From NCBI RefSeq assembly GCF_004135975.1, contig NZ_CP026538.1, positions 682,001 to 746,000 on the forward strand: a stretch of DNA of 64,000 bases. Direction: 5' to 3'. The stretch is from Solidesulfovibrio carbinolicus (GTDB lineage Bacteria > Desulfobacterota > Desulfovibrionia > Desulfovibrionales > Desulfovibrionaceae). The first letter of the stretch is position 1, and each line of letters opens with the position of its first letter. Positions 1-64,000 of this stretch are shown piece after piece. The position numbers were made by a program, and so were the translations under genes. The notes below the pieces were generated by a model. It was not told the DNA's origin, searched no databases, and worked only from the letters and a program-made list of their open reading frames with translations.

Positions 1-3000
1 AACACGCCGCCCAGGTGGTCGGCGACGATGATGCGCGACATGTACAGGCCAAGGCCGGTGCCGTCCTGGCTGTCCTTGGTGGTGTAATAAGGGTCGAAGA
101 TCCGGTCGAGAATGTCCGAGGCAATGCCGCCGCCGTTGTCGGCCACGGCCACCACGGCCCGGCCCAGGCGCTGCATGACCCGGATGTCGATGCGTCCCCG
201 GACGGGCTTTCGGGCCAGGATGGCGTCCTTGGCGTTGCCCAGGAGATTGAGGATGACCTGGGCGAACTCGCCGCGCGGGCCGTGGACCACCGGGTCGTGT
301 CGGGCGGTGAAACGGACCTGGATGCCGTGCTGGGCGAGGCTTGCGTCGATAAGGAGCAAGGCGTCGCTGATGGCCGCGACCACCCGGAATGGTTCGGGAT
401 CCCGGGCGGGTTTGAAGAAGTTGCGGAAGTCGTCGATGGTGGCCGACATGCGGCGCAGGATGTCGTAGGCTTGGCGATGGGCGGCGTCCAGGGCGGCGGT
501 GTCCTGGCACACGGATTCGTATTCGAAGCGCAGGTTGGCCAAAAGGATGCTCAGGGCGTTTAAGGGTTGCCGCCACTGGTGGGCGATGTTGCCGATCATT
601 TCGCCCATGGCGGCCAGGCGGGTGCGGTTTAAGAGCAGGATGTCCTTTTGCCGGTTTTTCTCGGTTTCCTCGCGCACGCGCCGGGCCAGGTCGCGGTTGA
701 GCGCCGAGATCTCCTCCTGGCGGGCGGCCAGGGCGGCGGTGACGCGCTTTCTCTCGGTGACGTCGCGGATATTGGCCAGGATCTGGTGGCCGGACCCGAC
801 CAGGATGCGGCGCAGGTAGATCTCGACGTCGATGAGGCTGTCGTCGTGGGGACGCCTGGCCTTCCATTCGAAAAAGCGTTCCGCCCCGGCCAGGGCCTCG
901 CGCCAGGCGGCGGTCAGCCAGGGTTGGGGCATTTCCGGCGCGGACAGGTCGCGATCGATGCGAAGGGCCGGCAGTTCGTCGCGGCGCAGGTCGAAAAGCT
1001 CCAGGGCCTTGTCGTTGACGTCGATGACGGCCCCGTCCTGATCGTGGAGGAAGATGGCGTCGTAGGTGCTGTTGAAGACTTTGCGAAAACGGTCTTCGGA
1101 CAGGCGCAGGCGTTCCTCGCCGGCCCGGCGCTCGGAGATGTCGCGGAAAAAGGCCAGGATGGCCGAGCGCCCGCCGTAGGTGACGGGCTGGGCCGAGATG
1201 TCGGCGTGGAAGACCTCGCCGCTGCGTCGCAGGCAGGGGACGTTTTCCTGAAGCTGGCGGCTGCCGGCGGCGATGGCGGCAAAGCGCCGCCGGGCCGCCT
1301 CGCGCTCTTCTGGCGGATGCAGCGCGCAGGGTTCCAGGCCGGCCATTTCCGGGGCGGTGTAGCCGAACATGCGGCAGGCGGCGGCATTGACCCGCACCAT
1401 GGTCCGGGCGGCGGCGTCGGCGATGATCAGGCCATCGGAGGTTTCGTTGTAGATGGCTTCCAGTTCGGCGTTGGTCTCGCGCAGCCGGGCCAGGGCGTCG
1501 CGGTAGGCGGTGATGTCCCGGGACAGGGCGACCAGTCCCCGGGGCGTGCCGTCAACGTGAAAAAGCGGGGCCTTGGTCACGTCGAAATGGCGCATGTTGC
1601 CGGCCGCGGCGGCCATGGAAAAGCCGTAGACCGTCACCGAACGGCTGGCCCAGGCCCGGGCGTCGGTTTCTGCCCCGGTGGCAAAAACGTCGGGGTCAAG
1701 GCCCGGAATCGCGGCCAATTCCTGGTCTGTGCGCCCCTGCCACTCCAGCCCGGCCAGGCTGTAGGCCTCGATCTGGGCCTGGTTGGCCACGATCCAGCGG
1801 CCGGCGGCGTCCTTGAAGCAGACCGGATCGGGCATGGCGTCGAGCAGCGTTCGCAGGCGCTGTTCGCTTTCGGCCAGTTCCCGGGCGGCCCGGCGGCGTT
1901 CGGCGCTTTCCAGGGCCAGGCTCAGCATGTCGGAGAGCGAGCCGGCAAAGGCAATTTCGTCGTCGGACCAGCGGCGGGGCTGGTTCAGATGTTCCAGGCA
2001 CAACACCCCGGTGGTGCGGCCGGCGAACCGAAACGGCGCGTCCAGCAGCGCGCCGATGTCGCGGCTTTTGAGATACCCCTGGTGAAAGGCCCGGGTCAGC
2101 GGGGCCACGGCGGCATTGTCGGCCACGATGACCCGCTCGTGGAGCACGGCCGCGAAATAGTCCGGGTAGGCGGCGCACACCAGTTCCAGCCCTTCGTCGG
2201 CCCGGGCCGTGCCCTGGCCGATCTGGCAGACGAGACGGTCGTGGGCCGGGGTGAAACGCCAGATGCCGGCCCGGGAGATGCCCAGGACGGCCATGGCCCG
2301 GCGGAGCAGGGCGGCGGCAAAGGGCTCGAATTGGCCGCTTTCCAGGGAAGGCGCGCCGCTGAGATCGAAAATCGCCCGGGCCTGGGCTCCAAGGCGCACC
2401 ATGCGGCCGGTGAGTTCCTGCTCGCGGCGGTTGATCTCCTGGAAAAGGAGCTGGGAAGGCCGGTTGATGCCGACCACCACGATGGCCTGGCAACCCAGGC
2501 CGTAGCCCAGCACCTGAAGCAGCCGGGCGGCCATGAGGTCGCACCCGCCCAGCGCCTCGGCCGCGCCGGCGGCGGCCAGGGCGGTCATGGCCGCCGCCAA
2601 CAGCCAGGCCAGCGTCGATGGCATGGCCTGGCGGTCGCGCCAGATGCCCGCGCCGGCCGTCAGAAAAAACGCTGCCGCCACCCCATGGGCGAAGGCGGCC
2701 AGGACTTCGCGCCCGCCGGCTTCGGCGGCGTTGGACAGGCCCCAGGCGTCGAGGTAGCCCAAGGCCAAAAGCGCCAGGGTCAGGCTGGCCGTGAGCCCGG
2801 CCAGACAGGCTCCGGCCGCCGCTACGGACAACGTCCGCTTCCGGGGGAGCCAGGCGCCGCCGGCCAGGCCGGCGGCCAGGGTGAGCTGGCTTACGGCGTG
2901 CAAACCGGCGCTGAAATCGCCCAGGTACAGTTCCGGCATGGCGGCCAGGGCCAGGCGAGCGCCGTCCAGGGCGGCCGCCGCCAGGAAGGCCATGCCGAGA

Positions 3001-3227
3001 ACCAGGAAAAATCCCTGCTCCACCTGCCGCCGGGCGTTCCAGATGACCAGAAACGTGGCCATGCCGGCCACGGCGCAGCAAAGGTCGGCCAGCACCGTCA
3101 GCAGTTGGCGGTTTGCCCAGCCCAGGCCGGCCAGCACGGTCAGCACGGCGGCCAGGAGCAGCAGATCGGCGCGCAGGGGAAAAGCCGGCTCGGGGGGCAA
3201 GGCGGTCGGTGGCGACGTCATGGTCAT
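1..3227 (-). CDS. Membrane-bound PAS/GAF sensor histidine kinase (3' end beyond window)
   Basis: Reading the minus strand from the ATG at 3227 gives an open frame to base 1 with no stop, so the C-terminus lies outside the window (about 1075 residues seen). Residues 1 to about 240 are hydrophobic with several membrane spans, resembling a MASE-type sensor. A GAF-like domain follows at about 285-430, then three PAS domains near 455-580, 588-705 and 712-835. The dimerisation helix contains IAHQWRQPLN with the phosphorylatable His883, and the ATPase domain shows DNGGGI and a G2 box GTGLGLY near the edge. The protein should autophosphorylate and pass phosphate to a response regulator not seen here. 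Signal unknown. Confidence 0.9.
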   Translation of the reverse strand, partial: MTMTSPPTALPPEPAFPLRADLLLLAAVLTVLAGLGWANRQLLTVLADLCCAVAGMATFLVIWNARRQVEQGFFLVLGMAFLAAAALDGARLALAAMPELYLGDFSAGLHAVSQLTLAAGLAGGAWLPRKRTLSVAAAGACLAGLTASLTLALLALGYLDAWGLSNAAEAGGREVLAAFAHGVAAAFFLTAGAGIWRDRQAMPSTLAWLLAAAMTALAAAGAAEALGGCDLMAARLLQVLGYGLGCQAIVVVGINRPSQLLFQEINRREQELTGRMVRLGAQARAIFDLSGAPSLESGQFEPFAAALLRRAMAVLGISRAGIWRFTPAHDRLVCQIGQGTARADEGLELVCAAYPDYFAAVLHERVIVADNAAVAPLTRAFHQGYLKSRDIGALLDAPFRFAGRTTGVLCLEHLNQPRRWSDDEIAFAGSLSDMLSLALESAERRRAARELAESEQRLRTLLDAMPDPVCFKDAAGRWIVANQAQIEAYSLAGLEWQGRTDQELAAIPGLDPDVFATGAETDARAWASRSVTVYGFSMAAAAGNMRHFDVTKAPLFHVDGTPRGLVALSRDITAYRDALARLRETNAELEAIYNETSDGLIIADAAARTMVRVNAAACRMFGYTAPEMAGLEPCALHPPEEREAARRRFAAIAAGSRQLQENVPCLRRSGEVFHADISAQPVTYGGRSAILAFFRDISERRAGEERLRLSEDRFRKVFNSTYDAIFLHDQDGAVIDVNDKALELFDLRRDELPALRIDRDLSAPEMPQPWLTAAWREALAGAERFFEWKARRPHDDSLIDVEIYLRRILVGSGHQILANIRDVTERKRVTAALAARQEEISALNRDLARRVREETEKNRQKDILLLNRTRLAAMGEMIGNIAHQWRQPLNALSILLANLRFEYESVCQDTAALDAAHRQAYDILRRMSATIDDFRNFFKPARDPEPFRVVAAISDALLLIDASLAQHGIQVRFTARHDPVVHGPRGEFAQVILNLLGNAKDAILARKPVRGRIDIRVMQRLGRAVVAVADNGGGIASDILDRIFDPYYTTKDSQDGTGLGLYMSRIIVADHLGGV

Positions 3228-3427
3228 GAAAGCCGTCTCGCCTGGGCAACGGGTTGGCGAAGGCTGTACAGGGGACCTGGAGCGCATCCGCGCGAGTCCT
3301 TTTGCGACGACCTGGACATGCTGGCTGGCTCCGTAGACTGAACTTCCCGAGATTGATGCGATCTTTTATGGTTTACGTTGGTAGGAAATAGGCGTCAAGG
3401 CGGCCTTTTCAGTCAATCCACGAAAAG

Positions 3428-3457
3428 TTGACAGGTTTAACGGCCGGTGCATATCAT
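3428..3457 (+). promoter_or_regulatory. Sigma70-type promoter for the TPR lipoprotein gene
   Basis: TTGACA at 3428-3433 and TATCAT at 3452-3457 are separated by 18 bases, close to the vegetative consensus, about 70 bases before the start codon at 3529. The rest of the 300-base gap 3228-3528 holds no gene I can support; it should also carry the promoter of the divergent kinase. Confidence 0.6.
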
Positions 3458-3528
3458 CAGAGGATTGGCCTGATGCACAAGGAAATGGGCGGACGCCAGG
3501 GGGCGGGCCGCCGCAGGGGAGTTTAGCC

Positions 3529-4311
3529 ATGTCGCGCCACGTCCGCCGTCTGACCGTCGCCTGCCTGGCCCTGTGCCTGGGGCTTGCGACGGCCTGTCAG
3601 AAACAGCCAAGCCCGCCGCCGCTCGCGCCCGCGCCCACAGCCGGCCAACGCCTGGACGCGGCCCGCCAGACCGTGCTGGCCGGGGATTGCGCCCGGGCCT
3701 TGCCGGAGCTGGAAGCCCTGACCCGGGAGCTGCCCCAGTCCGGGGAGACGTTTTTGCTGCTCGGGCTTTGTCGGGCCAAACAGGGCGAGCCCGAGCGGGC
3801 CGAAGCGGCCCTGGCCAAGGCGTCGTCCCTGGAGCCGGGCAATCCGCGTCCCCTGGAGGCGCTGGGCATCCTGCGCTACGGCCAGGGACGCCGGCCCGAG
3901 GCCAGGGAAGCCCTGGGCAGGGCGGCCGACCTCAAGTCGGCCAATCCCCAGACCTACTATTATCTGGGCAACATCGCCATGCAGGCCGGGCAGTGCGCCC
4001 AGGCCCTGGATTATTACCGCTTGTCCATGGTCAAGGACCCGGCTTTCGGCGACGCTTTCAAGGAATACCGGGCGGCGGCGGCGGCCTGCGCCAAGTCGGC
4101 GCGCCCGGCCGTGCCGCCGCCTGGGACCGCGCCGAAGAAGCCGGCGGTCCCGGCGGCGGCGGCGAAAAAACCGGACGCCAACGCGCCGGCCGCTACCGGG
4201 CCGCAGCCAGCCCCAACCGTTCCCGTGGCCCCGACCGGGCCGAAGAAGGCAACAAGCTCGCCGGTCCCGGCCGCCTCGCCCGCTCCGGCCGCGCCGGCCA
4301 GTCCGCAATAA
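3529..4311 (+). CDS. TPR-repeat lipoprotein
   Basis: 260 residues. A signal peptide with a lipobox-like LATAC (Cys at about 23) predicts lipid anchoring to an envelope membrane. Residues 40-190 form three to four tetratricopeptide repeats (for example [15 protein letters not shown] and [15 protein letters not shown]), a scaffold for protein-protein contact. The last 70 residues are an Ala/Pro/Lys-rich low-complexity tail. An AGGGGAG ribosome site precedes the ATG, and an intrinsic terminator follows directly, so it is probably monocistronic. The partner is unknown. Confidence 0.88.
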
Positions 4312-4313
4312 CG

Positions 4314-4348
4314 AATCCCCGGTCGGAACCTCCGGCCGGGGATTTTTC
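4314..4348 (+). terminator. Intrinsic terminator after the TPR lipoprotein
   Basis: TCCCCGG at 4316-4322 pairs with CCGGGGA at 4336-4342, with flanking AA/TT extending the stem, followed by a T run. It begins right after the stop codon at 4311. Confidence 0.8.
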
Positions 4349-4471
4349 TCTTCGGGATTTGGGGGCTGCGGTCTCCAGACGGCGGCCCTGACCAAGCCCG
4401 CCAACAGCAAGCCCCGACCCACGACCGCCCCTCGCCGCCCCAGCCCATCCCCCTTTAACCTTAGTCTTTAT

Positions 4472-4522
4472 GTGGGGGGTCCGGGGGCCTCAGGCCTCCG
4501 GCCGCCGGAGGCCTCTTCCTCT
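4472..4522 (-). repeat. Dispersed 3' palindromic repeat, copy 1
   Basis: GC-rich palindromic element containing GGGGGCCTCAGGCC and CCGGCCGCCGGAGGC. On the minus strand it follows the stop of the MogA-like gene within a few bases, the polarity shown by all directional copies in this window. Confidence 0.75.
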
Positions 4523-4528
4523 TTTTTC

Positions 4529-5317
4529 TCACCCTTGGCCGCAGTCCGACGGGTCGCCGCGCAGTTTATCCAGGCCGTGGGGGATGGCGGCCATGACGGC
4601 GGCCAGGGTTTCGCGCACGGCCTTGGGCGAGCCCGGCACGTTTATCACGATGGCCCGGCCCACGGTTCCGGCCGTGGCCCGGGAGAGCATGGCGTGGGGC
4701 GTCTTGGCCAGGGAAGCCAGGAGCATGGCCGTCTCGAAGCCGGGCAGGCGTTTTTCAATGACGCCCAGGGTGGCTTCGGGGGTGGTGTCCCGGGGCGAAA
4801 GCCCGGTGCCGCCGGTGGTGACGATCAGGTCAAAGCCCTGGGTGACGGCCAGGTCGAGGAGCAGGGCGCGCAGCTCGGCCGGTTCGTCGGGGATGAGATG
4901 CCCCTGGGCCAGGGCGAGGGGCAGGGAGGCGGCGCAGGTTTCGGCGATGGCCGGGCCGGCGGCGTCGGCCCGCAGCCCCTGGCTGCCCTTGTCGCTGAGC
5001 GTCACCCAGGCCAGGGCCAGCCCCTTTTTCGTGACGGCAAAGGGGGTTTGGCCGGCCGGGAGGACGCCGGCTTCCAGGGCTTTGGCGGTGTAGAGCCGGC
5101 CGGCCGGGATTTCGTCCTGCCCCGGGACCGAGGCGACGCCGACGATCATGAGGGCCGGTCCGGCCGGCGGGGTCAGGGTCATGCCCACGGCCAGGCGCGG
5201 CAGACGGCCGGCGGCGACCAGGCGCGGGGTGAACAGCGCATTGTCGGCGGTAAGGACGGCGACGCGCTGGCCGGCGGCGAGGGGCAGGGGAGCGGCAACG
5301 AGGAGGGAGGCTTCCAT
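4529..5317 (-). CDS. MogA/MoaB-family molybdopterin adenylyltransferase-like protein
   Basis: 262 residues. Residues about 100-260 match the MoaB/MogA fold: [17 protein letters not shown] is the molybdopterin-binding signature, and [11 protein letters not shown] is the second conserved loop near the C-terminus. MogA-type enzymes adenylate molybdopterin before molybdate insertion, consistent with an anaerobe using molybdenum or tungsten oxidoreductases. The first ~95 residues are an extra N-terminal region, possibly MOSC-like, that I cannot assign firmly. MogA and MoaB cannot be told apart by eye. It is transcribed divergently from rmlA. Confidence 0.85.
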
Positions 5318-5416
5318 GGCGGCATCCTTTACGGGCCTTGCGGTTTTTGGGTGGTTGGGTCAAAAGCGTGGCAACGATACGTCCGGCATGGACGGCTTAT
5401 CAAGCGAGGAAACCGG

Positions 5417-6286
5417 ATGAAAGGCATCATCTTGGCCGGCGGGTCCGGCACGCGGCTCTACCCCATCACCCGGGTGGTGAGCAAACAGCTTTTGCCCATC
5501 TATGACAAGCCCATGATCTACTACCCGTTGTCGGTGCTGATGCTGGCCGGCATCCGGGAAGTGCTCATCATCTCGACGCCGACGGATTTGCCGCGTTTCA
5601 AGGAGATGCTTGGCGACGGCCAGAGCCTTGGCATGTCGTTTTCCTACAAGGTGCAGCCCAAGCCCGAAGGGCTGGCCCAGGCTTTTTTGCTTGGCAAGGA
5701 ATTCATCGGCTCCGACTCGGTCTGTTTGGTCCTTGGCGACAACATCTTCTACGGCCAGGGCCTGGCCACGGTGCTGCAGCGCTGCGCCAAACTCACCGAG
5801 GGCGGCGTGGTTTTCGGCTACAAGGTGCGCGACCCCAAGCGCTACGGCGTGGTGGAATTCAGCGCCGACAAGCAGGTGATCAGCATCGAGGAAAAGCCCG
5901 AGGAGCCCAAGTCGAAGTACGCCGTGACCGGGTTGTATTTCTACGACAACGACGTGGTTTCGGTGGCCGAGGGCCTGACGCCTTCGGCGCGGGGCGAGTT
6001 GGAGATCACCGATCTCAACAACGTCTATCTGAAACGGGGCAAGCTCAAGGTGGAATTTTTGGGGCGCGGCTACGCCTGGCTCGACACCGGCACCCACGAG
6101 TCGCTGCTGCACGCCTCAAGCTTTGTCCAGGCCATCCAGGAACGCCAGGGGGTGCTGGTGGCCTGTCTGGAAGAGATCGCCTACCGCATGGGCTACATCG
6201 ACGCCGCCCAGGTGGAACGGCTGGCCAAGGACATGCTCAAAAACGACTACGGCCAGTATTTGATGGACATGATCCACGAAGCCTAG
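5417..6286 (+). CDS. rmlA: Glucose-1-phosphate thymidylyltransferase
   Basis: 289 residues, the usual family length. It joins glucose-1-phosphate and dTTP to make dTDP-glucose, the first step to dTDP-rhamnose and other sugars of LPS or capsule. The nucleotide-binding GGSGTRL is at residues 8-14, [12 protein letters not shown] follows at about 22-33, and [11 protein letters not shown] carries the metal-binding Asp. The in-frame ORF extends far upstream, but only the ATG at 5417 has a GAGGA site and begins the family sequence MKGIILAGG. No rmlBCD lies nearby. Its TAG stop falls inside the terminal repeat of the element at 6283-6390. Confidence 0.96.
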
Positions 6287-6390
6287 TGTAGCGTCCCTTA
6301 AGAAATGCGAGAGTAATTTTTAGAAACTATCATGGTTTAGCTACGTTGCCTACGAAATGCCTTATGCGCTTTTCGTGGACGCGACACTAG
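6283..6390. mobile_element. MITE-like element with terminal inverted repeats
   Basis: The ends CTAGTGTAGCGTCC (6283-6296) and GGACGCGACACTAG (6377-6390) are inverted repeats matching at 13 of 14 positions. The interior is markedly AT-richer than the surroundings. It has no coding capacity. The outer CTAG supplies the stop codon of rmlA. A diverged relative of its right part occurs at about 59545-59611. I infer a small non-autonomous element or REP-type repeat. Confidence 0.65.
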
Positions 6391-6447
6391 CGCCGCATCC
6401 CGTGCGCCCAGGCTTTGGCCGGCGCGACAGCGAGCAACGAGGACGCC

Positions 6448-6789
6448 ATGCACTACGACATCGTGTTTCATCTCGATAAGGGTCAGGACGAGCTGAACAT
6501 TGCGCTGAGCAACATCGCCAATTACCTCAAGGCCTTGGCTGATGAACAGTTCACCGCCGTGCTGCTGGTCAACGGTCCGGCCATCACGCTCATGGTCAAG
6601 GACGCCGACAACTGCGCCAAACTGACGGCGCTTTGCGAACAAGGGTTGGATGTGCGGGTGTGCAACAACGCCCTGACCCATTTCGGCATCGCCCCGGCCG
6701 AGCTGTGCCCCTGCTGCCGCATCGTGCCGGCCGGCGTGGTGGAGCTGGTCGATCTGCAGCGCCAGGGATTTGCCTACGTCAAGCCTTAG
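6448..6789 (+). CDS. DsrE-family protein
   Basis: 113 residues from the ATG at 6448, preceded by an ACGAGGA site. The sequence fits the small DsrE/DsrF-like fold: an N-terminal beta strand (YDIVFHLD), a long helix, VLLVNGPAI, a cysteine loop (VCNNALTHFGI) and the terminal VPAGVVELVDLQRQG typical of sulfur-relay relatives. Extra cysteines occur as LCPCCR. Family members handle persulfide or act as small redox carriers; the exact role is unknown. The next gene starts 13 bases later, suggesting co-transcription. Confidence 0.85.
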   Translation: MHYDIVFHLDKGQDELNIALSNIANYLKALADEQFTAVLLVNGPAITLMVKDADNCAKLTALCEQGLDVRVCNNALTHFGIAPAELCPCCRIVPAGVVELVDLQRQGFAYVKP

Positions 6790-6802
6790 AAGGCCCTTCG
6801 AC

Positions 6803-7264
6803 ATGCACGCCACTCCCGCTCAGATGCTCCAAAAGCACAAGCTCTTCAGCAAACTCAGCGGTCAGGTCGTGTGGAATCTGGCCGAGGAAGCCGGGGCCGG
6901 CGAGGGCCAACTCGACGCCTTCATGGATTTTTTCGAGGCCCAAAAGGCCCGGGCCGTCGCGTTGCTGGAAGCCCTGGCCCGGGACCCGGACGGCTGGCTC
7001 ATCCTGGAACTGGACGATCCGGCGACCGCCTGTCCGGCTTGCGCCCGGCTGGCCGGTCTGGCCGTCCCGGCGAACCATCCCGAGCTGCTCGACTACCTGC
7101 CGCCCTTTGGCCTGGGCTGCCGCCTGACCGGCCGCCCGGGCATCCCGGATCGGCAGCAAGCCGCCGCCGACCTGCCGCCGCCGCCGGTCCACAAGCTGTG
7201 CTGCGACGCCCGTCCCCTGACCCGCCTGCTGGCCGAGCTGCCGGACGCCGCCGATGCGCCCTGA
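6803..7264 (+). CDS. Hypothetical protein, 153 aa
   Basis: Not recognised. It is a soluble, mostly helical N-terminal half (QMLQKHKLFSKLSGQVVWNLAEE) followed by a Pro-rich segment and a paired-cysteine motif ACPACAR plus KLCCDAR near the C-terminus, which could bind metal. It starts 13 bases after the DsrE-family gene on the same strand, so a linked function is plausible but unproven. Confidence 0.7.
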   Translation: MHATPAQMLQKHKLFSKLSGQVVWNLAEEAGAGEGQLDAFMDFFEAQKARAVALLEALARDPDGWLILELDDPATACPACARLAGLAVPANHPELLDYLPPFGLGCRLTGRPGIPDRQQAAADLPPPPVHKLCCDARPLTRLLAELPDAADAP

Positions 7265-7344
7265 CAGTTCCCTTTGCCGCTGGTCAGTCCCCGCCAGGGG
7301 CAGCGACAGTGTTTTCCGCTTCCCTGCCAATAACGCCCCCGCCG

Positions 7345-7441
7345 CCCCCCTTAACCCTTTCTCCCGTCGAGGGGTCCGGGGGGATCATCCCCCCGGTGGG
7401 TCCAGGGCAAAGCCCTGGCCGCCGGCATTCCCTCTTTTCCT
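7345..7441 (-). repeat. Dispersed 3' palindromic repeat, copy 2 (variant)
   Basis: Contains GGGGTCCGGGGGG-ATCAT-CCCCCC followed by CCAGGGCAAAGCCCTGG, two successive hairpins, then GCCGCCGGCATTCCCTC. It is a longer variant of the GC-rich family. It lies in the 300-base gap between the gene ending at 7264 and the minus-strand gene ending at 7564. Confidence 0.6.
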
Positions 7442-7531
7442 CCCCCTCCACGTCTACAAACGGCAACGGCCGCCGGCCGTCCGCGACACAGGCGGACAGC
7501 CGACGGCCGTCGTTCGGGCAAAGCCCTTGGG

Positions 7532-7557
7532 GCCGGCGTCCCTGGCAGGACGCCGGC
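7532..7557 (-). terminator. Perfect 10-bp hairpin after the secreted peptide gene
   Basis: GCCGGCGTCC (7532-7541) and GGACGCCGGC (7548-7557) pair perfectly around a 6-base loop, seven bases past the stop at 7564 on the minus strand. No strong U run follows, so termination or mRNA protection is an inference. Confidence 0.5.
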
Positions 7558-7563
7558 ACGAGC

Positions 7564-7872
7564 CTAAGGCCCGATGTAGATGGGCGGCAGGTTGAGCTGG
7601 ATGCCCGGGGCCGGCGGCGGCACGGGGCGGCAGGCCCCGCCGCGCCAGTAGGTGCCCGGCGGGCAGGCCGGCACGTACGGGTACGGATAGGGGTAGGGGT
7701 AGTAGCCCGGCGGCGGCGGGGGCGGCACGGCCACGGGGTAGGGCATGCAGCCCCGGGGGCCGTCCCAGAAGTAGCCCGGCGGACAGGGCGGGCGGGCCTC
7801 GGCCTCGCTCGCCGCGACCACGGCCGCGGCCATGAAGCCGGCCAGCAGGCACAGACAGAGCAGTTTTCGCAT
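7564..7872 (-). CDS. Small secreted Cys/Pro/Tyr-rich protein
   Basis: 102 residues from the ATG at 7872, behind AGGAGATGGTT. A signal peptide (MRKLLCLCLLAGFMAAAVVA) is followed by two related cysteine loops, CPPGYFWDGPRGC and CPPGTYWRGGAC, separated by a Pro tract and PYPYPYPYVP. The two loops look like an internal duplication that could form disulfides in the envelope. Function unknown. Confidence 0.75.
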   Translation of the reverse strand: MRKLLCLCLLAGFMAAAVVAASEAEARPPCPPGYFWDGPRGCMPYPVAVPPPPPPGYYPYPYPYPYVPACPPGTYWRGGACRPVPPPAPGIQLNLPPIYIGP

Positions 7873-7974
7873 AACCATCTCCTGGCTTGGGGCAGGCCGC
7901 AAGACGCGGCCAAGCCTCCGAATCTGGCTTGTGGCACACTCCAGAGGCCTTGGCAAGATGGGCGATTTACGGGC

Positions 7975-8547
7975 TTATGGAGCCGGCCGGCCGCCCAGGC
8001 TGATTTGATTGAGGGCCGCGCCAAGGCGTTCCATGGCCGCCTCGTAGGCCGCCCGGCCGCCGGCTTCGCCGCCGAGATAGGCGGCCAGGGACGCGGCCGC
8101 TTCCCGGAAGGTTTCGTAGTAGCCGATGAGCAGCGTCAGGTCGCGCCGTTCCTCGGGGGCCAGCCGTCCCATGAGCCGGTCCTTGAACACGGCCAGGGTC
8201 ACGTCGATGTAGCGGGTCATGTCGGCCAGGGCACGCCCGGCCTGTTCCCGATCAATGAGCCGCTTTTCCGCCCGCTCGGCCAGCCCGGCCAGGGCCTCGC
8301 GGCCAAGCCACAGCCCCTGGCCGGCCAACATGCCGATGGTTTGCAGCATGACCTCGCGGCCCGGGTCCTGGGCCGGAGCCGATGGCTGGGCGGCCGCTCC
8401 CGCCCCGGACGCGGCCGGTCGCGGCCCGGGGGCCGGCCCAACCGACATGCGGGAAGCGGCCAGGGCCGGCGACGCCCCGGCCAGGCTTGCCGCCAGACAC
8501 AGACCCCAGGCCAGCCGCCGGCCGATCCCCCAAGCGCGTATTTGCAT
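7975..8547 (-). CDS. Hypothetical exported protein
   Basis: 190 residues from the ATG at 8547 (an upstream ATG at 8565 is possible; neither has a strong ribosome site). A signal peptide ends near SPALAAS. A Pro/Ala-rich linker leads to a helical domain with many Arg, Glu and Leu residues (LTLLIGYYETFREAAASLAAY). No family recognised. Confidence 0.7.
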   Translation of the reverse strand: MQIRAWGIGRRLAWGLCLAASLAGASPALAASRMSVGPAPGPRPAASGAGAAAQPSAPAQDPGREVMLQTIGMLAGQGLWLGREALAGLAERAEKRLIDREQAGRALADMTRYIDVTLAVFKDRLMGRLAPEERRDLTLLIGYYETFREAAASLAAYLGGEAGGRAAYEAAMERLGAALNQISLGGRPAP

Positions 8548-8639
8548 CTGCCCAACATGGCCCAAGGCCGCCCGGGGCGCAACCCCTTGCCGCGCCCCGC
8601 CCCCATGCCTATCTCCGGGCTATTGCAAGGAGAAAACCC

Positions 8640-9860
8640 ATGCGCATCGACCGCGACTGCAACGCCGACCTGCTCTTTGAACTGTGCTACGAAGCCGCCG
8701 GCCGTCGCCACACGGTCCGACAGTTCGGGCGCAAAGCCAACTTCTGGCGCGACATCTTCCCGGCCGACCTCGGCCAGCGCCTCCTGGGGCTGACAACCGG
8801 CCAGTCCGTCGAAGTCAGCCTCGTCCCCGGACGCGACCTGCCCGCCCGCGACCCGGCCAAGCTGCTGACCCTGGAGCGCCGCCGCTTCGCCCCGCGTCCG
8901 GTGGACGGCCGCCGCCTGCCCCCGGTCCCGGGCCGGTTTTATCCCCAGGGCGTGCTCGAAGGGCTGGCCGGGGTCTACCCCTCCACCCGCACCCCGTTTC
9001 GCCTGCTCGCCGACGACGGGGCGTCCCTGGTCTGCGACTGCAACCACCCCCTGGCCGGCATCGAGGCGCAGCTAACGGCCACGGTCCTGGACGTGCGCGA
9101 AAAGCTCTGCGAAACCGGCGGCTCGCTGCATGTCTGGCTGGAAGAACTCCTCGACGGCCCGGGCATCGAAATGGGCCTCACCGGACAGGCCGTGCGGTTT
9201 GTCGCCGAGCCCGGCGATCTGTCGCGGCCCGACGAAGGGGCGGACACGGCCTTTTACGCCGCCCCGCGCCTGGTTCCCCATATCGACGCCAAGGCCCGGG
9301 AACGCCTGGCCGCCCTCTACGCCACGCGCCTTTCGCCCGGCGCCGCGGTCCTGGACCTCATGGCCTCCCATCTCTCCCATCTGCCGCCGGAGTTTCCCCT
9401 GGGGCCGGTCACCGGTCTTGGGCTCAACGCCGGGGAACTCGCCGCCAACCCGGCCCTGGCCGAACGGGTCGTGGCCGACCTCAACGCCGACCCGACCCTG
9501 CCGTTTCCCGACGCCGCCTTCACGGCCGTCATCTGCGCCATGTCCGTGGAATATCTCGCCGCCCCGGCCGCCGTATTGGCCGAGACGGCCCGGGTGCTGG
9601 CCCCGGGGGGCGTGCTCGCCATCAGCTTCTCCAACCGCTGGTTCCCCCAAAAGGCCGTGCGGCTGTGGAGCGAACTCCACGAATTCGAGCGCCTGGGCTT
9701 CGTGGCCGGGCTGCTCGAAGCCACGCCGGGCTTCGGCGAGATCGAAACCCTGGCCGAACGCGGCTGGCCCCGCCCGGCCGACGCCCGGGACCGGTTCTGG
9801 CCGCTGCACCAGCAAAGCGACCCGCTCTACGCCGTCACGGCCCGGCGCGTCGCGCCTTAG
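8640..9860 (+). CDS. FKBP/SlyD-like domain fused to a methyltransferase-like domain
   Basis: 406 residues behind AAGGAGAA. The first ~180 residues carry the FKBP-type signature: LTTGQSVEVSLVPG, FYPQG, then CDCNHPLAG followed by ATVLDVR, which matches the NHPLAG hallmark of SlyD-like prolyl isomerases. Residues about 220-400 resemble a class I methyltransferase: VLDLMASH, LNADPTLPFPDAAFTAVICAMSVEYL, ARVLAPGG and SFSNRWFP. Motif I lacks the usual GxGxG, so SAM binding is not certain. The pairing could couple folding of a substrate with its modification; that is inference. Confidence 0.85.
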   Translation: MRIDRDCNADLLFELCYEAAGRRHTVRQFGRKANFWRDIFPADLGQRLLGLTTGQSVEVSLVPGRDLPARDPAKLLTLERRRFAPRPVDGRRLPPVPGRFYPQGVLEGLAGVYPSTRTPFRLLADDGASLVCDCNHPLAGIEAQLTATVLDVREKLCETGGSLHVWLEELLDGPGIEMGLTGQAVRFVAEPGDLSRPDEGADTAFYAAPRLVPHIDAKARERLAALYATRLSPGAAVLDLMASHLSHLPPEFPLGPVTGLGLNAGELAANPALAERVVADLNADPTLPFPDAAFTAVICAMSVEYLAAPAAVLAETARVLAPGGVLAISFSNRWFPQKAVRLWSELHEFERLGFVAGLLEATPGFGEIETLAERGWPRPADARDRFWPLHQQSDPLYAVTARRVAP

Positions 9861-9880
9861 AGGCGTGCGCGGGAAGGGAC

Positions 9881-9912
9881 ATGCCTCCGGCCGCTGGAGG
9901 CCTCTTCCTCCC
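9881..9912 (-). repeat. Dispersed 3' palindromic repeat, copy 3 (short)
   Basis: Carries only the GCCTCCGGCCGCTGGAGGC-type stem and CTCTTCCTC edge of the family. On the minus strand it lies about 30 bases past the stop of the glycoside hydrolase gene at 9940. Confidence 0.5.
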
Positions 9913-9939
9913 CGTCAAACCCCGTACCAAAGCTCCCCG

Positions 9940-11481
9940 CTACGACACCGGCACCGTCAAAATCGTCAACGACACCGCCGGCAGGGCCACGGTCACTTCG
10001 TTGCCGGCCACGGGCGCGGCGTTGCGCCAGACCAGGCGCGGCGCTTTGTCGTCCGGCCCTGCGCCGCTCCACACGGCGTGGGCGGCGGCCTTGCCGGGCT
10101 TGGCTCCGGCGACGCGCACGGCGACGGTTCGGGCCGTGTCTTTATTGATAAGAAAGACGGAGAGGGTCTTGCGTTTGTCGTCGCGGGTGGCAAAGGCCCG
10201 AACGCCCGGGGCGTCGGTTGCGGCCACGACGCGGGTTCCCAGACGCTCGGCCAGGAGCTTGAGGGCCGTGCCGGTGGGCAGGGGGTTGTTGCGGCTGTCC
10301 AGGGCGTCCCAGAGTTCGGGGGCTTGATTGTTGTTCAGCCAGCGGGTGGCCCATATCTGGGCGGTGACGACCCGGGGGTCGCTGAGGGCCTGGGCCAGCA
10401 TGTCGGTGAGCACCAGGGCGTGGCCGAGGGTATTTTCATGCTTCCAGCCGAGGTTTTGCGGGTGGCCGGACCAGTCGGCGGAGTTGATTTCGGTGAGCAG
10501 GTAGCGCAGCCGGTTGGCCAGTCCGGGCGGCCCCCAGGCCCGGGCGGCCTTGTCGATTTCCCCCACTCCCAGCATGGGCGCGGCCTGGGTGCGGTAGGGA
10601 TCGTAGCCGCCCCATTCGTAGCAGGGGTATTCGTGAACCGAGACGAAGTCGATATTCTGGCCGGCCTGAGCAAAAACGGCCTGCCACCAGACGGTGGGGT
10701 CGCCCATCATGTTGTCCAGGCTGCCGACGTCGTTTGCCCCCACCGGACCGTTGGCCCCGATGAGAATGGAGGGATCGACGCCCTTCATGGCGGCGGCGAA
10801 CAGGTTGAGGTTCCGGGCGTAGTCCTTGGCCCGCGAACCGCCGTCATAGACGTAGAAATAGGACTCATTGCCGATTTCGAAATATTTGACGCCGTAGCCG
10901 CGCTCGATGTTGGCGTAACGCACCAGCGACACGGCGTTTTGCAGCAGCGTGGCCATGTCCGGGGCCACGGAGCCGGGCGCGGGGGGCTTGTACATGGCGT
11001 CGTGGGGGATGACCACCACGGGTTCGGCTCCGGTCTGGCGGCAAAGGGCCATGAAGGCGTCGAAATCCAGCGGCGTGGTGGTAAAGCGATGCTCGGCCAG
11101 GTTGTAGACGCGGCGGTCGCTGGCCGGCCATTCGTCGGGCCCCAGGCGGGCCAGGGTCGGGTGGGGTTTGCGGTAGGGCGGCGCGGCCCAAAGGGTGACG
11201 TCGGACTTGGCTCCGCCGGGGTAGCGCAGGGAGCCCACGCCGAGATCGGCCAGGGCCTTGGCCAAGGGCCGCGCGCCCTGGGGGCGGTTGGCGTCGTGGT
11301 CGATGAAATAGTCGAGATTGATGCCCAGCAGGCGGCGGTCGGTTGTGCGCAGGGTCTGGTCGGCGGCCACGGTGACGGTCTCGGCCGGAGCCGGCAGGTC
11401 GGCGGCCGGCGTCGGAACCGGGGCGAAAAGGAGCAGGGTCAGGAGCGCAAAGGCGGCAAGGGAAGGCGGGAAACAGGACAT
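9940..11481 (-). CDS. Exported clan GH-A-like glycoside hydrolase
   Basis: 513 residues starting at the ATG at 11481, with a GGAGG 12 bases upstream. A signal peptide (LAAFALLTLLLFAPVPTPAA) targets export. The body is a TIM-barrel hydrolase: VKYFEIGNESY supplies the Asn-Glu acid/base pair near residue 204 and LLTEINSADW the likely nucleophile near 331. A C-terminal beta domain (VFLINKDTARTVAVRV) resembles alpha-L-arabinofuranosidase-like enzymes (GH51/GH39 kin). Substrate unassigned; a role in exopolysaccharide trimming is inference. Confidence 0.8.
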   Translation of the reverse strand: MSCFPPSLAAFALLTLLLFAPVPTPAADLPAPAETVTVAADQTLRTTDRRLLGINLDYFIDHDANRPQGARPLAKALADLGVGSLRYPGGAKSDVTLWAAPPYRKPHPTLARLGPDEWPASDRRVYNLAEHRFTTTPLDFDAFMALCRQTGAEPVVVIPHDAMYKPPAPGSVAPDMATLLQNAVSLVRYANIERGYGVKYFEIGNESYFYVYDGGSRAKDYARNLNLFAAAMKGVDPSILIGANGPVGANDVGSLDNMMGDPTVWWQAVFAQAGQNIDFVSVHEYPCYEWGGYDPYRTQAAPMLGVGEIDKAARAWGPPGLANRLRYLLTEINSADWSGHPQNLGWKHENTLGHALVLTDMLAQALSDPRVVTAQIWATRWLNNNQAPELWDALDSRNNPLPTGTALKLLAERLGTRVVAATDAPGVRAFATRDDKRKTLSVFLINKDTARTVAVRVAGAKPGKAAAHAVWSGAGPDDKAPRLVWRNAAPVAGNEVTVALPAVSLTILTVPVS

Positions 11482-11788
11482 AGGGACGGGCAACCTCCGG
11501 GGGGCGACGCCGGGGTAGCCCGCAACGCGGCCCGAGGCAAGAGGCTTGGCGCGACATTTTTGTGACGCTCCAAGCCATGTAACCAAAAGCCTTCGCCAAC
11601 GACGCCTAGCGGTGTAACCGAAGACGGCCGGCGGCGACTGCACGGAAGCCGGACCCGGGAAACAGCGCCGCCAGCCCTTGCAAGGCCAGCGGCATGATAG
11701 TATTGCAGGCCTCGCGGCGTACCGGCCTGTCCCGGCCGCAGCCGCATCCCCGGACAACATGGTCCCAAGCGGACCTGGAGGAAACCTT
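11482..11788. other. Divergent intergenic region
   Basis: 307 bases between the minus-strand hydrolase and the plus-strand FG-GAP gene, with no gene I can support. It should hold both promoters. A weak candidate for the plus strand is TTGCAA at 11678-11683 with TATTGC at 11701-11706 (17-base spacing). Confidence 0.4.
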
Positions 11789-13456
11789 ATGACGCTTTTT
11801 CGTCGCCTTGTCCTGCTGGTCGCGGCCTTGACGTGCCTGTCGGCGACTGCCCTGGCCGCTGAGGTCAAGACCTTTGCCGTGGCTCCGTTTACGGTGCACG
11901 GCCCCGAGAAGTACCAGTATCTGAGCCAGGGCGTGCAGAGCATGCTCGAATCCCGGATGAACTGGCCGGGCCATCTGGCCCCCATGGACAAGGCCAAGGC
12001 CGGCGCCAAGCTGGCCAAGGCTCCGGCCTCGGAGGCCGAGGCGAAAAAGACCGCCGCCGAACTCGGCGTGGACTTTCTGGCTTACGGCTCGGTGACCATC
12101 TCCGGCGAACAGGCCAGCGTGGACATCATGGTGGTGGGGCGCGACGGCAAGAAATGGCCCAAGTCCCTGTCCGCCAAGATCGCCGACCTGATCCCGGCCA
12201 TGGAGCGCACGGCCCAAGCGCTCAACAACGAGATTTTCCAGCGCCCGTCCCAGGCCGCCTCCGGCTCCCAGGGCGGCGCGCCAGGCAGCCAGCTCAACTC
12301 GGACTTCGTGGTCAACCAGACCGGGGCCGACGGCCAGAAGGCCTATCTCAACCCGAGCTTCCGCTACGCCGGCCCCACCGAAACCGCCGGCGTGTGGCGC
12401 AGCCAGTCCATGCCGCTGGTCTCGCGCGGCATCGCCATCGCCGACTTCAACGGCGACGGGCAGCAGGAAGTGGCCATCCTGGCCCAGAATTCCGTGGAGG
12501 TCTTCAACTACAAAGACCGCCAGCTCATGCCCATCGCCAAGTACGCGACCTCGCCGAACCTCAATCTGCTCAACGTCAGCGCCATGGACATCAATGGCGA
12601 CGGCAAGGCCGAGATCATCGTCTCCACCAGCTACTTCAAGGAACCGCGCTCGTTTATCCTGTCCTTGGAAGGCAACAAGCTGACGGAACTCTACAAAGAC
12701 ATCAAACTCTACCTCAACGTGGCCGCCGTGGCCCCGGACTTCAACCGCCAGCTCGTGGGCTCCAAGGGCGAAACCAAGGAACTGTTCGTTCCCGGCGTGC
12801 ATAACGTCATCTTCGCCGGCGGCCAGCCCCAGCTGTCCACCCGCCTGCCCCTGCCCACCAAGGCCAACCCCTTCAACTTCGCCTATCTGCCGGAAAAAAG
12901 CGGCTACAAGGTCCTCATCAACGACGACCAGGACCGCATCGTGGTCTACACGGCCAAGGGCGAACGCATCGCCGCCACCGAGGAGCAGTACTGCGGCTCG
13001 GCCATCGGGCTGGAATACGACCCGCTCATGGCGCCCATGGAAAAGCCCAAGACCGACCACCTCTGGACCTACTACTACATCCCGCTGCCCATGATCGTGG
13101 CCAACCTCGACAAGGACGACCGCTACGAAGTGCTGGTCAGCAAGAACATCTCCCTGGCCGCCCAGTTCTTCGAGACCTTCCGCACCTTCTCCCAGGGCGA
13201 AATCCACGCCCTGTACTGGGACGGCGTGGGCATGAACCTGCTGTGGAAGACCCGCCGCATCAAGGGCACGGTCACGGGCTACGCCCTGGCCGACATCGAC
13301 AACGACGGCCAGAAGGAAATGGTGGTGTGCCTCAACACCTGGCCGGGCGCGGCCGGCGTCTACGCCCGTCGCACCATCGTGCTGGCCTACAAGCTCGACG
13401 CCTCGGGCATGAGCCAGCCGGGTGAGTTCGGCATCGACAAGGAAGCCGGCGAATAG
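11789..13456 (+). CDS. Exported FG-GAP/VCBS repeat protein
   Basis: 555 residues, start chosen at the ATG behind TGGAGGAAACC. After a signal peptide (LVLLVAALTCLSATALAA), residues 25-140 form an alpha/beta domain (FAVAPFTVHG, AELGVDFLAYGSVT) resembling outer-membrane CsgG/TolB-N-like folds. The remainder holds FG-GAP blades with Ca-binding loops: DFNGDGQQEV, DINGDGKAEI, NLDKDDRYEV and DIDNDGQKEM. A periplasmic or surface beta-propeller is likely. A strong terminator separates it from the liv genes. Confidence 0.85.
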   Translation: MTLFRRLVLLVAALTCLSATALAAEVKTFAVAPFTVHGPEKYQYLSQGVQSMLESRMNWPGHLAPMDKAKAGAKLAKAPASEAEAKKTAAELGVDFLAYGSVTISGEQASVDIMVVGRDGKKWPKSLSAKIADLIPAMERTAQALNNEIFQRPSQAASGSQGGAPGSQLNSDFVVNQTGADGQKAYLNPSFRYAGPTETAGVWRSQSMPLVSRGIAIADFNGDGQQEVAILAQNSVEVFNYKDRQLMPIAKYATSPNLNLLNVSAMDINGDGKAEIIVSTSYFKEPRSFILSLEGNKLTELYKDIKLYLNVAAVAPDFNRQLVGSKGETKELFVPGVHNVIFAGGQPQLSTRLPLPTKANPFNFAYLPEKSGYKVLINDDQDRIVVYTAKGERIAATEEQYCGSAIGLEYDPLMAPMEKPKTDHLWTYYYIPLPMIVANLDKDDRYEVLVSKNISLAAQFFETFRTFSQGEIHALYWDGVGMNLLWKTRRIKGTVTGYALADIDNDGQKEMVVCLNTWPGAAGVYARRTIVLAYKLDASGMSQPGEFGIDKEAGE

Positions 13457-13477
13457 CCCTATCCACTTGACGTCACG

Positions 13478-13518
13478 ACGGGGGAACCGCATTGTGCGGC
13501 GGTTCCCCCGTTTTTTTT
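13478..13518 (+). terminator. Intrinsic terminator after the FG-GAP gene
   Basis: ACGGGGGAACCGC (13478-13490) pairs with GCGGTTCCCCCGT (13499-13511), followed by eight T's. The apparent TTG start at 13492 for livH lies in the loop and is therefore unlikely. Confidence 0.9.
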
Positions 13519-13545
13519 CGTCCACCCCTGGTTTTCGAGGTTGCC

Positions 13546-14412
13546 TTGCTCGCCTTGTATCTGGCCCAGATCGTCAATTCGGGACTGGCCCTGGGGGCCG
13601 TCTACGGCGTCATGGCCCTGGGCTTTTCGCTGATCTTTTCGGCCAGCCGGCTGATCAACTTCGCCCAGGGAGAGCTTTTGCTCCTGGGCGGATTGACCAT
13701 CATGAGCCTGGCCGGCGTCATGCAGCTGCCTCCGGCCGCCGCCCTCCTGGCCGCCGCCGTGGCCGGCTTTCTCCTGGGACGCACGCTTTTCTCCACCACC
13801 CTGGGGCTGACCCTGGGGGCCACGCCCCTGCGCCAACTCATGCTCACCGTGGCGGCAAGCCTCGTCTTCCAGGGCGTGGCCATCCTGTGCTGGGGCAAAA
13901 ATCCCCTCATGCCGCCGCGCCTGCTGCCTCTGCCCGACCTGCGGCTGGGCCTGTTTTTTCTCGGCCGCGACACTGTCACCGCCCTGACCCTGGCCGTGGC
14001 CGCCGTGATCGTGCTGGGGCTGTTTCTGGGCCGCACGCGCCTGGGCCGGGCGCTTCGGGCCACTTCCCAAAGCGCCGTGGCCGCCAGGCTCCAAGGCGTG
14101 GACACGGTCTTTTGCCATGCCCTGTCCTTTGCCCTGGCCGGAGCGTTGGCCTCCCTGGCCGCCCTGGCCGTGGGGCCCCAGACCGGGCTGCGCTACGACA
14201 TGGGCCTGGGGCTTGGCCTCAAGGGCTTCGCCGCGGCCACCATCGGCGGCTACACCTCCCTGGGCCGGGTGTTTGCCGGCGGCATTGCCCTGGGGTTGGC
14301 CGAGGCGGCCATGGTGCTGACCGTCTCGGGCGAATTCAAGGAAACCGCCATTTACGTGCTTATCACCATCCTCCTCGTGGCCGCGCCGCGAGAACACGAC
14401 GAACGCCCCTGA
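13546..14412 (+). CDS. livH: Branched-chain amino acid ABC transporter permease LivH
   Basis: About 288 residues; start set at the TTG at 13546 after CGAGG, because the frame upstream passes through the terminator. It shows LivH features: a first span with NSGLALGAVYGVMALGFSLIFSASRLINFAQGE, eight or so membrane segments, and the EAA-like region GLGLGLKGFAAATIGGYTSLGRV. It forms the inner-membrane channel with LivM. The LivM start follows four bases after the stop. LivG and LivF ATPases are absent on both sides, so they must be encoded elsewhere. Confidence 0.88.
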   Translation: MLALYLAQIVNSGLALGAVYGVMALGFSLIFSASRLINFAQGELLLLGGLTIMSLAGVMQLPPAAALLAAAVAGFLLGRTLFSTTLGLTLGATPLRQLMLTVAASLVFQGVAILCWGKNPLMPPRLLPLPDLRLGLFFLGRDTVTALTLAVAAVIVLGLFLGRTRLGRALRATSQSAVAARLQGVDTVFCHALSFALAGALASLAALAVGPQTGLRYDMGLGLGLKGFAAATIGGYTSLGRVFAGGIALGLAEAAMVLTVSGEFKETAIYVLITILLVAAPREHDERP

Positions 14413-14416
14413 CGCC

Positions 14417-15322
14417 ATGACCGTGCCCAGAAATCTCTCCCTTGGCCTGTTTTTCGCCGCCCTGGCCGTGGTCGGCCTGGTCACGCCCGGGTTCCAGCTC
14501 CTGGCCGTCAACCAGCACCTGTTTTTGGCGGTCAACGTCCTGGCGCTCAATTTCTGCCTGGGTCTTGGCGGCCAGATCTCCCTGGCCCAGGCCGCCTTCG
14601 CCGGCCTGGGGGCGTTCGGCTCGGTGCTGCTCCACGACCGCTTCCCCGAGGCGACCCTGGTTATCGTCCCGGCCGTGGTGCTGGGCACGGGCCTTTTGGC
14701 CGCCATGTTAAGCCGCCCCATGGAACGCCTGGGCGAAGGCTTCCTGGCCATGGCCACCTTGTGCGTGTCCCTGGTTTTCACCAACCTCGTGCTGACCCTG
14801 GAAAGCGTTACCGGCGGTTCGGCCGGCCACATGGCCAACGCCCGTCTGACCCTGCCGCTTTTGGGCGCTCTTTCCGGCGACCAGGCCACGTTTTTTTGCT
14901 TCGCCGGCCTGCTGGCCCTGGGTTCCTACGTCTTCCTGACCCTGCGCGACAGCCGGCTCGGCCGGGCCCTGGCCGCCTGCCGGGGCGATGCCCAGGCGGC
15001 GTCAAGCCTGGGCGTGGACCGCTCGGCCGTGCGCTCCCTGTCATTCGGCCTGGGGGGAGGGCTGTCGGCCGCCGCCGGGGTGATCCACGGCCACTACACC
15101 GGCTTTATCAGCCCCGAGCAGTACCATCTGGAACTCTCGCTCAAGGCCTTGCTGTTTCTCGTCATCGGCGGCCCGGGCAATCTCCTGCGGCCCATCCTGG
15201 CCGCCCTGGTCCTGGAGACAGCCATGAGCTGGCTGTCGGTCCTGGGCGACGCCCGCACCCTGGTCAACGGGCTGCTTTTGGGCGCGGCGCTGCTCGCCGG
15301 CTACTGGCGCGCCTCGCGCTAA
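14417..15322 (+). CDS. livM: Branched-chain amino acid ABC transporter permease LivM
   Basis: 301 residues, polytopic. The signature LALNFCLGLGGQISLAQAAFAGLGAFG near the N-terminus and the cytoplasmic loop SRLGRALAACRGDAQAASSLGVDRSAVRSLSF, which docks the ATPase, identify LivM. Starts four bases after livH, so the two are translationally linked. The binding protein gene follows 127 bases on. Confidence 0.93.
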   Translation: MTVPRNLSLGLFFAALAVVGLVTPGFQLLAVNQHLFLAVNVLALNFCLGLGGQISLAQAAFAGLGAFGSVLLHDRFPEATLVIVPAVVLGTGLLAAMLSRPMERLGEGFLAMATLCVSLVFTNLVLTLESVTGGSAGHMANARLTLPLLGALSGDQATFFCFAGLLALGSYVFLTLRDSRLGRALAACRGDAQAASSLGVDRSAVRSLSFGLGGGLSAAAGVIHGHYTGFISPEQYHLELSLKALLFLVIGGPGNLLRPILAALVLETAMSWLSVLGDARTLVNGLLLGAALLAGYWRASR

Positions 15323-15449
15323 GTTTTTTCGCCCCCCCCCACAGGGCCGCCGGCCCAGACCTTGCCGAAAAATCATTTACAACAGCCCCCGATGCGGTAA
15401 AAATTCCCTGCCGCTCTCGACCAGACCAGACCGCACCGGAGGCTTCCCC

Positions 15450-16619
15450 ATGGCCAAATTTCTCCTGCTCGTCGCTGCCCTGCTCCTTTGCCCGGCGGCC
15501 GTCCACGCCGCCGCGCCCGCCGGCGAACCCATCGTTGTCGGCGGACTTTTCGCCCAATCCGGGCCGGCCGCCGTGGTCGGCACCCCGAGCAAGCTCGTGG
15601 CCGAAATGACCGTCAAACAGATCAACGACATGGGCGGCATCCTCGGCCGGCCCGTGAAGCTCGTCGCCTACGACACCGAATCCTCCCCGGACGTGGCCCT
15701 GCGCCAGGCCCGCCAACTCGTCGAGGGCGACAAGGTGCTGGCCATCATCGGCCCCACCTCCACGGGCGAAGGCTTGGCCGTCAAAAAGTACACCGAGGAA
15801 AAGCACGTCCCGGTCATCATGACCGTGGGCGGCGACGCCGTGGTGGCCGGCGGCAAGTTCGGCCCCTACGACTGGACCTTCAAGGCTCCCCAGCGCACGG
15901 CCACGGCCGTGGCCAAAATTTATGACTACCTCAAGGGCAAGAACATCTCGAAAATCGCGGTGTTAAGCTCCAAGGACGCCTTCGGCCAGGACGGCCTGAC
16001 GGAACTCAAGGACAACGCCGCCAAATACGGCATCGAGATCATCGCCGAGGAAACCTTCGATCCCAAGGGCACGGATTTCTCGGCCCAGGCCTTCAAGCTG
16101 CAAGCCGCCAAGCCGCAAGCCGCCGTGGTCTGGACCATCGGACCGGCGGGGTCGATTGCCGCCAAGAACTTCGCCGCCCTGCCTGGCGAACGGCCGCTTC
16201 TGGTGCAGTGCCACGGCCAGCCCGGCCCCACCTACCTGGAACTGGCCGGCGAGGCCGCCGGCGGCACGGTCATGCCCGGCACCAAGCTCATGGCCCCGGA
16301 ATCCCTGCCCGACGAAGACCCGCAGAAAATCGTCATCGAGGCCTTCATCAAGGCCTACAAGGATAACGGCATCCAGGAGAAGTTCCCGCTCAACACCCAC
16401 TCGGGCTACGCCTACGACGCCCTGACCCTGCTGCGGGCCGGCCTGGAAAAGGCCGGCAAGGCCGAGCCCGAGGCGCTGCGGGCGGCCCTGGAAAAGCTTG
16501 AGCGCGTGGTCGGCGTCTCCGGCGTCTACACCATGTCCTCCCAGGACCATAACGGCCTGGGGCCGGACTCCATGGTCATGCTCATCGTGGACAGCAACCG
16601 CTACAAGCTTGCGCCTTAG
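15450..16619 (+). CDS. Branched-chain amino acid ABC transporter substrate-binding protein
   Basis: 389 residues with a signal peptide (FLLLVAALLLCPAAVHA) and the Leu/Ile/Val-binding fold: IVVGGLFAQSGPAAVVG, INDMGGILGRPVKLV, AIIGPTSTGEGLAV and VVWTIGPAGSIAAKNF. It captures ligand in the periplasm and delivers it to LivHM. Ligand identity (branched-chain amino acid, amide or aromatic acid) cannot be told from sequence alone. A long perfect hairpin follows the gene. Confidence 0.9.
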   Translation: MAKFLLLVAALLLCPAAVHAAAPAGEPIVVGGLFAQSGPAAVVGTPSKLVAEMTVKQINDMGGILGRPVKLVAYDTESSPDVALRQARQLVEGDKVLAIIGPTSTGEGLAVKKYTEEKHVPVIMTVGGDAVVAGGKFGPYDWTFKAPQRTATAVAKIYDYLKGKNISKIAVLSSKDAFGQDGLTELKDNAAKYGIEIIAEETFDPKGTDFSAQAFKLQAAKPQAAVVWTIGPAGSIAAKNFAALPGERPLLVQCHGQPGPTYLELAGEAAGGTVMPGTKLMAPESLPDEDPQKIVIEAFIKAYKDNGIQEKFPLNTHSGYAYDALTLLRAGLEKAGKAEPEALRAALEKLERVVGVSGVYTMSSQDHNGLGPDSMVMLIVDSNRYKLAP

Positions 16620-16649
16620 GGATAAGAGCAGAAGACGAAGAGTGAAGAT

Positions 16650-16689
16650 GCGAGAGGAACCCCTTTTTGAAAAAAGGGGTTCCTCTCGC
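16650..16689 (+). terminator. 19-bp perfect hairpin after the livHMJ genes
   Basis: The arms 16650-16668 and 16671-16689 are perfect inverted repeats (core GAGGAACCCC with TTTTT/AAAAA at the tip) around a two-base loop. The sequence after it (CTCTCCTCCCTAAAAACTTTCC) looks like part of the same repeat. Likely a terminator or 3' mRNA-stabilising structure. Confidence 0.75.
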
Positions 16690-16772
16690 GCTCTCCTCCC
16701 TAAAAACTTTCCAAGGGGGAGATGCGTTAAGCCGGAAGGATTGCGCCGTGGTCGTGTCGGCGGCGCGCTTGC

Positions 16773-17792
16773 ATGAAAACACCCGTCCAGCACATCACCG
16801 TCACCGCCGCCGAGGCCGGCCAGAAGCTGCTCCAGTATCTGGCCCGGCGTCTTGGTCCTGGCCTGCCCCTGGCCGCGCTCCAGAAATGCATCCGCACCGG
16901 ACAGGTGCGCCTGGACGGCAAACGCTGCAAACCCTTTGACCGGGTGGCCGAGGGGCAGATCGTGCGTGTGCCGCCCTTCGAGCTGGACGAGGCCGCCCCG
17001 GCCGTCGGCGCTCTGGGCGCGCCCAAGCTGGCCACCGTGCCGACCGGCCGGCCAAAGCCCGGACCCGGGCCGGCCAAGACGTCCCCGCCGACAGACCGCC
17101 GGACCGCCGGCCGCGCCATGCCGGCCCTCGAAATCCTGCACGAAGACGACGAACTGCTCGTGGTCGTCAAGCCGGCCGGCCTGCCCGTGCATCCCGGCTC
17201 GGGGCACACCTTCGCCCTGACCACCCTGCTTCACGCCCACGCCCCGGATGCGCCGTTTAAGCCCACGCCGGCCCATCGTCTGGACCGCGACACCACCGGG
17301 CTGCTGCTTGTCGCCAAATCCTACCGCCGGCTGCGCGCCCTGCACGAGGCCATGCAGGACGGCACCCTGCGCAAGGACTATTTCGCCTGGGTCTGGGGCA
17401 AGTGGCTACTTGGCGAGGAAAACGAGTGGGTGACCATGCGCGACGCCCTGGCCAAGTCGGGCGGGCCGGGCCGGGAGCGCGTCACGGCCGGGGAGGACGG
17501 CAAGGAGGCAGTGGCCAAGGTGCGGCTGATCAGCCGCGCGCCCACGGCAAGCCTCGTCGAAGTGCGGCTGGAGACCGGGCGCACCCATCAGATTCGCGCC
17601 CAGCTGGCCTCCCGGGGCTATCCCCTTGTCGGCGACGCCAAGTACGGCGGCGGTCCCACGCCGCTGCGGCTCCACGCCTGGCGGATCATCCTGCCCGGGG
17701 AAGCGTACTGCGTGCCGCCGGACTGGGAAGCGCCCTGGACGGTCCAACGCCCGCGCCGCGCCGCCTCTCTGGCCGAGTGCGGCGACGACTGA
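16773..17792 (+). CDS. RluC/RluD-family pseudouridine synthase
   Basis: 339 residues. An S4 RNA-binding domain occupies about 10-75 (LLQYLARRLG, RTGQVRLDGKRCKPF). The catalytic domain from about 120 contains HRLDRDTTGLLL with the nucleophilic Asp171, and GRTHQIRAQLASRGYPLVGDAKYGG. It isomerises uridines in 23S rRNA. The 45-residue Pro/Gly-rich linker between the domains is longer than usual. Which position it modifies cannot be told from sequence alone. Confidence 0.93.
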   Translation: MKTPVQHITVTAAEAGQKLLQYLARRLGPGLPLAALQKCIRTGQVRLDGKRCKPFDRVAEGQIVRVPPFELDEAAPAVGALGAPKLATVPTGRPKPGPGPAKTSPPTDRRTAGRAMPALEILHEDDELLVVVKPAGLPVHPGSGHTFALTTLLHAHAPDAPFKPTPAHRLDRDTTGLLLVAKSYRRLRALHEAMQDGTLRKDYFAWVWGKWLLGEENEWVTMRDALAKSGGPGRERVTAGEDGKEAVAKVRLISRAPTASLVEVRLETGRTHQIRAQLASRGYPLVGDAKYGGGPTPLRLHAWRIILPGEAYCVPPDWEAPWTVQRPRRAASLAECGDD

Positions 17793-17902
17793 CGGCTGCG
17801 CCGAGCGGCCACGGCCGCCGGCATTTCACAAAGTTACAGCGCGGCTAGGCACGCCCGCCGTCTTTCCTGACTCAATCCCGGGACGACTCCCCAGCGACGT
17901 AA

Positions 17903-18010
17903 GCCCCCTTAAACCCTTTCCTCATGTGGGGGGTCTGGGGGCCTCAGGCCCCCAGCGGAGAGGTCCAGGAGAGGCAGCGCCTCTCCTGGCCGCCGGAGGC
18001 ACTCCCCCCG
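17903..18010 (-). repeat. Dispersed 3' palindromic repeat, copy 4 (long)
   Basis: Holds GTGGGGGGTCTGGGGGCCTCAGGCCCCCAG, then an extra hairpin around AGGTCCAGGAGAGGC/GCCTCTCCTGG, then CCGCCGGAGGC. On the minus strand it follows the stop of the rRNA methyltransferase gene at 18013 directly. Confidence 0.75.
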
Positions 18011-18012
18011 TC

Positions 18013-19401
18013 TTACCCCTCTCCCATTCCCAAAAACGCGGCCATGCGCCCCAGCATGATCGCGCCGGCCTGGGCGACGTTGAGGGAATCGATGGGCCGG
18101 GCCTGGGGGATGCGCCACAGGGCGTCGCAGCGTTTGCGGATGCCCGGGCGGATGCCTTCTTCTTCGCTGCCCAGCACCAGGGCCACGGGGAACGGCGGCT
18201 GCGCCAGGTGGACGTTTTGCGCCCCTTCCTCGCCGGCCGCGCCGATGATGGTGTAGCCGGCCTCCTTGGCCGCATCCAGGGCCTGGGAGAGGTTGGTGAC
18301 CTTGGCCAGGGGCAACCGGGTGAGGGTTCCGGCCGAGGCTTTGGCCGCGCCCGGTCCCAGGCGCGCGCCTTCGTGTTTGGGCACGAGGATGCCGCCGCCG
18401 CCCAGGGCGTAGAGGGTGCGGGCCAGGGCCCCGACGTTGCCCGGGTCCTGGACCCGGTCAAGCACGAGGATCACTTGCAGCGGCGCGTCCAGGCCGGCGG
18501 CCAGCACGTCTTCCAGGCTGACCAGGGGGCCGGCGGCCAACCGGGCCATGACGCCCTGGTGGTTGCCGGGATAGAGGCGGTCCATGTCCAGGCCGGGCAT
18601 GAAGCGGTAGCGCACGCCGGCCGCTTCGCAGGCCCGCACGATGGCGTCCACGTCCACGCCGCGAAGGCCCTGGCGCAGGAGCACGTCGTCCACGGACTTG
18701 GGGCTTTGCTCGACGAGTTCGCGCACGGGTTTGCGGCCGGGCAGGATGTCCTCGGGCAGTTCGACCGGGGCCGTCGGCGCGACCGAACGCGGCGCGGGCC
18801 GGTCGTCCTCGAAGCGTTCGGGGCGCGGCGGCCGGCGGTCGTTTTCGAACCGGTCCTGGCGCGGCGGGCGGCGGTCGTCGTCGCGGTCGAAGCGGGGCTT
18901 GCCCGGGCCTTGGGGCCGATCCTGGCCGGAGCGGCGGTCATCGGAACGGGGCGGCCGCCCCTGGCCGCGCGGCCCGGACGGACGGCCGGACCGGTCGTCG
19001 TCGCGACGCGGACGGCCCTGGCCGCCCGAACCCGAGCGGTCATCATCGCGGCGGGGACGCCCCTGGCCGCCTTGACCGCCCTGGCCGGGCCGGTCGTCGT
19101 TGCGGCGCGGGCGCCCCTGGCCGCCCTGGGAGCGGTCGTCATCGCGGCGCGGACGCCCCTGGCCGCCCGAACCCGAGCGGTCGTCGTCGCGGCGGGGACG
19201 ACCCTGGCCGCCCTGGCCGCCCTGGCCGCCTTGGCCGGGACGACCGGCGGGGCGCGGTCCGCTGGGTCGGCCGGAGCCGCCCTTGGAGCCGGCAAGAGCA
19301 GCGGGGCGGCGTTGGCCGCGTTCCCCGGAGGGGGTGGACAGGACATCGGCAAAAGACCGGCGGTCTGTGGACGGCCGGCGGGAGGTTTCATTTTTGGTCA
19401 T
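18013..19401 (-). CDS. rlmB: TrmH/RlmB-type rRNA 2'-O-methyltransferase with repetitive basic N-terminus
   Basis: 462 residues. The C-terminal ~240 residues are a SpoU methyltransferase: the substrate-binding domain (GRKPVRELVEQSPKSVDDVLL), LVLDRVQDPGNVGALART, LVLGSEEEGIRPGIRKRC and SLNVAQAGAIML, the three knot motifs. It methylates a ribose in 23S rRNA. The first ~215 residues are an unusual tail of GQGRPRRDDDRS-type repeats, a disordered Arg/Asp/Gly-rich segment that may bind RNA. The start at the ATG at 19401 has a weak ribosome site; an in-frame GTG lies at 19464. Confidence 0.88.
   Translation of the reverse strand: MTKNETSRRPSTDRRSFADVLSTPSGERGQRRPAALAGSKGGSGRPSGPRPAGRPGQGGQGGQGGQGRPRRDDDRSGSGGQGRPRRDDDRSQGGQGRPRRNDDRPGQGGQGGQGRPRRDDDRSGSGGQGRPRRDDDRSGRPSGPRGQGRPPRSDDRRSGQDRPQGPGKPRFDRDDDRRPPRQDRFENDRRPPRPERFEDDRPAPRSVAPTAPVELPEDILPGRKPVRELVEQSPKSVDDVLLRQGLRGVDVDAIVRACEAAGVRYRFMPGLDMDRLYPGNHQGVMARLAAGPLVSLEDVLAAGLDAPLQVILVLDRVQDPGNVGALARTLYALGGGGILVPKHEGARLGPGAAKASAGTLTRLPLAKVTNLSQALDAAKEAGYTIIGAAGEEGAQNVHLAQPPFPVALVLGSEEEGIRPGIRKRCDALWRIPQARPIDSLNVAQAGAIMLGRMAAFLGMGEG
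18985..19245 (-). repeat. Tandem repeats encoding the RG/D-rich tail
   Basis: Successive near-identical units of about 36-50 bases (recognisable by GGACGCCCCTGGCCGCC and CGGTCGTCGTCGCG) encode six to seven GQGRPRR(D/N)DDR blocks. Unit number probably varies between strains through slippage. Confidence 0.75.
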
Positions 19402-19502
19402 GCCGCAAAATGGCTCAAACCGGCCGGGACCACAAGGCTTTTTTTTCCTTGCATTTTCGTCCACTTTGGACTAAATAGTCTGGAATTGTTAGTCTTTTTG
19501 GA

Positions 19503-19531
19503 TTGTTACGACCTTCGTCGATCCTTATACA
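19503..19531 (+). promoter_or_regulatory. Candidate promoter of the LysM transglycosylase gene
   Basis: TTGTTA (19503-19508) and TATACA (19526-19531) are spaced by 17 bases in an AT-rich stretch 50 bases before the start codon. A second candidate is TTGCAT at 19449-19454 with TAAATA at 19472-19477, also 17 apart. Confidence 0.5.
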
Positions 19532-19581
19532 GGGCCGGTCGCGTCCGCCCGCCGGTCTTTTTTCCTTTTGGAGTAAGGTGC

Positions 19582-21735
19582 ATGGGCCGATACCTCCTGC
19601 TTTTCGTTCTCCTGCCTGCCTTTTTGCTGTCGGCCGGCTGCGCCGACAAGCAATACGACAAATCCAACGCCGATATGAAAGCCAACCTGGAGCCCGAGCT
19701 CTGGGACACCTCGCAAATTCTCAATAATCTCCACCGTGGCCGACCGCTCACCGAACAGGAGAAAAAGGCCCTGGCCTCGCGCGGGGCCATCCAGTTCGAC
19801 CTCGACGTGAAGGAAAACGAGGAAGTGCAAGTCTTCCTCCAGTACTTCTCCATCGACAAACGCGGCTCCATGGACACCTGGCTGCGCCGGGCCGAACCCC
19901 ACCTGCCCTATGTGCGCGCCGTGCTGGCCAGCTACAACCTGCCGCCCGACCTCATTGCCCTGCCGTTTATCGAATCCGGCTACAACACCATGGCCTATTC
20001 CCCGGTCGGGGCCGGCGGCATGTGGCAGTTCATGCCCTACACCGGCCGGCGCTTTGGCCTCACCGTGGACTGGTGGGTGGACGAACGCCGCGACCCCTAC
20101 AAATCCACCGTGGCCGCCGCCAAGTACCTAACCAAGCTCTACCAGATGTTCGGCGACTGGAATCTGGCCCTGGCCGCCTACAACGCCGGCGAAGGCAAAA
20201 TTTCCCGGGTCATGGCCGCCAGCGGCCAGTGCGACTTCTTCGACATCGCCAAAGACCCCAAGCTGTTGAAAGAAGAAACCCGGCACTACGTGCCCAAGTT
20301 TTTGGCCGTGCTCAAGATTTTCCAGAACCTGGAGACACTGGGCTTTAAAAAGGTCAACTGGCAAGCCGGCCCCAACCTCAAGGAAGTGCCGGCCCCGGGC
20401 GGCACCGATCTGGCCGCCCTGGCCCAGGCCTGCAACATGCCCTGGGAACAGTTCCGCGAATACAACCCCGGCTTTCGCCGCCAGATCAGCCCGCCGGACA
20501 TGACCGTCAACGTCTACGTGCCCGTGGCCAAGGAACAAGTCGCCCTGGCCTTCCTGCAAAATCCCGGCAACTACCCGTCCTCCGGCGCGCAAACCCTGAC
20601 CGCCCAGGCCGGCGACACCTGGTGGGCCATCGCCCGCCGGTCGGGCATGCCCGTGGCCGAACTGCGCCAGCTGAACGCCTCCCTGCCCGAAACCCTGCCG
20701 CCCGGACAGCCCGTGCGCGTTGCCCTTAGCGCCTCGGGAGCCGACAACTCCGCCCTGGCCGAAGGCCCCGACGCCTGCGCCCCCAAACCCGTGGCCGCCG
20801 CCTCGTCCAAGCCCATCAAACACCGCGTCTCCAAGGGCGATTCCGTGGACAGCGTGGCCCGCAAATACGGCGTCTCCACCAAGGACCTGCTCGCCGCCAA
20901 CAAAATGAAACGCGCCGGCCGCCTGACGCTGGGCTCCTGGATCGTGGTGCCCGGCGCGCCTGCTCCGGCATCTCCCGGCGGCAAGCCCGCCCCGGCCCTG
21001 GCCGAGGCCGCCCCCAGCGCCACCCACACCGTGGCCAAGGGCGAGACCTTCGGCTCCATCGCCGCCAAGTACGGCGTTTCGGCCCAGGAACTCATGGCCG
21101 CCAACAACATGCGCTCGGCCAAGGAGCTTCTCGTGGGCAAGCGCCTCACCGTGCCCGGCAAGGCGGCCAAGGCCGCCCCGGGGGCAGTCCAGCTCGCCGC
21201 CGCCCTGCCTCAGCCCGTCCCGGCTGCGGCCTCGGCCAGCTACACCGTCAAAGCCGGCGACACCCTGCACGCCATCGCCCGGGCAAACGGCCTCGATCCC
21301 AAACAGGTCATGGCCGCCAACGGCGGCAAGGACAGACTGCGCCCCGGCGACAAACTCGCCCTGCCCGGCAAGACGGCCGCCCCGGCCCCGTTCCAGATCG
21401 CGGCCGCGCCCCATACTCCATCCGCCAAAGGCACGCCCCAACCCGTCGCCGCCAAAACCTTCGGCCAACCCGCCCCGGCCCCGGCCGCCTCCAAAGCCTT
21501 CGCCCTGTCCGCGCCCCCGCCGCCAGCCGCCGTACCTGCCGCCAAACAGCAGGCCGCCGAAAAACAAACCAAGCCCGCCGGCAAATCCGTCAACTACAAG
21601 GTCGGTCCCGGCGACACGCTGTGGGGCATCGCCAAGAAATTCAACGTGGACCCGTCCTCGCTCATGGCCTGGAACAACATCAAAAGCAGCGGCGCGCTCC
21701 AGGCCGGCTCGCAGTTGACCATCCACAGCCAGTAG
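19582..21735 (+). CDS. MltD-type membrane-bound lytic transglycosylase with multiple LysM domains
   Basis: 717 residues; the ATG at 19582 follows GGAGTAAGG and begins a lipoprotein signal with LSAGC. The SLT domain spans about 100-230, with the catalytic Glu131 in PFIESGYN, GAGGMWQFMP, and AAYNAGEGK. It cleaves peptidoglycan glycan strands to anhydro-muropeptides. Up to six LysM peptidoglycan-binding modules follow (near 273, 335, 413, 482, 553 and 671; the first two are degenerate), joined by Pro/Ala-rich linkers. Usual MltD has two to three, so this is an expanded form. Confidence 0.93.
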   Translation: MGRYLLLFVLLPAFLLSAGCADKQYDKSNADMKANLEPELWDTSQILNNLHRGRPLTEQEKKALASRGAIQFDLDVKENEEVQVFLQYFSIDKRGSMDTWLRRAEPHLPYVRAVLASYNLPPDLIALPFIESGYNTMAYSPVGAGGMWQFMPYTGRRFGLTVDWWVDERRDPYKSTVAAAKYLTKLYQMFGDWNLALAAYNAGEGKISRVMAASGQCDFFDIAKDPKLLKEETRHYVPKFLAVLKIFQNLETLGFKKVNWQAGPNLKEVPAPGGTDLAALAQACNMPWEQFREYNPGFRRQISPPDMTVNVYVPVAKEQVALAFLQNPGNYPSSGAQTLTAQAGDTWWAIARRSGMPVAELRQLNASLPETLPPGQPVRVALSASGADNSALAEGPDACAPKPVAAASSKPIKHRVSKGDSVDSVARKYGVSTKDLLAANKMKRAGRLTLGSWIVVPGAPAPASPGGKPAPALAEAAPSATHTVAKGETFGSIAAKYGVSAQELMAANNMRSAKELLVGKRLTVPGKAAKAAPGAVQLAAALPQPVPAAASASYTVKAGDTLHAIARANGLDPKQVMAANGGKDRLRPGDKLALPGKTAAPAPFQIAAAPHTPSAKGTPQPVAAKTFGQPAPAPAASKAFALSAPPPPAAVPAAKQQAAEKQTKPAGKSVNYKVGPGDTLWGIAKKFNVDPSSLMAWNNIKSSGALQAGSQLTIHSQ

Positions 21736-22326
21736 CCCGCCACGACGACATCTCGCTGTTCCGGCGGCCCTGGCGACCAGGGCCGCCCTGTCCGCGCCCT
21801 GTCCCAATTCCGGCCCCATTTTGGCCGCACGCCGGTCGCATGGCCTTGCCCCTGCCCTGGTCATGTCTCTGCGCCTAAATCCTCTGTGCCCCGTCCCAGG
21901 ACAGCCCTTCCGCCGCGTCCCCCCTGCCCAAAAACGGCAGCGACCTGCCGCCTTCCCGATCCCTTCACCGGCTCGTCCGGGCATTCCAGGTTTTACGAGA
22001 TTGGCTCCCAACGGTTGCCGCTTTCCTGCCTGATTTTCGGCATGCCCACGTCGTGTTCCTGGCTCTGGCCACTGGTTCGCGTCCTTTGTCCATCGTGTTT
22101 CCTCAGGATGGAAAAGGCCGAAATCGCGCGGCAAGCTGTCTGACGACCGGCAAATGCCGGCGCGTGGCGGTTTTCTTGGCGTCGGGTTCGCTATGGCAGT
22201 CAATGAGGAGGCGGACGCCGGCCGCGGGAAATGCCCTTGGCGGGGGAGACTGCCGTGCCTTGACATGGCGAAAAAAAGGGCGCGTCCTTGCGGACGCGCC
22301 CTCGGTCTGGTCGAGAGAAACAGACG
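21736..22326. other. 590-base gene-poor gap
   Basis: Between the transglycosylase and ppiD stops (convergent genes). An 11-bp perfect hairpin at 21763-21787 (GGCGGCCCTGG, loop CGA) probably ends the transglycosylase transcript. The ppiD terminator lies at 22271-22301. I see no convincing gene in the ~480 bases between; short open frames there lack start sites and family likeness. Confidence 0.5.
22271..22301 (-). terminator. Intrinsic terminator after ppiD
   Basis: On the minus strand GGGCGCGTCC, a four-base loop and GGACGCGCCC are followed by seven T's, 25 bases beyond the ppiD stop. Confidence 0.9.
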
Positions 22327-24279
22327 CTACTGGAGCTGGACGGTCTTGCCGCCGCCGCCCTGGGCCGGACGCGGCCCCAGGATGGCGTCGTTGACGATCT
22401 CCACCCGGGCGGCTTCCTGCAGGGTCTGCAGGTAGGCGCGGAAGAGCTCGGTCTGTTTGGATTGGGTCAGCGTGGCCAGCCAGCGTTCCTTTTCCTTGTC
22501 CCAAAGTGAAAGGTCGGCCGGCACGGTCTTGTCCAGGCCGGCGACGACATAGGCCCCGGACACGCCAAAGGCCGTCTTGAACCAGCCCGGCCCCTTGGCC
22601 TCGAAGGCCGTCTGGGCCAGCACCGGCGACATGCCAAGGCCGGGGATGAAGCCCTGGCGGGTGAACGGCGCGGAGGTCTGGATTTTGTCCTTGTAGTCGG
22701 CCAGGACCTTTTTGAGGCCGTCCTCGGTCTCCATGGCCTTGGCCGTTTCCTCGGCCTTGGCCTTGGCCAGCTTCAGGGCCTCTTCATCGATCAGGCGGCC
22801 CTTGATGACGTCCTTGACGGCGTCCAGTGGCTCGAACCCAGGCTCCTTGACCTCGGCGGCCCGCACCACCACGAAGCCGTCCTGGGTGGACAGGGGCGCG
22901 TCGGCGGTCTGGCCTTTCTTGAGGGCGAAGATAGCTTCCACGGCCGGCTCGGACAGGCCCAGCTCAGCCGGGGGGGCGTCCTTGGCGAAGAAGGCCGAGG
23001 TCTTGACGGCCAGCTTCTCGGCGGCCACGGCGGCCTCCAGGGGTTCGCCCGAGGACAGCTTTTCCTGGATCACGTCCAGGGACTTGGTCAGCTTGTCGGC
23101 GGCGCGCTGCTCGGCCAGATCGGCCCGGATTTCGTCCTTGACCTCGGCCAGGGCGCGCTGGCCGGAGGCCTGCTTCTCGCCGCCCTGGATGAGGTGCAGG
23201 CCCAGGCTCGTACGCACCGGGTCGCTGACTTCATCCTTTTTGAGCGCAAAGGCCTTTTCCTCGAAGGGCGCGAACTCCTTGGGCAGGCTGCCCTTGGGCA
23301 ACCAGGCCCAGTCCTCGCCGATGATGCCGTCGGAATTGGTCGGGTCCTTGGGAATGAGCGTGGCGAAGTCCTTGCCCTTGCGCACGTCGTCGGCCATGGC
23401 CTTCAGGCGCTTCTCGGCCGCGTCCACCACTTCCTGGGGAGCGTCGGGGGGCAGCATCATGAGGATGTGGCGCACGCGCACTTGTTCGGGGCGCTCGTAC
23501 TTCTTCTGGTTGGCCTTGTAGTCGGCCTCGATGTCGGTGTCGCTGATCTCGGCCGGCTTGGCCATGGCCTTGGGCGTAAATTCCACAAAGTCGATCTTGA
23601 CCTGGGCCGGGGTGGCGAACTCGTCCTTGCGCGCCTCGTAATACTTGGCGATCTGCTCGTCGGAGATGGTCACGCCCTTGGCGAAGTCGGCGGCGGCAAA
23701 GGGAATGTACTTGATGATGGCCTGTTCGCGCATGAAGTCGAAGATGGACCGGGCCTCGGACTCGGCCACCTGGGCCGGCAGGCCGACAAAGGCGGCCAGC
23801 TTTTCCAGCAGCAGCTGCTGGCGGAAATCGGCCTCGAACTCGCCGGGGCTGACGTCGTTGGCCTTGAGCAGATTCTCGTAGCGCTTGGCGTCGAACTGCT
23901 TGGACTCGTTTTGGAAGGCCGGAATCTTGGCGATCTCGGCGCGCAGTTCGTCGGCGGTCACGGCGATGCCCAGGGTCTTGGCCTGGTCTTCCAGCAGCTT
24001 GGTGGTCACCATGTTGGTGAATACCTGCCAGCGGAAGCCGCCGTCCTGCAAATCCTTGTCCGTGACGTTGGGATTCTTGTTTTTGACCAGGCGTAAATTC
24101 TCCTGGTACTGCTTTTCGTAGTCCTTGATCAGGATCGGCTGGTCGTTCACCGTGGCCAGGACCGTGGCCCTGTCGCCGTTGAAATTGCCCACGCCCCAAA
24201 AGACGAAGACAATGATGATAAGACCGAAGACGATCTTGATGCCCCAGGATTGGGCATATTTCCGCATGGGATCAAGCAT
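22327..24279 (-). CDS. ppiD: Periplasmic peptidyl-prolyl isomerase PpiD/SurA-like chaperone
   Basis: 650 residues. One N-terminal membrane anchor (residues about 13-33, IKIVFGLIIIVFVFWG) is followed by a large SurA_N-like chaperone region and a parvulin domain at about 268-370 (RVRHILMML, RTSLGLHLIQG). PpiD assists folding of proteins emerging from the Sec translocon. GGAGAATCC precedes the ATG. It starts 29 bases after the stop of the aconitase gene on the same strand, indicating one operon ending in the terminator at 22271. Confidence 0.92.
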   Translation of the reverse strand: MLDPMRKYAQSWGIKIVFGLIIIVFVFWGVGNFNGDRATVLATVNDQPILIKDYEKQYQENLRLVKNKNPNVTDKDLQDGGFRWQVFTNMVTTKLLEDQAKTLGIAVTADELRAEIAKIPAFQNESKQFDAKRYENLLKANDVSPGEFEADFRQQLLLEKLAAFVGLPAQVAESEARSIFDFMREQAIIKYIPFAAADFAKGVTISDEQIAKYYEARKDEFATPAQVKIDFVEFTPKAMAKPAEISDTDIEADYKANQKKYERPEQVRVRHILMMLPPDAPQEVVDAAEKRLKAMADDVRKGKDFATLIPKDPTNSDGIIGEDWAWLPKGSLPKEFAPFEEKAFALKKDEVSDPVRTSLGLHLIQGGEKQASGQRALAEVKDEIRADLAEQRAADKLTKSLDVIQEKLSSGEPLEAAVAAEKLAVKTSAFFAKDAPPAELGLSEPAVEAIFALKKGQTADAPLSTQDGFVVVRAAEVKEPGFEPLDAVKDVIKGRLIDEEALKLAKAKAEETAKAMETEDGLKKVLADYKDKIQTSAPFTRQGFIPGLGMSPVLAQTAFEAKGPGWFKTAFGVSGAYVVAGLDKTVPADLSLWDKEKERWLATLTQSKQTELFRAYLQTLQEAARVEIVNDAILGPRPAQGGGGKTVQLQ

Positions 24280-24308
24280 GGATTCTCCTTGGCTCGGGGG
24301 CCCGCGCG

Positions 24309-26231
24309 TTAAGCTTGGGCCTTGCGCGCCTGGTTGAGCAGGCCGCCGGCTTTGATGATGTCGAGTTCCTTGGCGGTCAGGTCGTTAACGACCATGACTT
24401 CGCCCACGCCGGCCACGGTCATGGGACAGGGCTGGCCCGGGGCGATGGCGGCGGTTTCGAGGCGGATGTCGGCTCCGGCCGGGATGCGGTCGTAGTCGGC
24501 CTTGTCCACGAGCAGAAGCGGCAGGATGCCGAAGTTGACCAGGTTGGCCCGGTGGATGCGGGCCAGGGATTTGGCCACCACGGCGGCCACGCCCAGGTAG
24601 CGGGGGCCAAGGGCGGCGTGTTCGCGGCTGGAGCCCTGGCCGTAGTTCTCGCCGCCAAGGATCACGCCCTTGCCGAGCTTTTTGATGCGCGACACGAAGT
24701 CGGCGTCCACCCGGCTGAAGATGTATTCGCTGATGGCCGGGATGTTGGAGCGCAGGGCCGTGATCTGGGCCCCGGCCGGCAGGATGTGGTCGGTGGTGAT
24801 GTCGTCGCCGACCTTGAGGGCCACGGGAGCCTCGATGGTGGCCGGCAGCGCCCCAAAGGGCGGCAGCGGGGCGATGTTGGGGCCGCGCTGGATGGCCACG
24901 TCCGCGCCGTCGGCCGGAGGCGTCAGGAACAGGTGGCGGATGCTGGGGACCTCGGCCGGGAACTCGGCCTTTTGCGGGGCCTCGCCCCAGGTGGCCGGGT
25001 CGGTGAAGGCCCCGCGCAGGGCGGCCATGGCCGCCGTTTGCGGGCTGACCAGATAGACCTGGCCGTCCTGGGTGCCGGAGCGGCCTTCGAAGTTGCGGTT
25101 AAAGGTGCGGGCCGAGACGCCGGCCGAAGTGGGCGAGCCGCCCATGCCGATGCACGGACCGCAGGAACACTCGAGCAAGCGCGCGCCGGCGTCCAGCAGC
25201 GGATCAATGAGGCCCTCGGCGGCCAGCATCTTGAGCACCTGCTTGGAGCCCGGGGAGATGAGCAGGTCCGTGGTCGGATCAATGCGCTTGCCGGCCAGGA
25301 TCTGGGCCACGGCCTTGAGGTCGGCGTAGGAGGAGTTGGTGCACGAGCCGATGCAGACCTGATCGACCTTCATGCCGTCGAGGTCGGCGATGCGCACCAT
25401 GCGGTCGGGCATGTGGGGCGCGGCGGCCAGGGGCTCCAGGGCGGACAGGTCGATCTCCACCACTTCGTCATAGGCGGCGTCGGGGTCGGCGGTGAGCGGC
25501 GCGTAGTCCTCGGGCCGGCCCATGGCCGTGAAAAAGGCCTTGGTGACTTCGTCGGACGGGAAGATCGAGGTGGTGGCCCCGAGTTCCGCGCCCATGTTGG
25601 TGATGACGGCGCGTTCGGGCACGGACAGGGTGGCCACGCCAGGCCCGGCGTATTCCATGACCTTGCCCACGCCGCCCTTGACGGTGAGCTTGCCCAAAAG
25701 ATGCAGGATGACGTCCTTGCCCGTGGCCCAGCCCGGAAGTTTGCCGGTCAGGTGGATCTTGACCACCTTGGGCATGGCGATGACGTAGGGTTCGCCGGCC
25801 ATGGCCAGGGCAACCGACAGGCCGCCGGCGCCCATGGCCATGGACCCGACGCCGCCGGCCGTGGGGGTGTGGGAGTCGGAGCCGACCAGGGTCTTGCCCG
25901 GTTTGGCGAAATTCTCCAGGTGCAGCTGGTGGCAGATGCCGGTGCCGGCCGGGGAGAAGGTGATGCCGTACTTGGCGGCCACGGTGCGCAGGTAGGCGTG
26001 GTCGTCGGGGTTGCGGAAACCCATTTGCAGGGTGTTGTGGTCCACATAGCTCACGGACAGTTCGGTGCGCACCCGGGGCAGCCCGATGGCCTCGAACTGG
26101 AGATAGGCCATGGTGCCGGTGGCGTCCTGGGTCAGCGTCTGGTCGATGCGCAGCGCGATCTCGCCGCCCGGGATCATCTCGCCGGAAACAAGGTGGTCCT
26201 TGATGATCTTCTGGGTCACGTTGAGGGCCAT
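24309..26231 (-). CDS. Aconitate hydratase
   Basis: 640 residues from the ATG at 26231 (AAGGACTCC upstream). It interconverts citrate and isocitrate in the cytoplasm. The cluster ligands appear in CIGSCTNSS and in ECSCGPCIGMGG; VGSDSHTPTAGGVG is the active-site loop and GGENYGQGSSREHAALG the C-terminal swivel-domain signature. Its size matches the shorter bacterial/archaeal-type monomeric aconitase rather than the ~890-residue AcnA. ppiD follows 29 bases later. Confidence 0.95.
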   Translation of the reverse strand: MALNVTQKIIKDHLVSGEMIPGGEIALRIDQTLTQDATGTMAYLQFEAIGLPRVRTELSVSYVDHNTLQMGFRNPDDHAYLRTVAAKYGITFSPAGTGICHQLHLENFAKPGKTLVGSDSHTPTAGGVGSMAMGAGGLSVALAMAGEPYVIAMPKVVKIHLTGKLPGWATGKDVILHLLGKLTVKGGVGKVMEYAGPGVATLSVPERAVITNMGAELGATTSIFPSDEVTKAFFTAMGRPEDYAPLTADPDAAYDEVVEIDLSALEPLAAAPHMPDRMVRIADLDGMKVDQVCIGSCTNSSYADLKAVAQILAGKRIDPTTDLLISPGSKQVLKMLAAEGLIDPLLDAGARLLECSCGPCIGMGGSPTSAGVSARTFNRNFEGRSGTQDGQVYLVSPQTAAMAALRGAFTDPATWGEAPQKAEFPAEVPSIRHLFLTPPADGADVAIQRGPNIAPLPPFGALPATIEAPVALKVGDDITTDHILPAGAQITALRSNIPAISEYIFSRVDADFVSRIKKLGKGVILGGENYGQGSSREHAALGPRYLGVAAVVAKSLARIHRANLVNFGILPLLLVDKADYDRIPAGADIRLETAAIAPGQPCPMTVAGVGEVMVVNDLTAKELDIIKAGGLLNQARKAQA

Positions 26232-26394
26232 GGAGGAGTCCTTTTTGTCTGGGGGAAAAGAGAAAAGTCCGCCCTGCATGCCTCCCCCCGCCGCATTAGT
26301 CAAGTGGCGCGCGCGGTAGCGTCAGTCCGCTTGCGGCCTTGACGCGGGCGCTTTCCCGGCGCACATAGGCAGCATCCCGAAAAAGGAGGGAGAC

Positions 26395-27033
26395 ATGGAT
26401 TTTAAAGACGTCATGACGGCCCGCCGGGCCATCAATTTCTTCGACACCAAGGCCGACGTGCCCAAGGATACCCTGGACGCGCTGCTGGAAACCGCCGCCC
26501 GCTCGCCGTCGAGCTTCAATCTCCAGCCCTGGCGGGTGGCCGTGCTGCGCGATCCTGCCCAGAAAGCCAAGCTGCGCGCCCTGGCCTGGGACCAGCCCAA
26601 GGTCACCGAAGCCCCGGTCATCTTGCTCTTTCTGGCCGACCGGGAGGCCTGGAAGATGTATTCGCCGTCCTTCGAGCGCCAGTTCTCGTACCTGATGCAG
26701 TCCGGGGCCTACACGCCCGAGCAGCGCGGCGAATTCGCCGGGGCCACGGAAAGCCTCTACGGCGCGACGCCGGACAAGACCCTGGCCTTTGCCGTCAAGA
26801 ACACGGCCTTTTTCGCCATGTCCTTCATGTACGCCGCCGCCGACGCCGGTTATGCCACCCATCCCATGGACGGCTTCGATCACGACGCGGTCAAGGCGGC
26901 CTTCGGCGTGCCTGACCAGTTTTGGATTCCGCTCATCATGGCCGTGGGCCGGCTGCGCCCCGGCGTCGCCGTGGCCCCGCCCAAGTGGCGGTTTGCGGCC
27001 CAGGATATCCTTTTCACGCTCCCGGAAACCTAA
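26395..27033 (+). CDS. Nitroreductase-family protein
   Basis: 212 residues. The FMN-binding start TARRAINFFD, ARSPSSFNLQPWRVAVLRD and the C-terminal FGVPDQFWIPLIMAVGR are typical of NAD(P)H-dependent nitroreductases. A GGAGGGAG site precedes the ATG. The YceI gene starts 13 bases after the stop. Substrate unknown. Confidence 0.92.
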   Translation: MDFKDVMTARRAINFFDTKADVPKDTLDALLETAARSPSSFNLQPWRVAVLRDPAQKAKLRALAWDQPKVTEAPVILLFLADREAWKMYSPSFERQFSYLMQSGAYTPEQRGEFAGATESLYGATPDKTLAFAVKNTAFFAMSFMYAAADAGYATHPMDGFDHDAVKAAFGVPDQFWIPLIMAVGRLRPGVAVAPPKWRFAAQDILFTLPET

Positions 27034-27046
27034 AGGAGGCGCTTTC

Positions 27047-27790
27047 ATGTCGTATTGTCGCACCATCGTTGCCTTTGCCCTGGCCGTCCTGGCGCTGACG
27101 GCCATGCCTGCCTCGGCCCAGGCCGGCACGGCCGCCGACTTCCTGTTGCTGGCCGCTGCCGAGGCTCCGGCCCCGACCGACGCGCCAGCCGCCCCGGCCA
27201 AGCCCGAAGCCAAACCCGAAGCCGGGCCGGTGGTGGACGGCGCGACCCTGGACAGCGCCCACACCTCGGCCACCTTCTGGATACGCCACATCGTGGCCCC
27301 GGTGGCCGGCCGGTTTGACGCCGTGTCCGGCGTCGTCGCCATCCCGCCGCGCAAGCCGGGCGACGGGCGCGTCGCTTTTACCGTCAAGACCGACAGCGTG
27401 GACACGGGCGTGGCCGCCCGGGACAAGCATCTGCGCACGGCGGATTTCCTGGATACGGCCGTTTACCCGGAAATGCGGTTTGAAAGCAGCCGCATTGTCT
27501 CGGCCGGCACGCGGCTGGCCCGGGTCACGGGCAAGCTGACCATCAAGGACGTGACCAGGGAGGTGACCATTCCGGTGCGCCTGCTCGGGACCAAGCCCCA
27601 CCCCATGATGCCCTGCGTGGACGTCACCGGCTACGAGGCCCAGTTCGCCATCAACCGTCTGGAGTATCATGTGGGCACGGGCAAGTTCTTCAAGATGGGC
27701 GCGGTGGGGGACGCCACGGACATCCGCATCGCCGGCGAGACCCTGGCCGCCCGGCCGGGCTGCGTCCAGCCGGCCAAGACCGACGAGTAA
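27047..27790 (+). CDS. YceI-family periplasmic protein
   Basis: 247 residues behind AAAGGAGGCGC. A signal peptide and a Pro/Ala-rich spacer (residues about 40-65) precede a YceI lipocalin-like barrel: DSAHTSATFWIRHIVAPVAG, VDTGVAARDKHLRTADFLD and LTIKDVTREVTIPVRLLG. Members bind isoprenoid-like lipids in the periplasm. Co-transcribed with the nitroreductase, with a terminator just after. Confidence 0.92.
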   Translation: MSYCRTIVAFALAVLALTAMPASAQAGTAADFLLLAAAEAPAPTDAPAAPAKPEAKPEAGPVVDGATLDSAHTSATFWIRHIVAPVAGRFDAVSGVVAIPPRKPGDGRVAFTVKTDSVDTGVAARDKHLRTADFLDTAVYPEMRFESSRIVSAGTRLARVTGKLTIKDVTREVTIPVRLLGTKPHPMMPCVDVTGYEAQFAINRLEYHVGTGKFFKMGAVGDATDIRIAGETLAARPGCVQPAKTDE

Positions 27791-27812
27791 CCTGTCCCTT
27801 CGTAAAACGACG

Positions 27813-27850
27813 ACCGCCGCCGTCCCGGACAGGGGCGGCGGCGGTTTCTT
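27813..27850 (+). terminator. Intrinsic terminator after the yceI-like gene
   Basis: ACCGCCGCCG (27813-27822) pairs with CGGCGGCGGT (27836-27845), followed by TTTCTT. Confidence 0.8.
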
Positions 27851-27897
27851 GTTGTCCGGCCGTGGAACGACCGGGGCGGCGTGCAGCGCTGGGCGGT

Positions 27898-29850
27898 TCA
27901 GGCCGGCTGGTCCTGGCCGTCCTCGGCGGCTGGCGGTCCGGCCAAGGGCAGTTCCAAAATAAACGTGCTGCCGCGCCCAAGCTCGGATTCGGCCCAGACC
28001 CGGCCCTTGTAGTGCTCGACGATCTGGCGGCAGATGGCCAGCCCCAGGCCCGTACCCTGGCGGCGGCCGTGTTCCTCCACGGTGTCGCCGAGTTGCGCTT
28101 GATGGAATTTGTCGAAGATCTTTTCCAGCGACTCCCTGGGGATGCCATGTCCCGTGTCCGTGACCACCACCCGCAACAGGCCGTCTGCGGCGGAGGCGGC
28201 AAGCTTGACCTCGCCCTGGTCGGTGAACTTGGCCGCGTTGCCAAGCAGGTTCACCAGCACCTGGGTCAGCCGGTCGGGGTCGATGAAAAGCGGCGGCAAG
28301 CCGCCTTCGAGGGCCATGGTGAAGCGCACCTCGGGCTTGGCCGCGAAATCGGCGCTCACGGCATTGGCCGCCCGGGACAGGGCGGCCGAGACGTCCACTT
28401 CGGCGTCGCGCCACTGGGCGCGGCCGGACTCGATCTTGGACAGGTCGAGGAAGTCATTAATAAGCCGCGTGAGGCGTTCGCCTTCGTTTTCGATGATGCC
28501 GAGATTGGCGGTGATGCGCTCGGCCTGCCGGGTCAGTCGCTCGTGGCCCGGGGCGAAGGGGGCGAAGAATTTGTTGAAATCCCTGGAAATGAGCTTGGCG
28601 AAGCCCATGATCGAGGTCAGCGGGGTGCGCAGGTCGTGGGAGACCGTGGCCAGGAAGCCGGATTTGAGCCGGTCGAGCTCTTGCAGACGCTCGTTGGCCG
28701 CTTCCAGTTCGGCGGCCTTGACGGCCAGACGTCCGGTGCGTTCCTTGACGGCCTCGCGCAGATGGCGATTGAGGATTTCCAACCGCCGCTCGGCCCGCAC
28801 CCGGGCCGTGACGTCCACCACCGTGCCTTCATTATACAGCGGCTGCCCGTCGGCGTCGCGCACCAGCCTGATGTTGACCAGCACCCAGATGGTCTGCTTG
28901 TCGCGGCGCATGAACCGCGTTTGGAAACCGGCCACCGCGCCTTCGGCCAGGAGTTGCTCAAGGAGCCGGGCGCGGTCATTGGGGTCCTGGTACAGCTCCC
29001 GGGAAAGATCGGTGATCGAGGCCATGGCCTCCTGGGGCGTGGCGTAGCCGATCATGCGGGCCAGGGCGGCGTTGGCGGCCAGGAGCCGGCCGTCAAAGGT
29101 GGTCTGGAAGATGCCTTCGGTGGCGTTTTCAAAGATGTCCCGGTACTTGTCCTGGGCGGCGGTGAGTTGGCGGACCATGTCCTGCATGGCGGCGGACAGG
29201 CTGCCGAGTTCGCCGCGAAGCCCCTCGGGGCGCACGGCCGTCTCGCCGCGCCGGGCGGCTTCGGCGGCGTAGCGTTCCAGACGGGCCAGGGGGCGGATGA
29301 TCTGGCGGCGCAGCACCAAGACCAGGGCGGCGGCCAGGGCGGCGTTTAAGGCCAGGATGCGCAGGATCACACGCCAAAGCGTCTGCTTGAGGGCGTCATC
29401 CATATAGCGCCGGGTCATCTGGACCTCGACGGCGCCGACCAAGGCGTCGCCGAAATAGATCGGCCGGCTGTCGATGATGACGTTGTCCAGGGCCGGCCTG
29501 GCCGTCACGGCCGAGTTGCGCCAGCCCCGGTCGCGGCTGCGCCCGGCCAGAAAATCGCCGTCGTCCGCTTCATAGACCACCACGGCGGCCAACCGGTCGT
29601 TTTTCATGGCCGCGTCCAACAGCCGGGCGAGGTTGCCAGACTCCAGGAACCACAGGGGTTCGGCCATGTTGGCCGACAATTGTTCGGCAACGACCCGGAG
29701 ATCGTAACGTAATTCGTCTTCCAGCCGCTGTCTTTCCCCATAATAGTCGATGCAGCCGAAGACGGCCAACAGCAGCGTGTTGACGCATACCAGCGTCATG
29801 AGCACCGCGCCGCCCACAGAGCGGGTCTGGAAGTACCGGGGAAGTTTCAT
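27898..29850 (-). CDS. Membrane sensor histidine kinase (HAMP-PAS)
   Basis: 650 residues. One membrane span near 12-35, a ~125-residue periplasmic domain, a second span near 160-185 (ILALNAALAAALVLVLRR), then HAMP-like and PAS segments (DIFENATEGIFQTTFDGRL). The kinase core has SHDLRTPL with His405, and the ATPase motifs NLLGNAAKF, DTGHGIP and GTGLGLAI. No regulator gene adjoins; phosphotransfer partner unknown. The much longer upstream open frame is antisense to the ComM gene, so the start is placed at 29850, which has only a weak ribosome site. Confidence 0.92.
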   Translation of the reverse strand: MKLPRYFQTRSVGGAVLMTLVCVNTLLLAVFGCIDYYGERQRLEDELRYDLRVVAEQLSANMAEPLWFLESGNLARLLDAAMKNDRLAAVVVYEADDGDFLAGRSRDRGWRNSAVTARPALDNVIIDSRPIYFGDALVGAVEVQMTRRYMDDALKQTLWRVILRILALNAALAAALVLVLRRQIIRPLARLERYAAEAARRGETAVRPEGLRGELGSLSAAMQDMVRQLTAAQDKYRDIFENATEGIFQTTFDGRLLAANAALARMIGYATPQEAMASITDLSRELYQDPNDRARLLEQLLAEGAVAGFQTRFMRRDKQTIWVLVNIRLVRDADGQPLYNEGTVVDVTARVRAERRLEILNRHLREAVKERTGRLAVKAAELEAANERLQELDRLKSGFLATVSHDLRTPLTSIMGFAKLISRDFNKFFAPFAPGHERLTRQAERITANLGIIENEGERLTRLINDFLDLSKIESGRAQWRDAEVDVSAALSRAANAVSADFAAKPEVRFTMALEGGLPPLFIDPDRLTQVLVNLLGNAAKFTDQGEVKLAASAADGLLRVVVTDTGHGIPRESLEKIFDKFHQAQLGDTVEEHGRRQGTGLGLAICRQIVEHYKGRVWAESELGRGSTFILELPLAGPPAAEDGQDQPA

Positions 29851-29997
29851 TGTCGTTGGCCGTTTGTCGTCCCGTGGCTTACAGAACAATTCACTGTCTC
29901 GGTCAAATGGGTAGCATCGCCGGTATGAAATGAAAAGCCCGGGCCGGCGAAAACCTTGCCTGGAACGTCTGGGCGCGGTATCGGTTTTCCAACGCTT

Positions 29998-31533
29998 ATG
30001 AGCCTTTCCTCTATCCGCACGGCCGCGCTGCTTGGCGTCGAGGCCTACCCCGTGTCCCTGGAAGTCGATCTGTCGCGCCAGGGGATGCCGTCGTTTTCCA
30101 TGGTCGGCCTGGCCGAGGGCGCGGTGCGCGAGAGCAAGGAGCGGGTGCTGGCCGCGCTGCGAAACGCCGGACTCAAACTCCCGCCGGCCCGCATCACGGT
30201 CAACCTGGCCCCGGCCGATATGCGCAAGGAAGGTTCGGCCTACGACCTGCCCCTGGCCATGGCGCTTCTGGCCGCAACCGGCGCGTTTTCCCCGGAGGCC
30301 ACGGCCGGCTATTTCATGGCCGGCGAGCTGTCGCTGACCGGCGAACTGCGGCCCGTGCCCGGGGTGTTGCCCCTGGCCGCCCTGGCCCGTCGGCTGGGGG
30401 CGCGGGGGCTTATCGCGCCGGCGGCCAACGCCGCCGAGGCGGCGGTGGTGGAGGGCCTGGACGTCTTTGCCCCGGCCACGCTTCTGGAAGCCCTGCATTT
30501 TTTCACTGGCGAGGAGAACCTGTCGCCAGTGGCTCCCAAGCCGTTTGCCCCGGCCGCGCCCGGCCTGGAGGGGCTGCTGGATTTCAGCGAGGTCAAGGGC
30601 CAGGACCATGCCAAGCGGGCGGTGGAGATTGCGGCGGCCGGCGGCCACAACCTGCTCTTTATCGGCCCGCCCGGCTCGGGCAAGACCATGCTGGCCAAGC
30701 GCCTGCCCACGGTGCTGCCGCCGCTGTCCTTCGAGGAGGCCCTGGAGGTCACGACCATCTATTCGGTGTCCGGTCGCCTGGACGGCGAGGGGCTTTTGAC
30801 CCTGCGCCCGTTTCGCAGCCCCCACCATACCATTTCCGACGCCGGGCTCATTGGCGGCGGCTCCTACCCCCGGCCCGGCGAGGTGTCCATGGCCCACCGG
30901 GGGGTGCTGTTTCTGGATGAGCTGCCGGAATTCAAGAAGTCGGTGCTGGAAGTGCTGCGCCAGCCCCTGGAAGACGGCAAGGTGACCATCGCCCGGGCGG
31001 CGGTGTCGCTGTCCTACCCGGCCGACGTGATGCTGGTGTGTGCCATGAATCCTTGCCCCTGCGGCTATCTGGGCGACGAGCGCCATGCCTGCACCTGCGG
31101 CGAGGCCGAGGTGCGGCGCTACCGGTCGCGGCTGTCCGGGCCGCTTTTGGATCGCATCGATTTGCAGGTGGAAGTGCCGGCGGTGCCGTACAAGGAGCTG
31201 CGGGCCGAGGCCTCGCCCACGACCTCGGCCACCATGCGGGAGCGGGTGCTGGCCGCCCGCGAGGTGCAGTCGGCGCGCTACGCCGGGTTGCCCTTTACGG
31301 TCAACGGCCGGCTGTCCGGGCGGCATCTCTCGGTCCATTGCCGGCTGTCGGAAGAGGGGCACGGCTTCATGGAGGGCGCGGTGCGGCGTCTGGGGTTGTC
31401 GGCCCGGTCGCATACCCGGGTGCTGCGCATCGCGCGCACCATCGCCGACCTCGACGGCGAAGCCGGGCTTCGAGTGGAGCACCTGGCCGAAGCGGTCAAT
31501 CTGCGGGGCCTGGACCGGCAGCGGGCAGTGTAA
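29998..31533 (+). CDS. comM: YifB/ComM-family Mg-chelatase-like AAA ATPase
   Basis: 511 residues. An N-terminal Lon-like fold (PSFSMVGLAEGAVRESKERV, APADMRKEGSAYDLPLA) is followed by the AAA+ core with GPPGSGKT, FRSPHHTISDAGLIGGG, GVLFLDELPEF and the MNPCPCGYLGD Zn-type cysteine loop. ComM is a hexameric helicase promoting branch migration during natural transformation; the same family is widespread in non-competent bacteria. Start chosen at the ATG opening the family's MSLSSIRTAALLG. Confidence 0.94.
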   Translation: MSLSSIRTAALLGVEAYPVSLEVDLSRQGMPSFSMVGLAEGAVRESKERVLAALRNAGLKLPPARITVNLAPADMRKEGSAYDLPLAMALLAATGAFSPEATAGYFMAGELSLTGELRPVPGVLPLAALARRLGARGLIAPAANAAEAAVVEGLDVFAPATLLEALHFFTGEENLSPVAPKPFAPAAPGLEGLLDFSEVKGQDHAKRAVEIAAAGGHNLLFIGPPGSGKTMLAKRLPTVLPPLSFEEALEVTTIYSVSGRLDGEGLLTLRPFRSPHHTISDAGLIGGGSYPRPGEVSMAHRGVLFLDELPEFKKSVLEVLRQPLEDGKVTIARAAVSLSYPADVMLVCAMNPCPCGYLGDERHACTCGEAEVRRYRSRLSGPLLDRIDLQVEVPAVPYKELRAEASPTTSATMRERVLAAREVQSARYAGLPFTVNGRLSGRHLSVHCRLSEEGHGFMEGAVRRLGLSARSHTRVLRIARTIADLDGEAGLRVEHLAEAVNLRGLDRQRAV

Positions 31534-31577
31534 GGAGAGGGGTTTTCCTGGAGCGGGGTTTGAGGTAGGGGTAGGGT

Positions 31578-32903
31578 ATGGTTATTGATCTCAATCTAGC
31601 CGCAAGACAGGATGAACCGCTCACGGCCATTTCCGTGGCGGGGTTCAAATCCATTGCTCGTGAGCAGACGCTTCATTTTGCCCCATTGACAATTCTTGCC
31701 GGGGCGAACAGCTCGGGAAAATCGAGTATGATGCAGCCATTGCTGCTTATGAAGCAGACAATAGAAGCGCCATATGACCCAGGCGTTTTTTTGCTTGATG
31801 GGCCGAATGTTCGATTTACAAATTCAAATCAGATACTTTCAAATGATAGTGCGCTTGGTGATGGAGTTTTTTGTACGAGTTTTTCAACGGATAGCGGCTC
31901 TGTTTTCCTGTGTTATAAAGAAAACAATGCATATAGTTTTGATGTTTATAGAGTCACTATAAAAACTCTTTCTGGAGAACTCACTTTTGGTCCTGAGTAT
32001 ATTGACAGAGAGAGTATTGCCAATTTTTTGCGAAAAGAACTTCAGATGGGAGAAGATGCTTTTCAATCAAATGAGATTGGTGTGTATGTTTTTGTAGATA
32101 GGTGTATGTCGTATATTGATCTCTCTCCTTTTTCTAAGAAGTCTCCGGGATCAGTATTTTTGCCTTTACGATGGTTTGATCTAGAAGATGTTGTGACTGA
32201 TATAATCCATCTTCCTGGGCTTCGAGGCAACCCTGAAAGAGCATACAAAACATCCGGCGTTGGCACGAAGTTCTCTGGAACTTTTGAGAATTATGTTGCT
32301 AGTATTATTAATTACTGGCAACAACAACACCCCGACAACCTCCATTCCCTCTGCCGCCATCTCGAACATATCGGCCTGACGTCCAAAGTCTCGGCCACGG
32401 CCCTGGACGCCACACAGGTCGAAATCAAAGTCGGCCGGCTGCCCGGCGCGACCGACGCCGATCTTGTCAACATCGCCGACGTGGGCGTGGGCGTCTCCCA
32501 AACCTTGCCCGTGCTGGTGGCGCTCTTGGCCGCCGAACCCGGGCAGATCGTCTACATCGAACAGCCCGAAATCCACTTGCACCCGCTGGCCCAATACAAG
32601 CTCGCCGCCGTCATCGCCGAGGCCAGCAAGCGCGGGGTGCTGGTGGTCATCGAAACTCACTCCGACATCCTCATACGCGGCGTGCAAACCCTGGTCGCCA
32701 AAGGCGAGCTTGACCCGAACATCGTCAAGCTCCACTGGTTCTCCCGCAGCCCCGAGGACGGCTCCACCACCGTCACCTGCGCCGAACTCGACGAGAACGG
32801 CTCTTTTGGCGATTGGCCCCAAGACTTCGACACCACCACGCTGCTGACGGAAAAAGCCTATCTGGACGCCGTGGAAGAACGCCTGTTCCGCAATGCGAAG
32901 TAG
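31578..32903 (+). CDS. RecF/OLD-like AAA ATPase (partner of the PIN-domain gene)
   Basis: 441 residues. Walker A GANSSGKS at 42-49, an ABC-type signature region (GVGVSQTLPVL, about 302-312), Walker B VYIEQPEIHLHP near 323-335 and the ETHSDILIRG switch near 357 place it in the AAA_15/AAA_21 SMC-like ATPases used by many phage-defence systems. Its last 11 bases overlap the PIN gene. Bases about 31745-32330 are far AT-richer than either end, with ATA/AGA-type codons rare elsewhere, pointing to transfer or recombination. It could also be a DNA-repair ATPase. Confidence 0.88.
   Translation: MVIDLNLAARQDEPLTAISVAGFKSIAREQTLHFAPLTILAGANSSGKSSMMQPLLLMKQTIEAPYDPGVFLLDGPNVRFTNSNQILSNDSALGDGVFCTSFSTDSGSVFLCYKENNAYSFDVYRVTIKTLSGELTFGPEYIDRESIANFLRKELQMGEDAFQSNEIGVYVFVDRCMSYIDLSPFSKKSPGSVFLPLRWFDLEDVVTDIIHLPGLRGNPERAYKTSGVGTKFSGTFENYVASIINYWQQQHPDNLHSLCRHLEHIGLTSKVSATALDATQVEIKVGRLPGATDADLVNIADVGVGVSQTLPVLVALLAAEPGQIVYIEQPEIHLHPLAQYKLAAVIAEASKRGVLVVIETHSDILIRGVQTLVAKGELDPNIVKLHWFSRSPEDGSTTVTCAELDENGSFGDWPQDFDTTTLLTEKAYLDAVEERLFRNAK
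31745..32330. other. AT-rich island inside the ATPase gene
   Basis: About 580 bases with composition plainly lower in GC than any other coding segment in the window, flanked within the same reading frame by GC-rich coding sequence. The frame stays open throughout. It covers the variable middle of the ATPase between Walker A and the signature motif. Confidence 0.75.
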
Positions 32904-33447
32904 TCCGCTCTGTGCCATTGTCGTGGATGCTTGCATCGCCCATTCGGCTGGCGAGGCGGAGCATCCCGTTTCGAGCATGTGCCGCAATTTTTTGGAAACC
33001 TTGAGGGAATGTCGCATCGACTTCGCGGCAAACCAGAATTTGCTCGCCGAATGGCGCAAGCATGCGTCGAGTTATAGCAAAAGCTGGTTTTTTGCGATGG
33101 TCCGAACGGGACGTCTGAAGAGCTTGCCTGAAGCCAAAGACCGAGAGTTGTGGTCTGCATTTGGCGGAGAAGGTTGTCCGGACTCTGATTATCGCAGGAT
33201 TAGCGAAGACCTTCACTTGGTCGATGCGGCGCTTTGCACCGACAAGCGGGTGGCTTCCTGCGACGACCGGGTGCGAGCCAGCCTCAAAACCTGCCTGCAC
33301 CTGCATCCGCCGGTGGGCGACATCGCTTGGGTCAATCCGAAATTCGCGGCTGAAACGCCGCTGGCTTGGCTGCGCCAGGGCGCGCCGTGCGAGGACTGCC
33401 GGCTGCTCAAGCACTACGCGCCGTCGCCCCCGAAAACGACCCCCTAG
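32893..33447 (+). CDS. PIN-like nuclease-domain protein
   Basis: 184 residues. The acidic residues expected for a PIN fold are present: Asp12 (IVVDACIA), Glu53 (NLLAEWRKHA), Asp106/Asp111 (DLHLVDAAL) and Asp124/125 (VASCDDRV). PIN domains cut RNA using divalent metal. It overlaps the ATPase gene by 11 bases in another frame, so the two are translated together. VapC toxins are shorter (about 130) and paired with small antitoxins; here the partner is an ATPase. Function as an effector is inference. Confidence 0.78.
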   Translation: MRSSPLCAIVVDACIAHSAGEAEHPVSSMCRNFLETLRECRIDFAANQNLLAEWRKHASSYSKSWFFAMVRTGRLKSLPEAKDRELWSAFGGEGCPDSDYRRISEDLHLVDAALCTDKRVASCDDRVRASLKTCLHLHPPVGDIAWVNPKFAAETPLAWLRQGAPCEDCRLLKHYAPSPPKTTP

Positions 33448-36017
33448 GCCGCCGGCTTGTCCTTGACCACCTTGGCCACGGCCCGCAGCAGCACGTCCAT
33501 GTCGCAAGGCTTGGTCACGAACTCGTCCATGCCGGCGGCCAGGAACCGTTCGCGGTCGCCTTCCAGGGCGTAGGCCGTCAGCGCCACCACCGGCAAGCGC
33601 CGGTTCGTGCCCGGCACCTCGCCGTTGCGGATGTGGGCCACGGCGGTCAGCCCGTCCATCACCGGCATCTGGATGTCCATCACCACCACGTCCACCGGCT
33701 CCATGGACAGCCGCCGCAAGGCGTCCTCGCCGTTGCCCGCCTCGATGACGTCGTGGCCGAGCTTGCGCAGCCCGCGCGCCAGGGCCAGGCGGTTCACCGC
33801 CTCGTCCTCGACAACCATGATGCGCAGCCGCGGCAGCCGAACCGGCTCGCGGCTATCGCCCTCGTCGTCGTCCGCAGGCGGACTGGCCAGCCACAGCGGC
33901 ACGGCCAGATAGAACGTGCTGCCGTATTCCGGCCGGCTCTCCACCCGGATGCTGCCGCCAAGGAGCTCGGCCAGCCGCCGGGCGATGGACAGTCCCATGC
34001 CCGAGCCGCCGTAGCGCTTGGTCAGCGGCTCCTCAGCCAGGACGAACGTCTCGAAGATGGCCGCCTGCTTGGCCAAGGGGATGCCGATGCCGGTGTCGGT
34101 TATGGCGAACTCCAGGCACAGGCCGCTGAAATCCGCCGCCACCAGCACCCGGCGCTGGGCCATGGCCGCCAGCGGCTCCAACCGGCGCACCCGCACCGTC
34201 ACGCTGCCCGACGGGGTGAAGCGGATGGCGTTGTCGATGAGGTTGGAAAGGATCTGGCGCAGCCGGAACGGGTCGCCCAAAAGCTTGTCCGGCAAGGCGC
34301 CGTCGAGGTCGAAGCTAAACGACAGGCCGGCCAGTCCAGAGCGCACCGAAAACGAGCCGCGAAGCGATTCCGCCAGCCGGCGCAGGCTGAATTCGCGCAG
34401 CATGGGCGACAGCGAGCCGGACTCGACGTTGGCCAGCTCCAGCAGATTGTCCACGATTTCGATGAGCTTGTCGGTGGCGTCGCGCACGGTCTGCCAGTAT
34501 TCGTCCTGGCCGGCCGTGCCGCCCTCCAGCACGGCCAGCTGGGCCATGCCCAGGATGCCGTTGATGGGGGTGCGCAGCTCGTGGCTGATGTTGGCGAGAA
34601 ACTGGGTCTTGGCCTCGCTGGCCGCCTCGGCCCGCCGCCGGGCCGCGATCAAGTCCTTCTCGATGCGCCGCCGGGCCGCCGCCATGCTGTAGAGCACCGC
34701 CAGCCGGGCCGTGCCGCGAATGTCCCGTTCGGCGTAGGGCCTGGGCGCGTCGGCCAACAGCAGCACGCCGACCACGCGCTGCTCGCGCCGCAGCGGCATG
34801 GCCAGAAACCGCGACACCTGCAAAAACGCCGCATCCGGCGGGCCGTAGCCGTCGAGATCGGCGGCATGATCGACCACTACCGGCTTGCCGGCGTTTATGG
34901 CCTCGGCAAAGGGGCCGGCGAACCGGCCGGCGTCATCGGGAAAAAGGGTGCAGTCCTCGGGCGGCACCGAGCCGATGGCCCCGTCGGCCGTGGCCACGGC
35001 CAGCCAGTCCAGACGTCCGGTGGGCCGGGAGGACATGCCGATGGCCCCGATGGGACTGCCGGTCAGCCACAGGGCGTGGCGCAGGGTCCGGGCCGCCAGC
35101 TCGCGCAGGTCCTGGCCGCCGCCGGCCAGATCCAGGGCCGTGCGCGACATGGCCGCGCCCATGCGCAAGGCCTGGCGCAACAGGGTCGTGGTCCGGTCCC
35201 GGCTTTGGGACAGGCGCAACAGCTCCAGGCCGTGGGAAGCGTCTTCGGCCATGCGGGTGAGCAGGCGGAGTTCCTCGTCGCCGAAATCCCGCCGCGAGAC
35301 TTCAAAGATGGTCAGCGCCCCGGCCACGCGACCGGCCTGGCGCAGGGGAAAGGAAAAGGCGCTGCGATAACGGCCCAAGGCCTCGGGACGGGCCGGCCAG
35401 TCGCGGAAAAACGCCTCTTCGTGCATGTCGGCGACAATGACCGGTTGCCCCAGACGGATGGCCGTGCCCGTGGGGCCCTGGCCCTGAATCGATTCGTCGT
35501 AGCGCAGGCCCAGGACGTCAAGCCAGCTGCCGTCCTGTCCGGCCCAGGCCGCCACCCGCACCCGTTTGTCCGGTCCGGGTTCGACCAGGCCCACCCAGGC
35601 CAGACTGTAGCCGGCATGCTCCACCAGGATGGTGCAAATGTTCTGGATGAGGCTGCTGCGGTCGGTGGCCCGGAGCAATTCATGGCTGACCGCGCCCAGG
35701 GCCACCAGCCCCCGTTGGGTGCGGGCCAGTGTTTCGCTGATGCGGGCCGCCTCGGCCTCGCGGCCGGCCAGGGCCTGACGCAACCGGAGCTGGCGGTCGG
35801 TGCAAAACCCCACCAAAACCGCCGGCAACCCGACGCAAAGCGCCAATACCGCGTAAAACAGCCGCAAGTCGCCGGGCTCCCAGACCAGCCACAGGTGCTC
35901 GCGGTACCAGCCGGCCGCCAGCACCATGGCCACGGCAAGCACCCCCGCCGTGGCCGCGCCGGCCATGGGGGCGATCCAAAAAACCTTTGCAGGGGGGGTG
36001 GGACTGGGCTGCTCCAC
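33444..36017 (-). CDS. Hybrid sensor kinase with two GAF domains and a receiver
   Basis: 857 residues from the GTG at 36017 behind GGTGAGGTAAGC; longer upstream starts lack a site. Two membrane spans near 12-65, GAF-like domains at about 110-290 and 310-450, the kinase core ISHELRTPI with His479, ATPase motifs DTGIGIP and GSGMGLSI, and a C-terminal receiver with Asp781 (VVMDIQMPVMDG). It probably relays phosphate internally and then to an HPt protein. Its stop overlaps the end of the convergent PIN gene by four bases. Confidence 0.92.
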   Translation of the reverse strand: MEQPSPTPPAKVFWIAPMAGAATAGVLAVAMVLAAGWYREHLWLVWEPGDLRLFYAVLALCVGLPAVLVGFCTDRQLRLRQALAGREAEAARISETLARTQRGLVALGAVSHELLRATDRSSLIQNICTILVEHAGYSLAWVGLVEPGPDKRVRVAAWAGQDGSWLDVLGLRYDESIQGQGPTGTAIRLGQPVIVADMHEEAFFRDWPARPEALGRYRSAFSFPLRQAGRVAGALTIFEVSRRDFGDEELRLLTRMAEDASHGLELLRLSQSRDRTTTLLRQALRMGAAMSRTALDLAGGGQDLRELAARTLRHALWLTGSPIGAIGMSSRPTGRLDWLAVATADGAIGSVPPEDCTLFPDDAGRFAGPFAEAINAGKPVVVDHAADLDGYGPPDAAFLQVSRFLAMPLRREQRVVGVLLLADAPRPYAERDIRGTARLAVLYSMAAARRRIEKDLIAARRRAEAASEAKTQFLANISHELRTPINGILGMAQLAVLEGGTAGQDEYWQTVRDATDKLIEIVDNLLELANVESGSLSPMLREFSLRRLAESLRGSFSVRSGLAGLSFSFDLDGALPDKLLGDPFRLRQILSNLIDNAIRFTPSGSVTVRVRRLEPLAAMAQRRVLVAADFSGLCLEFAITDTGIGIPLAKQAAIFETFVLAEEPLTKRYGGSGMGLSIARRLAELLGGSIRVESRPEYGSTFYLAVPLWLASPPADDDEGDSREPVRLPRLRIMVVEDEAVNRLALARGLRKLGHDVIEAGNGEDALRRLSMEPVDVVVMDIQMPVMDGLTAVAHIRNGEVPGTNRRLPVVALTAYALEGDRERFLAAGMDEFVTKPCDMDVLLRAVAKVVKDKPAA

Positions 36018-36202
36018 GCTTACCTCACCAAAGTAACGCCTACACTGCCCGAGGGAAAAACGGAAGCGGCCCGGCCGCCATCCCGCCAAATTGGCGAACG
36101 CCCCCAAGGGCGAACAAACGCCATGCGACAGTTGACGAAAACGCCCGGGACGGCGTATGAACATCGTCACCAATTTCACGATCGACCCGAAGGAGTAAGG
36201 AT

Positions 36203-36352
36203 ATGAGCATGGTTTCGGAACTGATCACGAACATGGGCCATTCCACCGAGCAAGGCTTCTTCGGGGTCACGGCCATCTACGTGTACATGGCCATCATCGT
36301 CACCACCGCGTTTATCCGCATCCGCCAGTTCATGAAAGAAGACCACCACTAG
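36203..36352 (+). CDS. 49-residue single-span membrane protein
   Basis: Behind a perfect AAGGAGTAAGGAT site, the frame reads MSMVSELITNMG, then a membrane helix (GVTAIYVYMAIIVTTAFI) and a charged end RIRQFMKEDHH, stopping at TAG 36350. A transcription terminator follows 40 bases later. The ribosome site, hydrophobic helix and dedicated terminator argue that it is real. No family is known to me; it may be a small subunit or regulator of a membrane complex. Confidence 0.75.
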   Translation: MSMVSELITNMGHSTEQGFFGVTAIYVYMAIIVTTAFIRIRQFMKEDHH

Positions 36353-36389
36353 GCCGCGCCCGGCGACCGCCGGTCCAACCCGATGTTCC

Positions 36390-36421
36390 AAGGCCGCTCC
36401 CCCCGGGAAGCGGCCTTTTTG
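36390..36421 (+). terminator. Intrinsic terminator after the 49-residue membrane protein
   Basis: AAGGCCGCT and AGCGGCCTT flank a C/G-rich loop and are followed by a T run (36416-36421). Confidence 0.85.
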
Positions 36422-36524
36422 GCGTTCGGTCGCCCCTTTTGTGGGGCGTGGGAACGACAGTCCGGGCGGACGGCAATCCTGGCTGCCCTCGCTCTCCCCA
36501 AACCCCTGCCAGTCGTCGGCAACG

Positions 36525-36587
36525 CGCCCCCCTTTACCCTTTCTCCCATACCAGGGGTCCGGGGCCGGACCCCTGGTATGGGAGGCG
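36525..36587 (-). repeat. Dispersed 3' palindromic repeat, copy 5 (perfect 18-bp palindrome)
   Basis: Arms 36545-36562 and 36565-36582 are perfect inverted repeats (CCCATACCAGGGGTCCGG) with a two-base centre, preceded by the CCCCCCTTTACCCTTTCTC edge shared with other copies. It sits in the 317-base gap between the small membrane protein and the stop of fcl; nothing else is seen there. Confidence 0.65.
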
Positions 36588-36669
36588 GTCGGTCGGGCGG
36601 TGGCGGCGTTGGCGGGCGCGGCACGAGAGCAGAGAGAGAACGATCAGATGGCGTGAAGAGAATTGATTG

Positions 36670-37626
36670 TTAATCCAGGCGGGCGGATTCGATGTTGTCG
36701 AGGAACCACTGGTAGGTTTCGGCCAACCCCGTCTCCAGGCTGATGGTGGGGGTCCAGCCCAGGGCCTTGAGGCGGCTTATGTCCACGAGTTTGCGGGGCG
36801 TGCCGTCGGGGCGGGACGGGTCGAAAACGATGTCGCCGGCAAACCCGGTGACCTTGGCCATGAGCCGGGCCAGCTCGGCGATGGCGAGCTCCTGGCCGGT
36901 GCCGATGTTGATGATCTCCTCGTCGTCGTAGCGCTCGAAACAGGCTACGGCCGCCTCGGCCATGTCGCGTACATGGAGAAATTCGCGCAGCGCCTTGCCC
37001 GTGCCCCAGACCGTGACCGCCGCGTCGCCGCGCGTCCTGGCTTCGTGGAAGCGGCGCATGAGCGCGGGAATGACGTGGGAATTGACTGGCGTGAAGTTGT
37101 CGCCGGGGCCGTAAAGATTGGTCGGCATGAGGCTTATGGCGTCAAAGCCGTATTGGCGGCGGTAGGCCTGGCACATCTTGATGCCGGCGATCTTGGCGAT
37201 GGCGTACCACTGGTTGGTTTCTTCCAGGGGGCCGGTCAAAAGCGCCGATTCCGGCATGGGTTGCGGGGCGAATTTGGGGTAGATGCAGGAGGACCCCAGG
37301 AACACGAGTTTTTTCACGCCGCTTTTATAGGCCGCGTCAATGACGTTGGTCTGGATGAGCAGGTTGTCGCGGATGAAATCGGCCGGATAGGCGCTGTTGG
37401 CGTGGATGCCGCCGACCTTGGCCGCGGCCAGGAACACGGCGGCCGGCTTGGCGGCCGCGAAAAAGGCGCTGACCTCGGCCTGGCTGGTCAGGTCGAGTTC
37501 CCGATGGGTGCGGCTGAGGACGTCGTGGCCTTTGGCGGCGAGAACCTTGGCGATGGCGGAGCCGACAAGGCCCCGGTGGCCGGCGACGAAAATGGGGCCG
37601 GCGGCGGCTTCATGGGGCATGTTCAT
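36670..37626 (-). CDS. fcl: GDP-L-fucose synthase
   Basis: 318 residues from the ATG at 37626 (an in-frame GTG lies at 37644). It reduces and epimerises GDP-4-keto-6-deoxymannose to GDP-L-fucose for surface glycans. NAD(P)-binding GHRGLVGS is at 16-23, LGSSCIYP carries the catalytic Ser, and YAIAK provides Tyr141 and Lys145. [14 protein letters not shown] is the substrate loop. The usual partner gmd is not in this window. Confidence 0.94.
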
Positions 37627-37692
37627 GGACGCGACAGGTAGCACGACCGGGCCGGGCTGCCTAGACCGTCGGGCGGGAAAAGTGTCGCCGGA

Positions 37693-38019
37693 TCAGCCGG
37701 GCAGCAGCGTGGCCAGCGTCTGGCGCAAGGTCGCGGCGGCGCGTCTGGCCGGGGCAATTTCGCCTTGGCGGGCGGCGGCGCAGGCGTGCTCGGCGGTCTG
37801 GGCCAGCTCGGCCAGGCCGAGATTCAACAGATTGCCCTTGAGGCCGTGGGCGGCCTCGGCGCAGGCGGCGAGGTTGTGGCCGGCCGCGGCCTGGTCCAGG
37901 CGGGCCAGGGCTTCGGCCAGGACCGGTCCGGCCACGGCCAGGGCTTCTTCGGCCTCGGCCGCGAGCAGCTCGTGTTCCCCAAGCAGGAAAACCAGGGCAC
38001 GGCGTCTGGGATCGTGCAT
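37693..38019 (-). CDS. HPt phosphotransfer protein
   Basis: 108 residues forming a helical bundle; AAHGLKGNLLNLG supplies the phospho-accepting His58. Its ATG overlaps the stop of the upstream hybrid kinase (TAATG), so the pair is translationally coupled and the HPt is the natural phosphate acceptor of that kinase's receiver. A downstream output regulator is not found here. Confidence 0.88.
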   Translation of the reverse strand: MHDPRRRALVFLLGEHELLAAEAEEALAVAGPVLAEALARLDQAAAGHNLAACAEAAHGLKGNLLNLGLAELAQTAEHACAAARQGEIAPARRAAATLRQTLATLLPG

Positions 38020-39990
38020 TATGTCCAGGTCCGGTTGGGCGCGGTGGCGATCTCGGCCAACACGGCCTCAAGGTCGTTTATGCGGTAGGGCTTGGAGAAA
38101 TAGGCGTTCATCCCGGCCTGGCGGCACTGGGTGTCGTCGTCTTCGGTGGCCTGGGCGGTCAGGGCGATGATGGGCGTCGTCACGCCGTGCTCCCGCAGCC
38201 GGCGGGAGGCTTCCAGGCCGTCGAGGATGGGCATGCGCACGTCCATGAACACGACATGGTAGGGCGCGTCGGCATCCCGGGCGGCCAGCACCAGACGCAC
38301 GGCTTCCTGGCCGTCGCTGGCGAAGTCGGCTTGGCCCACGCCGAGTTTTTGCAGGATTTTTTGCAGCAAAAAGCGGTTGTAGGGGTTGTCCTCGGCCACC
38401 AGGGCGCGCAGTCCCCCGAAGTCGGCGGCCGAGGGCAGGGGCAGGTCCGGCCGGGGGTGGGCGGCCTGGGGCTCGGGCAGGGACAGGGTGAAGGAGAAGA
38501 CGCTGCCGCGCCCGGGACTCGTGTCCAGTTCCAGGCCCGATCCGCCGAGCAGCTCCACCAGCCGGTTGGAAATGGACAGCCCCAGGCCCGTGCCGCCGGG
38601 GTTGCGGGCCACGGCGTCCTCGGTCTGGACAAAGGGCTCGAAGATGCGTTCCCGGACCTCGGGAGTGATGCCGGGGCCGGTGTCGCGCACGGCGAAGGTG
38701 ACGCGCGGGGGGGCGTCGTGGCCCAGGTTGGCCGTGGCGCGCCTGGCCGAAAGGGTCACGCGGCCGCTGGGCGTGAACTTGATGGCGTTGGACAACAGGT
38801 TGAGCAAAATCTGCTTCAGGCGCACCGGATCGCACAGCACCACCCGGGGCAGGGACGGGTCGCGTTCGATGGCCAGGGTCAGCCCCTGCTGGTCGGCGGC
38901 CTGGGCCATGACCCGGCGGACTTCCTCCAGAAGCCGGTCGATGTCCATGGGCGCGGGCCGGATTTCTAAACGCCCCATCTCGATGCGGGAAAAATCCAGG
39001 ATGTCGTTTAAGATGACGAGCAGGCCTTCGCCGGCGGCGCGCATGGTTTCGACGCATTCCCGCTGTTGCGGCGGCAGGTTGGCCCCGAGCAGCAATTGGG
39101 ACAGGCCCATGATGGCATTGAGCGGCGTGCGGATTTCATGGCTCATGTTGGCCAGGAAGGCCGATTTCATGCGGCTGGCTTCCTCGGCCTGAACCTGGGC
39201 CCGGATGATGTCGGAGACGTCCACGAAGGATTCGATGCCGCCGGTGGATCGGCCGCCGGCGTCGAGGATGGGAGCGGCGTTTTTGAGGATGGTGAGGCGT
39301 TTGCCGCCCCGGGCGGCAATGGTGGATTGGCGTTTTTGCACGGCCGCGTCGGCGGGGCGGGCCGGGCAGGGCGACGGCGGCGATTCCCGCAGGAGCTGGG
39401 ATCGGGGGCGGCCCAGGGCCTGGTCGCGGCTAAAGCCGGTGATGGCCGTGAATTCGTCGTTGATCGTCACCACCACGTCGTCGCGGTTGACGATGCAGAT
39501 GGCGGCGCCGGCGATGGTGATGACCTGTTCGAGGAAGCGCTTTTCGCGTTCCACGCCAAGGCGCGCCTCGACCAGCGGCGTGACGTCGATGAGCGAGACG
39601 ATAAGTCCGGCGAACGCGCCGTCCTCGATGACCGGCTGGAGCTTGACCGTGACGTCACGCTCGCCGATCCGGTTTTCGAAGGAGACCGGGGTGGAAGCCA
39701 CGCCCCGGCGGAAGAGATCGAGAAAGGCGGCGGCTTGGTAATCTTCGGTTTCCAGGCCCAGGACTTCGAGGTTCGCGCCGAGCACCGCGTCTCGGGAGCG
39801 GCCAAGCCAGGCCAGATAGCGGTCGTTTATTTCGGCGATGACGCCCGAAGGGGCGACAAAGGCAATGGCCTGGTCCAGGGCGGCGATGATGGAGGTGAGC
39901 CGGGCCAGGCGTTTGTCGGACGTGCCGTTTTGCCCGGCCCGGACCGGGCGCGCGGCGGACAAAGAAGCCGCGCGACGGCGACTGGGACGG

Positions 39991-40665
<675 letters not shown>

Positions 40666-40858
40666 GGCGGCTCCGGCTGAAGGATTGTGACGCGCACGGC
40701 GTCTTGATCCCATGGATAGACCGGCGGCCGCCCCGGGTCAAGGCAGGCAAGGCGGCGGCGGGCCGTTCGGGACCGTTGTCACAAATCCGCCCGAGGCGTA
40801 TGCCGGAAATGGCCCGGAAACGGACGGCGTAACCGACGTCACGCGTTCTTGTCCCCCG

Positions 40859-40876
40859 CGTCACCGGACCGTAACG
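40859..40876 (+). promoter_or_regulatory. Possible Pho-box-like direct repeat before pstS
   Basis: CGTCACC and CGTAACG are spaced to an 11-base period, as in Pho boxes, about 80 bases before the pstS start; a related CGTAACCGACGTCACG lies 30 bases upstream. The match to the enteric consensus is weak, so this is tentative. The remaining sequence of 40666-40957 holds no gene. Confidence 0.25.
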
Positions 40877-40957
40877 GAGCCTTCCTACCTTCACCACGTC
40901 ACCTGGGGCAATTCGCGCCAACCTTGCGCGACCATCACTTTTCTACGGAGGATTCTC

Positions 40958-41761
40958 ATGAAAAAGCTTATTGGCATCGTGGCCGCGTTTCTGATGATGG
41001 CCTCTACCGCTCTGGCCGACACCACCATCAAGGTCGACGGTTCCACCACCGTTCTGCCCATCATGCAGAAGGTCGTCGAGGCCTACATGAAGGCGCACCC
41101 CGACGTGAAGATCTCGGTTTCCGGCGGCGGCTCGGGCAACGGCATCAAGGCGCTCATCGACGGCGCCACCGATGTTGCCATGGCCTCCCGCGCCATGCAG
41201 CCCAAGGAACTCGACCTGGCCAAGACCAAAAACATCGCGCCCAAGCAGATCGTGTGCGCCGTCGACGCCATCGTGCCCGTGGTCAACCCGGCCAACAAGC
41301 TGACCGAGATCACCACCGACCAGCTCAAAGACCTCTACATGGGCAAGATCACCTCCTGGAAGGACCTGGGCGGCGAAGGCCCGGTGGTCGTCATCTCCCG
41401 CGACACCTCTTCGGGCACCTACGAGAGCTGGGAAGAGCTGGTCATGAAGAAGGAGCGCGTGTTCCCGGGCGCCCTCATGCAGGCTTCCAGCGGCGCCGTG
41501 GTTCAGGCCGTGAGCAAGAACAAGAACGCCCTGGGCTACATCGGCATAGGCTATCTCGACGCCTCCACCAAGGCCCTGAAGGTCAACGGCGTCGAGCCCA
41601 CGGCCGAAAACGCCAAGGCCAAGAAGTTCCCCGTCTCCCGCGACCTCTACATCTACACCAACGGCGAGCCCGCCGGCGCGGTCAAGGGCTTGATCGACTT
41701 CCTGCTTGGCGCCGAAGGCCAGAAGCTCGTCAAGGAAGCCGGCTTCGTCTCGATCAACTAA
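40958..41761 (+). CDS. pstS: Phosphate ABC transporter substrate-binding protein PstS
   Basis: 267 residues, signal peptide cleaved near ALAD. It binds phosphate in the periplasm: VDGSTTVLPIMQK, SVSGGGSGNGIKALIDGATDVAMASR and VISRDTSSGTYESWEE are the ligand loops of the PstS family. A GGAG site precedes the ATG. A very stable hairpin separates it from pstC, consistent with higher output of the binding protein. Confidence 0.94.
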   Translation: MKKLIGIVAAFLMMASTALADTTIKVDGSTTVLPIMQKVVEAYMKAHPDVKISVSGGGSGNGIKALIDGATDVAMASRAMQPKELDLAKTKNIAPKQIVCAVDAIVPVVNPANKLTEITTDQLKDLYMGKITSWKDLGGEGPVVVISRDTSSGTYESWEELVMKKERVFPGALMQASSGAVVQAVSKNKNALGYIGIGYLDASTKALKVNGVEPTAENAKAKKFPVSRDLYIYTNGEPAGAVKGLIDFLLGAEGQKLVKEAGFVSIN

Positions 41762-41789
41762 GCCCCGCCCGCCCCACGAAGAACCCTTC

Positions 41790-41825
41790 GCGCCCCGGGC
41801 CGCCGCTTGAAGCGGCCCGGGGCGC
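41790..41825 (+). terminator. 14-bp perfect hairpin between pstS and pstC
   Basis: GCGCCCCGGGCCGC (41790-41803) pairs with GCGGCCCGGGGCGC (41812-41825) around an eight-base loop. There is no U run, so it more likely attenuates read-through or protects the 3' end of pstS mRNA than stops transcription fully. Confidence 0.7.
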
Positions 41826-41843
41826 GCTCCCGGGAGAGACGCC

Positions 41844-42737
41844 ATGGCCATGTCGCGCCAGTCCAAGGACAACCTGATCCGCAACGCCTTTTTCCTCACG
41901 GCCTTAAGCTCCATCGTGGCCCTGGCCCTTATTATGCTCTACCTCTTCATCGAGGGCCTGCCGATCTTCAAGATCGTCTCGGTGACGGACTTCCTTTTCG
42001 GCCACTACTGGTATCCCACTTCCGAACCCCATGAGTTCGGCATCTTTCCGCTCATCGTAGCCTCGCTGGCCGTCACGGCCCTGTCCTCGGCCATCGCCAT
42101 CCCCCTGGGCGTCATGACCGCCATCTACCTGGCCGAAATCGCCAGCCGCCGCACCCGCGACATCTTCAAGCCCATCGTGGAGCTGCTGGCCGCCCTGCCT
42201 TCCGTGGTCATCGGCTTTTTCGGCATGGTGGTGGTCGCGCCGTTTATCCAGGAAACCTTTGATCTGGCCACCGGGCTCAACCTTTTTAACGCCGCCATGA
42301 TGCTGGCGTTCATGTCCGTGCCCACCATTTGCTCGGTGTCCGAGGACGCCATCTACGCCGTGCCCCGGGAACTCAAGGAAGCCTCCCTGGCCCTGGGGGC
42401 CACCCACTTCGAGACCATCGCCAAAGTGGTACTGCCGGCCTCGCTGTCGGGCATCTCCACCGCCGTCATGCTCGGCATGTCCCGGGCCATAGGCGAGACC
42501 ATGGTCGTGTTGATGGTGGCCGGCGGCGCGGCCATGATCCCCACCTCGATTTTCTCCCCGGTGCGGCCCATGCCGTCGAGCATCGCCGCCGAAATGGCCG
42601 AGGCGTCCTTCCGCGGCGACCACTACCGGGCGCTTTTCGCCATCGGCATCGTGCTGTTCCTTTTCACCCTGGCCTTTAATCTCATCGCCAGCCATGTGGC
42701 CGAAAAGCACAAGCAGGTCGGCGCGGCCACCCTGTAA
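41844..42737 (+). CDS. pstC: Phosphate ABC transporter permease PstC
   Basis: 297 residues, six membrane spans. GIFPLIVASLAVTALSSAIAIPLGVMTAIYL opens the transporter core, ELLAALPSVVIGFFGMVVVAPF and ELKEASLALGATHFETIAKVVLPASLSGI (EAA loop) are typical. It pairs with PstA in the inner membrane. An AGAGACGCC site precedes the ATG; pstA follows 18 bases later. Confidence 0.95.
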   Translation: MAMSRQSKDNLIRNAFFLTALSSIVALALIMLYLFIEGLPIFKIVSVTDFLFGHYWYPTSEPHEFGIFPLIVASLAVTALSSAIAIPLGVMTAIYLAEIASRRTRDIFKPIVELLAALPSVVIGFFGMVVVAPFIQETFDLATGLNLFNAAMMLAFMSVPTICSVSEDAIYAVPRELKEASLALGATHFETIAKVVLPASLSGISTAVMLGMSRAIGETMVVLMVAGGAAMIPTSIFSPVRPMPSSIAAEMAEASFRGDHYRALFAIGIVLFLFTLAFNLIASHVAEKHKQVGAATL

Positions 42738-42755
42738 GCGACCAGGAGCGACATC

Positions 42756-43634
42756 ATGAACCAGACCGCCCTCACCCATGCCGGGCTGGCCCGCCGCCAC
42801 CGCACCCAAAAAATCATGTGGGGCGTTTTCGGGGCCTCCTCGCTCATCAACATGGCCGCCTTGGTGCTTATCTGCGGCTTTTTGCTCGTCAAAGGCTTGC
42901 CGGCCATCAGCTGGTCGTTTTTGACCGAAATGCCCCGCGACTCCATGACCGCCGGCGGCATCCTGCCCTGCATCCTGGGCACCCTCTATTTAAGCCTGGG
43001 CACCATGTGCGTGGCCTTTCCCCTGGGCGTGGCCTCGGCCATCTATCTCAACGAATACGCCCGGCCCGGCCGCACCCTGCGGCTGATCCGCCTGGGCATC
43101 AACAACCTGGCCGGCGTGCCCTCGGTGGTCTTCGGCCTGTTCGGCCTGGCCTTTTTCGTCACCTTCTTCGGCCTGGGCGTGAGCCTTTTGTCGGGCATCC
43201 TGACCCTGTCCATCCTCGTGTTGCCGGTCATCATCGGCACCGCCGAAGAGGCGCTCAAGTCCGTGCCCCAGACCTACCGCGAAGCCTCGCTGGGCCTTGG
43301 GGCCACCAAGTGGCAGACCATCCGGCTGGTGGTCCTGCCGGCGGCCATGCCCGGCATGCTCACCGGCGCGATCCTGGGCCTTTCCCGGGTGGCCGGCGAA
43401 ACCGCGGCCATCATGTTCACGGCCTCGGTCTTTTTCACGCCCTACCTGCCCACAAACATCACCGATTCGGTCATGGCCCTGCCGTACCACATCTACGTCC
43501 TGGCCACGGCTGGGACTGACATCGACCAGACCCGGCCCCTGCAATACGGCACGGCGCTGGTGCTCATCGTTCTGGTCCTCGGCATGAACCTCGGGGCCAT
43601 CCTCTACCGGGCCAAGCTGCAAAAGAAGCGGTAG
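42756..43634 (+). CDS. pstA: Phosphate ABC transporter permease PstA
   Basis: 292 residues with six spans: GILPCILGTLYLSLGTMCVAFPLGVASAIYLNEYA, NNLAGVPSVVFGLFGLAFF and the EAA loop TYREASLGLGATKWQTIRLVVLPAAMPGM. The operon ends here; pstB and phoU, usually next, are missing and must be elsewhere. Confidence 0.95.
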   Translation: MNQTALTHAGLARRHRTQKIMWGVFGASSLINMAALVLICGFLLVKGLPAISWSFLTEMPRDSMTAGGILPCILGTLYLSLGTMCVAFPLGVASAIYLNEYARPGRTLRLIRLGINNLAGVPSVVFGLFGLAFFVTFFGLGVSLLSGILTLSILVLPVIIGTAEEALKSVPQTYREASLGLGATKWQTIRLVVLPAAMPGMLTGAILGLSRVAGETAAIMFTASVFFTPYLPTNITDSVMALPYHIYVLATAGTDIDQTRPLQYGTALVLIVLVLGMNLGAILYRAKLQKKR

Positions 43635-43650
43635 TACGCGAAGAGAAAGC

Positions 43651-43726
43651 AAGAAAAGATGCCTCCGGCGGCCGGGGGCCTGAGGCCCCCGGACCCCCCA
43701 GTTGAAGAAAGGGGATAAGGGGGAGG
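43651..43726 (+). repeat. Dispersed 3' palindromic repeat, copy 6
   Basis: GATGCCTCCGGCGGCCGGGGGCCTGAGGCCCCCGG and a CCCCCCAGTTGAAGAAAGGGG tail follow the pstA stop by about 17 bases, in the sense orientation. Confidence 0.75.
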
Positions 43727-43789
43727 CAGGAGGGTGCGTTTGGACGGTAGGTTGGTCCGAACCGGCACGGCAACGAGCCGGAAAAGATG

Positions 43790-43832
43790 AAAAAAGGCGG
43801 CGTGGACGCGTAAGGCGTCCCGCCGCTTTTTG
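43790..43832 (+). terminator. Intrinsic terminator downstream of pstA
   Basis: A two-part stem: AAAAAGGCGGCG pairs with CGCCGCTTTTT (one bulged G), enclosing GGACGC/GCGTCC, and is followed by TTTTTGTTT. Confidence 0.85.
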
Positions 43833-43904
43833 TTTGGCCCGGGACTCCGGGCCGGGACTTGTCCGCAAACGCCGGCCCGGCCCGGCGAACCAGGGAGGCT
43901 TCGC

Positions 43905-45113
43905 ATGACCGACGGCGGCGACGCGACGGGACGCAAGAACTACGTCCTGGACACCAACGTGCTCATCGAAAATCCGCAATGCGTGCTCAAGCTGCGAAAC
44001 GGCGTGGAAAACGCCATCCACATTCCCTACCACGTGCTCATGGAGCTGGAGGCGCTCAAAAAAACGCCCAAGCTGCGCCATATCGTGGCCAACGTCATCG
44101 GCGTTTTAAGCGATAACCGCGACCACATCCACTTCATCCAAAACGACAAGAGCCATTCCGCTTTCACCGACATCGTCGACAACCACATCCTCGACGAAAT
44201 CCAGGCCTCCACCATCGATGACCCGGTGCTGGTCACCAACGACCGAATCCTCAAGCTCCAGGCCGAACTGCGCGGCATCAAAAGCGAGGAGCTGCGCGAC
44301 TCCAAGCCCTTCGAGTCGGAATCCCAGCGCTACACCGGCTTCGTGGAAGAGGGCGAGGACATCGTGCCCAACTGCTTCAGTTGGCGCGAGGGCAAACCCG
44401 TGCTCCACGCCCCGGACGGCGAGCGGGTCATCAGCCACACCTGCGACGTCTGGAACGTGCGCCCGCGCACGGTCTACCAGAACCTGGCTCTGGAACTCAT
44501 CATGGCGCCTCACATCGACCTCGTCTCCATCCAAAGCGAGGCCGGCTACGGCAAGACCTTCCTGGCCCTGGCCGCCGCCCTCTACGCCGTGCAGGAGAAA
44601 AAGCAGTTCGACAAGATTTTCGTCTTAAAGCCCACCATCGAGATCGGGGCCAAGATGGGCTACCTGCCCGGCGACGTGTCGGAGAAGATGGAACCCTACG
44701 TGAAATACGTCTTCGATCTGCTGGTCAAGCTCCACCGTTGCCGGGCGGCCAACAAGGTCTTCCTCAACCCCAACGATGAGATGCTGCGGGTCAATCCCAA
44801 GAAGTTCGAGATCCTGCCCCTGGCCTACGTGCGCGGCATGAACATCGAAAACGCCTTCGTGGTCATCGACGAGGCTCAGAACCTGGCCCGCTCGGAAGTC
44901 CGGGCGCTTCTGACCCGCATGGGCGAAGGCGTCAAATGCGTGGTCCTTGGCGACACCTCCCAGGTGGACAACCCCTATCTCAACGAGGCCAACAACGGGC
45001 TCAACTGGATCGTGCGCAAGTTCAAGGGGTTCCCCAATTACGCCCACATCGTGCTCAAGGGCGAACGCTCGCGCGGGCCTATTACCGATATGGTGCTTCG
45101 ATCCAAGCTCTAG
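43905..45113 (+). CDS. PIN-PhoH fusion ATPase
   Basis: 402 residues from the ATG behind AGGGAGG. An N-terminal PIN domain (YVLDTNVLIEN, Asp16; DDPVLVTNDRIL) is fused to a PhoH ATPase with Walker A SEAGYGKT near 211-218, KPTIEIGAKMGYLPGD and Walker B FVVIDEAQNL near 316-326. This YlaK/PhoH2-type architecture unwinds and cuts RNA in characterised relatives. Standing next to pst genes echoes the phosphate-starvation link of PhoH, but the terminator between them implies a separate transcript. Confidence 0.92.
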   Translation: MTDGGDATGRKNYVLDTNVLIENPQCVLKLRNGVENAIHIPYHVLMELEALKKTPKLRHIVANVIGVLSDNRDHIHFIQNDKSHSAFTDIVDNHILDEIQASTIDDPVLVTNDRILKLQAELRGIKSEELRDSKPFESESQRYTGFVEEGEDIVPNCFSWREGKPVLHAPDGERVISHTCDVWNVRPRTVYQNLALELIMAPHIDLVSIQSEAGYGKTFLALAAALYAVQEKKQFDKIFVLKPTIEIGAKMGYLPGDVSEKMEPYVKYVFDLLVKLHRCRAANKVFLNPNDEMLRVNPKKFEILPLAYVRGMNIENAFVVIDEAQNLARSEVRALLTRMGEGVKCVVLGDTSQVDNPYLNEANNGLNWIVRKFKGFPNYAHIVLKGERSRGPITDMVLRSKL

Positions 45114-45128
45114 CGTCCTTGGCGGCTT

Positions 45129-45162
45129 CGCGCCGGCCCATCCAGGAGGACGGGCCGGCGCG
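45129..45162 (+). terminator. Hairpin after the PIN-PhoH gene
   Basis: CGCGCCGGCCC (45129-45139) and GGGCCGGCGCG (45152-45162) form an 11-bp perfect stem 15 bases after the stop. No U run follows. Confidence 0.55.
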
Positions 45163-45185
45163 TATGATGCGGAAGTGAGGGGCTA

Positions 45186-45518
45186 TCAGCGTCCCATTCT
45201 CTGTCCCATGCCTTGTCCCATGCCCGGGCCCATGCGGCCTTGGCCGCCTCCCTGATTGGCCGGTCCGGCCTGCATCCAGCCGCCCATGCCCTGGCGGCCC
45301 CGGGCGGCCTGATTGTTGTTCCAGGCGGCCATGCGCCGGCCCTGGCCGCGTTCGCCGTAGGCGGCGTTGCCGTAGCCGGGGCAGACGCTGGACGAGGCGT
45401 CGGTCGAGGTCCAGCCGCCCATGCCGGAGCCTCTGCCGTTTCCCATGCCGCCAGCGTACACGCTTCCGGCAAGAAGCGTCATGGCCAGGAACGCAACAAT
45501 GCCCATGGTCCGTTTCAT
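45186..45518 (-). CDS. Small secreted Gly/Met/Gln-rich protein
   Basis: 110 residues behind AAAGGAGCACC. The signal peptide (MGIVAFLAMTLLAGSVYA) precedes a low-complexity mature part with MGNGRGSGMGGW, one Cys (SVCPGYGNAAYG) and a C-terminal run of MGPGMGQGMGQ. Met-rich composition suggests metal (copper) contact, but this is speculation; no family recognised. Confidence 0.75.
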   Translation of the reverse strand: MKRTMGIVAFLAMTLLAGSVYAGGMGNGRGSGMGGWTSTDASSSVCPGYGNAAYGERGQGRRMAAWNNNQAARGRQGMGGWMQAGPANQGGGQGRMGPGMGQGMGQRMGR

Positions 45519-45690
45519 CAGGTGCTCCTTTGCGCCAGGACAAGGTCCTGGCTGAGGTTGCGGTTGCCCTGATGTTGAGCAAGATGCGGGCCATGGGCCG
45601 AGGATGGGAAAAAAGAGTTATATTAGGACGTTACGTTGCGTCGTTGGAGCGCGCCACGTTCTAGGAACGTACAGAATTCATACGGGGTGG

Positions 45691-48600
45691 TCAGGAACGA
45701 TACGGCCCAAGCGTCTCGTGGTCGTCCGGCGGCGTCTCTTCGTGCTCCCGGGGGAGGGATACGCTGACGGTGGTGCCAGCGGATTCCGACACGTCGAGGC
45801 GGATGGTCCCGCCCTGGCATTCGGTCATGAGCCGGGCCGAGTAGGTGCCCAGGCCATTGCCCTTGGTTTTGCCGGCCGTGGCGTATTTCTCAAAAAAGAT
45901 CGGGAGGATCTCGGCCGGTGGGGGGCTGGGGTTGGCGATGGCGAAGCCGGCCTGGTCGCCGGCGGCGAAAAAGCCCACCACAACCGTGGCCCCGGCCGAT
46001 TCGGCTTCCAGGGCGTTTTTGAGCAGGTTGCCGGCCGTGGTCTGGACGAGCAGCGCATTGCCCAGGGCAAAGACCGGCGGCTGGTCCGGCGGGAAGGCGA
46101 CGGGCACGCCCCGGGTCCGGGCCAGGGGGGCGAGCATGTCCACCGCCGTGGCCACGATGTGGGCCAGATCAATGCGCTGCAGGTCGGGCTGGAAGGTCCC
46201 GGTTTCCATTTTATAGAGGTCCAGGGACAGGTCGATCTGTTCGAGCATGAACCGGCCGGCTTGTTCGATCTCGGCCAGGATGTCGCGTTGCTCCTCGTTG
46301 ACCTCGCCCAGGGCGGCCACCAGTTCGGGCAGGTTGACGATGCTGCCAAGGGGCGCCTTGAGGTCGTGGCGCATGATGCGTTCCACGTCCTCGCGCACGC
46401 TCTCCAGTTCCTTTCGCGCGGTGATGTCGTCGAAAATCCAGATGGAGCCGGCTTGGGGGGCGGCCGGATCGATGAGGCGGCCGTGAACGGCGCACCACAG
46501 CGTGCGGCCGTCGGGGTTGCGGAAGCGTTCCTCCACCGAGGCTTCCTGGCCGGCGGCCACGGCGGCCAGAATCTCCTGCCGCAGGGCGGCCCGGCGCTGT
46601 TCGTGTTCGTGGACGGCTTCCAGGGGGCGGCCGGCCAGGGTGGCCGGGTCCAGGGCGAACAGCGCCCCGAACCGGGCGTTGGCCCGGATCACCCGCCCCT
46701 CGTGGCCCAGGTGCACGATGCCCACCGACGAGGCGTTGAAGATGGCCTCCAGCTCGGACATGAGCCGGGCCAGACGCTCTTCCCGCGCCTTTTGTTCGGT
46801 GATGTCCTCCTTGACCGCCACGTAGTGGGTGACGACTCCCTGCTCGTCGCGGATGGGGGAGATCGACGAATCTTCCCAGTACAGCTCGCCGTTGCGCTTG
46901 CGGTTGCACAGCTCCCCGCGCCAGATGCCGCCGGTCTGGAGGGTGTCCCACATGGCCTGGAAAAAGGCCCGGTCGTGGACGCCGCTGCTGAGCACACGGG
47001 GGGTCTTGCCCAGGGCTTCCTCGGCGCTGTAGCCGGTCAGGGCCGTGAAGAAGGGATTGACGTATTCGATGGCGCCCTCGGCGTCGGTGATGACGATGGA
47101 GGCCGGGGACTGCTCCACGGCGGCGCGCAGCAGGCGCAGGCTGCGTTCCTGTTCGTGCTGCAGGGTCACGTCTTCCACCGAGGCGATGACCGGGGTGGGG
47201 TCCTGGCCGGCGGCCACCGGGTTGAACATGGCCCGCAGCACGCGCGTGCGCCCGCCCAGGACCGAGGTGTAGGAGCCTTCCATCCGGGTCGCGGTTCCGG
47301 CCAGGGCGGTGGTCAGGGCCTGGCGGGCGGCCTCGGGCATTTGAGACAGGACGTTGGCTCCGCAGGCCACATCTTCGGTCGTGCCGACGATTTCCAGGAA
47401 CCGGGCGTTGCATTTGAGGATGGCCCCGTTCGGGGCGAAGGCTACGAGTCCCAGGGGCGAGTTGTCGAAAATGATGCGCAGGGTGTTTTCCTGCTCGGCC
47501 AGGGCCTCCTCGGCCTGATTGCGGCTGGTGACGTCGGTGCAAAAGCCTTCCACGCGCAAGGTCTTGCCGGCGGCGTCGCGCACGGCCCGGGCGTGCAGCG
47601 ACACCCAGATGACGCGGCCGTCCCGGGTGCGGCGGCGGGTCTCGTGGCCGGACAGGGAGCCGCGTTGTTCCAGCAAGGCCATCAATCTGTGGCGGTCGGC
47701 GGGGTCGACGTACATCTGGCTTTCGATGTCCTTCACCTGGCGCAGCATGTCCTCGGGGTCGGCGTAGCCGTACATGCGGGCCATGAAGGCATTGACCGTG
47801 AGGTAGCGTCCCGTGGGCAGGGAAGTGAAGATGCCCACCGGCGCGTTGTCGTAGAGATCGCGCAGGGCCTTCTCGCTTTGGCGCAGGGCGTTTTCGGCGG
47901 CCAGGCGGTCGGTGACGTCGTAGACGTAGCCGCCGACCCCGGTCAGCCCGCCGGGCAGGGGCACGGGAAACTTGCGCACCTCGAACACCCGGTCGCCCAG
48001 GGTTTCCAAGGCCGTGAGCATGGCCGCCCCCTGCTGGGCGGCCAGATCCGAGCGGCGGCATTCGGCGAGCAGCTCCGGCGGCATGACGGCGGCGTCGTCG
48101 CGGCCGATGACGGCCTCGGGGGGCAATCCGTAGAATTGGCACAGATTGCGGTTGACCACCAGATAACGCAGGTTTTCGTCCTTGAAAAAGGCCATGCCGC
48201 TGGTGGCGTCGATAAAGGCCTGATAGCGGGCGTCACTGGCGCGCAGGGCCTCGTTGGCCGTGGTCAGGGCCATGGTGCGCTCGGCCACGGTGCGCTCCAG
48301 GTCTTCCTTGGCGGCGTCCAGGGCGGCCGTGGCCCGGGCCACCGCCTCGGCCAGCCGGGCCGGCCAGGACAAAAGCAGAAACAGCGCCGCCGACAGCACG
48401 ACCCACGAGGCGAAGCCGCCTGCCAGAAGCGGCGGCGGCACGGGCAGCCGGGTCCAACCGCCGGCCGGCATGGTGGCCAGTTCCCAGGTCCCGCCCGGCG
48501 TGTCCAGATGGGCCAGGACCGGAGCGTCGCCAAAGACGGTCTGGTCGCCGGCCAAGAGGCGAGCGGTTCCGGTGTCGGCATCGGTGGCCCGCACGGCCAG

Positions 48601-49221
48601 CCGCAGTCCCGAGGCGGGGGTCGCGGCCAGCTGGAAAAATTCCTTGGCGTCGAGAATGACCGTGGCCAGGCCCCACAACCTGGGCGGCCCGCCGTTTTCG
48701 CCGGGAAGTTGGACCGGCAGGCGCAAAATGAGGCCCGTGCCGCCCTGGAGCAGGGGCACGGGACCGTCGAGGACCGGGGTATTGTTGTCGATGGCCCGGC
48801 GCAGGGCCAGCATCTGGACCCTGGGCAGGCTGTCGGCCAGACGCAGGCCCAGGATGCCGCCGTTGTTGATGGTCGGGTAGAGGTGGGAAACGGTGAGGTC
48901 GCGGGCGAGCTGCAGGGAGCGCACGTCGGGCAGGCCGGCGGCCAATCCCGAGGCAAAGACGGAAAAATCCTTTTCGTCCACCTCCGGCCGGGTGGCGGCC
49001 AGGGCGGCCAGGGCGCGCAGGATGACCAGGCGGCCGGCCAGGGCGGCGTCCAGGGTGAGCCGGGTTTCGGACAACAGCAGACTCGCTTCGGCGCGCTTCT
49101 CGGCGGCGTAACGGTCGGCTTGGGCCCCGTAGATGAGCAGACCGGCCGGCAGCGTGGCCAGGGCCGCGCCCGCAAGGGCGATGGCGGCGCAGATCACCGT
49201 CCTGAGGCGGGCCTTGACCAT
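45691..49221 (-). CDS. CHASE-domain sensor histidine kinase with five PAS domains
   Basis: 1176 residues. A first span near 8-30, a periplasmic CHASE domain (about 70-250; VSHLYPTINNGGILGLRLADSLPR), a second span near 275-295, and then five PAS repeats starting near 345, 475, 600, 720 and 850. The kinase core carries MRHDLKAPLGSI with His952, and a divergent ATPase domain ends in GNGLGTYSARL. CHASE domains sense small external ligands. It stands alone, with no regulator beside it. Confidence 0.92.
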   Translation of the reverse strand: MVKARLRTVICAAIALAGAALATLPAGLLIYGAQADRYAAEKRAEASLLLSETRLTLDAALAGRLVILRALAALAATRPEVDEKDFSVFASGLAAGLPDVRSLQLARDLTVSHLYPTINNGGILGLRLADSLPRVQMLALRRAIDNNTPVLDGPVPLLQGGTGLILRLPVQLPGENGGPPRLWGLATVILDAKEFFQLAATPASGLRLAVRATDADTGTARLLAGDQTVFGDAPVLAHLDTPGGTWELATMPAGGWTRLPVPPPLLAGGFASWVVLSAALFLLLSWPARLAEAVARATAALDAAKEDLERTVAERTMALTTANEALRASDARYQAFIDATSGMAFFKDENLRYLVVNRNLCQFYGLPPEAVIGRDDAAVMPPELLAECRRSDLAAQQGAAMLTALETLGDRVFEVRKFPVPLPGGLTGVGGYVYDVTDRLAAENALRQSEKALRDLYDNAPVGIFTSLPTGRYLTVNAFMARMYGYADPEDMLRQVKDIESQMYVDPADRHRLMALLEQRGSLSGHETRRRTRDGRVIWVSLHARAVRDAAGKTLRVEGFCTDVTSRNQAEEALAEQENTLRIIFDNSPLGLVAFAPNGAILKCNARFLEIVGTTEDVACGANVLSQMPEAARQALTTALAGTATRMEGSYTSVLGGRTRVLRAMFNPVAAGQDPTPVIASVEDVTLQHEQERSLRLLRAAVEQSPASIVITDAEGAIEYVNPFFTALTGYSAEEALGKTPRVLSSGVHDRAFFQAMWDTLQTGGIWRGELCNRKRNGELYWEDSSISPIRDEQGVVTHYVAVKEDITEQKAREERLARLMSELEAIFNASSVGIVHLGHEGRVIRANARFGALFALDPATLAGRPLEAVHEHEQRRAALRQEILAAVAAGQEASVEERFRNPDGRTLWCAVHGRLIDPAAPQAGSIWIFDDITARKELESVREDVERIMRHDLKAPLGSIVNLPELVAALGEVNEEQRDILAEIEQAGRFMLEQIDLSLDLYKMETGTFQPDLQRIDLAHIVATAVDMLAPLARTRGVPVAFPPDQPPVFALGNALLVQTTAGNLLKNALEAESAGATVVVGFFAAGDQAGFAIANPSPPPAEILPIFFEKYATAGKTKGNGLGTYSARLMTECQGGTIRLDVSESAGTTVSVSLPREHEETPPDDHETLGPYRS

Positions 49222-49346
49222 GCGGAAAACGTCTCCTCACTGCCGTGAAACGGGGTCCGACCCGGGCGGCCCGGACCCCGCAGCATGAAGAGCATAGCCC
49301 CGGCGGCCAGGGCGTGGCAAGAGGGATTGAGCGAACGTGCCTTGCT

Positions 49347-50957
49347 CTACAAAAAGAGCCAGACGGCGGCCAGGCCCGACAGGCTCATGGTGATGGTGTA
49401 GGGCAGGGCTTGCTTGACCATTTCGCCGTAGGACAGGCGAATCAGCGGGGCCAGGGCCGAGGTCAGAAGAAACAGGAACGCGGCCTGACCGTTGGGCGTG
49501 GCCACGCTGGGGATGTTGGTGCCGGTGTTGATGGCCACGGCCAGCCGGTCGAAATGGGTCAGGGTGGCGATCACGGCCGGCCGGGCGGCCTCGGGCAGTC
49601 CGGCCAGCACCGTGTCGCGGCTGTTGGCCGGATCGGCCAGCCGGGCCAGGAGTTCGGAGCCGGACAGACCCAGGCCGGGCACGGCGTCCAGGAGCTTCAC
49701 GAAATGGGCCTTGGTCTCGGTGATGTAGACCGTGGCCACGAACACGTTGTCGCTGATCATGGAGAGCAGGCCATTGGCCAGGTAGTAGGCGGCGGTCTGG
49801 GTGCGGCCGGAAAGCGACAGCACGAAGTTCGTCACCGGGGCGAACAGGTGCTGGTCGTGGATGACGGCCACGATGGCGAAAAAGACCACGAGCAGGGCGG
49901 TAAAGGGCAGGGCTTCGACAAAGGCGTGGCCGATGCGGTGCTCTTCGGTGACGCCGCAAAAGGCGGTGAGCAGGATGATGATGGACAGGCCGATGACCCC
50001 GACTTCGGCCAGGTGCAGGGCCAGGGCGGCCACGAGATAGACGGCGGCCGCGCCCTGGACGTAGAGGTTGGCCCGCTGGCGCTGGGTCATGGCCGCGTCG
50101 CGCCGGGCGTCCTCGGCGGCCAGCACCCGGCGCACTTCGGCCGGCAGCTTGAAGCCGTAGCCGAAAAGGGAAAACCGCTCGACAAGGACGGTGGTGGCCA
50201 GGCCCACGACCAGCACCGGCATGGACACCGGCGCGACCTTGAGAAAGAACTCCCCGAAATGCCAGCCCATTTCATGGGCGATAAGCAGATTCTGCGGTTC
50301 GCCGACCAGGGTGCACACGCCGCCAAGGGCCGTGCCCACCGCGCCGTGCATCATGAGGTTGCGTAAAAAGCCGCGAAACTGGGCCAGATCCCGGCGACAG
50401 GCGTCGCCCATGCCGACGTCTTCGCCCAACCGGCATTTCCCGGCCGAGGCGTGGCGGTGGTAAACCTCGTAAAAGCCGTAAGCCACGGCAATGATGACGG
50501 CGGTGACGGTGAGCGCGTCGAGGAAGGCCGAGAGAAAGGCCCCGGCGAAGCAAAAAAGCAGCGACAGGGCGATTTTTCCCCGCACCTTCATGAGGATCTT
50601 GGTGAACACGTACTGAAGCATATCCTTCATGAAGTAGATGCCGGCCACCATGAAGATCAAAAGCAGGATCACCGGAAAATTGTGGGCCGTCTCGTTGTAG
50701 AGGGCCTGGGGCGTTGTCAGCCCCATGAGCACGGCCTCCAGGGCCAGCAGGCCCCCGGCCGGCAGCGGATAGCAGGACAGGGCCATGGCCAGGGTGAAGA
50801 TGAACTCGCCAATGAGCAGCCAGCCCGTCACAAAGGGGCCGACTACAGCCAGCAGGATGGGGTTTACAACCAAAAAGGCGAGGATGGTCAGCTTGTACCA
50901 GTCCGGCGAGTTGCCGAGCACGTTGGCGAGAAGGGCCCGGGGCAATGTCCGCGGCAT
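49347..50957 (-). CDS. nhaB: Na+/H+ antiporter NhaB
   Basis: 536 residues, about twelve membrane spans, AGGAGTCTCGCCC before the [23 protein letters not shown] at the N-terminus and the ion-site regions [30 protein letters not shown] and [20 protein letters not shown] match NhaB. It exports sodium in exchange for protons across the inner membrane, setting pH and sodium gradients. Confidence 0.95.
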
Positions 50958-51130
50958 GGGCGAGACTCCTTGGCGTTGGCGGTGGCGGGGAAAAACCGCC
51001 GCATCCTAGCCCAGGCCGCCGCCAAGTCCAAGGCGCTCGAACTTGGGGACAGCTTTGCCAACACGCTGCCCCGACGTGATTTTTTTTCTTTCCTTCAAGT
51101 CGGGGCGGTTAGAACGGGAAACTTGTTTTC

Positions 51131-52366
51131 TCACGCCCCGGTTGCGGCCGCCGATTGATTGGCTCTGGCCTTCTTCCCAGCCTGGCGCAGAACCTCGGCC
51201 AGGGCATCGACGTCGGCCGGCTTGTCCAGCACGGCGAAGGCGCCAAGGGCCAGGCAGGCCTGGCGTTCTGCCGGGCCGGCCGCTCCCGAAAGCACCACCA
51301 CTTCCAGGTCGGGCCGGGCGGCCTTGGCCCGGCGCAGGGCTTCGAGGCCGTTTATGCCCGGCAGCCGCAGGTCCAGCACCAGCACGTCCGGGGCCTCCCC
51401 GGCCACGGCGGCCAGAGCCGTCTCGCCGTCGAACACGGCATGGACCCCGATCTGGCGCAGGCTCAGGCGGTCGGACAGCGTCTGGACGAAATCCCGCTCA
51501 TCATCCACCAGCAGCACCCGGGACGGCATGTCGAAATCCGCCCGCCGATAAATGTCGGACTGGTAGAAGCCCTTGCCCACCTTGACCAGCACGTCGGCCA
51601 CGCCGGGCACGGCGGCGGCGATGGCCCGCAGCTCCCGCTCCAGGCTCGACAACAGCAGCACCTTGCGTTCGATGGTGAGGCTCACCAGCCCGTCGTGGGC
51701 GGCCACGCGCACGTCGTGGCCCTTGGCGGCCAGGGCGGTCTGGACCTTGGCGGCCAGGAGAAAATCGGCCGCGGCGGCCCGGGTGGCCTCGGTGGGCTGC
51801 ACGGCGGCGTCGCCCAGATGCCCGACGAGGCAGTCCACGGCGGCCGCCAGGGGCAGCTTGTCCATGGGCAGGACCATGTCGAAGAGCATGGGGTCCCAGG
51901 GATCGGCCGACCCCGTGGCCCGGGCGGCCAAGGCGACCCGGTCGGCGTCGGCTGCGGCCAAAAGTTTGCGCGCGCTCTGGGCGTCGTGGCCGGCCTCGGC
52001 GGCCAGACGGCGTCTGGCCGGGGCGTCGGCGATCAGGCAGGCCCGCAGGATGTGGCCGATGGCGCGCGGCGGCAGCAGGGCGCAGCCGCCGACCAAAAGC
52101 AGCGCGTCGTTTTCGGCCAGCCGTTCGGCCAGAACCAGACGCAGCCAGGCCAGAGCCTGGTTGGTTTCGTGGGTGAAGCGGTCAAAAACCGAGACCTTGG
52201 CGGCAAAGGCCCGGGCCACGGCGGCCGGCCCCAGGCCCGAGCGCTCCCCGGCCTGGCGGATGCAGGCATCATCTGTGACGACGGTCAGGTTCGCGGCCGC
52301 CGCCAGGGCGTCGGCCACGGCTTTTTCCTGGCAAAACGCGCCGTGAAACAGGGAAACAACGGGCAT
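51131..52366 (-). CDS. Cytidylate-kinase-like / BON / receiver fusion protein
   Basis: 411 residues behind AAGGAGTCGCC. Residues 1 to about 185 resemble the cytidylate-kinase-like family (SLFHGAFCQEKAVADAL, DRFTHETNQALAWLRLVL, DDALLL-type VGGCALLPP), but the P-loop is degenerate. A BON-like module occupies about 195-268 (DVRVAAHDGLVSLTIERKVLL). A receiver follows with Asp332 (VLVLDLRLPGING). The receiver presumably controls the first two parts. I know no characterised example; nucleotide binding is doubtful. Confidence 0.82.
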   Translation of the reverse strand: MPVVSLFHGAFCQEKAVADALAAAANLTVVTDDACIRQAGERSGLGPAAVARAFAAKVSVFDRFTHETNQALAWLRLVLAERLAENDALLLVGGCALLPPRAIGHILRACLIADAPARRRLAAEAGHDAQSARKLLAAADADRVALAARATGSADPWDPMLFDMVLPMDKLPLAAAVDCLVGHLGDAAVQPTEATRAAAADFLLAAKVQTALAAKGHDVRVAAHDGLVSLTIERKVLLLSSLERELRAIAAAVPGVADVLVKVGKGFYQSDIYRRADFDMPSRVLLVDDERDFVQTLSDRLSLRQIGVHAVFDGETALAAVAGEAPDVLVLDLRLPGINGLEALRRAKAARPDLEVVVLSGAAGPAERQACLALGAFAVLDKPADVDALAEVLRQAGKKARANQSAAATGA

Positions 52367-52692
52367 GGCGACTCCTTGACGGCCGCCCGGCGGCCGGGGG
52401 CCAAACGACAACAGCGTCCCGCTTGCGGGAGCGGACCTGGGCGGCATGGGCCGCCGGGGGCTGATTCCTTCACCCGGCGGTCCGCGTTGTCAAGACCGGC
52501 GGCAGTAAGCGCTCCGGGCCGTTTGCGCGGTTCGCGCGTCGAGGGCCAAGAGCATGGACCGATTTTGGGAGCCGTTGTCTCGACCGATGGCCTTTGCGTT
52601 GACGCCTGCGCGCCGTTTGTCTACCATCTACGTATGGATGCCGCTCCATGCCTGCGGCGCTTTGGCCGCAACACCGCAGGAGGCCTTACCCC
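52367..52692. other. Divergent region before the Rrf2 gene
   Basis: 326 bases with no gene seen. It holds the promoter at 52599-52627 and presumably that of the divergent fusion gene. Confidence 0.45.
52599..52627 (+). promoter_or_regulatory. Sigma70-type promoter of the Rrf2-family gene
   Basis: TTGACG (52599-52604) and TACCAT (52622-52627) with 17-base spacing, 66 bases before the start codon. Rrf2 regulators often bind their own promoter. Confidence 0.5.
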
Positions 52693-53139
52693 ATGAAACT
52701 CACCACGCGAAGCCGCTACGGCACGCGCATGATCCTCGACATGGCCCTGCACGGGCAAAACGGTCCGGTGCGCATCAAGGACATCGCCGCCCGCCAGGGC
52801 GTGTCCGTGAAATACCTGGAGAAACTCGTGCGCGACCTCAAGGAGGCCGGTTTCGTGCGCAGCCGGCGCGGGCCGCGCGGCGGCCACGAACTCGACAAGC
52901 CCCTGGACGCCATTTCCGTGGGCGCCATCGTGCGGGCCCTGGAAGGCGACCTGTCGCTGGTCGAGTGCGCCGACGAGGCCGGCCCCTGCCCGCGCCAAGC
53001 CGACTGCCTCACGCGCGGCGTGTGGATGGAGGCGGCCCGGGCCATGCATGAAAAACTCGATTCCATCACCCTGGCCGATCTGGTGGCCGGGGCCACGGGC
53101 TGCGCCCTGGGCGCGAACGCGGAGCCGGTCGCCATATAA
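52693..53139 (+). CDS. Rrf2-family transcriptional regulator (IscR-like)
   Basis: 148 residues. Winged helix at 1-75 (MKLTTRSRYGTRMILDMAL, VSVKYLEKLVRDLKEAGFVRSRRGPRGG) and three cysteines near 97-108 (VECADEAGPCPRQADC), the arrangement that binds an Fe-S cluster in IscR, RsrR and CymR relatives. It likely senses iron-sulfur status or redox. AGGAGG precedes the ATG by nine bases. No isc or suf genes adjoin. Confidence 0.92.
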   Translation: MKLTTRSRYGTRMILDMALHGQNGPVRIKDIAARQGVSVKYLEKLVRDLKEAGFVRSRRGPRGGHELDKPLDAISVGAIVRALEGDLSLVECADEAGPCPRQADCLTRGVWMEAARAMHEKLDSITLADLVAGATGCALGANAEPVAI

Positions 53140-53142
53140 CGC

Positions 53143-53172
53143 TTGAACGAAGCCGCCGTTGTGACCTAGTAT
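53143..53172 (+). promoter_or_regulatory. Candidate promoter of the kinase-HDOD operon
   Basis: TTGAAC (53143-53148) and TAGTAT (53167-53172) are 18 bases apart, 35 bases before the kinase start. Confidence 0.45.
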
Positions 53173-53206
53173 CGGGAAGTGTCCCAAAGACCCAACCCGT
53201 GAGGCG

Positions 53207-55183
53207 ATGCGAGGCATGAACGGCGGAAACGACGACGGCGCGGGCGTGCTGCTGGCGGCGGCCGGGACCCGGGTTCCGGACGGGCTGGCCGGGGAGCTCG
53301 CGGCCTTGGGCCATGCCGTCGGTTCCCTGGAGGCTCCCCCGGCCCGGCCCGTGGCCGGGGTGTTGGCGGCGGCCCCGGGCGGCTTGGAGGCGGCCGAAGG
53401 CATCCTGCGCGACTGGCGTTTGCGCGGGCTGGCCGCCGTGTGTCTGGCCGAGGGCGGCGACGCGGCCTTTTTGTCCGCCCTGGCCGACTTGCGGCCCGCC
53501 GCCCTGCTCACCCTGCCCGTGTCCCGCCCGGTCCTGGCCGTGGCCCTGGACGGGGCCGCCAGCCAATGCGGCGAGGACGTGGGCGAGCGGCTGGCCGTGC
53601 TCAAAAGCCTCATGGACGCCGCCGTCAATCCCATCTACGTCCAAGACACCGCCGGCCACTACATCGGCGTCAACCGCGCCTTTGCCGCCTTTCTCGGCGT
53701 CACCATCGAAAGCGCCCAGGGGCTGACGGCCGCGGCGATCTTTTCCGACGAGGTCGGCGACTATCTGGCCGAGCGCGACCAGGAGATCCTGGCCCAGGGC
53801 GGGGTGCAGCAGTTCGAGGTGGCCCTGGAAGACGCTTCGGGCCGGGAGCGCCATCTGGTCTTCCACCGGGCCCGGTTCGAGGACGCCGGAGGCATCCCCC
53901 AGGGCATCGTCGGCGTGGCCACCGACGTCACCGACAGCAAGCGGGTGGAAAAGGATCTGCGCGACGAGCAGGAAGTGCTGCGCCGCATCCTGGCCGGCAT
54001 CCGGGCCGGCATCTTCATCATCGACCCGCGCACCCAGGTGGTTGAGGACGTCAATCCCATGGCCGAGGAACTGTGCGGCCGCGCCCGGGAGGAACTCGTC
54101 GGCAAACGCTGCGGCGACATCGTCTGGACCGATCCCGAAGGCCGGCCCCTGCCTACCTGCTCGGTGCTGGCCGAGCGCAACATCTTAAACGAGGAAATGC
54201 GCCTCACCCGCCCCGACGGCCGCATCCTGCCGGTCATCAAGACCGTGGTCACGGCCAAGCGCCGGGGCGATCTGCGGCTTTTCGAGATCGTCTTCGACGT
54301 CAGCGAACGCAAGGCCCTGGAACGCCAGCTGGCCGTGGCCCAGAAGCTCGAATCCATCGGCGAACTGGCCGCCGGCATCGCCCACGAAATCAACACCCCC
54401 ACCCAGTACATCGGCGACAACCTGCATTTTCTCTCCACCGCCTTTGACGGCGTGAGCAAAGCCCTGGCCAAGGTCGAGGCCGTGGCCCGCCGGCTGGCCG
54501 AAGGGGGCGGCGCCGCCGCCGCGTTGGCCGCCATTGAGGCCGCCCGGGTCGAGGCCGACGTGGATTTCCTTCTCGACGAGGCCCCCCGCGCCCTGGAACA
54601 GTCCGTGGAAGGCGTGGCCCGGGTCACGGCCATCGTCTCGGCCATGAAGAAGTTCTCCCATCCCGGCGGCGAGGAAAAAACCGCCGTGGACCTCAACGCG
54701 GCCGTGGAAAACACCGTCACCGTGGCCAAAAACGAGTGGAAGTATACCAGCGACGTGATCCTCGAACTGGACCGGACCCTGCCCCCGGTCTACTGCCACC
54801 CCGGCGATTTCAATCAGGTCATCCTCAACATCCTGGTCAACGCCGCCCACGCCGTGGCGGAAAAGGTCAAGGGCACCACCGACAAGGGCCGCATCGTCAT
54901 CCGCACCGAGGCCGACGGCGCCGCCTTCAAGCTGTCCGTGGCCGATTCCGGCATCGGCATTTCGGCCGAGAACCGCCGAAAGATCTTCGATCCCTTCTTC
55001 ACCACCAAGGAGGTGGGCAAGGGCACGGGCCAAGGATTGGCCATCACCCACAACATCGTGGTGACCAAACACGGCGGTTCCATCGATTTCGAATCCGAGC
55101 CGGGCAAGGGCTCCACCTTTGTCGTGCGCGTGCCCTTCGGCTCGCCGCCGCCCGCCCGAAGCGCGCCAGGGGAATTGTCGTGA
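53207..55183 (+). CDS. PAS sensor histidine kinase
   Basis: 658 residues, soluble. The first ~115 residues look like a degenerate receiver-like domain (GVLLAAAGTRVPDGLAGEL ... LLTLPVSRPVL). Two PAS domains follow (about 125-250 and 255-370). The kinase part has IGELAAGIAHEINTPTQY with His393, a ~60-residue insertion rich in Ala, and ATPase motifs NILVNAAHA, DSGIGI and GTGQGLAI. A second in-frame ATG lies at 53216. It overlaps the next gene by four bases (GTGA), so its partner is the adjoining REC-HDOD protein. Confidence 0.92.
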   Translation: MRGMNGGNDDGAGVLLAAAGTRVPDGLAGELAALGHAVGSLEAPPARPVAGVLAAAPGGLEAAEGILRDWRLRGLAAVCLAEGGDAAFLSALADLRPAALLTLPVSRPVLAVALDGAASQCGEDVGERLAVLKSLMDAAVNPIYVQDTAGHYIGVNRAFAAFLGVTIESAQGLTAAAIFSDEVGDYLAERDQEILAQGGVQQFEVALEDASGRERHLVFHRARFEDAGGIPQGIVGVATDVTDSKRVEKDLRDEQEVLRRILAGIRAGIFIIDPRTQVVEDVNPMAEELCGRAREELVGKRCGDIVWTDPEGRPLPTCSVLAERNILNEEMRLTRPDGRILPVIKTVVTAKRRGDLRLFEIVFDVSERKALERQLAVAQKLESIGELAAGIAHEINTPTQYIGDNLHFLSTAFDGVSKALAKVEAVARRLAEGGGAAAALAAIEAARVEADVDFLLDEAPRALEQSVEGVARVTAIVSAMKKFSHPGGEEKTAVDLNAAVENTVTVAKNEWKYTSDVILELDRTLPPVYCHPGDFNQVILNILVNAAHAVAEKVKGTTDKGRIVIRTEADGAAFKLSVADSGIGISAENRRKIFDPFFTTKEVGKGTGQGLAITHNIVVTKHGGSIDFESEPGKGSTFVVRVPFGSPPPARSAPGELS

Positions 55184-56400
55184 AAACCCGCATCCTTTTC
55201 GTTGACGACGAGCCCAACGTCCTGTCTGCCCTGCGCCGCATGTTCCACGACATGCGCGGGGAGTGGGAGATGGATTTCGCCTCGGACGGCCCGTCCGGGC
55301 TGGCCATGATCGCCGAACAGCCCTACGACGTGGTGGTGGCCGACATGCGCATGCCCGGCATGGATGGGGCCATGTTCCTGCGCGAAGCCCAGGTCCACAA
55401 CCCCGGGGCCATCCGCATCGTGCTGTCGGGCCACTCCGACCGGGACATGATCCTGCAGACCGTGCGCCCGGCCCACCAGTTCCTGCAAAAGCCCTGTCAG
55501 CCGGCCGAACTCAAGGCCGTCATCGCCCGGGGCCTGTCGCTTCGCGAAGTCTTTCTCGACGACCGGGTCAAAAACGTGGTGGCCCGCCTGGACCGGCTGC
55601 CCACCGTGCCGCGCCTCTATGCCGCGCTCCTGGACGTGCTCTCCAAGGAGGACCCGTCCATGCGCGAGGTGTCCGGGCTCATCGCCCAGGACGTGGGCAT
55701 GTCGGCCGGCGTGCTCAAGCTCGTCAACTCGGCCTTTTTCGGGCTGCGCATCCACGTCTCCAGCCCGGCCCACGCCGTCAATCTGCTGGGCCTGGAAGTG
55801 GTCAAGGCCCTGGTGCTGGGCATCGGGCTTTTCGACCGCTTCGACAAGGAGGCCTTTCGCGACTTCGATCTGGAAAAACTCTGGAGCCACTGCCTGGGCA
55901 CGGCCCGCTTCGCCCGGGCCATCGCCGAAACCGAGGACGCCCCGGCCGCCGTGCGCGAACACTGCTACATCGCCGGGCTGCTGCACGACGTCGGCAAGCT
56001 CGTCATGGCCACCAACTTCCCCGAGCGCTACCAAGAAGTCATCCGGGCCTGCCAGGCCGGCGAAGGCACCATCCTCGACATGGAACACCACATTTTCGGC
56101 GCCTCCCACGCCGAGGTCGGGGCTTACCTGCTCGGGCTTTGGGGCGTGGAGGACGAGGTGGTGCGGGCGGTCTACCTGCACCACGAGCCGGGCCGCGACC
56201 GCCGGGCCGGCTTTTCGGCCCTGGCCGCCGTGCACGTGGCCAACCGCCTGCAACACGAAATGGTGATCTTCAGCCCCGACTACGCCATCAATCCCCTGGA
56301 CGAACTCTACCTCACGGCCTCGGGCCTCGACGCCCGGCTGACCGAATGGCGCGCCGCCTGCCAGGCCGTCCTGGACCAGCCCGGCCGGGATGACGACTGA
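55180..56400 (+). CDS. Receiver-HDOD response regulator
   Basis: 406 residues from the GTG overlapping the kinase stop. Receiver at 1-120 with Asp55 (VVVADMRMPGMDG), then an HDOD domain from about 140 (LPTVPRLYAALLDVLSKEDPSM, AQDVGMSAGVLKLVNSAFFG) with the HD pair in YIAGLLHDVGKLV. HDOD proteins are signalling scaffolds, usually non-catalytic, often tied to motility, second messengers or stress. It is the evident target of the upstream kinase. Confidence 0.93.
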   Translation: MKTRILFVDDEPNVLSALRRMFHDMRGEWEMDFASDGPSGLAMIAEQPYDVVVADMRMPGMDGAMFLREAQVHNPGAIRIVLSGHSDRDMILQTVRPAHQFLQKPCQPAELKAVIARGLSLREVFLDDRVKNVVARLDRLPTVPRLYAALLDVLSKEDPSMREVSGLIAQDVGMSAGVLKLVNSAFFGLRIHVSSPAHAVNLLGLEVVKALVLGIGLFDRFDKEAFRDFDLEKLWSHCLGTARFARAIAETEDAPAAVREHCYIAGLLHDVGKLVMATNFPERYQEVIRACQAGEGTILDMEHHIFGASHAEVGAYLLGLWGVEDEVVRAVYLHHEPGRDRRAGFSALAAVHVANRLQHEMVIFSPDYAINPLDELYLTASGLDARLTEWRAACQAVLDQPGRDDD

Positions 56401-56419
56401 GCGGAAGTATAGAGAAGAG

Positions 56420-56493
56420 AAAAGAGGAAGATGCCTCCGGCGGCTGGGGGCCTGAGGCCCCCAGCCCCCCCGAATAAAGGGGGAAAGGGGGGT
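56420..56493 (+). repeat. Dispersed 3' palindromic repeat, copy 7
   Basis: GATGCCTCCGGCGGCTGGGGGCCTGAGGCCCCCAG followed by CCCCCCCGAATAAAGGGGG, about 20 bases past the REC-HDOD stop in the sense orientation. Confidence 0.75.
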
Positions 56494-56576
56494 GTGACGT
56501 GCGCCTTTCTGCGGGGCGCGCTGCCAAAAACCTGAAACCACGCTGCGGCCGTAGCCGGCCAGGCGGCGGGGGAGCC

Positions 56577-56918
56577 ATGGAACTGTCCGCGCAACTGTCT
56601 GGAACCTGCCTGGTGGCGACGGTCGGCGTATCCGAAGTGGACCATACCGTCAGCGACGACTTCCGCGACGCGCTGTTGTCCCGCTACGAGCGCGCCGGGG
56701 CCGTCGATCTGCTCTTGGACCTGACCCAGGTGGCCTTCATGGACAGCAAGGCCATCGGCGCCATGGTGTCGGTGCGCAAAGCCGTGGCCGCCAAGGACGG
56801 GCGCATGGGACTGTGCGGCCTGCACCCCCACGTCGCCAAGATCGTGCGCGTGGTTACCCTCGGCGCGATCTTCGACGTCTTCGCCGACGCCGGCCAGGGC
56901 CTGGCCCAGTATCGGTGA
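56577..56918 (+). CDS. STAS-domain anti-sigma factor antagonist
   Basis: 113 residues behind GGGGGAG. The SpoIIAA/RsbV fold is recognisable by VDLLLDLTQVAFMDSKAIGAM, where Ser57 is the expected phosphorylation site, and by RMGLCGLHPHVAKIVRVVTLG. Such proteins are phosphorylated by an RsbW-type kinase and dephosphorylated by a PP2C phosphatase, freeing a partner. The phosphatase gene is the convergent neighbour; no RsbW kinase or sigma factor is in the window. Confidence 0.92.
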   Translation: MELSAQLSGTCLVATVGVSEVDHTVSDDFRDALLSRYERAGAVDLLLDLTQVAFMDSKAIGAMVSVRKAVAAKDGRMGLCGLHPHVAKIVRVVTLGAIFDVFADAGQGLAQYR

Positions 56919-56928
56919 GGAAGGAAGA

Positions 56929-57001
56929 CGGGAAGATGCTCCGGCGGCTGGGGGCCTGAGGCCCCCAGACCCCCCAGCCGGGGAAAGGTTCCAAGGGGTT
57001 T
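56929..57001 (+). repeat. Dispersed 3' palindromic repeat, copy 8
   Basis: GATGCTCCGGCGGCTGGGGGCCTGAGGCCCCCAG then CCCCCCAGCCGGGGAAAGG, starting about 10 bases past the STAS stop in the sense orientation. Confidence 0.75.
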
Positions 57002-57028
57002 TGACCGGCGGCTGAGGCTCTCGCCCCA

Positions 57029-58171
57029 TTAGACTTGGCGGTCGCCCGGAGCCAGGCGGCGCACGGCCACCATGGCCAGGTCGTCGTGGAGAATGCCCAT
57101 GCAAAAGGGCAGGGCCGTTTCGATGATCTCGCCGATGAGGTCGCGCGGGGCCGTGCCCGGCCGCAGCTTCCCCAGCACCCGCTCCTCCCCGAAAAATTCC
57201 CCTTCCGGCGACCGCAGCTCGGTTAGGCCGTCGGTGTAGAGAAACAGCGTGTCCCCAGGCGCGAAGGTCGTGGTTTGCGGCGTCCAGGCGCAGTCCGGCA
57301 GGATGCCCAGCGCCGGCCCTTGGGACGGCAGCTCGGTCAGCCCCGAGCGCCCCAGGACATAGACCGGCACGTGGCCGGCCGAGACCACCGTCAAAAGCGG
57401 GGCGGCCCGGTCGATACGGCACAGGGCCATGGTCATGAACATGTTGTCGAGATCGCCGCCCAGCAGCAGGTCGCACAGCATGGCGTTAAGCGAAGCCACC
57501 AGTTCCACCGGCCCCAGCCCGGCCTGGCGCAGGGAAACCAGATAGCCCTTGCAGGCGGCCATGAGCATGGCCGCCGAGGCCCCGTGGCCGGAGATGTCGG
57601 CCATGAGCACGTACACGGCCGCGCCGTCGTCCCAGGCGTCGTAGAAATCGCCGCCCACCTGTTCCTGGGCCTGATAGACCGCCGCCGATTCCAGGCCCGG
57701 AAATTCGAGATCCCGGGGCAACAGCTGGCGCTGGACGCAGCCGGCCAGATAGCGTTCCCGGGTGAGCAGGTCGTTTTGGCGACGCAGTTCCTGACCGAGG
57801 CTGGCGAGCTTGAGGTGCAGGTTGATGCGGGCGGCCAGTTCCGAGCGGTGATAGGGCTTGGGCATGAAGTCGTTGGCCCCGGCCGACAGGGCCTCGGCCC
57901 AGACGCGCCGGTCGGTCTCGGCGGACAGGAAAATGATGGGCACGTCGGCCAGGCGCGGATTGGCCCGGATGCGGCGGATGACCTCGATGCCGTCCAGGCC
58001 CGGCATAACCAGATCAAGCAGGATCAGGTCGGGATGGCGGGTTTCGGCCAGGGCGACGGCATCCAGGCCCGTGGCGGCCTCAAGGACGTCATAGCCGAAC
58101 AGCGAGGCCACATGCCGTTTGAGCACTTCCCGGAAGATCGCGTTGTCGTCGGCGATGAGCACCTGCGTCAT
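57029..58171 (-). CDS. Receiver-PP2C (RsbU-like) serine phosphatase
   Basis: 380 residues. Receiver at 1-120 with Asp53 (LILLDLVMPGLDG), a helical linker (LGQELRRQNDLLTRERYL), then a SpoIIE/PP2C phosphatase with the metal residues in VGGDFYDAWDD, MADISGHGASAAMLMAA, FLYTDGLTEL and HDDLAMVAV. Phosphorylation of the receiver should control dephosphorylation of a STAS protein, most simply the neighbour at 56577. Confidence 0.93.
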   Translation of the reverse strand: MTQVLIADDNAIFREVLKRHVASLFGYDVLEAATGLDAVALAETRHPDLILLDLVMPGLDGIEVIRRIRANPRLADVPIIFLSAETDRRVWAEALSAGANDFMPKPYHRSELAARINLHLKLASLGQELRRQNDLLTRERYLAGCVQRQLLPRDLEFPGLESAAVYQAQEQVGGDFYDAWDDGAAVYVLMADISGHGASAAMLMAACKGYLVSLRQAGLGPVELVASLNAMLCDLLLGGDLDNMFMTMALCRIDRAAPLLTVVSAGHVPVYVLGRSGLTELPSQGPALGILPDCAWTPQTTTFAPGDTLFLYTDGLTELRSPEGEFFGEERVLGKLRPGTAPRDLIGEIIETALPFCMGILHDDLAMVAVRRLAPGDRQV

Positions 58172-58212
58172 GGCTTCGCCTTTTATTGCTCCAAAACGTC
58201 CAATCCAACCAC

Positions 58213-58276
58213 GCCCCTTCCCCCATTTGGGGGGCCGGGGGCCTCAGGCCTCCGGCCGCCGGAGGCATCTTCCTCC
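58213..58276 (-). repeat. Dispersed 3' palindromic repeat, copy 9
   Basis: CCCCATTTGGGGGGCCGGGGGCCTCAGGCCTCCGG and CCGCCGGAGGCATCTTCC; on the minus strand it follows the mltA stop (58287) by about 10 bases. Confidence 0.75.
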
Positions 58277-58286
58277 TGCTCTCCAA

Positions 58287-59474
58287 CTACTTAGGAACCA
58301 ACACGTAGGCCTTGGCCGTGCCCTTCATGAGGCCGGCTTGATGGGCGGCTTTTTCGCCGGGGCCGAGGTAGAGGTCGAAGTGGTTGCCCCGCATGCAGCC
58401 GGTGTCCTGGGCCATGACGAAGCCGGTGAAGCGTTCGACGCCGGGGCCTGTGCCGGGCGGGTAGCCGGGCAGGTCGCCGTCCACGGCCAGAAGCGAACCG
58501 TAGGGCATGAATCCCGGGTCCACGGCCACGCTGGCGTGGGGGGTGACGGGCACGCCCATGGCCCCCACCGGCGTGGACTGGGAGGCCTTGAAAAAGATGT
58601 AGCTCGGATTCTTGGTCAGATATTCGCGCACCTGGGTCGGGTTTTCTTCCAGGTAGCGGCGGATGCGCTGCATGCTCATCTCTTCTTCGGGGAAGCAGCC
58701 TCGTTCCACCATGACGCGCCCCACGCCCACATAGCGGTGGGCGTTTTTACCGTCGTAGAGGGCGTAGACCGTGGAGCCGTCCTCGATGTAGCGCAGCTTG
58801 CCCGAGCCTTGGACATGCAGGAAAAACACTGCGATGGGGTCCTTGGCAAAGCCCAGTTCCAGGCCTTTGCCGGACAGCGCGCCGGCGTAGTCGATGGCGT
58901 CGCGGCTGTGGTGTTTGCCGGCCCCGCCGGGGTTGCGGTAGATGCCCCAGACGTAGGGGCCTTGTTTGGTGCGCGAAACCTCGATGGTGGGTTCGTAGTA
59001 GCCGGTGAGCAGGGTATCGGTGGAGAGCGGAACCCAGGTGAAGTATTTGGACAGCACCGACGGGTCTCGGTCCAGTTCGGGCAGGATGCGGCGGAAGGTG
59101 GTCAGTCCCTGGTGGAGCTGGCCCCAGGTCAGGCGCACGCCGGGCTGGTCGATGGCGACGTTTCCGGCCGGCTTGCGGGCCACAAAGGCGATGGAGCGGT
59201 CCACGGCCGGGGCCAGGGAGGCGAAGCTCGGGATCTGCTGGCTGGCCGGGCTGATGCGGGTGTTCCAGGGCGTGGTCGGAGCCGGCGCGACCGGGGCGCG
59301 CATCTGGGGCGGCGCGCCGGCCGGGGCTGTTCCCGGCGCGGCCTGGGCCGGTCCTCTGGCAGGCGCGGCCGGCGGCACGTCCTCCACGCCGGCGCAGGCG
59401 GTCAGACAGAGCAGGGCGGCAAGACACAGGGCCAGGGCCGACAGGCGGGCGGGGGGCGTGGTTGGGCACATCAT
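58287..59474 (-). CDS. mltA: MltA-type membrane-bound lytic murein transglycosylase
   Basis: About 395 residues; start among ATGs at 59483, 59474 and 59471, with GGAAAAG just upstream of the last two. Lipoprotein signal ending LTAC (Cys27), a Pro/Ala-rich stretch, then the MltA barrel (TGYYEPTIEVSRTKQGPYVWGIY) and the 3D domain with GFVMAQDTGCMRGNHFDLYLG holding the catalytic Asp. It cuts peptidoglycan glycan strands at the outer membrane. Together with the MltD-type gene at 19582 the window has two transglycosylases. Confidence 0.93.
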   Translation of the reverse strand: MMCPTTPPARLSALALCLAALLCLTACAGVEDVPPAAPARGPAQAAPGTAPAGAPPQMRAPVAPAPTTPWNTRISPASQQIPSFASLAPAVDRSIAFVARKPAGNVAIDQPGVRLTWGQLHQGLTTFRRILPELDRDPSVLSKYFTWVPLSTDTLLTGYYEPTIEVSRTKQGPYVWGIYRNPGGAGKHHSRDAIDYAGALSGKGLELGFAKDPIAVFFLHVQGSGKLRYIEDGSTVYALYDGKNAHRYVGVGRVMVERGCFPEEEMSMQRIRRYLEENPTQVREYLTKNPSYIFFKASQSTPVGAMGVPVTPHASVAVDPGFMPYGSLLAVDGDLPGYPPGTGPGVERFTGFVMAQDTGCMRGNHFDLYLGPGEKAAHQAGLMKGTAKAYVLVPK

Positions 59475-59544
59475 CTTTTCCATATAACGCGGCGGGCGGC
59501 CCAGGGGAAGGGGCCGGCCCGCCGGGGCGCGATGGTCTCGCTCC

Positions 59545-59611
59545 TGAACAATAATGGTTCCAGCCTGTTGCCCGCGAAACGCCGGCGGCGCTTTTCGTGG
59601 ACGCGGCGCTA
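59545..59611. repeat. Diverged copy of the 6283-6390 element
   Basis: AATGGTTCCAGCCTGTTGCC, CGCGAAACGCC and CGCTTTTCGTGGACGCGGCGCTAG align in order with the right two thirds of the element at 6283-6390 (ATGGTTTAGCTACGTTGCC, ACGAAATGCC, CGCTTTTCGTGGACGCGACACTAG). The left terminal repeat is not clear here. Its terminal CTAG supplies the stop codon of the selenoprotein gene on the minus strand. Confidence 0.6.
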
Positions 59612-59929
59612 GAAATTGAGGATGCGGTCGGCGGCCTTCATGGCCGCGTAGAGGAAAGGCATGTTGGACAGGGTCACCGGCGCTTTCGCCTCCACGCCGT
59701 GGAGGCCCAGGCACTTGCCTCAGGCGGCGAGCACGCCTTCGCTTAAGCCAAAGAGCTTGGCCTGCTCGGCGATGGGGAAGGTCGGGCTGTCGCCAGCGGT
59801 CAGGTCCACGGCCGGGCCATTTAAGAAGATGGTGACGTCCTCGCCTTCGTTAAGCAGGAAATTCCCAAAGCGCACGGCGTTCCATTTGATCTCGGGATCG
59901 GGGCTGGAAAGCACGATAAGTATTTGCAT
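59609..59929 (-). CDS. DsrE-like selenoprotein (in-frame UGA as Sec70)
   Basis: 106 residues if UGA is read. From the ATG at 59929 behind CAGGAGGCATC, the frame gives MQILIVLSSPDPEIKWNAVR, FGNFLLNEGEDVTIFLNGP and FGLSEGVLAA, then TGA at 59722-59720, and continues GKCLGLHGVEAK to TAG at 59611-59609. The DsrE-family likeness runs across the UGA, which sits where a CxxC first cysteine would be (U-G-K-C, residues 70-73). Thirteen bases after the UGA a perfect 8-bp hairpin resembles a bacterial SECIS. A UxxC redox site is predicted. If not recoded, the product would stop at 69 residues. Confidence 0.8.
59688..59706 (-). promoter_or_regulatory. SECIS-like hairpin
   Basis: On the minus strand GCCTCCAC and GTGGAGGC pair perfectly around a GGC loop, starting 13 bases after the UGA. 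Bacterial SECIS loops lie about 16-37 bases downstream with a G in the loop; both conditions are met. Confidence 0.65.
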
Positions 59930-60124
59930 GACTGATGCCTCCTGGCAAAATCGATAGATAAAATCGATGGCAGGAGCAAGCCGTGAAAAAGGCCGGCCGC
60001 GCCCGGAGGGGCGTGGCCGGCCGATGATTTGTCCAACAGACGGGGTGCGGAAGCCGGTGGTGCCGTCAATCACGGTGAACGAGCGCTTGGCGTTCGGCCA
60101 ACAGAGGACCGCTCCCGCTGAACG

Positions 60125-60192
60125 CCCCTTTCCCCTTTTCTTCCAGTTGGGGGGTCTGGGGGCCTCAGGCCCCCAGCCGCCGGAGGCCTCCC
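60125..60192 (-). repeat. Dispersed 3' palindromic repeat, copy 10
   Basis: TTGGGGGGTCTGGGGGCCTCAGGCCCCCAG and CCGCCGGAGGC; on the minus strand it follows the stop at 60195 directly. The rest of 59930-60194 has no gene seen. Confidence 0.75.
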
Positions 60193-60194
60193 AG

Positions 60195-60569
60195 TTAGGG
60201 CACGGGATTCTTGCGGGCGTAGGCGAGGAGGTCTTCGTAGATCTGCTGGCAGGTGGCCACGGGCACGTCCGGGGCGTGCAGCACGGTGGGGCGTTCCTCG
60301 CTGAAAAGGGCGGCCCAGGGTTTGGTTTTCAGATCTTCCCAGGCCCCGTAGCGGCCGTAGCTGATGACGCCCTGGACGGTTTGCAGGCGCAGGTCGAAGG
60401 ATTCGTAGGCCATGGGATTTTCGTGCAGGACCTGGGGCCGGGAGGCGTGGAACGGGCCGGCCTGGGCCGAGAAATAGAACCAGCCGCCGATCTGGATGTC
60501 GCCGAACCAGCGGTCGCCGTCTTCCAGGCGGTCCGATTCCATAAGAAGCGTTCTGAAGTCTTCGGCCAT
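60195..60569 (-). CDS. Hypothetical soluble protein, 124 aa
   Basis: Not recognised. AGGAGAACCGCCC precedes the ATG, and coding bias is strong. Features: RWFGDIQIGGWFYFSAQAGPF, several Trp and Tyr residues, and a single Cys (VATCQQIYEDLLAY). Cytoplasmic by lack of a signal. It lies between the selenoprotein and phosphatase genes on the same strand, about 57 bases after the phosphatase stop, so it may share that transcript. Confidence 0.75.
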   Translation of the reverse strand: MAEDFRTLLMESDRLEDGDRWFGDIQIGGWFYFSAQAGPFHASRPQVLHENPMAYESFDLRLQTVQGVISYGRYGAWEDLKTKPWAALFSEERPTVLHAPDVPVATCQQIYEDLLAYARKNPVP

Positions 60570-60626
60570 GGGCGGTTCTCCTTTCTAGATGTGGACAGGT
60601 CTTCTAGCCCGCCCGCCCGGCCCGGG

Positions 60627-61676
60627 TCAACGCCGGGACAGGGCCAGCAGATAGTTGAAGACCGCCGAGACGTAGCGACCCGAGGCCACGTCGGGCAGGG
60701 CGAAATGGGGCAGGGCCTCGCCCACGGCCGTGCCGGCCAGGGCCACGAACACCTGGCGCGACAGTTCGCCCAGGGCCGGCTCCAGGGTCTTGTCCCACAG
60801 CGCGGCCTGGGCCACGGCCGGCGCGCCAAAAATCCGGCAGGCCACCGGCCGGGAGTCGAACACGAGACAGACGCCGTCGCGGGACAGCGGACAGCGCCGC
60901 GACCAGCCCGACACGCACAGTTCATGGGAGCCGCCGTAGCGCTGGGTCAGCTCGTCCATTTCCCGGGCCGCGCCGGCCGCGTCCTCAATGACGGATTGGC
61001 GCACTTGGCTCGTCAGGCCCACGTCGATGGTCCGGGCCAGGGCCACGGCCTCAATCAGCGACAGCCACAGCGGCCGGCGGCAGCAGGCGTCGTTGTCGCG
61101 GCCGCAGGCCGGGATATCCCCGGCGGCCTCCTGGGCCATGGCGGCCAGCCCGGCGTAATCGGCCAGAAACGGCCCCAGATCCACGGGTTTGCCGGCTTCC
61201 AGGCGCGGTTCGCGCACGGTGAGCTTGCCGGCCGCCTTGCCGTAGCGGCGAATGGTCCACCATTGGTTGAAATTGGCCGGCTTGGCCCGCAGCGGCCGCA
61301 GCACCCGGGCCGCGCCCATGTGGCCCAGGCCCCGGCGCAGCAGATAGGCGTTTAAGACCGTGCCGGTGCGGCCGATGCCGTGGCGGCAGTGGATGAGCAC
61401 TTTTTTGCCCAGATAAACGGCCTCGTCGAGCCAGCCCAGGGCGTCTTCCAGGGCGGGAAGGTCCGGGGCGCATTCGTCGGGAATGGGCAGGTAGCGCACC
61501 TCGAAGCCGGCGGCGGCCTCGATTTCGTGGAGGTCGCAGAATTCCGCGCACAGGTTGAGGATGGCGGTCACGCCCTGGGCGCGCAGGGAATCGAGCTGGG
61601 CGTGGGACATGGGCGCGCCGCCCACGGCCAGATGGTCGGTGACCCAGGTCAGGGGATAGGCGGGAACGTTGGCCAT
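60627..61676 (-). CDS. Dual-specificity phosphatase fused to a cysteine-cluster domain
   Basis: 349 residues. The first ~165 residues are a tyrosine/dual-specificity phosphatase: VTAILNLCAEFCDL, then the P-loop HCRHGIGRTG with Cys97 and Arg103, with the general-acid Asp probably in PIPDE. The second half carries cysteines as ACGRDNDACCRRP, CVSGWSRRCPL, GVCLVFDSRPVACRIFG, the pattern of YkgJ-type (CxxCxxCC) metal or Fe-S clusters. Joining the two could give a redox- or metal-controlled phosphatase. Substrate unknown. Confidence 0.87.
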   Translation of the reverse strand: MANVPAYPLTWVTDHLAVGGAPMSHAQLDSLRAQGVTAILNLCAEFCDLHEIEAAAGFEVRYLPIPDECAPDLPALEDALGWLDEAVYLGKKVLIHCRHGIGRTGTVLNAYLLRRGLGHMGAARVLRPLRAKPANFNQWWTIRRYGKAAGKLTVREPRLEAGKPVDLGPFLADYAGLAAMAQEAAGDIPACGRDNDACCRRPLWLSLIEAVALARTIDVGLTSQVRQSVIEDAAGAAREMDELTQRYGGSHELCVSGWSRRCPLSRDGVCLVFDSRPVACRIFGAPAVAQAALWDKTLEPALGELSRQVFVALAGTAVGEALPHFALPDVASGRYVSAVFNYLLALSRR

Positions 61677-61828
61677 GAAGCACCCTTTTCGTCAGTCTGG
61701 CGTGTCCGCGTCAGAGGCCACGGGCCTTGCGTCGCGTCTTCGCAAGAGCCGGTGGCGTTTGGCTGGCGAGACGAGAAAACCACTGTGTTTCTTAAAAAAT
61801 ACATGCGTATTTGTTAAGGGTTGCCGCG

Positions 61829-64000
61829 CTACCTGTCAGTCCGTTCCAGAAAGTCGGCCACCCAGGCGTCGGCGTCGGCCTCGGTGGCCAGGCGCATGTC
61901 GAGCATCCGGGTGGCGGCCAGCAGGCAACCGAGCATGGCCAGCCGTTTTTGGACCACGTGCTCGGGCAGGCGCGCCAGCGAGGCGTCAAGCAAGTCGCCG
62001 GCGGCCCGCACGGTGAAGCCGAAGTGCGTCAAGGCCCGGCGCACGCAGGACAGGCGCAGGGAGCGCTGGTCAAAGCCCGCGCCGCCGCCCTTGAAGCGGA
62101 AATTGACGTAGTTCTGGCTGTCGTCCGGGCCGCACAGGGCGTCCACCACGGTGAAATGGTAACCAAAGCGCAGCATGACGTGGGCATAGGCGTCGGAGAT
62201 GACGGCGTAGCTGGCCAGGTGCTTGGAGTCGTTGAAAAAGATGCCGGCGCTGGTGCGGTCGAAGGCTTCGTCGTCGGTGATGGGCGGTCCGGCCGGCCAG
62301 GGGGCGTCGTCGGCGGCCAGGCCCGACCACAGAGCCCACATGGGGGCGCACTTGATCTGGTCGGGGCGGATTTCCTTGTCCCCGGCCGCCGACTCGAACA
62401 CGCCGCCGCCGAGGTCCAGGACGTACATGGTCAGGGGCAGATGGCTGCGCAGCCGTCTGGCCGAGGCCAGCCCCCGGCCGGAATCGCCGACCAGGGAGAA
62501 CATCTCGGTGACGGCTTTTTCGTGGGCAAAGCGCACGATGTCGTGCAGCGAGCGCACCTTGGCCGGGGCGAAATCCGGCGAGGAAGGGTCGGTCAGCGTC
62601 AGTCCGGCCACCAGCGGGATCAGCCGGGCTAGGCGCTCGGCCACGGGCGAACCGTCGGCTGCCCGGGGCGCGGCCGGCCGGTCGAGCAGGGCCGGCACGC
62701 GGCCGGGATAGACGCAGCCGGCGTCGGCGTCCACGGTGACCTCCAGGCCCTCGGGCAGGGCTTCGAAGGCCTCGGCCATGCCGGTGATGACCGGCAGGCC
62801 GAACTCCCGGGCCACCGAGGCGAAATGGCCGGCCCGGCTGCCCGAAACGGCGACCACGGCGGCCAGCCGGTCCACGGCCCGGGCCAGGACCGTGGGCAGG
62901 GTGTGGGTAATAAGCACCGTGCCCGGCGCGATGTCGTCGATGTCCAGGACAGCTGAGGCGAGCCGGACCATGCCGGCGGCGCAGCCGCCCGAGGCGCGCA
63001 TGCCGCTGCACAAAAGGGGCGTTGGCGCGCCGGCCGGCCGGGTTCTCGGGGAGGCCTCGGGCAGGCTGTCGGCCTGGGCTTCCACGGCCATGGGCCGGGT
63101 CTGGAGAATAAAGGGCGCGCCGTCCTGGTCGATGGCCCACTCCACGTCCTGGGGCGCGCCAAAGGTCTTTTCCAGACGCAGGGCCAGGGCGGCCAGCCGG
63201 CCGGCCGCTTCCTCGGAGAGCACCTCGGCGTCCAGGGTCTGGCGGTCGAGGAGAAAATGGGGCGGATCGTGGGACAGGGCCAGGCGTTCCGGGCTGGCCG
63301 TGCCTTCGACCAGAGCCCCGCCCAGGCCGGGCACGGCGTAAACGGCCATGGGGGCCTCTGGGTCGGCGCTGTCGCGGGTGTAGAGCACGCCCGAGGCGGC
63401 GGCCGGCACCATGGGCAGCATGAGCACGGCCATGGGCGTTTCCTCGTCGGCGTAGCCGGTGAGCACCCGGTAGGTGATGGCCTTGGCCGTATATTTGCTG
63501 GCCAGGACCTTCAGGTAGGCGGCCACGGCGTCTTCCGGCTCCACGCCAAGCAGGCTCTCGTACTGGCCGGCGAACGAGGCCCGGCCGTCCTCGGCCACGG
63601 CCGAGCTGCGAAGGGCCAAGAGCATGGGCTGGCCGCCCGGGCCGCGCCCCAGCCGCCGGGCCGCCTCGGCCAGGGGCACGGCCACTTCCTCGGGTACGCG
63701 GGCGCGGATAATGAGCTCCCGGGCGGCGGCGGCGGCCTCGGCCACCTCGGCCGGCCGGGCCAGGTCCACCCGGCGCAGGATGCGGTCGATGGCCGGGCGC
63801 AGTTCGCAGGCTTCCAGCAGGTAGCGGAAGGCCCCGGTGGTGGCCACGAAGCCCTCCGGGGCCGGAACCCGGGCCTCGGCCACGGCCCGGGCCAGGTTGG
63901 CGGCCTTGCCGCCGGCCCGGGCCACGTCGCCGGCCAGCTCGGCCAGGGGCAGGACAAAGGGCGGCGACATGTCGCCGGACGGCAGGTCCAGGGCCATCTG
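61829..64000 (-). CDS. PEP/pyruvate-binding (PEP synthase-like) protein, 5' end uncertain
   Basis: 722 residues from the ATG at 63997, but the frame is open to the window edge, so the true start may lie beyond. Residues 1-310 are a PEP synthase-type ATP-grasp domain (GGKAANLARAV, PAPEGFVATTGAFRYLL, LALRSSAVAEDGRASFAGQYES, DVEWAIDQDGAPFILQTRP). A phosphohistidine swivel domain follows (VAVSGSRAGHFASVAREFGLPVITG), with His as the phospho-acceptor. The last ~270 residues are not the PEP-binding barrel of PpsA but an unassigned region. It may phosphorylate an unusual substrate. Confidence 0.85.
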   Translation of the reverse strand, partial: QMALDLPSGDMSPPFVLPLAELAGDVARAGGKAANLARAVAEARVPAPEGFVATTGAFRYLLEACELRPAIDRILRRVDLARPAEVAEAAAAARELIIRARVPEEVAVPLAEAARRLGRGPGGQPMLLALRSSAVAEDGRASFAGQYESLLGVEPEDAVAAYLKVLASKYTAKAITYRVLTGYADEETPMAVLMLPMVPAAASGVLYTRDSADPEAPMAVYAVPGLGGALVEGTASPERLALSHDPPHFLLDRQTLDAEVLSEEAAGRLAALALRLEKTFGAPQDVEWAIDQDGAPFILQTRPMAVEAQADSLPEASPRTRPAGAPTPLLCSGMRASGGCAAGMVRLASAVLDIDDIAPGTVLITHTLPTVLARAVDRLAAVVAVSGSRAGHFASVAREFGLPVITGMAEAFEALPEGLEVTVDADAGCVYPGRVPALLDRPAAPRAADGSPVAERLARLIPLVAGLTLTDPSSPDFAPAKVRSLHDIVRFAHEKAVTEMFSLVGDSGRGLASARRLRSHLPLTMYVLDLGGGVFESAAGDKEIRPDQIKCAPMWALWSGLAADDAPWPAGPPITDDEAFDRTSAGIFFNDSKHLASYAVISDAYAHVMLRFGYHFTVVDALCGPDDSQNYVNFRFKGGGAGFDQRSLRLSCVRRALTHFGFTVRAAGDLLDASLARLPEHVVQKRLAMLGCLLAATRMLDMRLATEADADAWVADFLERTDR

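Follow-up and report, generated by a model that had tools for sequence, protein, structure and literature searches.

A DsrE-like gene of Solidesulfovibrio carbinolicus with a conserved in-frame UGA, a probable selenoprotein gene

DsrE-like selenoproteins have stood in published tables for twenty years without an assigned function. In excerpts of the literature, the family is listed in 2005 with the motif UxxC (PMC1088965), appears again in 2006 (PMC1794560), is given in 2008 as DsrE 1 and 2, with UxxC (PMC2398784), and recurs in 2022 as a DsrE-like selenoprotein, UxxC (PMC9312934). A 2026 review, likewise as excerpted, has UxxC and describes the functions of this group of families as largely uncharacterized (PMC13188914). 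Proteins of the same family have been tied to sulfur or selenium: according to the excerpted part of one paper, Allochromatium DsrE-Cys78 binds sulfur and transfers it to DsrC, and Cys78 of E. coli TusD is reportedly the one essential Cys (PMC3397948). YedF, in an excerpt of its source, combines a DsrE domain with a second domain and is linked to selenium metabolism (PMC5322559). The excerpts of three further papers (PMC12013277, PMC13293266, PMC5109826) contain nothing on a DsrE selenoprotein, and a search on YchN with DsrE and cysteine found no paper.

Here, we describe a gene of this kind in a 64,000-nucleotide stretch of Solidesulfovibrio carbinolicus DNA (hereafter the window), part of a 4.69-Mb genome. 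Like the published DsrE-like selenoproteins, it combines a PF02635 domain with an in-frame UGA, the motif being UxxC in four of those five papers as excerpted. Its relatives differ from the published family in that UxxS, UxxL and UxxR also occur, a comparison made with the excerpted published tables. The gene's main features are as follows.

59609 to 59929, minus strand: putative DsrE-like selenoprotein gene, 106 codons plus a TAG stop, with selenocysteine (Sec) at codon 70; start ATG at 59929-59927, TAG at 59611-59609
59720 to 59722, minus strand: in-frame UGA at codon 70, the sole internal stop, read as Sec from comparison
59711 to 59713, minus strand: TGC codon of Cys73, three residues after Sec (+3); replaced by Leu, Ser or Arg in 18 of the 71 Sec genes compared
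59938 to 59943, minus strand: ribosome-binding site AGGAGG, 8 nt 5' of the ATG, assigned from sequence

The preliminary description of this DNA had pointed to a 106-codon frame with a good ribosome site, broken only by a TGA at codon 70 that forms the first position of a CxxC-like motif (U-G-K-C), and all of these elements are present in the sequence. It had also expected standard annotation to report a 69-residue fragment; the standard frame indeed stops at the UGA, and conventional gene calling would therefore return a fragment. We read the gene as probably encoding a selenoprotein of the DsrE/YchN fold in which UGA70 is decoded as selenocysteine, and we put the probability of this reading, from sequence comparison, at roughly 0.9. 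The gene would thus add to the DsrE-like UxxC selenoproteins in print since 2005, and what is new is the absence of the +3 Cys from a quarter of the Sec genes compared (18/71). Among papers retrieved for DsrE selenoproteins and for selenocysteine in Desulfovibrio magneticus (mostly open papers), neither this gene nor the +3 variants is dealt with in any title or opening of an abstract.

With C read for U, residues 1-106 match PF02635 (DsrE/DsrF-like) at 32.3 bits, against a gathering cut-off of 22.7. An AlphaFold2 model from an alignment of 77 sequences (pLDDT 98.4, pTM 0.91) has a predicted strand at 66-70 and a helix at 71-76, with Sec70 at the joint. Foldseek with this model returned YchN (1jx7) first (E 1e-5, TM 0.85), then DsrE/DsrF-like entries, the top five rows all being YchN and DsrE-like entries; a single-sequence search of the PDB at E up to 1 gave only pilus proteins over partial lengths, and no DsrE-family row. 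In a profile alignment, column 70 lies over the first Cys of the YchN CKTC motif, which is Cys78 by hand count. E. coli YchN resembles the window protein in predicted fold and in its C-K-T-C, which aligns with Sec70-G-K-Cys73, but it has Cys where the window protein would have Sec and is about 22% identical.

Two other described systems compare less closely. TusD and DsrE of TusBCD/DsrEFH have a single essential chalcogen residue at the position assigned to Sec70, whereas none of the scanned neighbors of the window gene encodes a second or third subunit. A TusD identity was rejected, since the TusD model TIGR03012 gave no match at E up to 1 and neither tusBC nor dsrFH was found among the neighbors. 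YedF shares a DsrE domain with CGxC and a tie to selenium, but its model (TIGR03527) spans two domains, SirA and DsrE. It was the sole NCBIfam row at E up to 1, and a YedF identity was likewise rejected because the match reaches 12.2 bits of a required 110, covers the DsrE part of the model only, and comes from a protein of 106 amino acids. A true YedF is encoded elsewhere in the same genome. A second DsrE-like frame lies at 6415-6789 on the plus strand of the window; it is Cys-only, with the motif VCNNAL, and has a weak YedF match of 22.8 bits, below the cut-off.

The in-frame UGA is widely conserved. The closest named relative of the gene, from Solidesulfovibrio magneticus UBA7700, is 98% identical, and codon 70 is TGA at 19 of 19 loci on assembled genome contigs, including one (L016) with extra stops and a garbled 3' part. 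Within the genus, 9 of 14 genomes carry a match (12 matches in total, each with one TGA, one of them partial); one of the five genomes without a match to the gene is 69% complete. Across the class, 73 of 348 genomes match, and an in-frame TGA is present in 79 of 87 matches (three with a second internal stop), part of which were read base by base. The other eight comprise five that on reading are Cys forms (G286, G036, G044, G150:C96, G159) and three fragments missing codon 70 (one each in G294, G129 and G098). At the level of the phylum, 80 of 395 genomes match, and among 44 stretches read there, more distant groups appear with both Sec forms (UGVC, UKKA and others) and Cys forms (CGTC and others). 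Searches beyond these genomes returned four haloarchaeal DsrE proteins (33-35% identity) from plasmids and no homologs from phages.

A profile search of the collected loci gave 112 distinct DNA matches, 78 of them above 100 bits. After one partial locus (L031) was dropped and four rows at ≥95% nucleotide identity were merged, 73 non-redundant genes were left, the window gene (L020) included. Codon 70 is TGA in 71 of them and a Cys codon (TGC) in two, L089 and L131, the latter being the same gene as L140. The proposed check for Cys or Sec at column 70 of the homologs is thereby answered in favor of recoding, with more Cys homologs at greater distance. The gathered set also reveals fixed residues, one naturally occurring replacement of Sec by Cys accompanied by a changed hairpin, and a frequent lack of the +3 Cys: the motifs of the 71 Sec genes are UGKC (51), UGKL (10), UGKS (4), UQKS (3), UGKR, UGRC and UGSC (1 each), so that the +3 Cys is kept in 53. 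Base changes are biased to third positions on either side of the UGA, and all 53 ungapped genes have a stop at codon 107. Broken relatives exist as well (L016/L128, L117, L134).

The preliminary description had also noted a perfect 8-bp hairpin 13 bases past the UGA, which is present in the sequence and which, judging from the comparison that follows, is under selection.

59688 to 59706, minus strand: SECIS-type hairpin starting 13 nt past the UGA; 8-bp stem here (59706-59699 pairing with 59695-59688), 7 bp conserved; loop GGC

Over the 71 Sec genes, 519 of 568 stem pairs form, compared with a mean of 405 and a maximum of 432 in 2,000 draws from a null in which synonymous codons were sampled with weights taken mostly from the usage of the gene concerned. 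All eight pairs form in 26 genes, seven in 42, six in 2 and five in 1; some individual genes barely exceed their own null, so little weight can be placed on the pair count of any one gene. In 39 of 71 genes the outermost pair (17-35) does not form, which makes the conserved stem 7 bp rather than 8. Pair 19-33 covaries, being paired in 65 of 71 genes (AU 32, CG 26, GC 4, UA 2, GU 1). The loop starts with GG in all 71, which is not independent evidence because the same two bases open the Gly78 codon.

An alignment of 23 sequences (a set of 25 minus L011 and L019, which differ in length) has 93.5% of its stem cells paired, a fraction that falls to 28-49% when the partner is slid by 1 to 3 columns. 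None of 500 shuffles reached its covariation score or its number of cells changed on both sides, and there is no excess in pairs changed on both sides (416/500 shuffles) or in pair types (383/500). RNAalifold also predicts this stem, its covariation term being only -0.09. Third positions behave in the same region as follows: where the residue is the same, agreement at codons 73, 75-77 and 79 is 0.89-1.0 vs a gene median of 0.57 (500 gene pairs >70% identical, drawn from 53 ungapped genes and not mutually independent). Codon 78, whose third base lies in the loop, is free at 0.38; codon 80, with its third base in pair 19-33, is at 0.70, and the value for codon 74 is inflated by Met. As a single sequence the hairpin has a free energy that is ordinary for a GC-rich gene (z -1.0), and Rfam gave no selenocysteine-insertion family either in the whole window at the gathering threshold or in 59600-59780 at E up to 10. 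The proposed recoding is thus carried by the comparative tests, the energy of the hairpin alone being unremarkable.

The two Cys genes among the 73 differ in how much of the hairpin they retain. In L089, TGC replaces TGA, the loop reads GC (Ala for Gly78), and three pairs are missing (5/8 formed); L131 keeps the loop GG and 6 of 8 pairs. In a tree of 100 rows, 84 of them Sec and 16 Cys, built from few columns and with 30 of 97 inner branches open, L089 stands beside L083 within the Sec clade (support 100/90). With a midpoint root, L131 is basal to the main clade, so that its Sec/Cys change may have run in either direction. SelA is kept in the genomes of both.

The selA, selB, selC and selD genes, whose presence had been suggested as a check, were all found in the window genome, each above its cut-off (SelA 606 bits, SelB 361, SelD 332, tRNA-Sec 83). 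Three more tRNA-like places there lie narrowly above 47 bits (48-49). In 14 control genomes, the SelB, tRNA and SelD models match in all 14 and exceed the cut-off in 2, 5 and 2, respectively, and SelA matches in 4 and exceeds it in 1. The genome's selD (L045, G000:C1:2303906-2304832) has an in-frame TGA of its own.

We then considered SelA in 80 genomes chosen from those with a match to the gene. It is over the cut-off in 66 of 69 UGA carriers (of the window group or more distant) and in 10 of 11 Cys-only genomes, so SelA cannot be used to tell Sec and Cys forms apart; its presence, which Sec requires, is nearly universal among the UGA carriers. Genomes in which SelA was not found over the cut-off are G012 (220 contigs), G142 (810 contigs) and G021, all with UGA, and G625, with Cys. 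G021 has 3 contigs and is 95% complete, and its best SelB match (E 1.6e-56) is below the cut-off; its gene, L083, nevertheless has a UGA with an intact hairpin. SelB matches in 149 of 149 genomes searched in the family, in 126 over the cut-off. In two genomes the machinery lies near a UGA gene, with selA about 4 kb away in G053:C55 and selB about 6 kb away in G098:C1.

Upstream of the gene are a 124-amino-acid protein that matches no Pfam family, a dual-specificity phosphatase and a PPDK/PEP-utilizer protein; an MltA lytic transglycosylase lies downstream. No shared partner was indicated among the neighbors of the 41 loci compared, in which neighbors are conserved within the genus only. In other genera, matches within about 4 kb are few and are long proteins at 29-41% identity and varying distances, and a protein of 124-131 amino acids lies near three distant homologs. 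By eye, a GC-rich inverted repeat followed by TTTTT at 60022-59986 on the minus strand looks like the end of the previous transcription unit (a scanner gives a repeat on the plus strand only), and this apparent terminator suggests that the gene is probably transcribed alone, as a single unit. The scanner's sole sigma-70-like site overlaps the start codon and is not the promoter proposed here. A candidate element lies farther upstream.

59954 to 59968, minus strand: palindromic dyad ATCGATTTTATCTAT (ATAGATnnnATCTAT-type) at -39 from the start codon, an operator or promoter candidate

With ≤1 mismatch allowed, the pattern ATMGA-(2 to 8)-TCKAT is present within the 80 nt preceding 25 of 70 Sec genes, other genera included, where 100 mononucleotide shuffles gave a mean of 2.75 and at most 8, an excess that is inflated because some of these sequences had served to define the pattern. 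Its fixed position is the stronger sign, with 20 of the 25 at -38 to -40 from the start; the dyad is perhaps an operator over a promoter. The strict form ATMGATNNNATCKAT occurs once in the window genome, at the DsrE-like gene, and a regulon was rejected for this reason. The looser ATMGANNNNNTCKAT occurs at 14 places in the genome, and the one other place that was read is inside a long open frame.

Taken together, these data are consistent with the following mechanism. A ribosome with SelB and Sec-tRNA would decode UGA70 as selenocysteine owing to the hairpin 13 nt downstream, a step that is well supported by the comparison of related genes. Sec70 would then sit between the end of a strand and a short helix, at the position of YchN Cys78 and of the sulfur-carrying site of DsrE and TusD; this placement is supported by the profile alignment and the predicted fold. 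The selenol may take up sulfane sulfur as Se-S and hand it to an acceptor thiol, the small carrier acting as a one-residue relay and not as an obligatory Sec/Cys redox pair. Given a selenoprotein, we make this one-residue sulfur-carrier step, by analogy with TusD and DsrE, our first choice for function, at about even odds, because of the matching position and the +3 Cys missing in 18 of 71 genes. Against it stand the retention of that Cys in the other 53 and the lack of a linked sulfur-transfer partner gene. The broader proposal that Sec70 acts without a partner Cys, in a single-selenol sulfur relay widespread among sulfate reducers, is put forward more tentatively. If it is true, Se-S chemistry would occur in a DsrE-fold carrier where DsrE and TusD use Cys persulfide, and a selenium-dependent step in cytoplasmic sulfur trafficking would have its own promoter and operator.

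The preliminary description had left the function as a UxxC redox protein or carrier; the carrier half is now favored, and the redox half is weakened. As an oxidoreductase acting on peroxide, polysulfide or disulfides, the protein would attack through Sec70 and resolve through Cys73. This ranks next but is rather unlikely, even given a selenoprotein: the window copy and the majority of relatives have UGKC, and the published tables, as excerpted, give the family as UxxC, but Leu, Ser or Arg stands at +3 in UGKL, UGKS, UQKS and UGKR genes and a more distant Sec group reads UKKA. Since the +3 Cys is so often missing, a sulfur carrier and a redox pair should be separable by simple variants.

One further possibility, improbable on present evidence even if the protein contains selenocysteine, is that it binds or senses mercury, arsenic or another soft metal, or takes part in selenium handling, in place of sulfur transfer. 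ArsR-like genes (labeled by eye) are present near two distant homologous loci, L136 with DUF5714 and L140 with a TauE exporter, and YedF, tied to selenium in the excerpted source, is encoded elsewhere in the window genome; no such neighbors are present among the window genes scanned, however, and both loci belong to other groups, L140 with a Cys form and L136 with a Cys/Sec pair. It is very improbable that the UGA merely terminates translation, or marks a decayed pseudogene, and leaves a 69-residue product: the standard frame does end there and broken relatives are known, but comparison argues strongly against this through a TGA conserved across many families, Cys in the exceptions, and selection both downstream and in the hairpin.

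Some distant loci hold two DsrE-like genes. L135 (5662-6332), L136 (5905-6654) and L138 (5840-6566) each have a Cys form (CGTC) and a Sec form (UGVC or UKKA) in tandem, as if the two encoded different subunits, and in L136 the DUF5714 gene is upstream of the pair. At L050, a partial second copy of the 3' part (G098:C1:4107134-4107241, columns 71-106) lies downstream of the full copy, at a distance of about 200 nt.
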